DNA of 34,616 nt from Candidatus Omnitrophota bacterium (GTDB taxonomy: Bacteria > Omnitrophota > Gorgyraeia > JAFGHF01). Location of the stretch: positions 956,064-990,679 of the forward strand of contig CP070837.1 in the NCBI GenBank assembly GCA_020341815.1, in the 5' to 3' direction. A program made the translations under genes and the position numbers. Below are positions 1-34,616 of the stretch, piece after piece (the first letter of the stretch is position 1; every line of letters begins with the position of its first letter). Below the pieces are notes generated by a model. That model did no database searches and was not told where the DNA came from. It saw nothing but the letters and a program-made list of their open reading frames with translations.

Positions 1-390
1 GAGGGCAAATTCTCTGGCCTTCTTCCTAAACTCCACCTTGTCGATCTGGTGCTTGGTAATCCCCAGTGATTTAAAAAGCTGATGCTCTACGGGAAGGCCG
101 TGGCAGTCCCATCCGGGAACAAAAGGCACATCAAAGCCCCGCATAATCTTATATTTGACTACGAAGTCTTTGAGGATTTTATTGAAGGCATGCCCTATGT
201 GAATATCGCCGTTGGCATAAGGAGGCCCGTCATGCAATATAAACTTAGGCAATCCTTTCGACTTTTTTCTGATTAAGCCGTATATATCCAGCTCTGCCCA
301 GCGTTTTAATATTCCAGGCTCAAGCTCGCGTAGCTTGGCCTGCATAGGAAAATCGGTCTTGGGCAGGTTCAAAGTATCTTTATAATTCAT
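1..390 (-). CDS. ileS: Isoleucyl-tRNA synthetase, N-terminal part (cut by window edge)
   Basis: Class I aminoacyl-tRNA synthetase that charges tRNA-Ile with isoleucine in the cytoplasm. Only the first 130 residues lie in the window; the gene runs off the left edge. Visible are [19 protein letters not shown] at about residues 53-71, containing the class I HIGH signature (64-67), and [14 protein letters not shown] at about 91-104, typical of IleRS rather than ValRS or LeuRS. The N-terminal [16 protein letters not shown] is also the usual IleRS opening. The ATG at 388-390 lies inside the end of mtnP (11-base overlap), so ileS is probably the third gene of a proC-mtnP-ileS transcript. The KMSKS loop and editing domain are outside the window. 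Confidence 0.95.
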
Positions 391-1240
391 ATTTCCCGAT
401 AATTATATCTAATCTTTTTTTGATTTCAGGGGTGATTTCCTCAGGTGAAGTAACAATGGCCTGGCGCAAGGCATTTGCGCAGAGACAGTCTCTTCCCTCA
501 GGGATACCGCTGATGGCCAGCTTAATCAGCTTTTTTGCATTTTGTATATTTTTGCGCATATTCTGAATAATTAAATCCACGCTAACCGTCTCCTCTGCCG
601 GCCGCCAGCAGTCATAATCCGTAACCATGGCAAGCGTAACATAGCAAATCTCTGCCTCGCGGGCGAGCCTTGCCTCGGGCATATTAGTCATCCCGATTAT
701 ATCCATCCCCCAGCTTCTATAAAGATTGGATTCTGCCCGGGTAGAAAATGCCGGCCCTTCCATATTCAGATAAGTCCCCTTGGGATGGATGCTAATGCCC
801 AGCTTCTGTCCGGCCTGAAAAAGCCTCTCCGACAGCACAGGACATACCGGCTCGGCAAAGCCTATATGCGCTACTATACCCTGACCAAAAAAGGTAGTCT
901 TGCGGGCCTGATTTGTGCGGTCAACGAATTGATCGGGAAGCAAAAAGTCCCGCGGCTTTATTTCTTCTTTAAGAGAACCCACCGCAGAAACAGAAATAAT
1001 TCTTTCTACATCAAGCTTTTTCATCCCGTAAATATTGGCCCGGTAGTTAAGCTCACTGGGAAGAATCTTGTGTCCCTTCCCGTGGCGGGGCAAAAAGACA
1101 ATTTCCTTACCCTCTAGCTTACCCCGAACAAACTCATCGGAAGGGCTGCCAAAAGGTGTATCCAGGCGAATTTTCTCTATATCTGTTAAGCCTTCTATAT
1201 CATAAAGGCCACTGCCGCCGATAATGCCAATTCCGGCCAT
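380..1240 (-). CDS. mtnP: S-methyl-5'-thioadenosine phosphorylase (MTAP / PNP family)
   Basis: Cytoplasmic phosphorolysis of 5'-methylthioadenosine to adenine and methylthioribose-1-phosphate, part of methionine and adenine salvage. The 286-residue protein has the family length and motifs: [12 protein letters not shown] near the N-terminus, FLPRHGKGH (phosphate binding, about residues 50-58), [13 protein letters not shown] in the middle, then [18 protein letters not shown] and TDYDCW. The TDYDCW form favours methylthioadenosine over the guanosine/inosine enzymes, which usually have an N in the purine site. The start lies 2 bases after the proC stop, and the 3' end overlaps ileS by 11 bases, so the three genes are probably co-transcribed. 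Substrate choice between MTA and other purine nucleosides is inferred from motifs only. Confidence 0.92.
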
Positions 1241-1242
1241 CT

Positions 1243-2043
1243 TTATTTTTCTCCTTCCAGTTCCCTGGCCCTCTTTGCTGCCGCCTCAAAGGCCCTTTCC
1301 AAGGTCTTATCCAGACCCGCTTTTTTAAACACATTAAAAGCCGCCTCCGTAGTCCCGCCTCTGGAGGTTACCCGCTCTCTAAGAAACTCGGGCGTCACCT
1401 TAGACTGATCCATTAAGAGGACGCTGCCTAAAGCTGTCTTTACTACCAGTTCATGAGCAAGGGCTTTAGGAATACCCAGCTTCCCTGCTTTTTCAATCAT
1501 CTTCTGCGCCAAATAAAAGAAATAGGCCGGCCCTGAGCCGCTTATGGCGGTTGCCGCATCCATAAGCCCTTCTTTTATCTCCACCACTTCACCCACACAG
1601 GAAAAGATAGAAGCGGCAATCTTTTTATCTCTGGATGTGGCGTATTTACCCCCGGAAAGCGCCGATATTCCCATAGATATCAGTGCGGGCATATTCGGCA
1701 TCACCCTGACTACAGCAACCTTTCCCAATTGCTGCTGGAGTTTCCTTGTGGTTATTCCGGCGCAGATAGAAATGAGCAGCTTACCTTTTAAAGGCAGAGC
1801 GACATCTTGAAGCGCTGCACCCGCATCCTGAGGTTTTACAGCCAGAATAATTACATTACACTTCTCAATAAGCTGGCTGTTGGAGCTTGCAGCAGAAACC
1901 TTAAATCTTGCGCGCAGAGAGGTGAGCTTCTTCCTGTCTTTATCACTGATTAAGATATTGGCCCTTTTTACATAACCCCTTGCAATTATTCCTCTAAGCA
2001 GGGCAGAGCCCATATTCCCGCAACCGATTATGCCTATTTTCAC
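1243..2043 (-). CDS. proC: Pyrroline-5-carboxylate reductase
   Basis: Last step of proline synthesis: NAD(P)H-dependent reduction of pyrroline-5-carboxylate. The 266-residue protein has the N-terminal Rossmann motif GIIGCGNMGSALL (3-15), AVKPQD in the middle, VRVMPNMPA, and the C-terminal signature from SGSGPAYFFYLAQ to TSRGGTTEAA. The start is unusual: the codon at 2041-2043 is GTG, formed by the last G of a 106-bp repeat element (2043-2148) plus the flanking TG of TGAA. Removing the element would give ATGAAAATAGGC behind an AAGGAG, a normal start. The protein itself is complete. A consensus promoter lies upstream at 2183-2211, on the far side of the element. First gene of a proC-mtnP-ileS run. 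Confidence 0.95.
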   Translation of the reverse strand: MKIGIIGCGNMGSALLRGIIARGYVKRANILISDKDRKKLTSLRARFKVSAASSNSQLIEKCNVIILAVKPQDAGAALQDVALPLKGKLLISICAGITTRKLQQQLGKVAVVRVMPNMPALISMGISALSGGKYATSRDKKIAASIFSCVGEVVEIKEGLMDAATAISGSGPAYFFYLAQKMIEKAGKLGIPKALAHELVVKTALGSVLLMDQSKVTPEFLRERVTSRGGTTEAAFNVFKKAGLDKTLERAFEAAAKRARELEGEK

Positions 2044-2148
2044 CCCGCCCTTCCTTTCTTCCTAATGCCAAGTCTTTATCCCCATCCTTCCTCTCTATTA
2101 ACTCTGCCCATATCTCTTATGCAAAGCGTAGTGTTTGGAAGGGCGGGG
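2043..2148 (-). mobile_element. Start-codon repeat element, copy 1 (upstream of proC)
   Basis: A 106-bp element bounded by perfect 12-bp inverted repeats: CCCCGCCCTTCC at 2043-2054 and GGAAGGGCGGGG at 2137-2148. It is flanked on both sides by TTCA on the plus strand (2039-2042 and 2149-2152), i.e. TGAA in the coding direction. Its core is about 85-90% identical by hand alignment to copy 2 at 26143. It contains no transposase. The left end supplies the G of the proC GTG start and a GGAAGG that can act as ribosome binding site. It looks like a non-autonomous MITE with a 4-bp target duplication, or a site-specific repeat using TGAA. A structured RNA role is possible because the ends would pair in the transcript. 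Confidence 0.82.
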
Positions 2149-2153
2149 TTCAT
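2076..2153 (-). other. Possible 25-codon upstream ORF through repeat copy 1
   Basis: The original ATG of proC appears to survive on the upstream side of the repeat (2151-2153), directly behind AAGGAG. From it an open frame of 25 codons (starting MNPALPNTT) runs into the element and ends at TAA 2076-2078, 32 bases before the GTG now used by proC. The ribosome binding site is very close to the ATG, so translation is uncertain. If used, ribosomes would open the element's outer stem. Seen: frame and codons. Inferred: any function. Confidence 0.3.
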
Positions 2154-2182
2154 CTCCTTATTAAATATATAATATTCGGCTT

Positions 2183-2211
2183 AATTTAACATAAAAGCAC
2201 TTTCCTGTCAA
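2183..2211 (-). promoter_or_regulatory. Promoter of the proC-mtnP-ileS run
   Basis: On the minus strand a -35 box TTGACA (2206-2211) and a -10 box TAAATT (2183-2188) are separated by exactly 17 bases, close to the sigma-70 consensus. The predicted start of transcription lies around 2176, so the leader would include the whole repeat copy 1 before proC. It is back to back with the HD-GYP promoter at 2228-2256. Confidence 0.75.
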
Positions 2212-2227
2212 CATTTCCTTTTACTGC

Positions 2228-2256
2228 TTGACTTACTTTATTTTTTAAGGTATATT
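2228..2256 (+). promoter_or_regulatory. Promoter of the HD-GYP gene
   Basis: On the plus strand TTGACT (2228-2233) and TATATT (2251-2256) are separated by 17 bases. The HD-GYP ATG follows 25 bases after the -10 box. The ribosome binding site is weak (AGAG at about 2270). Confidence 0.7.
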
Positions 2257-2281
2257 AAAAGAAATTCAATAGAGATATTAT

Positions 2282-3709
2282 ATGAAAATAAAAAAGATAT
2301 TCTTCCGCTCATTAAGCGAACAAGGGGTGTTAGAGAAGCTTGTAATCTCCATTATGCTAATGGTGGTTATCCCCTTGCTTCTAATTACCTACCTGCTTTA
2401 CACCGAGGCAACCGCCCTTCTCTTAAAAGACAACGTACAATTGATGATTCTGCTGATGGTGGGCTCTGCTTCCTGCGGCTATATGCTAAGTAGAAAAATC
2501 ATTGTCTCCATAATCCAGCTAACCAAAGATGCCCGCAGCATCAGTCAGGGAAATCTTTCAAAAAGGATTACAACCTCGGAAAAGAATGAAATAAATTCGC
2601 TGGCCCAGTATTTCAATCAGATTACAGGCGACCTGGAAAAGAATATCGAAGACCTGAAAGAGTCCAAGAGGATAATGCAAAATGTGCTTATGCGTATCGG
2701 CGGAGCTATGGCCTCTGCGCAGAGGCTGGAAAACATCCTGGAGCTGACTATCGAAACCTTAACCAGCGCCTTAAATGCCTCATCCGGCGCTATTATGCTT
2801 CTGGAAAAAGATATCCTCTATTGCATGGTGGCCTATGGAATAGACCCCAAGCAAAAGGAGGCTGTCAGGATAAAACAAGGAGCAGGTGTAATCGGCTGGG
2901 TAGCCAAAGAAAAGAAGCCCCTAAGCATATCCCGAACACAACAGGACCGCCGATTTGACCTGGAGGTCAAAATAGGATTTGCCCACAAATCCATGATTTG
3001 CGCCCCTCTGATGTGTAAAGATAAAATACTGGGCACTATATCGGTGCATGATAAGCAGACTAATGAGGAATTTTTAGAAGACGACCTCATTTTACTGGAA
3101 AACCTGGCCACCCAGACCGCAATTGCCATTGAAAATAACCGCCTGAACAAAGATGTAGAGAGAAGCTATATAGAGACCATCTCCGCGTTGGCCCTGGCGG
3201 TAGAAGCCAAAGACCCCTACAGCCGCGGACACTCCGGGCGGGTCAGCGAATACGTAACTCACCTGGCGGAAGAATTCAGCCTGGACAGAGAAACAATCTC
3301 TCTACTCAGGGATGCTGCCCTTCTTCACGACATCGGCAAAATAGGGATTAAAGATGATATCCTGCTTAAGCCGGCTGCCCTGACGCCCGAGGAAAAAAGA
3401 CAGATGCATCGGCACGCAATCATTGGCGAAAACATCCTAAAGCCTATTCACTCTTTGGAAAAGGTGGCCTATCTCGTACGCCATCATCAGGAACAGGTAA
3501 ACGGAAAAGGCTATCCCGATGGGATTAAAGGAGAGGAAATGCCCCTCCCGCTTAAGATATTGATTATCGCAGATGCGTATGACGCGATGACCTCCGACAG
3601 GCCCTACAGGAAGAAGATGAGCAACGAAGAGGCAAAAAGGGAGTTAAAGAAGTACAGCGGAATCTATTTTGACCCCAAGGTAGTGGAAAGATTCATAAAA
3701 ATAGTTTAG
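2282..3709 (+). CDS. Membrane HAMP-GAF-HD-GYP protein (putative cyclic-di-GMP phosphodiesterase)
   Basis: Predicted signalling protein of 475 residues. In order: a hydrophobic segment at about 21-40, a second at about 53-69, a HAMP-like linker (about 70-125), a GAF domain (about 145-285), and an HD-GYP domain (about 297-475). The catalytic region is intact: RGHSGR (315-320), HDIGK (349-353, the HD pair), HRHAIIGE, VRHHQE, and GKGYPDG (408-414, the GYP motif), then ADAYDAMTSDRPYR. HD-GYP domains with these motifs usually hydrolyse cyclic di-GMP to GMP. With only a few residues between the two membrane segments there is little room for an external sensor, so the GAF domain is the likely input. 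It has its own promoter, is the only complete plus-strand gene here, and converges on ftsA with 6 bases between the stops. Ligand and activity are inferred. Confidence 0.9.
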   Translation: MKIKKIFFRSLSEQGVLEKLVISIMLMVVIPLLLITYLLYTEATALLLKDNVQLMILLMVGSASCGYMLSRKIIVSIIQLTKDARSISQGNLSKRITTSEKNEINSLAQYFNQITGDLEKNIEDLKESKRIMQNVLMRIGGAMASAQRLENILELTIETLTSALNASSGAIMLLEKDILYCMVAYGIDPKQKEAVRIKQGAGVIGWVAKEKKPLSISRTQQDRRFDLEVKIGFAHKSMICAPLMCKDKILGTISVHDKQTNEEFLEDDLILLENLATQTAIAIENNRLNKDVERSYIETISALALAVEAKDPYSRGHSGRVSEYVTHLAEEFSLDRETISLLRDAALLHDIGKIGIKDDILLKPAALTPEEKRQMHRHAIIGENILKPIHSLEKVAYLVRHHQEQVNGKGYPDGIKGEEMPLPLKILIIADAYDAMTSDRPYRKKMSNEEAKRELKKYSGIYFDPKVVERFIKIV

Positions 3710-3715
3710 ATAAAA

Positions 3716-4948
3716 CTAAAAGTATTCCTTATATAGCCCTTCGGCCTGATTAAGCAGGCGCATAAAAGAACCGAATTTAGTCTTTGTAAAAAAGTTTAAA
3801 TTGTCTTTTTTTCTTAAACTGCTCTGCACCAGGCCTATGCTTGTAGCATAAAACCCGCTCATACCCTGAATACGGCTATCGCTAACTTTAGACAAAAAAC
3901 CCATCTTAACGGGCCTGTTGAGAAGGCGCTCTGCCCTTTCCAAAAACCCTTCCAGGATTGAGCCGCCTCCGGTAATAATTACCTCACTCAACCTTGTATC
4001 TTCACAATCCAACTTTACCAAAGTCTTATTTACCTGATCCAAGAGTTCATCTGTCTTTACGATGATGATTTCGGATAATTGCCCCATCTTAATGGTCTTG
4101 TTTGTAAGCCCGTCTTTAACCATAATCCTTTGAGTGAAAAAATCATTCTCGCTATAAGCGCGGCCGTACTTAATCTTTAATTCTTCCGCGCAACCAATAG
4201 GTACCTTAAGCTTAAGGGCGATGGCCTCGGTAATACTTTGAGCGCCTAAGGGCAGGCTTATCATATTGTAAAGCAGCCTATCCTTCAGGAAAGAAATCCT
4301 TGTAAGCTCCCTGCCTACATCGATCAGGATATTATTTTTCCCCGATGTCTCCTCCTGCCCTTCCCTGATAAGCCCCTCAGCCTGGGCGCATGCGGAAGGA
4401 ACTATATCTTCCAATATTAAGCCTGCTCCATGGATACATCTAACGAAATTCCTTATCGTAGGGATAAGTGCATTTATCAATACAATATCCAGCTTCATGC
4501 CCTGCACCTTGCGGCCTTCGGGATAGAGCGAGTTAACCCCGTTATCTAATATAAAGTTCCTGACTCCCGTATGGATGACTTTTCTGTTTAAAGGAAGTTG
4601 AGAAGAGATGCAAGAGTTTACCAGGCGGGCAATATGGATTTTTTTAATCCTGGTCTTCTTTTTAAAGAATAACTCACCGCTAAAGGCCTTGGCCCTTAAA
4701 TCGGGGCTGTTCATATTTGCGTAAACGCGGCGCACTCTAAAGCCGCAGGTCTTACTTAATTTCTCAACGGCCTCTCTTAAGGAAAGGCTGGCTCTTTTAG
4801 CATTTATTATCCTGCCGGCCTTTAGTCCCTCAGCAGGCACTATCTGACTGGCCAGAATATCTATTTTTCCGGAAGGTAAAGAACGCCCGCAAGTGGCGCA
4901 AATCTTAAATGATCCTATATCTAATCCGCAAATGTATTTTTTTCTCAT
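3716..4948 (-). CDS. ftsA: Cell division protein FtsA
   Basis: Actin-like ATPase that ties FtsZ polymers to the membrane and recruits the divisome. The 410-residue protein starts with CGLDIGSFKICA (phosphate-1 loop of the actin fold), has IDVGRELTRISF (phosphate-2) in the middle and ITGGGSILEGF (adenosine loop) late. The last 22 residues, with FGSFMRLLNQAEGLY, look like the C-terminal amphipathic membrane-targeting helix. It overlaps ftsQ by 4 bases (ATGA) and is the last gene of the dcw run. In most bacteria ftsZ follows ftsA; here a convergent HD-GYP gene does instead, so ftsZ must be elsewhere or lost. The adenosine-loop motif and genome position make the call secure. Confidence 0.9.
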   Translation of the reverse strand: MRKKYICGLDIGSFKICATCGRSLPSGKIDILASQIVPAEGLKAGRIINAKRASLSLREAVEKLSKTCGFRVRRVYANMNSPDLRAKAFSGELFFKKKTRIKKIHIARLVNSCISSQLPLNRKVIHTGVRNFILDNGVNSLYPEGRKVQGMKLDIVLINALIPTIRNFVRCIHGAGLILEDIVPSACAQAEGLIREGQEETSGKNNILIDVGRELTRISFLKDRLLYNMISLPLGAQSITEAIALKLKVPIGCAEELKIKYGRAYSENDFFTQRIMVKDGLTNKTIKMGQLSEIIIVKTDELLDQVNKTLVKLDCEDTRLSEVIITGGGSILEGFLERAERLLNRPVKMGFLSKVSDSRIQGMSGFYATSIGLVQSSLRKKDNLNFFTKTKFGSFMRLLNQAEGLYKEYF

Positions 4949-5751
4949 CTTAAGGGCTTAACTATAGGATCGGCAAAACGCATATCTATGTATTTCGCCA
5001 CTGTCTCTGTTGTCTTAAGCTCAGCTAAAACCCCGCTTAAAAGCGCAACCTTTTTGCTGAAATCGGCTTGAGGCATTTTAATTTCGATTTTATCTTCCAG
5101 ACGCAATATTATATCCGCATATCCCCTGACGTCGATCTGCGATATATTATATTCGGGATAAATCTGCACCTCCTTGAGCTCCTTAAGCAGTTTGAGTGCC
5201 CTCTCCAGCTTGAATGAATCTATTTCGGTATAAAGCTCCAGTTTCTGGGGATACACGCCGATTATTTTTGGCAAATCCCTGTGTATGGATTTGAAAGGCA
5301 GAACAAACCCTTGCTCATCCACTAAATAAAAATCTTTCTGGCCTCTAACTGCGGCCACAGGCTCCCTCACCTCTACCGCAATCAAAAGCCTATTGGGAAA
5401 CTGCTTGCGAATAGAGATATCTGCCAGCTGGGGGTAGCTATTTCGGATATCCCGCAGGGCGCCTTGCATATCAAAACTAAATAAGCTAAGCTCGTCCCTC
5501 GCCTCCAAGCGAAAGAACTCCTGCCCATCGGAAAGAGTCTTTCCGTTTTGATCCACTACAAGAATCTCATTAATCTTTAAATAAGGGGACTCTCGTAATA
5601 CCGAACGCAACCCAAAAGACACTGCAGCTAGCAGTCCGGCAAAGAGTAGCGTAAAAAGGAACCCCTTGGGGCTTTTTCTTCTCTCTTCAAAACCCCTGAA
5701 GAAATCTCTTCTTGCCCTTCTTCTCTTTATTAATCGTTTGTAATCGGGCAT
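4945..5751 (-). CDS. ftsQ: Cell division protein FtsQ (POTRA domain)
   Basis: Single-pass inner-membrane divisome protein that links early and late division proteins. The 268 residues show a very basic cytoplasmic tail (KRLIKRRRARRDFFRGF), one membrane segment at about 30-48 (FLFTLLFAGLLAAVSFGL), and an extracytoplasmic POTRA/FtsQ region. The latter includes SYPQLADISIRKQFPNRL and VREPVAAV, the usual POTRA-to-beta transition. Sequence is weakly conserved in this family, so the call also relies on topology and position between ddl and ftsA. It overlaps ddl by 22 bases and ftsA by 4. Confidence 0.85.
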   Translation of the reverse strand: MPDYKRLIKRRRARRDFFRGFEERRKSPKGFLFTLLFAGLLAAVSFGLRSVLRESPYLKINEILVVDQNGKTLSDGQEFFRLEARDELSLFSFDMQGALRDIRNSYPQLADISIRKQFPNRLLIAVEVREPVAAVRGQKDFYLVDEQGFVLPFKSIHRDLPKIIGVYPQKLELYTEIDSFKLERALKLLKELKEVQIYPEYNISQIDVRGYADIILRLEDKIEIKMPQADFSKKVALLSGVLAELKTTETVAKYIDMRFADPIVKPLR

Positions 5752-6677
5752 CTCTCTCTATCCTCTATGATAGTTGATTGGATTATTTTAAGGCAAAGCT
5801 CTCTAAAGCTTATCCCTCCAGCTAAAGCGGCCATAGGCAAGAGACTGCTTGAGGTAAATCCGGGGATAGTGTTGACTTCTAAAACAAAGGGCCTCTCCCC
5901 TTCCAAAATCATATCTATGCGCGAAAACGTGCGGCAGCCTAAGGCCTGATGAGCCAGAAGAGCTGTTTTTTGCGCCTCTTTATAACAACCCTGAGGCAAC
6001 TTCGCCGGGACTATATAGCTACTGGCACCTTTTGTGTATTTTGCCTGAAAATCAAAAAATTTCATCTTCGGCACTATTTCTACAACGGGCAAGGCCTTAT
6101 CTTCCAATATCCCCACGGTGATTTCCCTGCCCTTGATATATCTCTCAACTATAACCACATCATCGTAATTAAAGGCCTCATCCAGCGCCCCCTCCAAATC
6201 AGGGGCCTTATCCACAAAGGTTATACCAATGCTTGAGCCCTGACTGGATGGCTTAACTACCACGGGGAATTGCAGATTTAATTCTTTTAAATGCTTTTTC
6301 CAGGAAGCGCGCTCTAAAATATTATGTTCAGGAGCAGCAATATTATGCTGTTTAAAGATTCTCTTGGAAGCAACTTTATCCAGGCAAAGCCGGCTGGCGG
6401 TAGCCCTTGAGCCCGTATAGGGAATATCCAAAGACTCTAGCTGCGCCTGTATCGTTCCGTCTTCGCCAAGCTTTCCGTGAAGAGCAATGAATGCGCAGGA
6501 AATCTCCGCCTGTTTTATTTCTTCCAGCGAATTATTATTGCGAATGTCTAAGGCTATAACATCCAGGCCCGCTCCTTTTAGCGCCTGATAAACGGCCTCA
6601 CCCGACTTAAGCGAAACCTCACGCTCACTCGATGGTCCACCCATTAACACGCCTATACGGCCAAACTTACTTCTCAT
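5730..6677 (-). CDS. ddl: D-alanine--D-alanine ligase
   Basis: ATP-grasp enzyme that joins two D-alanines for the peptidoglycan stem peptide, in the cytoplasm. Length 315 is normal. Motifs in order: GGPSSEREVSLKSG (N-terminal D-Ala site), ALHGKLGEDGTIQ, IPYTGS, VVKPSSQGSSIGI (ATP grasp), then EVNTIPGFTSSS near the end. The product feeds MurF in the same cluster. A GAGGAAG ribosome binding site precedes the ATG. Normally ddl would directly follow murB; here a RAYT transposase unit separates them, so expression depends on read-through across that insert or on a promoter inside it. Confidence 0.95.
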   Translation of the reverse strand: MRSKFGRIGVLMGGPSSEREVSLKSGEAVYQALKGAGLDVIALDIRNNNSLEEIKQAEISCAFIALHGKLGEDGTIQAQLESLDIPYTGSRATASRLCLDKVASKRIFKQHNIAAPEHNILERASWKKHLKELNLQFPVVVKPSSQGSSIGITFVDKAPDLEGALDEAFNYDDVVIVERYIKGREITVGILEDKALPVVEIVPKMKFFDFQAKYTKGASSYIVPAKLPQGCYKEAQKTALLAHQALGCRTFSRIDMILEGERPFVLEVNTIPGFTSSSLLPMAALAGGISFRELCLKIIQSTIIEDRERCPITND

Positions 6678-6695
6678 TTTTCTTCCTCAAACACC

Positions 6696-6718
6696 ACTTA
6701 CACCTACGAGGTGTAAGT
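6696..6718. repeat. REP-like palindrome, ddl side of RAYT
   Basis: Perfect 10-bp stem ACTTACACCT / AGGTGTAAGT with loop ACG. It is followed by GTAG (6717-6720, overlapping the stem), a tetranucleotide known beside REP hairpins of RAYT systems. It lies 11 bases downstream of the transposase stop and could also act as an RNA hairpin, but there is no T-run behind it. Confidence 0.7.
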
Positions 6719-6729
6719 AGGCCGGTTAT

Positions 6730-7389
6730 TTATTCCAAAAACAACTTCTTAACTCTTGCTAACTCCCGCTGATAATCAATCTGAATATTTACAAATTCTT
6801 TATAATTTTGAGAGTTGATTTCCAATACTTTGGAATAATTACATATTTTTTCTCTATCTTCTTGTAGGAATTCTTTATAAGAAGAAAATTTCCAGTCTTG
6901 AGGCTTGTCCACCAAATAAGCAGTTACGGGATTTAAATGGATATATCTGGTTAAATGAAGTAATTGCTCATCGGTTTCCACCAAAATACGTTGGAATCTA
7001 CTCTCCCACAGAGGCCCCTTTCTTTTGGTCTTAACATTGAAATAGCGAGTGTAGCTGTTAAGGATATTGCTCATAAAAACAGATATGCCATTTTCATTTA
7101 ATTGCTCCAAGATTAAATGAAAATGTGTAGGCATAAAACAATAAGCAATTATATCTACTAAGCTTCTTTTTGAAATAAGATGTCTTTGAAAAAAATCTTT
7201 TTTGTTTTTTATTTCCGTAAAAGTAGAAAATTTTAATGGAGGGTTTTCCAGCTTATAATATTTAAGTAAGTTTTTCATCCTTTCATATTCTGAATCTTTC
7301 CTGAATATTTCAAAGCCTGCGATGCTCTTAGAAAAGATATGATAAATTTCTCCTTTTCCCAAAGAGATTTTATTACTATTAGCTACCAT
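6730..7389 (-). CDS. REP-associated tyrosine transposase (Y1_Tnp family)
   Basis: Single-strand DNA transposase of the IS200-related RAYT group, 219 residues. The metal-binding HUH-type motif is present as MPTHFHLIL (H89, H91). Downstream are GPLWESRFQ and RYIHLNP (149-155), both conserved in RAYTs; Y149 or a nearby tyrosine of this helix is the likely nucleophile. Family members act on hairpin repeats with a guide tetranucleotide, and the gene here is flanked by two inverted palindromes that fit such substrates. The start is an ATG behind AAGGA. Codon use and composition are AT-rich compared with murB and ddl, which suggests horizontal arrival. The reading frame is intact, so it may be active. 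Confidence 0.9.
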   Translation of the reverse strand: MVANSNKISLGKGEIYHIFSKSIAGFEIFRKDSEYERMKNLLKYYKLENPPLKFSTFTEIKNKKDFFQRHLISKRSLVDIIAYCFMPTHFHLILEQLNENGISVFMSNILNSYTRYFNVKTKRKGPLWESRFQRILVETDEQLLHLTRYIHLNPVTAYLVDKPQDWKFSSYKEFLQEDREKICNYSKVLEINSQNYKEFVNIQIDYQRELARVKKLFLE

Positions 7390-7413
7390 TATAATTCCTT
7401 ATACCTACCTTAT

Positions 7414-7436
7414 ACTTACACCTCGTAGGTGTAAGT
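7414..7436. repeat. REP-like palindrome, murB side of RAYT
   Basis: Perfect 10-bp stem ACTTACACCT / AGGTGTAAGT with loop CGT: the inverted counterpart of the palindrome at 6696-6718. It sits 4 bases past the murB stop and 24 bases before the RAYT start. The stem can be extended by a further CTTA/TAAG with a 2-base bulge. Confidence 0.7.
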
Positions 7437-7440
7437 AAGA

Positions 7441-8331
7441 TTATATAATCCTGATTTCCGGCTCAAGAAGCACGCCGAATTTCTTCTGCACCTTTCTTTG
7501 AGCCAAATCCATCAAATAAAAGATATCGGAAGATGCCGCATTGGCGCGATTAATAATGAAGTTTGCGTGTTTTTTAGATATCTCGGCCTCGCCTCTTTCT
7601 CTACCCTTCAATCCGCAGGCCTCAATCATTTCTCCTGCAGTCAAGCGGTGAGTGGGATTTTTAAAGATGCAGCCGGCATTTTTTCTATTCAAGTGCTGCT
7701 TCCTTCTCTTCTCTTTTAAGACGGCGGTAATATTTTCCCTAATTTCCTCAGGACTTTTTTCCTTCAGGGCGAACTCTGCCCCCAGCACAATATATTTATC
7801 TAAATTGGATTGGCGGTAGCCGAACTTAACCTGAGCTTTTTTCAAGAGATGTGTCTTACCGTTTCTATCCATCACGGTTACGCCTCTTACCAGATTGCCG
7901 ATGGTTTTCTTGCCTCTTCCGGCATTCATTATTAACGCTCCTCCCACACTGGCCGGAATGCCTGCCAAGGCCTCCCATCCTGCCCATCCCTTCTTCTGGG
8001 CCTGTCTAATCAATTTGGCTAAAGGAAGGCCTGCGCCACAGAAAATGCGATTTTTCTCAACCCTTATTCCGCTGAAGCAAGGGGCACTTAAAGAAATTAT
8101 CATACCCTTAAAGCCCTTATCGCTTACAAGGATATTGCTGCCTCTGCCAATTACAAAGTAGGATATTTTTCTTCTTCTGCAGTTGCAGACCAATTCTTTT
8201 AATTCTGAATAATCTTGAGGTTCGGCCCAGGCATCTGCCGGACCGCCTATCCTTAAGGTCGTATGGATATTCAGCGGCTCCTTAAGGCGCACCTCAGCCT
8301 TTAATTCTTTCAACCAATGCATCGGCAACAC
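7441..8331 (-). CDS. murB: UDP-N-acetylenolpyruvoylglucosamine reductase
   Basis: FAD enzyme that reduces UDP-GlcNAc-enolpyruvate to UDP-MurNAc, the second committed step of peptidoglycan synthesis. The 296-residue protein shows the FAD-binding segments RIGGPADAW, VIGRGSNILVSDKGF and LAGIPASVGGALIMNAG. Late motifs are FGYRQSNL and NAGCIFKNP, and it ends in LEPEIRII. Two in-frame ATGs lie 9 bases apart (8329-8331 and 8320-8322); the longer is given. It overlaps murC by 38 bases, so it is translated as part of the cluster. It ends just before the RAYT insert. Confidence 0.95.
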   Translation of the reverse strand: MLPMHWLKELKAEVRLKEPLNIHTTLRIGGPADAWAEPQDYSELKELVCNCRRRKISYFVIGRGSNILVSDKGFKGMIISLSAPCFSGIRVEKNRIFCGAGLPLAKLIRQAQKKGWAGWEALAGIPASVGGALIMNAGRGKKTIGNLVRGVTVMDRNGKTHLLKKAQVKFGYRQSNLDKYIVLGAEFALKEKSPEEIRENITAVLKEKRRKQHLNRKNAGCIFKNPTHRLTAGEMIEACGLKGRERGEAEISKKHANFIINRANAASSDIFYLMDLAQRKVQKKFGVLLEPEIRII

Positions 8332-9661
8332 TCCCGATATCTCCGGCTCCTATTATTGCCACAAGGTCGCCGGATTGAATCTCGCTAAGCAGGTATTCCA
8401 GGATATCCTTCTTTGGTAAAAAGCGCACATCTTTAACCTGCGCGCTTCTGGCTCGCTGGCAAATACTTTCTGCGGTCACTCCCTCAATGGGGGCTTCGCT
8501 GGCAGCATAAATATCGGTAACCACTAACTGGTCTGCGCCCTGGAAACATCTGCCAAAATCATCCAATAGCGATTTTGTCCGTGTATAGCGGTGAGGCTGA
8601 AAAACAGCCAGTATCCTTTTATGCTTGAAGCCTTTTAAGGCATCGAGCGTAGCTTTGATTTCGGTGGGATGGTGGCCATAATCTTCAAAAATGAGGATAT
8701 CATTTTTTTTCAGCTTCAACTCCAGCCTTCGCCTGACGCCCTGATAATTTGCCAGAGCCCTTTGAATATCGCTGAATTCAAGACCTATCTCCAGACTAAG
8801 CGCTGCCGCGGCCAGGGCATTACAAATATTGTGCCGGCCGGGCACATTCAGAGTAAGCTCGCCCATATCCTTATCTTTATAGACGCAGCCGAAGCGGCTG
8901 AAGTTGTTCTGCATTTTAATATCTCTGGCAAAAATCTGCGCTTGGTGAGATAACCCGAAGCTGAATAACCTCTTATTCAGAGAACGGGCAATCCTGGAAA
9001 GATCCGCATCGTCCAGACAGAAAAAAAGACGCCCTTCGTCTCTGGTGTTGCTTAAAAATCGGCGGAAGGTCTCCTTGATATGGTCCAGGTCCCTGTAATA
9101 ATCCATATGCTCCCGGTCGATATTGGTAACCACCGAATAAAGAGGCCTTAAGCTTAAGAATGAGCCGTCGCTTTCATCGGCCTCCAGAACAAAATAATGA
9201 CCGTCTCCTAAAAAGGCATTGCCGTTAAGGCCGAAAACCTCTCCCCCCACACAAATAGTCGGCTGAAGATGGCACTCCACCAGGATGTGTGAAATTAAAG
9301 AAGCGGTGCTGGTTTTGCCATGGGCTCCGCTGACTGCGATAGATTTTTTCTCGTTTGCCAATAAAGCTAAGGCCTCAGCCCGCGTCAGGACCGGTATATT
9401 TTTAGAATGCGCCCGGATAAGCTCAGGATTATCCTGTTTAACGGCCGAGCTATAAATTACTAAATCAACATCTGTTACATTGGAGGCAGAGTGGCCGATA
9501 AAAACCTGCGCCCCCAGCTTTTTCAATTTTTCAATAAGGGCTGATGCCTTCAGGTCGGAGCCGCTTACCTTCGCGCCCTGGGCCAAAAGGAGCTGGGCAA
9601 TACCGCTCATACCGATACCGCCGATACCCACAAGATGGATTTTTTTCCTATTAGCGAACAT
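8294..9661 (-). CDS. murC: UDP-N-acetylmuramate--L-alanine ligase
   Basis: Adds L-alanine to UDP-MurNAc, using ATP, in the cytoplasm. Length 455 is typical. N-terminal dinucleotide-like motif HLVGIGGIGMSGIA (9-22), ATP loop GAHGKTST (112-119; most homologues have GTHGKTTT, so A and S are mild variants), EADESDGSF, TNIDREHMDYY, GRHNICNALAA, DYGHHPTEIKATL, and FQPHRYTRT near the C-terminus. It overlaps murG by 11 bases and murB by 38. Product goes to MurD. Confidence 0.96.
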   Translation of the reverse strand: MFANRKKIHLVGIGGIGMSGIAQLLLAQGAKVSGSDLKASALIEKLKKLGAQVFIGHSASNVTDVDLVIYSSAVKQDNPELIRAHSKNIPVLTRAEALALLANEKKSIAVSGAHGKTSTASLISHILVECHLQPTICVGGEVFGLNGNAFLGDGHYFVLEADESDGSFLSLRPLYSVVTNIDREHMDYYRDLDHIKETFRRFLSNTRDEGRLFFCLDDADLSRIARSLNKRLFSFGLSHQAQIFARDIKMQNNFSRFGCVYKDKDMGELTLNVPGRHNICNALAAAALSLEIGLEFSDIQRALANYQGVRRRLELKLKKNDILIFEDYGHHPTEIKATLDALKGFKHKRILAVFQPHRYTRTKSLLDDFGRCFQGADQLVVTDIYAASEAPIEGVTAESICQRARSAQVKDVRFLPKKDILEYLLSEIQSGDLVAIIGAGDIGSVADALVERIKG

Positions 9662-10766
9662 GGGCCTCTCTGTATAAAGTAAGCACTTCTTCTTTTAGAT
9701 TACCTGCCGCAGCAGGCATCTCGAGTGACTTAATTTTCTGCGATAAATCCCTGCGCAAGCTCTCCCTGCTCATCAACTCAAGCAACGCCTTTTCAAAATC
9801 CTTATCCAGCGCGCCCTCATCCCAAACCAAAGCCGCCCCCTGGCGCTTTAAAAACAAGGCGTTCTCCTTTTGGTGGGCGCCGGCGTGAGAATATGGTATA
9901 AAAAGGCAGGCCAACCCAAAGCCGGCTGCCTCAAAAATAGTGCTTGCCCCTGCGCGCCCAATCAACAAATCGGCACACCTGTAAGCAGCGGGCATATCTT
10001 CCAGGAAATCAAATACGCAGGAGACAACGCCCATGCTGGCATATCTTGCCTTAACATAGGAAAAATCTCTCCTGCCGGATAGATGGATTAGGCGCAGGCG
10101 GCTGCGAAGTTCCCTGTCCATACCGCTTAGACAATTGAGTACCAGCTCATTAATATTATGCGCGCCCTGACTGCCGCCCAAAACCAGTATCGTAAGCTTC
10201 TCTTTATCTGCTGCGAAGCTGTCCAGGGGGGCGCTATTGCAATCCTTCCTCTGCCTGCGCAAAGGCAATCCCGTCTTTATAGCCTTATCCCCCTTGCCAA
10301 AAAACTTCTTGGTATCCTCAAAGGTTACGGCCACTCTATTGCTAATCCAACCTAAGAAACGATTTGCCCGCCCGGGAACAAGGTTCTGCTCGTGAATAAG
10401 CGCAGGGATATCAAGTATACGCCCCACGATTAGCGGGGCAAAAGATGTGTGGCCTCCAAATCCCACAATTACCTGCGGCCTGTACCTTAATATGATAAAA
10501 AATGATTCAATACAGGCCCAAAGCAGCCTTAAGCCAAAAGAAATACACTTCAAGGAAAACCTATAAGGCAAAGGAGCAGAGCTTATGCTTTTTATTTGTA
10601 TATCGCCAGAGACAACCCCGCGCCTGAGATATTCCCTGTCTCGGGGATGCCTTGAGATAACTATTCTGACTGATGAGTCTTTGTCTTCCTTTTTCAGCTC
10701 TTCAATCAAAGCCAAAGCAGGAAATATATGTCCTGCGGTTCCTCCGCAGGCAATCAATATCCTCAT
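9651..10766 (-). CDS. murG: Lipid II synthase: UDP-GlcNAc transferase to lipid I
   Basis: Peripheral membrane glycosyltransferase (GT28) that adds GlcNAc to lipid I on the cytoplasmic face. It has 371 residues. Family motifs: CGGTAGHIFPALAL at the N-terminus, VGFGGHTSFAP, ALIHEQNLVPGRANR, VLGGSQGAHNINE (second glycine loop), and GRAGASTIFEA followed by PYSHAGAHQKENA, which form the UDP-GlcNAc site. It overlaps ftsW by 4 bases (ATGA) and murC by 11. Confidence 0.96.
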   Translation of the reverse strand: MRILIACGGTAGHIFPALALIEELKKEDKDSSVRIVISRHPRDREYLRRGVVSGDIQIKSISSAPLPYRFSLKCISFGLRLLWACIESFFIILRYRPQVIVGFGGHTSFAPLIVGRILDIPALIHEQNLVPGRANRFLGWISNRVAVTFEDTKKFFGKGDKAIKTGLPLRRQRKDCNSAPLDSFAADKEKLTILVLGGSQGAHNINELVLNCLSGMDRELRSRLRLIHLSGRRDFSYVKARYASMGVVSCVFDFLEDMPAAYRCADLLIGRAGASTIFEAAGFGLACLFIPYSHAGAHQKENALFLKRQGAALVWDEGALDKDFEKALLELMSRESLRRDLSQKIKSLEMPAAAGNLKEEVLTLYREAHVR

Positions 10767-11860
10767 AGTTTTCGCTCCTGGAAATAACGGTCTCTGGCCG
10801 AGTTTAGAAGCAGGCCCACTGCCATCATATTAAAGATTAAGGAAGAACCGCCGTAACTGATAAACGGTAAAGGCAGGCCCTTGGTGGGAAGAGCGCCGCA
10901 GACCACCCCTATATGCAGACAGGCCGAAAGCACAATGCTTACCACTATGCCGAAACTGGCCAGCTGGGTAAAGGAGTTCATAGAGCGCAGAGAAATCTTC
11001 ATCCCCTGCCAGAGAAAAATCATAAAAAGGACTATAATAGAGACTGTGCCGATTAAACCCATCTCTTCTCCGATTATAGAAAAAATAAAATCTGTCTGGG
11101 CCGCGGGAAGATAAAGCAATTTCTGCCGGCTCTGACCTAAACCCACCCCCCACAAGCCCCCCAGACCCAAAGCAAGATATGACTGAACAAGTTGAAAACC
11201 GCTTCCTCTTGCAGAGGCCCAGGGATCCAAGTAAGCAAGGATTCGCCGCTTGCGATAAGGGACGTTGAATATGGCAAAATAAAGAGCGGGCAACGATACA
11301 ACTCCCAGGCTCACGATATAAGCAAGTCTTACCCCGGCCACAAAAAATAAAAGCACAGTTACGATGCCAAGCCCTAAGGCACTGCCTAAATCCGGCTGCA
11401 CAAGGATAAACAAACCCGCTATGGCCACTACTATAAAGGCAAATAAAGCGCGCCTGCCCCACAGCTTTTTTTCCCTGTCCGATAAAATATCCGACAGAAA
11501 TAAAATAGCCGCCCACTTAACCAGTTCGCTTGGCTGAAAACTAAAAACTCCTATTTTAAACCACCGCCTGGCGCCGCCGACTTCCTTGCCCAGCTGCGGC
11601 ACAAACACTAAAGCTAGAAGCGTCAGGGAAAGGATAAAAAGCGGTTTTGCCCAGCGGCGGATAACATGCATATCCAAACTCATAACAAAGGCGGTGAGAA
11701 TTGCGCCTACAAGAAGATAAAACAAATGGCGCTTGAGAAAAAATGTAGTGGAATGATATTTTTCAAAAGAAAACACGGCACTGGAACTATAGACCATAAC
11801 AACGCCTACGCAGAGTAAAACAATCGTAATCATAAATATGGAAATTCTTATTCGCCGCAT
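10763..11860 (-). CDS. ftsW: SEDS glycosyltransferase FtsW
   Basis: Polytopic membrane protein of the SEDS family that polymerises lipid II at the septum together with the FtsI-type transpeptidase. The 365 residues are almost wholly hydrophobic helices. Family signatures are MVYSSSAV near the N-terminus, GGARRWFKIGVFSFQPSELVK (written over about residues 94-114), LVQPDLGSA, LGLGGLWGVGLG, TDFIFSIIGEEMGL and LPLPFISYGGSS. Position beside murG and in the same run as ftsI favours FtsW over RodA. It starts 9 bases after the murD stop and overlaps murG by 4. Confidence 0.94.
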   Translation of the reverse strand: MRRIRISIFMITIVLLCVGVVMVYSSSAVFSFEKYHSTTFFLKRHLFYLLVGAILTAFVMSLDMHVIRRWAKPLFILSLTLLALVFVPQLGKEVGGARRWFKIGVFSFQPSELVKWAAILFLSDILSDREKKLWGRRALFAFIVVAIAGLFILVQPDLGSALGLGIVTVLLFFVAGVRLAYIVSLGVVSLPALYFAIFNVPYRKRRILAYLDPWASARGSGFQLVQSYLALGLGGLWGVGLGQSRQKLLYLPAAQTDFIFSIIGEEMGLIGTVSIIVLFMIFLWQGMKISLRSMNSFTQLASFGIVVSIVLSACLHIGVVCGALPTKGLPLPFISYGGSSLIFNMMAVGLLLNSARDRYFQERKL

Positions 11861-11869
11861 CTGGATTAC

Positions 11870-13129
11870 CTAACTTAAATTGCGCACCGCCTGCTTAAAG
11901 ATCCTGCCCCGCTCGGCATAATCACTAAACATATCAAAACTGGCGCACATCGGGGAAAGCAAGATGCAATCGCCTGAGCGGGCAAGGCCAAAGGCGCATT
12001 TTACGGCCTCTTGAAGAGTAAGAGCTGTCTCTATCCTCAAGCTACCCCGAAAAAGGCTCTCAATCTTCTCTTTTGCCTCTCCCAGCAAGACCATCGCCCG
12101 AACCTTATCCTTTATCTTTTCTCTAACTACCGCGAAATCACTTCCCTTATCTTTTCCTCCCGCAATTAAGATTACAGGTTTTTGTAACACGCGCAGCGCC
12201 CAAAGGGTAGAATCCACATTGGTAGCCTTTGAGTCATTAATAAACTCGACTCCTTTAATCTCCGCAACAACTTCCAGACGATGCTCGATTCCTTTAAAGT
12301 TACGGCAGACATCTTTTGCTAAATTTTCGTCGATACCAAACAGCGAAGCAATGGCTAAGGCGGCCACCTGGTTATCGTTCAACTCTTTTAGGCCTTCTGT
12401 ATCATTCCTAGAAAAATAAAGCACCCGGGCTTTGGTCTTCTCCGCCATTTTTAAGCCTTCGCTATCCGCCTTAAGAAGCGCCCAATCCTCTTTGTCCTGA
12501 TTAGAAAAAATGCGGCATTTCGCCGCAACGTATTCATCTAAATCCGCATATCTATCCAGGTGGTCGGGGCTTAAGTTGAGAACTGCCGCCACCTTCGGCT
12601 TAAACTTATCTATGGTCTCAAGCTGAAAAGAGCTTACCTCTAGTACAACTACATCACGACCCGTAAGGCCCAAGACCTCATTACTAAAGGCATTGCCTAT
12701 ATTGCCGCACAAAACACATTTTCTTCCCGCAGCGCGAAAAATCCGTTCCACCAAGGTCGAAACCGTGGTCTTGCCGTTTGTTCCGGTAATAGCGATTACC
12801 GGGGCAGGACAAAACCTAAAGGCCAGCTCTATCTCGCTGATAACGGGGATGCCTTCTTTTTTAGCAGATGCAATCGGCAGAGAGTCCAGGGGCACGCCAG
12901 GTGAGACTATGACCAAATCACAACCCCGAACAAACCCCTCTGTGTGCCGGCCTATTTCTGCATCAACTATATTTTTTTCATCTAATTTGGCGAGGTTCTC
13001 TCTAAGGCGGGGAGTATCAAGACAATCGGTAACAACTACCCTTGCTCCTTTGGCGGCCAAAAGCTTAATAGCCGCCAAGCCGCTCCTTTGCAAACCGACA
13101 ACCGCTACCTTTTTATTGCTTAAATCCAT
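11870..13129 (-). CDS. murD: UDP-N-acetylmuramoyl-L-alanine--D-glutamate ligase
   Basis: Adds D-glutamate to UDP-MurNAc-L-Ala. The ATG at 13127-13129 (MDLSNKKVAVVGLQRSG) is chosen over a longer in-frame start at 13201: the extra 24 residues would overlap the end of mraY, have no family likeness, and place the Rossmann-type VVGLQRSGLAA too far from the N-terminus. From this start the protein is 419 residues, normal for the family. ATP loop ITGTNGKTT at about 114-122; later LEVSSFQLE, NLSPDHLDRY, GIEHRLE, NDSKATN and AGGKDKG. It begins 14 bases after the mraY stop; the ribosome binding site is poor, so translation is probably coupled to mraY. Confidence 0.93.
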   Translation of the reverse strand: MDLSNKKVAVVGLQRSGLAAIKLLAAKGARVVVTDCLDTPRLRENLAKLDEKNIVDAEIGRHTEGFVRGCDLVIVSPGVPLDSLPIASAKKEGIPVISEIELAFRFCPAPVIAITGTNGKTTVSTLVERIFRAAGRKCVLCGNIGNAFSNEVLGLTGRDVVVLEVSSFQLETIDKFKPKVAAVLNLSPDHLDRYADLDEYVAAKCRIFSNQDKEDWALLKADSEGLKMAEKTKARVLYFSRNDTEGLKELNDNQVAALAIASLFGIDENLAKDVCRNFKGIEHRLEVVAEIKGVEFINDSKATNVDSTLWALRVLQKPVILIAGGKDKGSDFAVVREKIKDKVRAMVLLGEAKEKIESLFRGSLRIETALTLQEAVKCAFGLARSGDCILLSPMCASFDMFSDYAERGRIFKQAVRNLS

Positions 13130-13143
13130 TTTTTGCTTTCTGT

Positions 13144-14235
13144 TTAACGTAATTTTAAAGTAGCCAGGCTCAAAAGGGCCAAGATTGCCGCAATAATCCA
13201 AAATCTTATAGTCACCTTTGTTTCCGATAAACCTCGTAACTGAAAATGATGGTGCAAGGGCGCAACTAAAAAGATGCGCTTCCCTCTCAGCTTAAAGGAA
13301 ATCACCTGCGAGATTACGGAGAGGGCCTCGGCAACGAATATGCCTCCGGCCAGAAGCAAAAGCAGCTCTTTCTTGATTAATACCGCTACTACCCCTATCG
13401 CTCCACCAAGGCTTAAAGAACCAGTATCGCCCATAAAGACCTCGGCAGGGTGAGAATTAAACCAGAGAAAGCCCAGTGCCGCCCCTACAATATTGGCGCA
13501 AAAGACCGTCAATTCACCGCTTCCGGCTATATGGTGAATTTGCAGATAAGAGCTGATTTTGGCGTGGCCCGTAACGTAGCTGAATATGCTGTAAGTCACG
13601 CCCACCATAATCATGCACCCCAGGGCCAACCCATCCAGGCCATCGGTAAGATTAACGGCATTGGATGAGCCCACAATCACCAGGGCAACAAAGATGATGT
13701 AAAAAATACCTAAATTAATAACCAAATCTTTGAGAAAAGGCACATCCACAGTACGACTTATCTGGGGGTCATAAAACACAAAAAAACCCACAATCACAGC
13801 CAGGATAGACTGGCCTAAGAGTTTTGTGGTTACGGTCATCCCTTTGGAGCGCCTGGTGATAAACTTCATATAATCATCCATAAACCCGACCATGCCCAGC
13901 CAAAACATAGAAAACAAAGCCAGCAAAATATATCTATTATCCAGTCTGGCCCAGAGCAAGGTAGAAGTAATTGTGGAAAATAGAATTAAAAGGCCGCCCA
14001 TAGTGGGCCTGCCTTTTTTCTTATGATGCAGGCAATGTAATTGCGGACATATATTGTGCTCAATGATATTCTCGCCAATCTTAAGATGCGATAATTTTCT
14101 GATTAGCCAGGGGCCGAAACATATACATAACAAAAATGTGGTTGTGCTGCCCATAGCCGCCCTGAAGGTGATATACTTGAAGACATTGAATCCAAAAAAT
14201 ATTTCCCTTAACGGATAGAAGAGTTCATAAAGCAT
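13144..14235 (-). CDS. mraY: Phospho-MurNAc-pentapeptide transferase
   Basis: Integral membrane enzyme that transfers phospho-MurNAc-pentapeptide to undecaprenyl phosphate, making lipid I. 363 residues with about ten membrane helices. Diagnostic motifs: RPTMGGLLIL, GFMDDYMK (catalytic aspartates), SSNAVNLTDGLDGLA, FMGDTGSLSLGG and VAPLHHHFQL (the HHH motif). The start overlaps the end of murF by 28 bases, an unusually long overlap that suggests coupled translation. Confidence 0.96.
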   Translation of the reverse strand: MLYELFYPLREIFFGFNVFKYITFRAAMGSTTTFLLCICFGPWLIRKLSHLKIGENIIEHNICPQLHCLHHKKKGRPTMGGLLILFSTITSTLLWARLDNRYILLALFSMFWLGMVGFMDDYMKFITRRSKGMTVTTKLLGQSILAVIVGFFVFYDPQISRTVDVPFLKDLVINLGIFYIIFVALVIVGSSNAVNLTDGLDGLALGCMIMVGVTYSIFSYVTGHAKISSYLQIHHIAGSGELTVFCANIVGAALGFLWFNSHPAEVFMGDTGSLSLGGAIGVVAVLIKKELLLLLAGGIFVAEALSVISQVISFKLRGKRIFLVAPLHHHFQLRGLSETKVTIRFWIIAAILALLSLATLKLR

Positions 14236-15584
14236 TTAAGTATCCTCTCCATTTGTGTGGCCCTTGAGCCTTTGATTAAAACTGCATCGCCGCTTTTAAT
14301 AACTTTTGTTAAAAACTTCTCCGCCTGCCAGACTCTCTCAAAGGAGCGGATTGCTTCCTGAGGCATCCCTCTATATCTGGCGCCGGAGGCGATATTGCGT
14401 GAAAGGCTTCCTGCCGTAATCAAAAAATCTATTTTGCCTTCGGCGATCCGCTCGCCTATATTCGAGTGCAGCTTCTCTGCCTGAGGTCCCAATTCCATCA
14501 TATCTCCGCAAACTACTACCTTCTTTCCCTTGACTTTCAAGCCTTTTAAGAAATCAAGGGCACAGATAAAAGAGGCGGGATTGGAATTATAGCAATCCTT
14601 GATTATCTTGATATTATTACGCCTTACTATTTGCATACGCATAGGCACACCCTTAAAGGCCTTGAGGGCCTGCCTTATTTCATCGTAGCTAATCTTAAAA
14701 GACCTGGCTACGGCAATACCGGCTAAGGCATTGTAAACATTGTGCCGCCCCGAGGCCTTCAAGACAATGGGCTTTTTTCCGTTCAACAAAAATGCGGTCT
14801 CTTTCTGCGTAGAGCGGACAACTTTTCCGTAAAAGTCGCTGGTGTCGTTAAGGCCGAAGGTAACCTTCCGGAAAAAACCCCCGTTGACTTGCGAGAGAAG
14901 CTCATCGTCATTGTTAATAATGAGCTTGCCCTCTTTGGGTAAATTTCCCGTCAGTTCAAGCTTAGCCCTTAAAACCCCTTTAAGAGTCTTAAAGTATTCC
15001 AGATGGGAAGGGCCAATATTGGTAATCACGCCTATTGCCGGCTTAACCATCCGGGAAAGCTCATTTATCTCGCCTCTATGGTTGGCGCCGATTTCGAAAA
15101 CGGCAACCTGATGCCTGGGGCGAAGGCGCAACATGCTCAAGGATACACCGATATAGTTATTCTGCGTCCCCGGATTGCACAAGACGCTGAATCGCTTCTT
15201 GAGAATCTCCTTAAGCATCTCTTTTGTGCTGGTCTTGCCGTTGCTTCCGGTAACCGCAACTACGGGAATATCGAACTTCATCCGGTGGTAACGGGCAAGC
15301 GCGCCTAAGGCGCAACGCGTGTCTTTTACTTTAATCAAAGGGATATCCCCTGCGCCTTTTAAGGACCCACAATGACTATTTTCAAATACTACGGCCCCCG
15401 CTCCCCGGCGCAAGGCCCGATGAATAAAGCTGTGCCCGTCAAAACGCTCACCCCGGATAGGCACAAAAAGCTCATTTGGCTTTATGGTGCGGGAATCTAT
15501 AGAGACACCTCTGACTTTTTTATTTCTACCCGGATTAACCAGGCTTCCGCCCGTGGCTTTTAATATTTCTTCGAGGGTAAACAC
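14208..15584 (-). CDS. murF: UDP-MurNAc-tripeptide--D-alanyl-D-alanine ligase
   Basis: Adds the D-Ala-D-Ala dipeptide to complete the UDP-MurNAc-pentapeptide. 458 residues, normal length. Motifs: GVSIDSRTIKPNELFVPI (substrate domain), AVTGSNGKTSTKEML (ATP loop, about 110-124), GTQNNYIGV, FEIGANHRGEI, TNIGPSHLEYF, and DCYNSNPASF late. It overlaps murE by 25 bases and mraY by 28. The dipeptide substrate comes from Ddl, encoded downstream in the same run. Confidence 0.96.
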   Translation of the reverse strand: MFTLEEILKATGGSLVNPGRNKKVRGVSIDSRTIKPNELFVPIRGERFDGHSFIHRALRRGAGAVVFENSHCGSLKGAGDIPLIKVKDTRCALGALARYHRMKFDIPVVAVTGSNGKTSTKEMLKEILKKRFSVLCNPGTQNNYIGVSLSMLRLRPRHQVAVFEIGANHRGEINELSRMVKPAIGVITNIGPSHLEYFKTLKGVLRAKLELTGNLPKEGKLIINNDDELLSQVNGGFFRKVTFGLNDTSDFYGKVVRSTQKETAFLLNGKKPIVLKASGRHNVYNALAGIAVARSFKISYDEIRQALKAFKGVPMRMQIVRRNNIKIIKDCYNSNPASFICALDFLKGLKVKGKKVVVCGDMMELGPQAEKLHSNIGERIAEGKIDFLITAGSLSRNIASGARYRGMPQEAIRSFERVWQAEKFLTKVIKSGDAVLIKGSRATQMERILKCFMNSSIR

Positions 15585-17029
15585 CGCAATATTTTCCTTA
15601 TCGCCTTGTGGTCGCTGAAAGGAACGGTCTTATCGGCAAATACCAGTGAGGATTCATGGCCTTTACCGGCAATTACCACCGTGTCTTTCTCACCCGCAAG
15701 AGAAAGCGCCTCTCTGATAGCCTTGAATCTATCCAGCACAACCTTATAATTATTTGTCTTACCGCCCAGGCCCCTTAAGATATCGCAAGCTATTCTTTCG
15801 GGGTCTTCGCTGCGCGGATTATCAGAGGTTACAATTGTAAAATCCGAAAGCTCTTTGGCCACCCTGCCCATTGCCGGTCTTTTGCTTTTATCCCTGTCTC
15901 CTCCGCAGCCAAACACCAGGATAATCCTGTTCTTGCTGATTTGCCTTAAGGCCTTAAGAATCTTCTCCAGGCCATCCTGGGTATGGGCATAGTCAACAAA
16001 CACGGGAAAGCTCTGCCCGCAATCAATGCGCTCCAGGCGCCCGCAGACAGTATCCAGACGCCTTACTCCTTGAGCGATATGAGAAAAATCTATATCCTCC
16101 GCAACCGCTGCGCCTATAGCGGCAAGGATATTATAGACATTATGCCTTCCGATAAGCGGGCTCTTTATCTTTACTTCACCCCGCGGAGTAAGTACTGTAA
16201 AAGAACTCCCTTTCATGGTCAGCTTCAAATCCCTTGCCTGTATCTGTGCGGGACGCTCTATGCCAAAGGTCAAAAGGCGGGACTTAATATTCTTAATGAG
16301 CCTTCTGCCCCAGATGTCATCACTATTAACTATTGCCCAGGCATTAGGGTTTAAATCTTTAAACAGGCACGCCTTTGAGGAAAAATAATCCTTCATATTT
16401 GCGTGATAGTCCAGGTGCTCCCGGCTTAAATTTGTAAATATGGCGGAAGAAAAATCTATTTTCCTGACCCTGTCCTGACTAAGCGCATGGCTGGATACCT
16501 CCATTACAGCATATCTGGCTTTAGCAAGCAGAGTCTGACGCAATAAAGACTGCAGCATGTCCGGGGAAGGCGTTGTGTTTGAGGCAGGATAATTTTTACG
16601 GCCCAGCCTGTAATTTATTGTGCCGATTACGCCGCAGGGGTTTCCTGCCAAGCGAAGAATCTTCTCAATAAGATAGGAAACGCTGGTCTTGCCGTTGGTG
16701 CCGGTTATCCCCAGCACCTTAAGCTTCTTTGCCGGGTGAGCAAAGAATGCGGCTGACACATCGGCTAAAGAGGCCCTTGAATCCTTAACTAAAATCTTTG
16801 CCACCTTATTGCCGAGAGATAAATCCTTCTGGATAATCACTGCCCTGGCCCCTTTATCTACTGCCTGCTTCAAGAAGCGGTGCCCATCGGACTTTTCCCC
16901 TTTTATAGCTACAAATAAATATCCCGGCCCGACCTTAGCGGAATGCGAGGATATCCCTTTAATCCGGCAATCGCTGATATTTTCCAGGCGCCGGTAATCC
17001 AAATCCTCAATTAACTTTTTTAGTCTCAT
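15560..17029 (-). CDS. murE: UDP-MurNAc-L-Ala-D-Glu--meso-diaminopimelate ligase
   Basis: Adds the third residue of the stem peptide. 489 residues. ATP loop GITGTNGKTS (107-116), NTTPSPDMLQ, MEVSSHAL, TNLSREHLDYHANM, the lysine of SSKACLF (K220) that is carbamylated in homologues, and FGCGGDRDKSKRP. The C-terminal motif SDNPRSEDP (DNPR at 403-406) is the form known from meso-diaminopimelate enzymes; lysine-adding enzymes differ here. So the cell wall is predicted to be the DAP type. It overlaps ftsI by 23 bases and murF by 25. Confidence 0.96.
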   Translation of the reverse strand: MRLKKLIEDLDYRRLENISDCRIKGISSHSAKVGPGYLFVAIKGEKSDGHRFLKQAVDKGARAVIIQKDLSLGNKVAKILVKDSRASLADVSAAFFAHPAKKLKVLGITGTNGKTSVSYLIEKILRLAGNPCGVIGTINYRLGRKNYPASNTTPSPDMLQSLLRQTLLAKARYAVMEVSSHALSQDRVRKIDFSSAIFTNLSREHLDYHANMKDYFSSKACLFKDLNPNAWAIVNSDDIWGRRLIKNIKSRLLTFGIERPAQIQARDLKLTMKGSSFTVLTPRGEVKIKSPLIGRHNVYNILAAIGAAVAEDIDFSHIAQGVRRLDTVCGRLERIDCGQSFPVFVDYAHTQDGLEKILKALRQISKNRIILVFGCGGDRDKSKRPAMGRVAKELSDFTIVTSDNPRSEDPERIACDILRGLGGKTNNYKVVLDRFKAIREALSLAGEKDTVVIAGKGHESSLVFADKTVPFSDHKAIRKILRCLPSKKY

Positions 17030-18692
17030 CGGACATTTCCAGGTATCTCAAGGTCTCACTGGCGATTTTTCTAAACACGGGGGCTGCCACTGTGCCGCCA
17101 AAATATTGCGACCGGGGCTCATTCAAAACTACTATTATAGAAATAGCCGGATCATCTGCCGGAACAAATCCCACAAAAGAGGCAAAATATTTGCCCTGGT
17201 AATAGCCGCCTTGGGGACTGGCCTTATGCGCGGTGCCGGTCTTTCCGGCTGTCTTATAGCCGGAAACCCTGGCTTTCTCACCTGTTCCCTCTTCCACGCA
17301 ACCTGTGAGGATTTCTCTTAAGATAGCCGCGGTCTCAGGGGAAACTACCCGGCGCAGCTCTTCCCGCGGAAAAGATTTAACAACTCTGCCGTCTTTATGG
17401 CGAATAGATTTTAAAATCCTTGGCTTTAAGAGAACTCCGTCATTAGCCAAAGAGGAGATGCCACAGACAAGCTGCATTGGCGTAACGGCAACCTCATAAC
17501 CCATGGGAATTGAAGAAATCGAGGCCCTGGACCATTCACCAGGTCCTTTTATTATACCCTCTACCTCACCGGGCAGGCCTATCCCTGTCTCACGGCCAAA
17601 GCCAAAGTCTTCGATATACTTACAAAGGGTTTCCTTTCCCAAGAGCTGCGCGGCTTTTACTATGCCGATATTGCTGGAGTGATACATAACCTCTTTAAAC
17701 GAAAGCTTACCATGCGGCTTATAATCACTCAGCAGACGTCCGCCGATACGCCATTTGCCATTTTCACAGAAAAACTTATCTTCCGGTTTAACGCGCCCCT
17801 CTTCTATGGCCGCGGCCGCGGCCACAAACTTAAAAGAAGAACCCGGCTCAAAGATATCGGTAACAGCCAAATTTTTGCGCGCCTGAGGCCGGCAATCTGC
17901 GGCATTGTTTAAATCATAATCGGGGTAATTATAAAGGGCCAAAACCTCGCCTGTTTTCGGCTCCATAACGATTGTGGTTGCAGAAGCCGCCTTGTATTTG
18001 CGCGCGGCATACTGCGTATGCCTTTTGGCAATGTTCTGGATAGCGCTGTCTATGGTCAGGACCAAATCGTAGCCGTCAGCCGGCTGGATAGATTTATAGC
18101 CCCAGCAAATTAGCTCCCTTCTCTTGCCATCTTTATGCGCCAGGCGCCAGCCTTTTATGCCGGAAAGGTAAGAATCATAATAAAACTCCAGGCCTTCCAA
18201 GCCCTTATTGTCGATATCGGTAAAACCGATAATGTGGCTGGCCAGGCTTGCATTAGGGTAAAATCTCTTTCTTTCCCTGGCCTGTCCGATCCCGGACATA
18301 TTCAACTCTTTAAGACGCGCGGAAATCTCGGGGCTGACATTTCTCTTCAGCCAGATGAAGCTTTTCTCTAACTTTAACTTCGCCCGCAGGGAGCTTATAT
18401 CTTCATTTAAGAGGGAGGCAAGTTTCTTCTCGGCCTCGGCCGAAAGCGCAGCCTTATTTGTGGCAAATATAGAATAAGAAATTGCATTTATCGCCAATTC
18501 CTTGTGATTTCTGTCAAAGATATCGCCTCTTAGAGGTTGAATTTCCGTAAAAATATTGTGCTGCTCAAAGGCGTAAGCCTTAAACTCCGAAGACTTAAAA
18601 ATCTGAAGATACATCAGGCGGGCAATAAGAAAAGAGAACAGCGCTATAAAAAAAATAAAAACAAAATGAAGGCGGGCGTTAAAATTTCTCAA
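17007..18692 (-). CDS. ftsI: Septal peptidoglycan transpeptidase (class B penicillin-binding protein)
   Basis: Cross-links septal peptidoglycan, partner of FtsW. 561 residues: short basic N-terminus, one membrane anchor at about 9-27, then PLRGDIFDRN (53-62) of the dimerisation domain and a C-terminal transpeptidase. All three active-site motifs are visible: SSFK (285-288, nucleophile serine 285), SSN (339-341) and KTGT (484-487). There is no C-terminal PASTA domain, unlike many Gram-positive homologues. It follows ftsL with a 14-base gap and overlaps murE by 23 bases. FtsI is preferred over the sporulation or elongation paralogues because of its position. Confidence 0.94.
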   Translation of the reverse strand: MRNFNARLHFVFIFFIALFSFLIARLMYLQIFKSSEFKAYAFEQHNIFTEIQPLRGDIFDRNHKELAINAISYSIFATNKAALSAEAEKKLASLLNEDISSLRAKLKLEKSFIWLKRNVSPEISARLKELNMSGIGQARERKRFYPNASLASHIIGFTDIDNKGLEGLEFYYDSYLSGIKGWRLAHKDGKRRELICWGYKSIQPADGYDLVLTIDSAIQNIAKRHTQYAARKYKAASATTIVMEPKTGEVLALYNYPDYDLNNAADCRPQARKNLAVTDIFEPGSSFKFVAAAAAIEEGRVKPEDKFFCENGKWRIGGRLLSDYKPHGKLSFKEVMYHSSNIGIVKAAQLLGKETLCKYIEDFGFGRETGIGLPGEVEGIIKGPGEWSRASISSIPMGYEVAVTPMQLVCGISSLANDGVLLKPRILKSIRHKDGRVVKSFPREELRRVVSPETAAILREILTGCVEEGTGEKARVSGYKTAGKTGTAHKASPQGGYYQGKYFASFVGFVPADDPAISIIVVLNEPRSQYFGGTVAAPVFRKIASETLRYLEMSDETKKVN

Positions 18693-18706
18693 TTCTCTCT
18701 ACTCGA

Positions 18707-18985
18707 TTATTTTGCGGCTTCGGCTAAGCCAATTGTATGCCAATGGGAGGGGATTTCCCACTCAAGCTCTTCTTGGCCAACTAGTCTCTGCTGAACATAC
18801 AGCGGGGATTGCAGGCTGTTTACATTATACATCAGGCTGCTATTGCGGTCAAGTAGAACCGAGAGATCATCCTTATTATAATTTATGTTGTAATTTATTC
18901 TTAAGAGCTCCGCCTGCTGATAAACATACCCTAAGGAAACCACTGTCAACAATAGCGCTATTACCATAAACTTTAACAGACTCAT
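18707..18985 (-). CDS. ftsL: FtsL-like divisome membrane protein
   Basis: Small bitopic divisome protein of 92 residues. The ATG at 18983-18985 (MSLLKFMVIALLLTVV) is preferred; an in-frame GTG at 18992-18994 overlaps the rsmH stop and would add three residues. A short cytoplasmic end, one membrane segment at about 4-22, then a periplasmic stretch with heptad-like hydrophobic spacing (YQQAELLRINYNINYNKDD) that could form the coiled coil shared with FtsB. Sequence is poorly conserved in this family; the call rests on size, topology and the rsmH-ftsL-ftsI order found in many dcw clusters. Confidence 0.78.
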   Translation of the reverse strand: MSLLKFMVIALLLTVVSLGYVYQQAELLRINYNINYNKDDLSVLLDRNSSLMYNVNSLQSPLYVQQRLVGQEELEWEIPSHWHTIGLAEAAK

Positions 18986-18990
18986 AAACC

Positions 18991-19893
18991 TCACCTCTCC
19001 TTCTTTTCTGTTTTTTCAAGAACACGCAGCTTTGCGCTCCGCGCGCGGGGATTGACCTCTATCTCCCTGCGGCTCGGTGTAAGCGGCTTTTTTGTAATAA
19101 TCCTGAAATTACCTTCCTCGGCAAACTTACGAAATTGACGCTTGACTATCCCGTCTTCCAGAGAATGAAAAGAAATTACGCAGAGCCTTGCTCCACCCTT
19201 GAGATAGTTTATGCATTTGTTAAGACCCTCGCGCAGGGCCCCTAGCTCATCATTGACTGCAATCCTTAAGGCCTGAAAGGTGCGCGTAGCCGGATGAATC
19301 CTGCTATATCTGCGGGGCACCAGGCGCCTGACTAATTCCGCAAGTTCTCTGGTGGTCATTATCTTAGACTTTTTTCTCTCTCTGACAATCCCCCGGGCAA
19401 TACGATTGCACCAGCGCTCCTGGCCGTATTTTCTTAAGATGTCGGAAAGACCCTCCTGGGGGAAAAAGTTCACTAAATCAAAGGCCGAAGCTTTCAGCCT
19501 TTTGTCCATGCGCATATCCAGCGGCGCATCAATTCGTATGCTAAAGCCCCTTGTTGCCGAATCTAATTGCAAGGATGAAACCCCTAAATCAAAGACCACT
19601 CCATCTACTCTCTTTATCTTAAGCTTATCTAAAACTGCATCTATATCTCTGAAATTAGCCTGTATTAAAATGCAATTACTATATATCTTTAATCTATCCC
19701 TGGCAAGTGCCAGGGCCTCTTCATCCTGGTCCAGCCCTATGAGCCTGCCGCCAGAGCCGATTTCTTTTAATAATGCCTCCGCATGTCCTCCTGTCCCCAC
19801 CGTGCAATCTAATACAGTTGCGCCTTTAGCTAATTTTAAATGCTCTGTTACCTCCCGACACATCACAGGCGCGTGATATTTTAAGTCTGTCAT
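18991..19893 (-). CDS. rsmH: 16S rRNA (cytosine-1402-N4) methyltransferase
   Basis: SAM-dependent methylation of C1402 in the 16S rRNA P site, cytoplasmic. 300 residues. Motifs: HAPVMCREVTEHL at the N-terminus, LDCTVGTGGHAEALL (SAM motif I), GLDQDEEAL, VVFDLGVSSLQLD, RGFSIRIDAPLDMRM, TFQALRIAVNDEL and ISFHSLEDGIVKRQF. The start overlaps the stop of a 52-aa ORF as TAATG, and the end overlaps the ftsL region, so it sits firmly inside the dcw operon. Confidence 0.96.
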   Translation of the reverse strand: MTDLKYHAPVMCREVTEHLKLAKGATVLDCTVGTGGHAEALLKEIGSGGRLIGLDQDEEALALARDRLKIYSNCILIQANFRDIDAVLDKLKIKRVDGVVFDLGVSSLQLDSATRGFSIRIDAPLDMRMDKRLKASAFDLVNFFPQEGLSDILRKYGQERWCNRIARGIVRERKKSKIMTTRELAELVRRLVPRRYSRIHPATRTFQALRIAVNDELGALREGLNKCINYLKGGARLCVISFHSLEDGIVKRQFRKFAEEGNFRIITKKPLTPSRREIEVNPRARSAKLRVLEKTEKKER

Positions 19894-20051
19894 TATTTAA
19901 AGAATCTGGATTTTAGTCTCTGGTCAAGAAAGATGCAGGGATAATCCTTAGGTGTAAAACGGCTTGACAAACTGTTTGATAAAATTTTGCGTCTTTTTTT
20001 GCGCGCCACATTGTTTTCTTTTTTTTTGCGAGAAACTAATTTAGAACCCAT
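19893..20051 (-). CDS. Small basic protein (52 aa) between mraZ and rsmH, function unknown
   Basis: An ORF of 52 codons, begun by ATG at 20049-20051 behind a strong ribosome binding site (AAGGAG, 10 bases upstream) and ended by a TAA that shares its last A with the rsmH ATG (TAATG). The protein starts MGSKLVSRKKKENN and is very basic in its first half (VARKKRRK), with a C-terminal DYPCIFLDQRLKSRFFK. No membrane segment. I do not recognise a family. Ribosome binding site, stop/start coupling and position inside the dcw operon argue for real translation; the basic half could bind RNA or DNA, but that is a guess. Two A-runs (9 and 7) in the coding strand are possible slippage sites. Confidence 0.62.
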   Translation of the reverse strand: MGSKLVSRKKKENNVARKKRRKILSNSLSSRFTPKDYPCIFLDQRLKSRFFK

Positions 20052-20085
20052 GATGCCTCATCTCCTTCCCTTTTTGATTTTTGGC

Positions 20086-20520
20086 CTATTCAATTAATTT
20101 CTCGGCAATATCTTCAAAGGCCCCTTGAGTTTTTTCATAAAAGTCTTTCCACTGCTTCTTGCCCCAAATCTCGACGCGGTCGGCCACTCCCACGATGACG
20201 ACCTGCCGTTCGATTTGCGCATATTCCTTGAGATATTTAGGGATGAGCACCCTGCCCTGTCTATCCGGGATAATCTCGCAGGCCCCGGAAAAATAAAGAC
20301 GGTTAAACTTACGGATTTCCGCCTTGGTAAAGGGTAAGGATTTAAACTTCTGCTCCTGGAGCTTCCATTCCTCTTCGGTAAAGATAAAGAGGCACTTATC
20401 CAGGCCGCGGGTAATATAGAAACGCTCAATATAGTTTTCTTTGGAGATTTGTCGGAACTTCGAAGGAAGGATAAGTCTTCCTTTGCGGTCTAACGAATGC
20501 TCGTACTCTCCGTAGAACAT
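20086..20520 (-). CDS. mraZ: Transcriptional regulator MraZ
   Basis: AbrB-fold DNA-binding protein, usually a ring-shaped repressor or activator of the dcw operon it begins. The ATG at 20518-20520 (MFYGEYEHSLDRKGRLILP) is chosen because all MraZ proteins begin this way and GGAGGG lies just upstream; a GTG at 20533-20535 would add five residues and destroy that spacing. 144 residues with two SpoVT/AbrB-like halves: DRKGRLILPSKFR and DRQGRVLIPKYLKEYA, each with the DxxGR signature. Three AAGTGG operator boxes lie directly upstream, one overlapping the ribosome binding site, so autoregulation is expected. Confidence 0.95.
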   Translation of the reverse strand: MFYGEYEHSLDRKGRLILPSKFRQISKENYIERFYITRGLDKCLFIFTEEEWKLQEQKFKSLPFTKAEIRKFNRLYFSGACEIIPDRQGRVLIPKYLKEYAQIERQVVIVGVADRVEIWGKKQWKDFYEKTQGAFEDIAEKLIE

Positions 20521-20521
20521 A

Positions 20522-20547
20522 CCACTTCCCTCCACTTTACTCCACTT
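20522..20547 (-). promoter_or_regulatory. MraZ operator: three AAGTGG boxes with 10-bp spacing
   Basis: On the minus strand AAGTGG occurs three times, at 20542-20547, 20532-20537 and 20522-20527, exactly one helical turn apart. Repeats of this type (GTGG-core boxes at about 10-bp spacing) are the known binding pattern of MraZ in several bacteria. They lie between the promoter and the mraZ ATG and cover the ribosome binding site. Confidence 0.8.
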
Positions 20548-20556
20548 CTAACCGAA

Positions 20557-20585
20557 AGTATACCCCATCAAGATATGTTTGTCAA
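20557..20585 (-). promoter_or_regulatory. Main promoter of the dcw cluster
   Basis: Minus-strand TTGACA (20580-20585) and TATACT (20557-20562) with a 17-base spacer: a near-perfect sigma-70 promoter. Transcription should start around 20550, at the edge of the MraZ boxes, so MraZ binding would interfere with initiation or early elongation. Confidence 0.82.
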
Positions 20586-20646
20586 GGGGAAAATTAGGGT
20601 TTTTTCTTAAGTTCCGATTGGGAAGCTAAGAGGAGTGGAATATTTG

Positions 20647-21621
20647 TTATATTTTGGGAACTAAATGAGGAATAATGGGGGGTGAAGTTCTGGTTTTAAG
20701 GATTATTCTGGCTCTTTGTTCGTCTTTCTTTATCTGGGTGAGGAGGGTTTTGTGGCTGGGGAACCTTTTCTCGGGGCGAATACGCCGAACAAAGAAGACC
20801 TCAAGCCTTTTGCCGTAGAGCCTGCGGGAGAAGTTAAAGATATGCACCTCGATTGTCTGATTAAGCTTTCTTTCTGCATAAAAAGTAGGACGCCAGCCGA
20901 CATTCAGTATGCCCGGGAAGATCTTTTTATCTACCAAAATCTTAACCGCATAGACTCCCGGCAAAGGGACGATTTCCTGAAGGGACACTATATTTGCGGT
21001 AGGATACCCCAGGCGCCTGCCCCAGGCATTACCCTTTTCCACTTTGCCGAAAATGGAAAACACCCTGCCTAAAAGTCTATTGGCCTGTTTTACTTTACCT
21101 TCTTGAATAAGTGCGCGGATTCTTGAGCTGCTTATTATCCTGCCGTTCTTTTTAACGGGGCCGATCCTCTTCACCTTAAAACCGTAAATCCTGGATGATT
21201 TTTCCAAAAGCTCAAATGAACCCTTTCTTTGTCTGCCGAAGCGAAATCCCTTTTCCAGTATCAAATAATTAATACTTAATCTTTCCACAAGGATATTTTT
21301 GATAAACCTCTTTGCCGGTATGCGGGAAAACCCTTTATTGAAATCTAAAATGAGGCAAACATCTGCGCCTAATTGCCTAATCAAATCTATCCTGTGCTCT
21401 AAAGAGGTAATCAATGAGGCGACATCCGGGTCCTGGAGAATTTTTAAAGGATGGGGATGAAAGGTTATGACTACGCTTGTTCCTTTTGAGGCCTTTGCCT
21501 GACGCACTACTTCCCTGATAACCCTGCGATGGCCTAAATGCACCCCGTCAAATATCCCGATAGTTACTACGGGTTTTTTTAACTTTTTTTTCAGGTTTTT
21601 TATACCGCGGATAACTTTCAT
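20647..21621 (-). CDS. ribF: Bifunctional riboflavin kinase / FAD synthetase
   Basis: Phosphorylates riboflavin to FMN and adenylylates FMN to FAD. 324 residues in two domains. The N-terminal nucleotidyltransferase (about 1-170) shows TIGIFDGVHLGHRRVI and FHPHPLKIL, with SSSRIRALIQEGKV at its end. The C-terminal flavokinase (about 180-305) has GRRLGYPTANI, PGVYAV, LNVGWRPTF and EVHIF. The last 18 residues (with SPPIIPHLVPKI) look like a family-unrelated tail. It overlaps truB by 4 bases (ATGA) and ends the upstream operon; no clear terminator separates it from the mraZ promoter 65 bases before. Confidence 0.94.
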   Translation of the reverse strand: MKVIRGIKNLKKKLKKPVVTIGIFDGVHLGHRRVIREVVRQAKASKGTSVVITFHPHPLKILQDPDVASLITSLEHRIDLIRQLGADVCLILDFNKGFSRIPAKRFIKNILVERLSINYLILEKGFRFGRQRKGSFELLEKSSRIYGFKVKRIGPVKKNGRIISSSRIRALIQEGKVKQANRLLGRVFSIFGKVEKGNAWGRRLGYPTANIVSLQEIVPLPGVYAVKILVDKKIFPGILNVGWRPTFYAERKLNQTIEVHIFNFSRRLYGKRLEVFFVRRIRPEKRFPSHKTLLTQIKKDEQRARIILKTRTSPPIIPHLVPKI

Positions 21622-22310
21622 TTCTTCTCTTTGACCTTGCCGGTAAAGGCCTGGCGAAATTCTTGATGCGAAAGGTCCCTTAGCTTATCAAGGCTTACCG
21701 CCTGGCTGATAGAAAAGGGGCCCGAGCGAGTCCTGCGCAGACCCGACATATGCCCCGCACAACCCAGACGTTCGGCAATATCGGCGCAGAGACTGCGTAC
21801 ATAGGTGCCTTTTGAGCATTTGACTGTGAAATAAATATGAGGGATAGCCAATCTAATCAGTTTTATGCTGTAAATATGAATCTGGCGGGGGAGCCTTTTG
21901 ACTTCTATACCGCGTCTTGCCAGGGCGTAGAGTCTTCTGCCCTTGTGCTTCAAAGCCGAAAACATCGGCGGAACCTGCTCGCTTTTTCCTAAAAATTGAT
22001 TAAAGACCTTTTTTATCTGCCCTAAGCTATAATTCGCCGGTTTTTCTTCTTTGACGATGCGCCCTCTAGCATCCAGCGTATCGGTAGCAATACCCAATCT
22101 CAGGCAGGCTTCATATTCTTTATCGCACTCGGTAAACTCTTTAGACCTTTTTGTAAAGGCACCCAGCAAAATAACCAGCACCCCTGTGGCCTGAGGATCA
22201 AGCGTGCCGGCGTGACCGACCTTTTTTATACGGAATCTTTTTCTGATAAAGTCTACTACATCGTGGGAAGTGACGCCGGCGGGTTTGTCTACGATTAAGA
22301 AGGCATCCAT
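21618..22310 (-). CDS. truB: tRNA pseudouridine-55 synthase
   Basis: Makes pseudouridine 55 in the T loop of tRNAs. 230 residues, a short form without a full C-terminal PUA extension. Catalytic motif GHAGTLDPQATGVL with the aspartate at about residue 38; also KPAGVTSHDVV, KEYEACLRLGIATDT, VPPMFSALKHKGRRLY and SKGTYVRSL. It follows nrnA after a 5-base gap and overlaps ribF by 4. The rbfA-nrnA-truB-ribF order is common in bacteria. Confidence 0.95.
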   Translation of the reverse strand: MDAFLIVDKPAGVTSHDVVDFIRKRFRIKKVGHAGTLDPQATGVLVILLGAFTKRSKEFTECDKEYEACLRLGIATDTLDARGRIVKEEKPANYSLGQIKKVFNQFLGKSEQVPPMFSALKHKGRRLYALARRGIEVKRLPRQIHIYSIKLIRLAIPHIYFTVKCSKGTYVRSLCADIAERLGCAGHMSGLRRTRSGPFSISQAVSLDKLRDLSHQEFRQAFTGKVKEKK

Positions 22311-22315
22311 TTTAT

Positions 22316-23290
22316 TTAGTCTTTGGTCGTTAGTGCTTTTTTCACCTGGCTTAAAAGAGCTCTCTCTGCCTCTTTAGGGCCTTTCTTGATTATGCAGCCG
22401 CTGGCAAACCTGTGTCCTCCTCCCCCAAAAACATGAGCGATTCTTTGCACATTTATGGGGCTCTTCGAGCGCAGGTTCACCTTAATTAAACCCTTATCCA
22501 GCTGGCAGAACAGAACCACAATCTTGACTGTTTTTACGCACCTGCATAAATCAAGGACCTTATCTAAAAGCTCCGGCTTATCCCCTATTTCTTTAAACTC
22601 GGGCTCGGATATCTTTATCCAGGCAACCTTATTATCGCAGACAAAAGATATATTTGAGATTACCTCTGCCAGGCATTTCACATCCTGCACAGAATTATTT
22701 TCATAAACCTTTGCATAAACTTTCACCGGTTCGATTCCAAACTTCAATAATTCACTACAGATGCCTAAGACCTCCGGCGTAGTATTAGCATGGCGGAAGG
22801 ATCCGGTATCGGTGAGTAAAGCCGCGTAGATATTTAAGGCATCGTGCCTGTCCAACTCAACCTCTGCCAGCTTGAATAAATGGTAAATCATCTCACCAAC
22901 GCTTGAGGCGCCGCACTCAACCCAATTTATTCTGCCAAAATTTTTATTGCCGATATGGTGGTCTATATTAATGATTGGGGTGCTCTTATCGAGTAAATGG
23001 CTAATGGCGCCTATTCTGGCCTTATTCGCGCAATCAATTATAAATACCGCCTGATAATTGCGGCCGGTCAGGCCATGGGGAACCCTGCCTGCCCCGGGCA
23101 AAAAGCCGTAATTTGCGGGGACAGGACTGGCGTTAACTATATAAGCTTTTTTGCCTAACTTTCTTAAAAGTGAGGCCAGGGCCAATTCGCTGCCCAAAGC
23201 ATCCCCTTCCAAATTGATATGAGAAGTTATCATAAATGTCTTATACTTCTCTATTGCCTTAATTACCTTTTTGGCGTTTGTCAGATTCAT
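22316..23290 (-). CDS. nrnA: DHH-family nanoRNase / pAp phosphatase
   Basis: Degrades short oligoribonucleotides and often dephosphorylates pAp, in the cytoplasm. 324 residues: N-terminal DHH domain with SHINLEGDALGSELAL (a variant of the usual HxxPDxDA(L)GS, here with EGDALGS), VFIIDCANKARIG, NIDHHIGNKNFG (the DHH motif) and LLTDTGSFRHANT. The C-terminal DHHA1 domain ends in GGGGHRFASGC. It overlaps rbfA by 32 bases. The C-terminal KALTTKD is encoded by degenerate copies of a 7-base repeat also present at 32108-32121, so the tail may have been reshaped by repeat growth. Confidence 0.9.
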   Translation of the reverse strand: MNLTNAKKVIKAIEKYKTFMITSHINLEGDALGSELALASLLRKLGKKAYIVNASPVPANYGFLPGAGRVPHGLTGRNYQAVFIIDCANKARIGAISHLLDKSTPIINIDHHIGNKNFGRINWVECGASSVGEMIYHLFKLAEVELDRHDALNIYAALLTDTGSFRHANTTPEVLGICSELLKFGIEPVKVYAKVYENNSVQDVKCLAEVISNISFVCDNKVAWIKISEPEFKEIGDKPELLDKVLDLCRCVKTVKIVVLFCQLDKGLIKVNLRSKSPINVQRIAHVFGGGGHRFASGCIIKKGPKEAERALLSQVKKALTTKD

Positions 23291-23630
23291 CCTTATCCCT
23301 TATCTCTTCCAGGACCTTGGAAATATGAATACTATATTCAATGCCTTTATCTAACTTAAAGACGATCTCGGGAATATAACGCAATTTCATCCTCTCACCC
23401 AGCAATTTGCGCACAAAACCGCGACAATTATTAAGTCCGGCCCGGGTGGCGGCCACTTCTTTCTGCTCGCCCAAAAGACTGTAATAAACCACCGCATGGC
23501 GCAGGTCGCGGCTCAAATCCACCTTTGTAATGGTTACAAAACCGATACGCGGGTCCTTGAGCTCCTCATGGAGAATCCTTCCTATTTCCTCTTTTATCTC
23601 ACCGGCCACCCGCTCTATACGCTGACTCAT
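23259..23630 (-). CDS. rbfA: Ribosome-binding factor A
   Basis: KH-like factor needed for maturation of the 30S subunit 5' end of 16S rRNA. 123 residues; opening SQRIERVAGEIKEEIGRILHEELKDPRIGFVTITKVDLSRD is the family pattern (about 2-42), followed by AVVYYSLLGE and LKLRYIPEIVFKLDKGIEY-like C-terminal strands. It heads the rbfA-nrnA-truB-ribF group. A repeat-rich 100-base spacer with a long hairpin separates it from DUF503. The usual neighbours nusA and infB are not present in the window. Confidence 0.94.
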   Translation of the reverse strand: MSQRIERVAGEIKEEIGRILHEELKDPRIGFVTITKVDLSRDLRHAVVYYSLLGEQKEVAATRAGLNNCRGFVRKLLGERMKLRYIPEIVFKLDKGIEYSIHISKVLEEIRDKDESDKRQKGN

Positions 23631-23646
23631 CGCTCAAACTCCTTTT

Positions 23647-23729
23647 ACACTGAAGCCACTGAAGTTATACCACTGAAACCACTGAGATTTTATTCAGTAC
23701 TCTCAGTGCCATTTTTCAGTGTTCTCAGT
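23647..23729. repeat. CACTGAA-type repeats forming a long hairpin
   Basis: The spacer between DUF503 and rbfA is built from 8-9 base words: CACTGAAG, CCACTGAAG, CACTGAAA, CCACTGAGA on one side, then TTCAG, TCTCAGTG, TTTCAGTG, TTCTCAGTG. The first group pairs with the second, giving a long stem with bulges around 23691-23700. It could be a transcript processing or pausing structure. No T-run follows, so it is not a standard terminator. Confidence 0.7.
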
Positions 23730-23730
23730 G

Positions 23731-24012
23731 TCAACACATTTCAATTGTATGCTTAAGCAGCTCTACGCTTCTGTGGGTCTCTACCAAATCTACTATCTTG
23801 GATAAAACCGAGTTCAGAAATCGCCTGTCGCTATTGATGCAGGCCACCGCCAGGGTCTGCCTCTGCCACTTATCCAGGTTATCCGTTTCCGCTACGGAAA
23901 CATTAAACTTACGGCGGATTTTATCTTTCAGGCCCTTCAGGGCCTGCCTCTTGGTTTTCAGTGAATTGGCCTCCGGGATAAATAAATCCAACTCTAAGAC
24001 GCCGATAACCAT
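23731..24012 (-). CDS. DUF503 (YlxP-like) protein
   Basis: Small conserved protein of 93 residues, found in many bacteria between infB and rbfA and thought to be linked to ribosome or RNA metabolism; its exact role is not settled. The opening VIGVLELDLFIPEANSLKTKR (about 2-22), then LKDKIRRKFNVSVAE and WQRQTLAVACINSD, match the DUF503 pattern closely. It overlaps the tRNA nucleotidyltransferase by 19 bases and lies upstream of rbfA, as in other genomes, although infB is missing here. Confidence 0.88.
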   Translation of the reverse strand: MVIGVLELDLFIPEANSLKTKRQALKGLKDKIRRKFNVSVAETDNLDKWQRQTLAVACINSDRRFLNSVLSKIVDLVETHRSVELLKHTIEMC

Positions 24013-25259
24013 TTTGCGTACTTAAGCTCCTCTCTTTTGTTTTTCAGCTTGCCGTCCAACTTCTCATAAAGGACTTTTTTTAAAATCTGCCTGTATTTAG
24101 GGCCGGGCTCAAGGCCTATTCTCTCCAGGTCCTTTCCCTGTAAGGCTGTTTTTATCCGGGTTAATTTTTTTAAGAATAATCTAATCCTCTTTTCGGTTGT
24201 CCTGCTTTCAGTTAAAGCAGTCAGCCCAAGAACTCCTTCACAGGAAAAAGGCTGCAGGACTTCATAAATCCGGTGATTAGAAAGGGCGGCTTTTCCCTTA
24301 AGCTCCTTTAGGGCGCCTGAGGCATTTTTCTTAAAATATTCTAACCTTTGCTGGCAGGATTTGGTTAAAGAGAAATCCCGGCAAAGTCCCCTTATCTGTT
24401 TCGCATCCAATGGGCAAGTCAAAAGCATAAAATACACAAGCCAGCCGTCCAGGGCCTCATCGGATAGACTGATATATTTTTTGGCTCTCTTAAAGCCTGC
24501 GGATATTCCCCTGCCCAGCTTTATCGAAGGATGGATAAAGTCCAAACCGCACAATTTATTAAGACGCAAAAGGCATCTTAGGGGGTCTTCTTCTTTTAAA
24601 ATCAGGATAAGCTCATCCCCTATCCTGAACCTGCTCAACTGCTTCAACATACCCGCTCTGCGCGCCCCGTCAATGAGCTTTTTGGTATGTTCTTCGATAG
24701 TAAAGTCGTATCTCTGCTCAAAACGCACAGCCCGCAGGATCCTTGTCGGGTCATCGATAAAGCTTTTGTCATGCAACACCCTGACTAAGCCCTTTTTCAA
24801 ATCTCTGCATCCGTCAAATAAATCCAGAAGCTGACCGAAATTACCTTGATTTAGCTTTATTGCCAGGGCATTTATCGTAAAGTCCCTGCGGAATAAATCA
24901 TCTCTTATGGAGCTGGGGCAAACCGCAGGAAGCGCCGCAGGATAGGCATAGTGCTCTCTGCGGCTGGTGGCAATATCCATCTTAAATCCCGAAGGCAGTA
25001 TTATAGTGGCAGTACCGAATCTCTTATGCGTCTTAAGCTGAAAGTCGATCTTCTTCCGCAAAAGTCTGGCAACGTCAAGAGCATCACGCTCTATTACTAT
25101 ATCGAGGTCAAGATTCTTTACGCCAAGCAAGAGGTCTCTGACAAAACCTCCTACTATGTAAGCGAAAAAGCCGCTTTCTTCGGCTAAAGTACCGATTTTG
25201 CGCACAACGCTAAAGACATCTTTGGGCAGTCTTTTTTTCAATTGTAAGTTTTTCATCAT
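23994..25259 (-). CDS. Class II CCA-adding enzyme / poly(A) polymerase family nucleotidyltransferase
   Basis: Adds or repairs the CCA end of tRNAs, or polyadenylates RNA; the two activities cannot be told apart here. 421 residues. Head domain IVGGFVRDLLLG and LDLDIVIER (catalytic DxD), RFGTATI, the RRDFTINALA motif, LFDGCRDLKKGLVRVLH, DDPTRILRAVRFEQRYDF and a neck region, then an all-helical C-terminal half. The local tRNA-Pro encodes CCA itself, so repair or polyadenylation would be the role for that tRNA. It overlaps xerD-like by 4 bases (ATGA) and DUF503 by 19. Confidence 0.88.
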   Translation of the reverse strand: MMKNLQLKKRLPKDVFSVVRKIGTLAEESGFFAYIVGGFVRDLLLGVKNLDLDIVIERDALDVARLLRKKIDFQLKTHKRFGTATIILPSGFKMDIATSRREHYAYPAALPAVCPSSIRDDLFRRDFTINALAIKLNQGNFGQLLDLFDGCRDLKKGLVRVLHDKSFIDDPTRILRAVRFEQRYDFTIEEHTKKLIDGARRAGMLKQLSRFRIGDELILILKEEDPLRCLLRLNKLCGLDFIHPSIKLGRGISAGFKRAKKYISLSDEALDGWLVYFMLLTCPLDAKQIRGLCRDFSLTKSCQQRLEYFKKNASGALKELKGKAALSNHRIYEVLQPFSCEGVLGLTALTESRTTEKRIRLFLKKLTRIKTALQGKDLERIGLEPGPKYRQILKKVLYEKLDGKLKNKREELKYAKWLSAS

Positions 25260-26143
25260 GGCCGGGGGTGAAATTTCTTATGAATCTGTTTTAAGCGCTC
25301 TTTATTGATATGCGTATAAATTTGCGTAGTCGTAACATCGCTGTGTCCCAGCATCTCCTGCAAGGTGCGCAGGTCCGCCCCCCGCTCCAAAAGATGCGTG
25401 GCAAAGGAATGCCGCAGGGTGTGCGGGGTAATCTCCTTTTTAATCCTGGCCTTGCGGGCATAAAGCTTAACCGTCTTCCAGAATGTCTGCCGGGATATCT
25501 TTCTGCCCAGTCTTGATAAGAATAGCTCGGAGGCCTCTTTCTGTTTAAGCAGGCCGGGCCTGATTTTATCGATATACCTGACTAAGGCCCGCAGGGCGTA
25601 ACTTCCTAAAGGGATTACCCTTTCCTTCTGACCCTTGCCTATACATTTAATAAAACTCATCTCTAAATTCAAATCATTTAATTTCAGATTAGCCACTTCC
25701 GAAACCCGCATTCCCGTAGCATACATCAATTCCAGCGCCGCCTTATCCCTTATCCCCAGGGGCGTCTTTAGGTTGGGGCCGGCAAGAAGTCTCTCCACCT
25801 CTTCCAGGCTTAAGGCATCGGGCAGTTTTCTCCATACCTTAGGCAGGTTGAGGGTGCCGGCGGGGTCCTCTTTTAAATACCTTTCATTGACTAAGAATCT
25901 ATACATCACCTTTACCGCCACCAAGGCCCGGGAAATGGAATTGGCATTTAGGCCGCGGTCCTTCAGGTGGTGCATAAAGTCAGTAATATCGCTCCGCCTG
26001 GTCTTATTGAAAAAGGCAGTGCCTTTTTTCTCCAGATACTTAATGTAATTATTTAAGTCCCGCCCGTATGAGCTGATACTATTTTTGGCCAGGCCTCTTT
26101 CTACGGAAAGATAATTCAGGAATTCCTCAACCTGTTTTTTCAC
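25256..26143 (-). CDS. XerC/XerD-type tyrosine recombinase
   Basis: Site-specific recombinase, probably resolving chromosome dimers at dif. 295 residues: N-terminal SAM-like core-binding domain (about 1-90) and catalytic domain (about 105-285) with R146 (ATGMRVSEV), K170, HTLRHSFATH (H241, R244), LGHSDVTTT (H267) and Y276 (QIYTH). All six catalytic residues are present. The start codon is GTG at 26141-26143, made by the end of repeat copy 2 plus TGAA. Without the element it would be ATGAAAAAACAG, overlapping the stop of the MBL gene as ATGA. XerD is somewhat more likely than XerC from length and motifs, but this is not certain. Likely co-transcribed with ligA and the genes between. Confidence 0.92.
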   Translation of the reverse strand: MKKQVEEFLNYLSVERGLAKNSISSYGRDLNNYIKYLEKKGTAFFNKTRRSDITDFMHHLKDRGLNANSISRALVAVKVMYRFLVNERYLKEDPAGTLNLPKVWRKLPDALSLEEVERLLAGPNLKTPLGIRDKAALELMYATGMRVSEVANLKLNDLNLEMSFIKCIGKGQKERVIPLGSYALRALVRYIDKIRPGLLKQKEASELFLSRLGRKISRQTFWKTVKLYARKARIKKEITPHTLRHSFATHLLERGADLRTLQEMLGHSDVTTTQIYTHINKERLKQIHKKFHPRP

Positions 26144-26249
26144 CCCGCCCTTCCTTATTTTGGTAATGCCAAATCTTTATCCCCATCCTTCTTTTTATTA
26201 ACTTCGCCCATATCTTTTATGCAAAGCGTGATGTTTTGGAAGGGCGGGG
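26143..26249 (-). mobile_element. Start-codon repeat element, copy 2 (between MBL hydrolase and xerD-like)
   Basis: 107 bp, bounded by CCCCGCCCTTCC (26143-26154) and GGAAGGGCGGGG (26238-26249), perfect inverted repeats, and flanked by TTCA at 26139-26142 and 26250-26253. The TGA stop of the MBL gene is the flank on one side; the GTG start of the recombinase is the element's last G plus TG of the other flank. The core is about 85-90% identical to copy 1. A small inner hairpin TTTGG/CCAAA around GCATTA (minus strand) is present here but disrupted in copy 1. No coding capacity. Confidence 0.85.
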
Positions 26250-26250
26250 T

Positions 26251-26849
26251 TCATATAAAAGGATTGTTTTGCCTTTCCTGCCCGATAGTAGAAGTCGGCC
26301 CATGCCCCGGATAAATTACGGTCTCATCAGGAAGCCTCATCAGCTTCCTGATGGACTTGGTCAATTTCTCCTCGCTGCCGGAAGGTATATCGGTCCTGCC
26401 CACGCCTTGGGCAAAAAGAGTATCTCCCGTAAAACAGAACTTGCCTGCGTTTAAGCAGACGCCGCCGGGAGTATGTCCGGGGGTATGGATTACCTCTAAA
26501 GCGATATCGCCCACTTCTAATCTCTGTCCCTCTTCTAAAGGCATGACCTTACCATCAAGACTGAGGGGCAGACCCAGCATAGCCGAGAGATTAAGCTGGG
26601 GGTCGCCTAAGAAGGCCGCATCCAGTCGATGGATGTATATTGGTGCGGCAAGGCTTTCGTCTGCGCCAATGTGGTCAATATGGCCGTGAGTATTTACGAT
26701 ATATTTGATTTCAAGGCCTAACTCTTTTAAGCGGACGCTTATCTTCTCTGCCTCAGCCCCCGGGTCAATTATAACGGCGCCCGAGGCAGAGGACGAGGCC
26801 AAAATATAACAGTTGACTTCCAGGGGCCCGACTATCAGTTTCTCTAAAA

Positions 26850-26853
<4 letters not shown>
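26251..26853 (-). CDS. Metallo-beta-lactamase-fold hydrolase (glyoxalase II-like)
   Basis: Soluble MBL-fold hydrolase of 200 residues. The metal motif NTHGHIDHIGAD gives H56, H58, D60 and H61; further ligands are in HTPGHTPGGVC and FTGDTLF, with YPGHGPTST at the end. This group (YcbL-like, glyoxalase II-like) often hydrolyses thioesters, but the substrate here cannot be read from sequence. It overlaps the lipoprotein gene by 4 bases. Its TGA stop lies exactly at the edge of repeat copy 2; without the repeat it would overlap the recombinase start by 4 bases. Confidence 0.9.
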
Positions 26854-30078
<3,225 letters not shown>

Positions 30079-30084
30079 AATAAT

Positions 30085-30360
30085 TTAAAAAAACCTTATC
30101 TGGAAATCCTTGAACTCTCCGCTGTATGGTTGCCATTTAACGTCTTTCCGGCGAATATATCCGGAAAGCTGCTTATCTATCCTGTCTAAAAGTTTATTCA
30201 AGTCCTCTTCCTTGCCCTCGCAGACAAGTTCCACTCTGCCATCAGGCAGATTCTTCGTCCACCCGTAAACACCTAAATCGATTGCTATCGCCTCGGCCGT
30301 AAAGCGAAATCCTACTCCCTGAACACGGCCGCTGTAATAGACATGTATGCGTTTCTTCAC
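30085..30360 (-). CDS. Acylphosphatase
   Basis: Hydrolyses acyl phosphates such as carbamoyl or 1,3-bisphosphoglycerate; 91 residues, the normal length. The signature SGRVQGVGFRFTAEAIA contains the catalytic arginine (R19), and YGWTKNLPDGRVEL the asparagine N37. The start codon GTG at 30358-30360 is formed by the last G of repeat copy 3 plus TG of TGAA. Without the element the start would be ATGAAGAAACGC and would overlap the SDR stop as ATGA. Upstream GGAAGG of the repeat end is the likely ribosome binding site. Confidence 0.93.
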   Translation of the reverse strand: MKKRIHVYYSGRVQGVGFRFTAEAIAIDLGVYGWTKNLPDGRVELVCEGKEEDLNKLLDRIDKQLSGYIRRKDVKWQPYSGEFKDFQIRFF

Positions 30361-30467
30361 CCCGCCCTTCCTCTTATCCCTTATTCTGTATATATTTTTT
30401 TAACAAAAGTAAAGCTCCCCAGCGCTTCTTTGCAATACTTAAGTTGCATTTTTTAGGAAGAGCGGGG
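30360..30467 (-). mobile_element. Start-codon repeat element, copy 3 (between SDR and acylphosphatase)
   Basis: 108 bp with the same ends as copies 1 and 2: CCCCGCCCTTCC at 30360-30371 and GGAAGAGCGGGG at 30456-30467 (one mismatch). It is flanked by TTCA at 30356-30359 and 30468-30471. The core is clearly different from the other copies apart from short stretches. The SDR stop TGA is one flank and the acylphosphatase GTG is formed at the other, the same layout as copy 2. Equal length with a different core suggests an older copy or a second subfamily. Confidence 0.8.
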
Positions 30468-30468
30468 T

Positions 30469-31197
30469 TCATATTCTCTCTCTATAGCGCTGGGCATACA
30501 TCCAATCAGGCATCCACCTCAATAGCCAGGCCATGATATTCCAGCGCCTGGTAATATAGGCCATCTTTTTCTTATTTTTTATGGCCGAAAAAATCTGTTC
30601 TGCCGCCCCCAGGGGCTGAGCCACCCAGAATAGATGCCGAAACCCCTTTATCATTTCAGTATCCACAAACCCGGGGCGGATATCGGTAACATAGATATCG
30701 GTGCTTCTTACCCTGTGCCTCAAGCCCTCCATATAATTAGAGACAAAGGCCTTGGAGGCACTATAGGCGGGACAGGTGGCGCTGCCGCGCAGGCCCGCAA
30801 TGGAGGATATCCCTACAATATGCCCTGATTTTTGAGCGGTAAAATATTTAAGGGCAATATCCGCACAGAGCACAAACCCGGATACATTAACGTCTACCGT
30901 CTCCAGCTCCTTCTCGTGCTTCAGGTCAGGAGTTGAGACATTGATGCCGGCATTGAGCACAATCAGGTCCAGTCCACTCATCTCCTTAATCAAGTCTTCA
31001 AGGGTTGCCGCTGTTTCCTCTCGCCGTGTAACATCCATCCGCCTGATATAGGTGCGGGAGGGGATTTCCTTCTGGAGCTTCTCCAGAAGCTCAAATCTGC
31101 GCGCCGTCAAGCCCACTTCATAGCCATTGTTAGCCAATACGCGCGCTACGGCCTCACCGATACCGGAACTGGCCCCAATCACAATTGCCTTTTTCAT
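30469..31197 (-). CDS. Short-chain dehydrogenase/reductase
   Basis: NAD(P)-dependent oxidoreductase of 242 residues, classical SDR. Cofactor loop GASSGIGEAVA (8-18) and LTARR (a basic pair suggesting NADPH), NAGIN, SSIAG, and the catalytic YSASK. A hydrophobic, tryptophan-rich C-terminal end (WNIMAWLLRWMPDWMYAQRYRERI, last 24 residues) may dock to the membrane, as in lipid-acting SDRs. Substrate unknown. Its start overlaps the 130-aa gene by 4 bases (ATGA), so it belongs to the same transcript. Its stop lies at the edge of repeat copy 3. Confidence 0.9.
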   Translation of the reverse strand: MKKAIVIGASSGIGEAVARVLANNGYEVGLTARRFELLEKLQKEIPSRTYIRRMDVTRREETAATLEDLIKEMSGLDLIVLNAGINVSTPDLKHEKELETVDVNVSGFVLCADIALKYFTAQKSGHIVGISSIAGLRGSATCPAYSASKAFVSNYMEGLRHRVRSTDIYVTDIRPGFVDTEMIKGFRHLFWVAQPLGAAEQIFSAIKNKKKMAYITRRWNIMAWLLRWMPDWMYAQRYRERI

Positions 31198-31586
31198 TGC
31201 TCCAAATCTTCTTTTAGTTCGCCCCTAAGCTTCAGGGGGATGCGCTTCCACCAGAAAGGGGCCTTGCCCTCCTGCCAACTACCAAAAGGAAAAGCCGCCT
31301 CCTGAGTAAGCTTTATGAACTTCTGATCGAGTTTTTGAATTGCCGCCATAAGTTTAGCGCCGGCATTCGGGGGCGCTTCGATTATCAGCTCTTCCAACAA
31401 GTCCCTGACCGATAAATCATTTGTATAATCATAAACGGTGCCGGAATACCCCTTCTCCACATCAGCGATAAAAGCACTCCACTTACCCAGCAAGCTATCT
31501 AAAGTAAACTTTTGCTTTGCCCGCTTGGAAAGCCGGCTGATGATTTCCTCAAGCGCCTTTTGCTCATCTTTGGAAAACTCAACCAC
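31194..31586 (-). CDS. Hypothetical protein, possible immunity partner of the upstream toxin-like gene
   Basis: 130-residue acidic/helical protein, no signal and no membrane segment. It begins with GTG (31584-31586) behind AAGG, one base after the stop of the toxin-like gene, and overlaps SDR by 4 bases. Near the end it has FPFGSWQEGKAPFWWKRIPLK (about 100-120), with a tryptophan cluster that looks conserved in style. I do not recognise the family with certainty. Small soluble proteins encoded directly after a toxin are usual as immunity proteins, so that role is suggested by position only. Confidence 0.6.
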   Translation of the reverse strand: MVEFSKDEQKALEEIISRLSKRAKQKFTLDSLLGKWSAFIADVEKGYSGTVYDYTNDLSVRDLLEELIIEAPPNAGAKLMAAIQKLDQKFIKLTQEAAFPFGSWQEGKAPFWWKRIPLKLRGELKEDLEQ

Positions 31587-31587
31587 T

Positions 31588-32010
31588 TTACCTTGCCCCT
31601 ATCTGCCTCTGCCAATACTGATACCCGCTGTTGGGTTTAAAGTAGGTGCGGATATAGCCGCGCGCGCTAAGCACGGCAAACTCATTGCTTCCGGGATGAT
31701 AAAATAATTTATCGCCGTCTGAGCGGCTATGGGTAAGCACACCTTCGCCTGCACTGATAAGCTTCTGCGCCCCCCAGAGGTATTCATTGGGGTGTTTATA
31801 GCCAAACTCCGCACCATGCTTGCGAAAATGTTCGATTAATCTTTCTTCTGTGGCAAAAAGCGGCCACTGGGCCACCTCAACCGGAGAAGTTACCGAAAGT
31901 GATTGAGAATATTTTTCCTTATTCTCTGTGCAGAGCCAATTTACAAAGAGCCCGACTAAAAACACACTTAATAAAACAAGGATAAAAGTCTTCAGATTAC
32001 TCTTTGCCAT
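31588..32010 (-). CDS. Membrane-anchored small protein resembling polymorphic-toxin nuclease domains
   Basis: 140 residues: basic start, one hydrophobic segment at about 8-26 (anchor or signal), linker to about 55, then a compact C-terminal domain. The domain shows HFRKHGAEFG (61-70, with H61 and H65), YLWGAQKLI, DKLFYHPGSNEFAVLS (100-115) and GYIRTYFKPNSGYQYWQRQ (118-136). The HFxxHGxxFG ... NEFAV ... RTYFKP ... YW pattern resembles C-terminal RNase-like domains of contact-dependent and polymorphic toxins (BECR-type fold). That likeness is from memory of the pattern, without a search. Here it is not attached to a large delivery protein. It lies 12 bases after tRNA-Pro and 1 base before a small putative immunity gene. 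Confidence 0.6.
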   Translation of the reverse strand: MAKSNLKTFILVLLSVFLVGLFVNWLCTENKEKYSQSLSVTSPVEVAQWPLFATEERLIEHFRKHGAEFGYKHPNEYLWGAQKLISAGEGVLTHSRSDGDKLFYHPGSNEFAVLSARGYIRTYFKPNSGYQYWQRQIGAR

Positions 32011-32022
32011 CTCTTAATAATT

Positions 32023-32101
32023 TGGTCGGGACGGGCGGATTCGAACCGCCGACCTCTTGCTCCCGAAGCAAGCGCGCTAAACCAAACTGCGCTACGTCCC
32101 G
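32023..32101 (-). tRNA. tRNA-Pro (CGG anticodon), CCA encoded
   Basis: Full cloverleaf on the minus strand: acceptor CGGGACG/CGTCCCG (7 perfect pairs), D stem GCGC/GCGC, anticodon stem CTTGC/GCAAG with loop TTCGGGA giving anticodon CGG, variable loop AGGTC, T stem GGCGG/CCGCC with TTCGAAT loop, discriminator A and an encoded CCA. The C1-G72 pair is typical of bacterial tRNA-Pro. It reads codon CCG. Placed between DUF72 and the toxin-like gene; tRNA genes are frequent insertion sites for accessory genes. Confidence 0.97.
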
Positions 32102-32107
32102 AGTTAT

Positions 32108-32138
32108 TTAGTCGTTAGTCGCTCGTATCTAGTATCTA
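32108..32138. repeat. Two adjacent 7-bp tandem duplications
   Basis: TTAGTCG twice (32108-32121), then CTC, then GTATCTA twice (32125-32138), between tRNA-Pro and the DUF72 stop. Degenerate TTAGTCG units also end the nrnA gene (22316-22336). Probably slippage-type repeats. Confidence 0.65.
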
Positions 32139-32140
32139 GT

Positions 32141-32866
32141 TTAAAGCATCTTTTTTAAAGCTAAGGCATTCTTTACCGCATAACCGTAGGCATCGTTATT
32201 GAAATAGACGTAAGTGTCGCAGCCTTCTTTTAAGAACCTCTTAACCCAGCCGGCACATTCCTTAAGCTCCTTGGTGGAATAATTGGAGCGGTAAAGAGTG
32301 CTTCCCCCGTGCATGCGGATATAGGCAAAATCCGCGGTCCGCCGCACCACTTGGGGAAAGCCCGGCATACTGATAATGCAATGGGCTGCGTTAAACTTCT
32401 CTAGTATCTCAAAGACTTCCTCATCCAGCCAGCTCTCGTTGCGAAACTCTATTACATTTCTTCTTTTTCTGGGCAGTTTTTTGAGAAAGTTAGTCAGTCT
32501 TTTGGTGTCTTTCTTCATCGAAGGCGGAAGCTGATAAAGCAAAGGACCAAGCTTCTCTTTCAAAAGATACGCCCTTTTGAGAAAAATCTGAAGACTATCG
32601 CCCAAATTGGCTAATCTCTTGACATGGGTAATAAAACGACTGGCCTTGACCGAAAAGACAAAGCCATCCGGCGCCTTTTTACGCCAGTCCTTAACAACGG
32701 ATTCCTTGGGCAGATGATAAAAGGTGTTGTTTAGTTCGACCGTATCAAAGCTGCGGGCGAAATATTCAAAAAGTTCGCTCTTGGAAAGCCCATCCGGATA
32801 GAACCGGCCATACCAGTGCTGGTAATACCAGCCGGATGTACCGATAAGACATCTGCCCTTTTTCAT
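32141..32866 (-). CDS. DUF72 family protein (YecE-like)
   Basis: TIM-barrel protein of 241 residues from the DUF72 family; no firm biochemical role is known. The ATG at 32864-32866 (MKKGRCLIGTSGWYYQHW) is chosen because GTSGW is normally within the first ten residues; an in-frame TTG at 32884 would add six. Motifs: GTSGWYYQHWYGRFYPDGL, FDTVELNNTFYHLP, FSVKASRFITHVKRL, YQLPPSMKKD, VIEFRNESW and the late YVYFNNDAYGYAV. It has its own promoter at 32919-32947 and runs toward tRNA-Pro. Confidence 0.9.
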   Translation of the reverse strand: MKKGRCLIGTSGWYYQHWYGRFYPDGLSKSELFEYFARSFDTVELNNTFYHLPKESVVKDWRKKAPDGFVFSVKASRFITHVKRLANLGDSLQIFLKRAYLLKEKLGPLLYQLPPSMKKDTKRLTNFLKKLPRKRRNVIEFRNESWLDEEVFEILEKFNAAHCIISMPGFPQVVRRTADFAYIRMHGGSTLYRSNYSTKELKECAGWVKRFLKEGCDTYVYFNNDAYGYAVKNALALKKML

Positions 32867-32894
32867 AAGATTATTTTCCCGCAACTAAAATACT

Positions 32895-32909
32895 TCCTAT
32901 AGAATAGGA
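32895..32909. other. Small hairpin in the DUF72 leader
   Basis: TCCTAT, loop AGA, ATAGGA: a 6-bp stem between the DUF72 promoter and its start. No T-run, so not a terminator. Confidence 0.4.
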
Positions 32910-32918
32910 TATTAAAAT

Positions 32919-32947
32919 AGTTTATCACTTTGAGCTATTTTAGTCAA
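32919..32947 (-). promoter_or_regulatory. Promoter of DUF72 / tRNA-Pro
   Basis: Minus-strand TTGACT (32942-32947) and TAAACT (32919-32924) with a 17-base spacer. It lies just after the acyl-CoA synthetase gene and could drive DUF72, tRNA-Pro and possibly the toxin-like pair. Confidence 0.72.
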
Positions 32948-32971
32948 GAAAATGTAAGGACAGGAATTATT

Positions 32972-34417
32972 TTATTTAAGCAGCTCTTTTTGCACCTTGC
33001 CGCTGCGGGTCCTGGGAAGGAATTCTCTGAACTCAACTATGTGGGGTATCTTAAAATGCGTCAATCTTTCGCGGCAGAAGGCCTTGATATCTTGCTCTGT
33101 GATGCTTTTGTTTTCCTTCAAGGCAACTACCGCCTTAACTGCCTCACCGCGCAGTTTGTCCGTAACACCCACTACCGCCACTTCCTTTACCTGCGGGTGT
33201 TCCTGGATAACGTGTTCTACTTCCGGTGAATAGACATTTAAGCCGGCAACAATAATCATATCTTTTTTTCTGCCCTTGATATAGAGGTTACCCTCTTTAT
33301 CAAGGCATCCTAAGTCACCTGTATAGAGCCAGCCGTCTTTTATTGCTTCTTTAGTTAACTCAGGCTCTTTATAATATCCAACCATTACCGGCCAGCCCTT
33401 TATGACAACCTCGCCGATTTCGCCCTGCGGTAATTCTTTCGCCTTATGGTCAAATATCTTTATCTGGCACCAGGGGGCGCTTTTTCCCACAGACTCTATC
33501 CTGTTGGGCTCACTTACGGTATTCGGTGCGGAAGTCTCGGTCATCCCCCAGCCGTTGAATAATGAGGCATTGGGGCAACCCATGCCGAACCTTTTAATCA
33601 TCCGCGGGTCGCTCGGCGCGCCAAAGACATCTGCCCCCTTAAGACTCCTTAAATCATACTTCTCAAACTCTTTTAGCTGTAAAAGCGCAATAAACATCGG
33701 CGGTACCATAAAGAAGAATGTGGCTTTGTACTTTTCAACATTCTTTAAGAACTCTAAAGGAATAAAGCGCTCCATCAGGATAAGCGTAGAGCCAAAGGCG
33801 GCATTAATCTGTAAAGCCACAAATCCCCCTAAATGAGAAAGCGGAAGCGCAGATACTATCACATCAAAGAGCTTTACTATATCGATATGCTCAAATATCA
33901 TTGGGGCATTATCCAGGTGCCTGTAACTCAGCATTACCGCTTTGGGGTGACCTGTCGTGCCTGAGGTGTAGAAAAAGATAGCTAAATCATCATTCCTGAT
34001 TTCGGGGTAATCCAATTCATCAGATTCAAGCTTTGTCATCTCATCAAAGTTATCGATAACTAATTTTAAGTGGGGCACTTTTTCATGAATACCCGGCAAA
34101 GGCCTGCTGAAAATAAAAGAGGCCTCGGAGTGATGCAGAACGCCAACCAATTCATCAGGCGTTAAGCGCACGTCTAGAGGCACCGCTACCGCTCCCAAAG
34201 TAAAGACAGCAAAATAACTGAAGATATATTCAGGGCTATTAGGCAGATAAATAGCCACCCTATCCCCTTTTTTCACACCATGCTTGATAAGAAAATTAGC
34301 CGCTTTATTTATCCGACTAATTGCCTCTTTAAAGGTTATCGTCTTATCATTAAAGATGATAAATGGCTTATCGGGAGATTTTTGAGCCTGCTCTCTTAGC
34401 TTTTTGGCGATATCCAT
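32972..34417 (-). CDS. AMP-dependent acyl-CoA synthetase / ligase
   Basis: ANL-superfamily enzyme that activates a carboxylic acid, probably a fatty acid, with ATP and loads it on CoA or another carrier. 481 residues. A3 motif FYTSGTTGHPKAV (149-161), A5 GWGMTETSAP, A7 YTGDLG, A8 IKGRKKDMIIVAGLNVYSPE, and the C-terminal TRSGKVQKELLK with the catalytic lysine K474. It is a little shorter than most long-chain enzymes, as expected for free-standing ligases of this type. It has its own promoter and an AGGAG ribosome binding site. Confidence 0.93.
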   Translation of the reverse strand: MDIAKKLREQAQKSPDKPFIIFNDKTITFKEAISRINKAANFLIKHGVKKGDRVAIYLPNSPEYIFSYFAVFTLGAVAVPLDVRLTPDELVGVLHHSEASFIFSRPLPGIHEKVPHLKLVIDNFDEMTKLESDELDYPEIRNDDLAIFFYTSGTTGHPKAVMLSYRHLDNAPMIFEHIDIVKLFDVIVSALPLSHLGGFVALQINAAFGSTLILMERFIPLEFLKNVEKYKATFFFMVPPMFIALLQLKEFEKYDLRSLKGADVFGAPSDPRMIKRFGMGCPNASLFNGWGMTETSAPNTVSEPNRIESVGKSAPWCQIKIFDHKAKELPQGEIGEVVIKGWPVMVGYYKEPELTKEAIKDGWLYTGDLGCLDKEGNLYIKGRKKDMIIVAGLNVYSPEVEHVIQEHPQVKEVAVVGVTDKLRGEAVKAVVALKENKSITEQDIKAFCRERLTHFKIPHIVEFREFLPRTRSGKVQKELLK

Positions 34418-34446
34418 AGGTCTTGCTCCTTTTTGAAGAATGCCAT

Positions 34447-34475
34447 ATTATACAGCAATTATACTATATTATCAA
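34447..34475 (-). promoter_or_regulatory. Promoter of the acyl-CoA synthetase gene
   Basis: Minus-strand TTGATA (34470-34475) and TATAAT (34447-34452) with a 17-base spacer. The ATG follows 29 bases past the -10 box, with AGGAG in between. Confidence 0.8.
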
Positions 34476-34477
34476 GC

Positions 34478-34506
34478 TGGTTTTTGGGGTGAAGCTGTGG
34501 TATAAT
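34478..34506 (+). promoter_or_regulatory. Possible extended -10 promoter of the edge RAYT gene
   Basis: Plus-strand TGGTATAAT (34498-34506) is an extended -10 element; TGGTTT at 34478-34483 is a weak -35 with 17-base spacing. It is back to back with the acyl-CoA synthetase promoter. Confidence 0.55.
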
Positions 34507-34526
34507 TTGCAAAAGAATAATAAAAA

Positions 34527-34616
34527 ATGGACAAATTCCCTAAAAGAAAGCCAATTAGGTTAAAAGAATACGATTATTCGTTAAATGGTTATTATTTTAT
34601 AACCATGTGTTCGTAT
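34527..34616 (+). CDS. REP-associated transposase, N-terminal fragment (cut by window edge)
   Basis: The first 30 residues of an ORF that continues past the right edge: MDKFPKRKPIRLKEYDYSL then NGYYFITMCSY. The pattern RKxIRLKxYDYSxxGxYFIT is the standard opening of one RAYT / Y1_Tnp subgroup. The gene at 6730-7389 starts differently, so the two belong to different subgroups. The HUH motif is not yet reached. Only the start is visible, so whether the gene is intact cannot be said. Confidence 0.75.
   Translation, partial: MDKFPKRKPIRLKEYDYSLNGYYFITMCSY

Follow-up and report, generated by a model that had tools for sequence, protein, structure and literature searches.

A RAYT gene between two hairpins at the murB-ddl junction of an Omnitrophota genome: a probable REPtron-like mobile unit

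Between murB and ddl of an Omnitrophota bacterium lies an insert that is best read as a REPtron-like mobile unit, that is, a RAYT gene flanked on each side by its cognate hairpin; we put the probability of this reading at about 0.7. REP hairpins are very numerous in many bacterial genomes, and how the hairpins and their enzymes spread is an unsettled question. The window, by which we mean the whole stretch of 34,616 nt that was analysed (G000:C1:956064-990679 of a 1.553-Mb one-contig genome), contains the following features at the site of the insert.

7441..8331, minus strand: murB, whose stop codon is 4 nt from the 5' palindrome
7414..7436, no strand assigned: palindrome on the 5' side of the RAYT gene, plus strand ACTTACACCT-CGT-AGGTGTAAGT
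7407..7409, plus strand: ACC foot on the inner side of the 5' palindrome (read from the sequence; family-wide foot test)
6730..7389, minus strand: RAYT, a REP-associated tyrosine transposase-like HuH/Y1 protein (ORF, motifs, profile match, structure model)
6724..6727, plus strand: GGTT foot on the inner side of the 3' palindrome (read from the sequence; family-wide foot test)
6696..6718, no strand assigned: palindrome on the 3' side of the RAYT gene, plus strand ACTTACACCT-ACG-AGGTGTAAGT, in opposite orientation
5730..6677, minus strand: ddl, starting 18 nt behind the 3' palindrome, with GAGGAA in between

The earlier note had placed a RAYT gene between murB and ddl with 23-bp palindromes of opposite orientation on its two sides, and this arrangement is confirmed by the open reading frame, a Y1_Tnp profile match, the exact palindrome copies and their centres, which read ACG and CGT and thus set the two in opposite orientation. 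The 23-bp palindrome is identical on each side, the inverted-repeat arms measure 24 nt with 100% complementarity, and a further ACC (6693-6695) touches the outer side of the 3' palindrome. When folded as DNA, both strands of both palindromes (four single strands) are predicted to form hairpins with energies between -9.3 and -9.8 kcal/mol (z from -4.1 to -6.8 against shuffles, none of 200 as good). Beyond the insert, murC stands behind murB, and ftsQ and ftsA come after ddl. The only tRNA gene detected in the window is a tRNA-Pro (cgg) at 32023-32101 on the minus strand.

The RAYT frame (7389..6730, minus strand) is intact, begins with ATG and encodes 219 aa. Its product scores 30.2 bits against Pfam Y1_Tnp (PF01797; cut-off 23) in a profile search and, at 66.7 bits, misses the 80-bit cut-off of NCBIfam NF047646 REP_Tyr_transpos. 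The HuH motif reads THFH (H89, H91), and the catalytic tyrosine, Y149, lies within YIHLNP; H89, H91, W128, Y149, N153 and P154 are invariant in an alignment of 55 RAYT proteins drawn from the 90 loci analysed below. The AlphaFold2 model (mean pLDDT 93.7) finds as its top structure match 4ER8, TnpA_REP, a RAYT bound to a REP hairpin (Foldseek E 1.9e-7; VIA Z 15.9, rmsd 2.9 over 156 residues), ahead of IS608 and ISDra2 chains (VIA Z 9.8-11.6); matches to the folds of Thg1 and ribosomal protein S6 (VIA Z 7 or less) were taken as a common arrangement only. The C-terminus of the model consists of two predicted helices (193-201 and 204-218); a C-terminal helix-turn-helix-like domain is one of the marks of subclass 2.1 and the TIRYTs discussed below. 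The protein thus modelled combines a HuH motif with Y---NP in a Y1 fold, the combination that marks RAYT/TnpA_REP proteins (class 2 TnpA_Y1), and by its predicted fold, with 4ER8 as top match, and its catalytic motif it is a RAYT.

The palindrome has no further copy inside the window, as had been noted, yet it recurs elsewhere in the genome, so that the outcome named in advance as refuting, a palindrome restricted to this place, did not occur. Allowing up to three mismatches, we find it at 10 places, namely the two flanks and eight others (three exact, five with 1-3 mismatches), against no match for a reversed-pattern control; the cognate hairpin is thus dispersed in the genome, as in a REPtron. 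A foot lies within 9 nt of 8 of the 10 copies (control mean 1.4). At the thiE/thiC junction the thiE frame stops on a TAG inside a solo copy, and an exact solo copy at the fusA end lies ~30 nt from a different Y1 transposase gene (L002:935-1468, minus strand; Y1_Tnp 32.1 bits). The solo copy at L008 carries complementary changes on both arms, and those at L006 and L007 are changed on one arm. A looser search returned 31 matches and its reversed control 15; the matches outside the 10 places appear to be chance hits, and one of them overlaps L009. Viral carriage was considered and set aside, the exact palindrome being found in 0 viral contigs. The genome holds one RAYT of this lineage, three other matches being 32-39% identical, and the gene consequently shows no trace of having been copied there recently. 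The solo palindromes at L006, L008, L009 and L010 (around position 1501) adjoin another repeat, AATTAAGTGAGCTGTCCC and its complement, which at L006, L008 and L009 continues to GGGGACAG, fitting the GGGGWSAS of TIR-flanked RAYT relatives.

Pairs of this kind extend across the phylum, where their spread is patchy: at E<=1e-30, RAYT relatives occur in 79 of 384 genomes, with 106 matches, of which 90 were analysed (the 15 weakest were left out, as was G329:C78, which lies at the edge of its contig, from base 5 onward). All 90 loci carry the tyrosine motif Y[IVL]H[LI]NP, and the HuH motif is THxH in 75 of the 76 loci at which a script detected it among the 90 examined. Upstream and downstream flanks match each other (score >=15) in 66 of the 86 elements with enough flank, compared with 6 of 430 mismatched pairs, the remaining 20 elements having no matching flanks at this threshold; together with the dispersed copies, this favors the proposal that the palindromes are the likely RAYT substrate. 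With a wider flank window 75 of 90 match, 37 in direct and 30 in inverted orientation with 8 undecided, so that the opposite orientation claimed for the palindromes holds in the window and fails as a rule of the family. Six elements counted among these 75 are absent from the set of 69 with palindromes: L031, L104, L116, L052 and L128 were removed by hand, their matching flanks not being simple palindromes, and L119 gave none; the mismatched-pair control applies to the 86-element test only.

The palindromes vary between lineages, with an ACC...GGT tip that is, by eye, mostly common to them. Both feet, ACC and GGT, are present at 84 of 136 palindromes vs 8 of 538 shifted controls, and neither at 14 of 136 vs 424 of 538. 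GTAG, which the earlier note had suggested looking for beside the palindrome, is found within 10 nt on the 5' side of 2/136 palindromes and the 3' side of 6/134, and its complement CTAC on the 5' side of 5/136 and the 3' side of 3/134; we therefore reject it as the tag of this family on counts that cover GTAG and CTAC, and since the feet are ACC/GGT, we do not class the family with the GTAG REPs. In the window itself, one GTAG lies near the 5' palindrome and one inside the palindrome centre. Mapped on the RAYT tree, the tip classes taken together require 31 changes against a shuffled mean of 40 (0 of 200 shuffles as low); taken singly, only CCGCA clusters (0 of 500 as low), the other four giving 100, 192, 273 and 500 of 500, and tip class was dropped as a tree-wide marker because this single class drives the clustering. 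The tip of the upstream palindrome of L087 (G047:C104) is interrupted by ~20 nt that themselves contain a palindrome, CCCGCC...GGCGGG.

Does the palindrome follow its RAYT? The ACTTNCACCT-type palindrome occurs in 16 of 384 genomes, with copies mostly in G271, G047, G000 and G052, and is present in 6 of the 11 genomes with a close RAYT (E<=1e-80) vs 10 of the 373 others (Fisher P 8e-7), or in 5/10 vs 10/373 (P 1e-5) when the genome of the window is removed. The threshold for a close RAYT was chosen after the matches had been seen, and flanking copies are counted, which builds part of the association in by construction; we therefore take it as support and not as proof. The palindrome is also present in 10 genomes that have no close RAYT, and it is missing from 5 of the 11 that do. 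Orphan palindromes do exist: G052 has eight copies and no RAYT at E<=1e-30, and G016, from the same class, has the exact window palindrome at 49661-49683 and a RAYT of its own with a different palindrome. In G142 (C3, C21, C27) and G181 (C2, C36), opposite TTCCAAACCCGCATTGGAA pairs stand 4-6 nt apart, resembling REP doublets.

Turning to the host site, MurB was detected in 59 of 59 genomes, and the murB-ddl junction was inspected in the best 29 of the 58 other genomes (G004, with a partial murB, was left out). ddl lies behind murB in 28 of these 29 loci, L060 running off its contig, and none of the 29 has a RAYT match at the junction. In G001, G002 and G003, the three same-family genomes examined, murB and ddl are adjacent without an insert, and the insert is thus not a fixed trait of the family; these empty-site relatives are 51-65% identical in MurB, and no empty site comes from a congener. 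The comparison that had been proposed with relatives lacking the insert accordingly yields three empty sites out of three, and the opposite outcome, the same gene at the same site in relatives, was seen at 0 of 29 loci. The closest relatives of the RAYT, in G047, G050 and G040, are 75-78% identical and all fall outside the class, whereas MurB identity within the family is 49-65%, and for this reason horizontal arrival of the window RAYT would be the simplest reading.

The unit is codirectional with the operon into which it is set. Within 6500-7600 we find no terminator-like site, and a terminator function was rejected accordingly; a search of the operon strand for sigma-70-like promoters in this interval likewise found none. 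The ddl ATG is still preceded by GAGGAA. Transcription that runs through the RAYT unit may plausibly be what ddl, ftsQ and ftsA rely on.

One unit is present in some congeners and absent from another at a single site. The nearest relative of the window RAYT, L145 (G047:C42), lies behind murD and ahead of trpF, and G050 has a RAYT at the same murD site, both genomes reading palindrome-RAYT-palindrome; at this site their congener G045 (C91) has no RAYT and a single chimeric palindrome, in which the left arm, ACCTTACTTCCAC, is identical to the one in G050's left palindrome and the outer right arm, GTGGGT, to the one in its right palindrome. Neither RAYT nor palindrome is found at the murD site of G052 and G042, which belong to other genera. 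The G045 site fits (i) excision between direct copies or (ii) insertion into a solo hairpin; host recombination that deleted the DNA between two direct copies is a further possible reading. The window RAYT and L145 both stand behind a mur gene (murB and murD), two cases being too few for a preference.

A second unit, L041/L087, is shared by G045 and G047 (92% identical) in different surroundings, and the homology stops at AACC on one side and at GGT on the other. Since L041 is 191 nt away from the end of its contig, and since the flanks of L087 find no counterpart in G045 and no extended one in G050, we see no empty site for this unit. For L037 (G221), a contiguous empty site exists in congeners G112 and G343, the latter with a RAYT elsewhere; the site is contiguous in only two of eight congeners, and the extra DNA is longer than the unit, by ~12 nt at the left end and ~100 nt at the right. 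L125 (G377) was dropped as a presence/absence case, with one flank matched and no empty site. Repeats of ~45-50 nt, apparently unrelated to the unit, lie at L026 880-926 and L037 2215-2266 and have many copies in G047 and in the g23 genomes, respectively. The polymorphic site of G045, G047 and G050 and the occurrence of one unit in two surroundings suggest that palindrome-RAYT-palindrome may move, or be lost, as one unit.

We posit that the hairpin, with its ACC/GGT foot, would form on single-stranded DNA, probably of the lagging strand, where the RAYT would bind it and cut beside the foot by means of its tyrosine. Strand transfer could then move either a lone hairpin, giving rise to dispersed copies, or the entire hairpin-RAYT-hairpin unit. 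Such a unit would have reached murB-ddl later than the divergence of the host lineage from the examined members of its family, its source being probably another lineage of the phylum, and once there may have seeded the eight solo copies, some of them at gene ends. In this scheme we infer the cleavage, the strand used, the origin of the solo copies from this RAYT and the role of the RAYT itself in the moving. A bolder form, which we put forward tentatively and on somewhat less than even terms, holds that this phylum-wide RAYT lineage is not domesticated and constitutes an autonomous single-strand transposon with double-footed ACC...GGT hairpins; it would move as a hairpin-RAYT-hairpin unit with the feet as its ends and insert into, or excise to, a single hairpin, making solo hairpins at once offspring and landing or exit sites.

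The strongest competitor is a domesticated RAYT, an immobile gene with a host function that mobilizes hairpins only in trans and owes its own spread to passive gene transfer and homologous recombination. A single copy of the lineage in the genome is what such a gene would leave, and the published view, as expressed in the relevant parts of Corneloup 2021 (PMC8266576) and Quentin 2018 (PMC6006769), is of RAYTs that behave much like housekeeping genes and whose mobility is undemonstrated. Set against this are a site at which congeners differ in having the unit, the finding of another unit in two contexts with homology ending at the feet, and the missing insert at murB-ddl of the three same-family genomes, and we consider domestication unlikely, if a serious contender. 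Still less probable, at perhaps one chance in ten, would be palindromes that act at the RNA or regulatory level, as a RAYT operator, an mRNA stabilizer or a site at which the dcw transcript is processed, without serving as substrates. Perfect stems would suit such a role, as would the stems themselves, where 28 of the 44 positions at which an element's two palindromes disagree are paired in both copies (57 elements compared; 10 whose cores did not align were left out; the same pattern also counts for the favored mobile unit), the reading of the unit in operon direction and at least two solo copies at gene ends (thiE/thiC and fusA); the lack of a terminator-like site in 6500-7600, a palindrome pair matched to each RAYT, the clustering of tip classes on the RAYT tree and feet that lie outside the stem all speak against it. 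An IS200/IS605 insertion sequence proper is very improbable, since its shared core fold (IS608, ISDra2) and the direct hairpins of 37 of 75 elements are outweighed by a tyrosine motif that reads YIHLNP and not Y---Q (a motif taken from the sections used of PMC6006769), by the absence of a near-identical copy in the genome and by TnpA_REP as top structure match at Z 15.9 over 156 residues.

The REPtron-like unit that we favor is of a known kind. In the accounts drawn on here, Nunvar 2010 (PMC2817692) places RAYTs always between two inverted REPs with a GT(A/G)G head and describes RAYT-REP coevolution, Di Nocera 2013 (PMC3733652) distinguishes GTAG and CGTC tags and TIR-flanked relatives, and the passages of Quentin 2018 (PMC6006769) and Corneloup 2021 (PMC8266576) on the matter report no evidence for mobility of RAYT genes. 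The unit shares with the gammaproteobacterial RAYT/TnpA_REP REPtrons, as characterized there (PMC2817692, PMC8266576), a HuH/Y1 protein with Y---NP, a gene between two hairpins, dispersed hairpins matched to their RAYT and one gene copy of a lineage per genome; it differs in having no GT[AG]G head, in ACC/GGT feet that often stand on both sides, in hairpins that are direct or inverted and in the evidence of a unit coming and going at a site. Its copy number is low (10 places) and, with 1 to 427 perfect copies in Table 1 of Nunvar 2010, makes no clear difference from REPtrons. TnpA_Y1 subclass 2.1 and the TIRYTs (PMC6006769, PMC3733652) have Y[IV]HLNP and W[EQ] motifs in common with the window protein (219 aa vs a median of 238), but their HuH motif, as given in those sources, is NHVH or NH[YF]H where the window has THFH and its family mostly THxH. 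Subclass 2.1 is reported in PMC6006769, as far as its description goes, without REP-like sequences, unlike the hairpin-flanked window RAYT, and the majority of TIRYT TIRs, most TIRYTs falling in this subclass, are described as carrying GGGGWSAS, whereas GGGG is absent, by eye and in the window only, beside the unit. The double-foot REPs of subclass 2.4 (Quentin 2018, PMC6006769) resemble the present hairpins in having a foot at one hairpin end and its reverse complement at the other, but in the form given there they read GT[AG]G...C[TC]AC with YIxNNP, as opposed to ACC...GGT with YIHLNP. The GT[AG]G at the hairpin foot by which Di Nocera 2013 (PMC3733652) delimits the GTAG REP superfamily is not the pattern here on GTAG and CTAC counts. 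From IS200/IS605 (IS608, ISDra2), with which it has the core fold, HuH motif and terminal hairpins in common, the unit departs in its tyrosine motif and in the absence of near-identical genome copies.

We found no paper on such elements in Omnitrophota in the open-licence literature. Foot, free orientation and site polymorphism set the unit apart from published RAYTs, and its mobility we infer. Many diverged RAYT-hairpin pairs, together with sites that are occupied in one species and empty or reduced to a single hairpin in a congener, make the question of RAYT mobility testable, and 69 RAYTs with their own hairpins form a natural data set on hairpin recognition by these enzymes.
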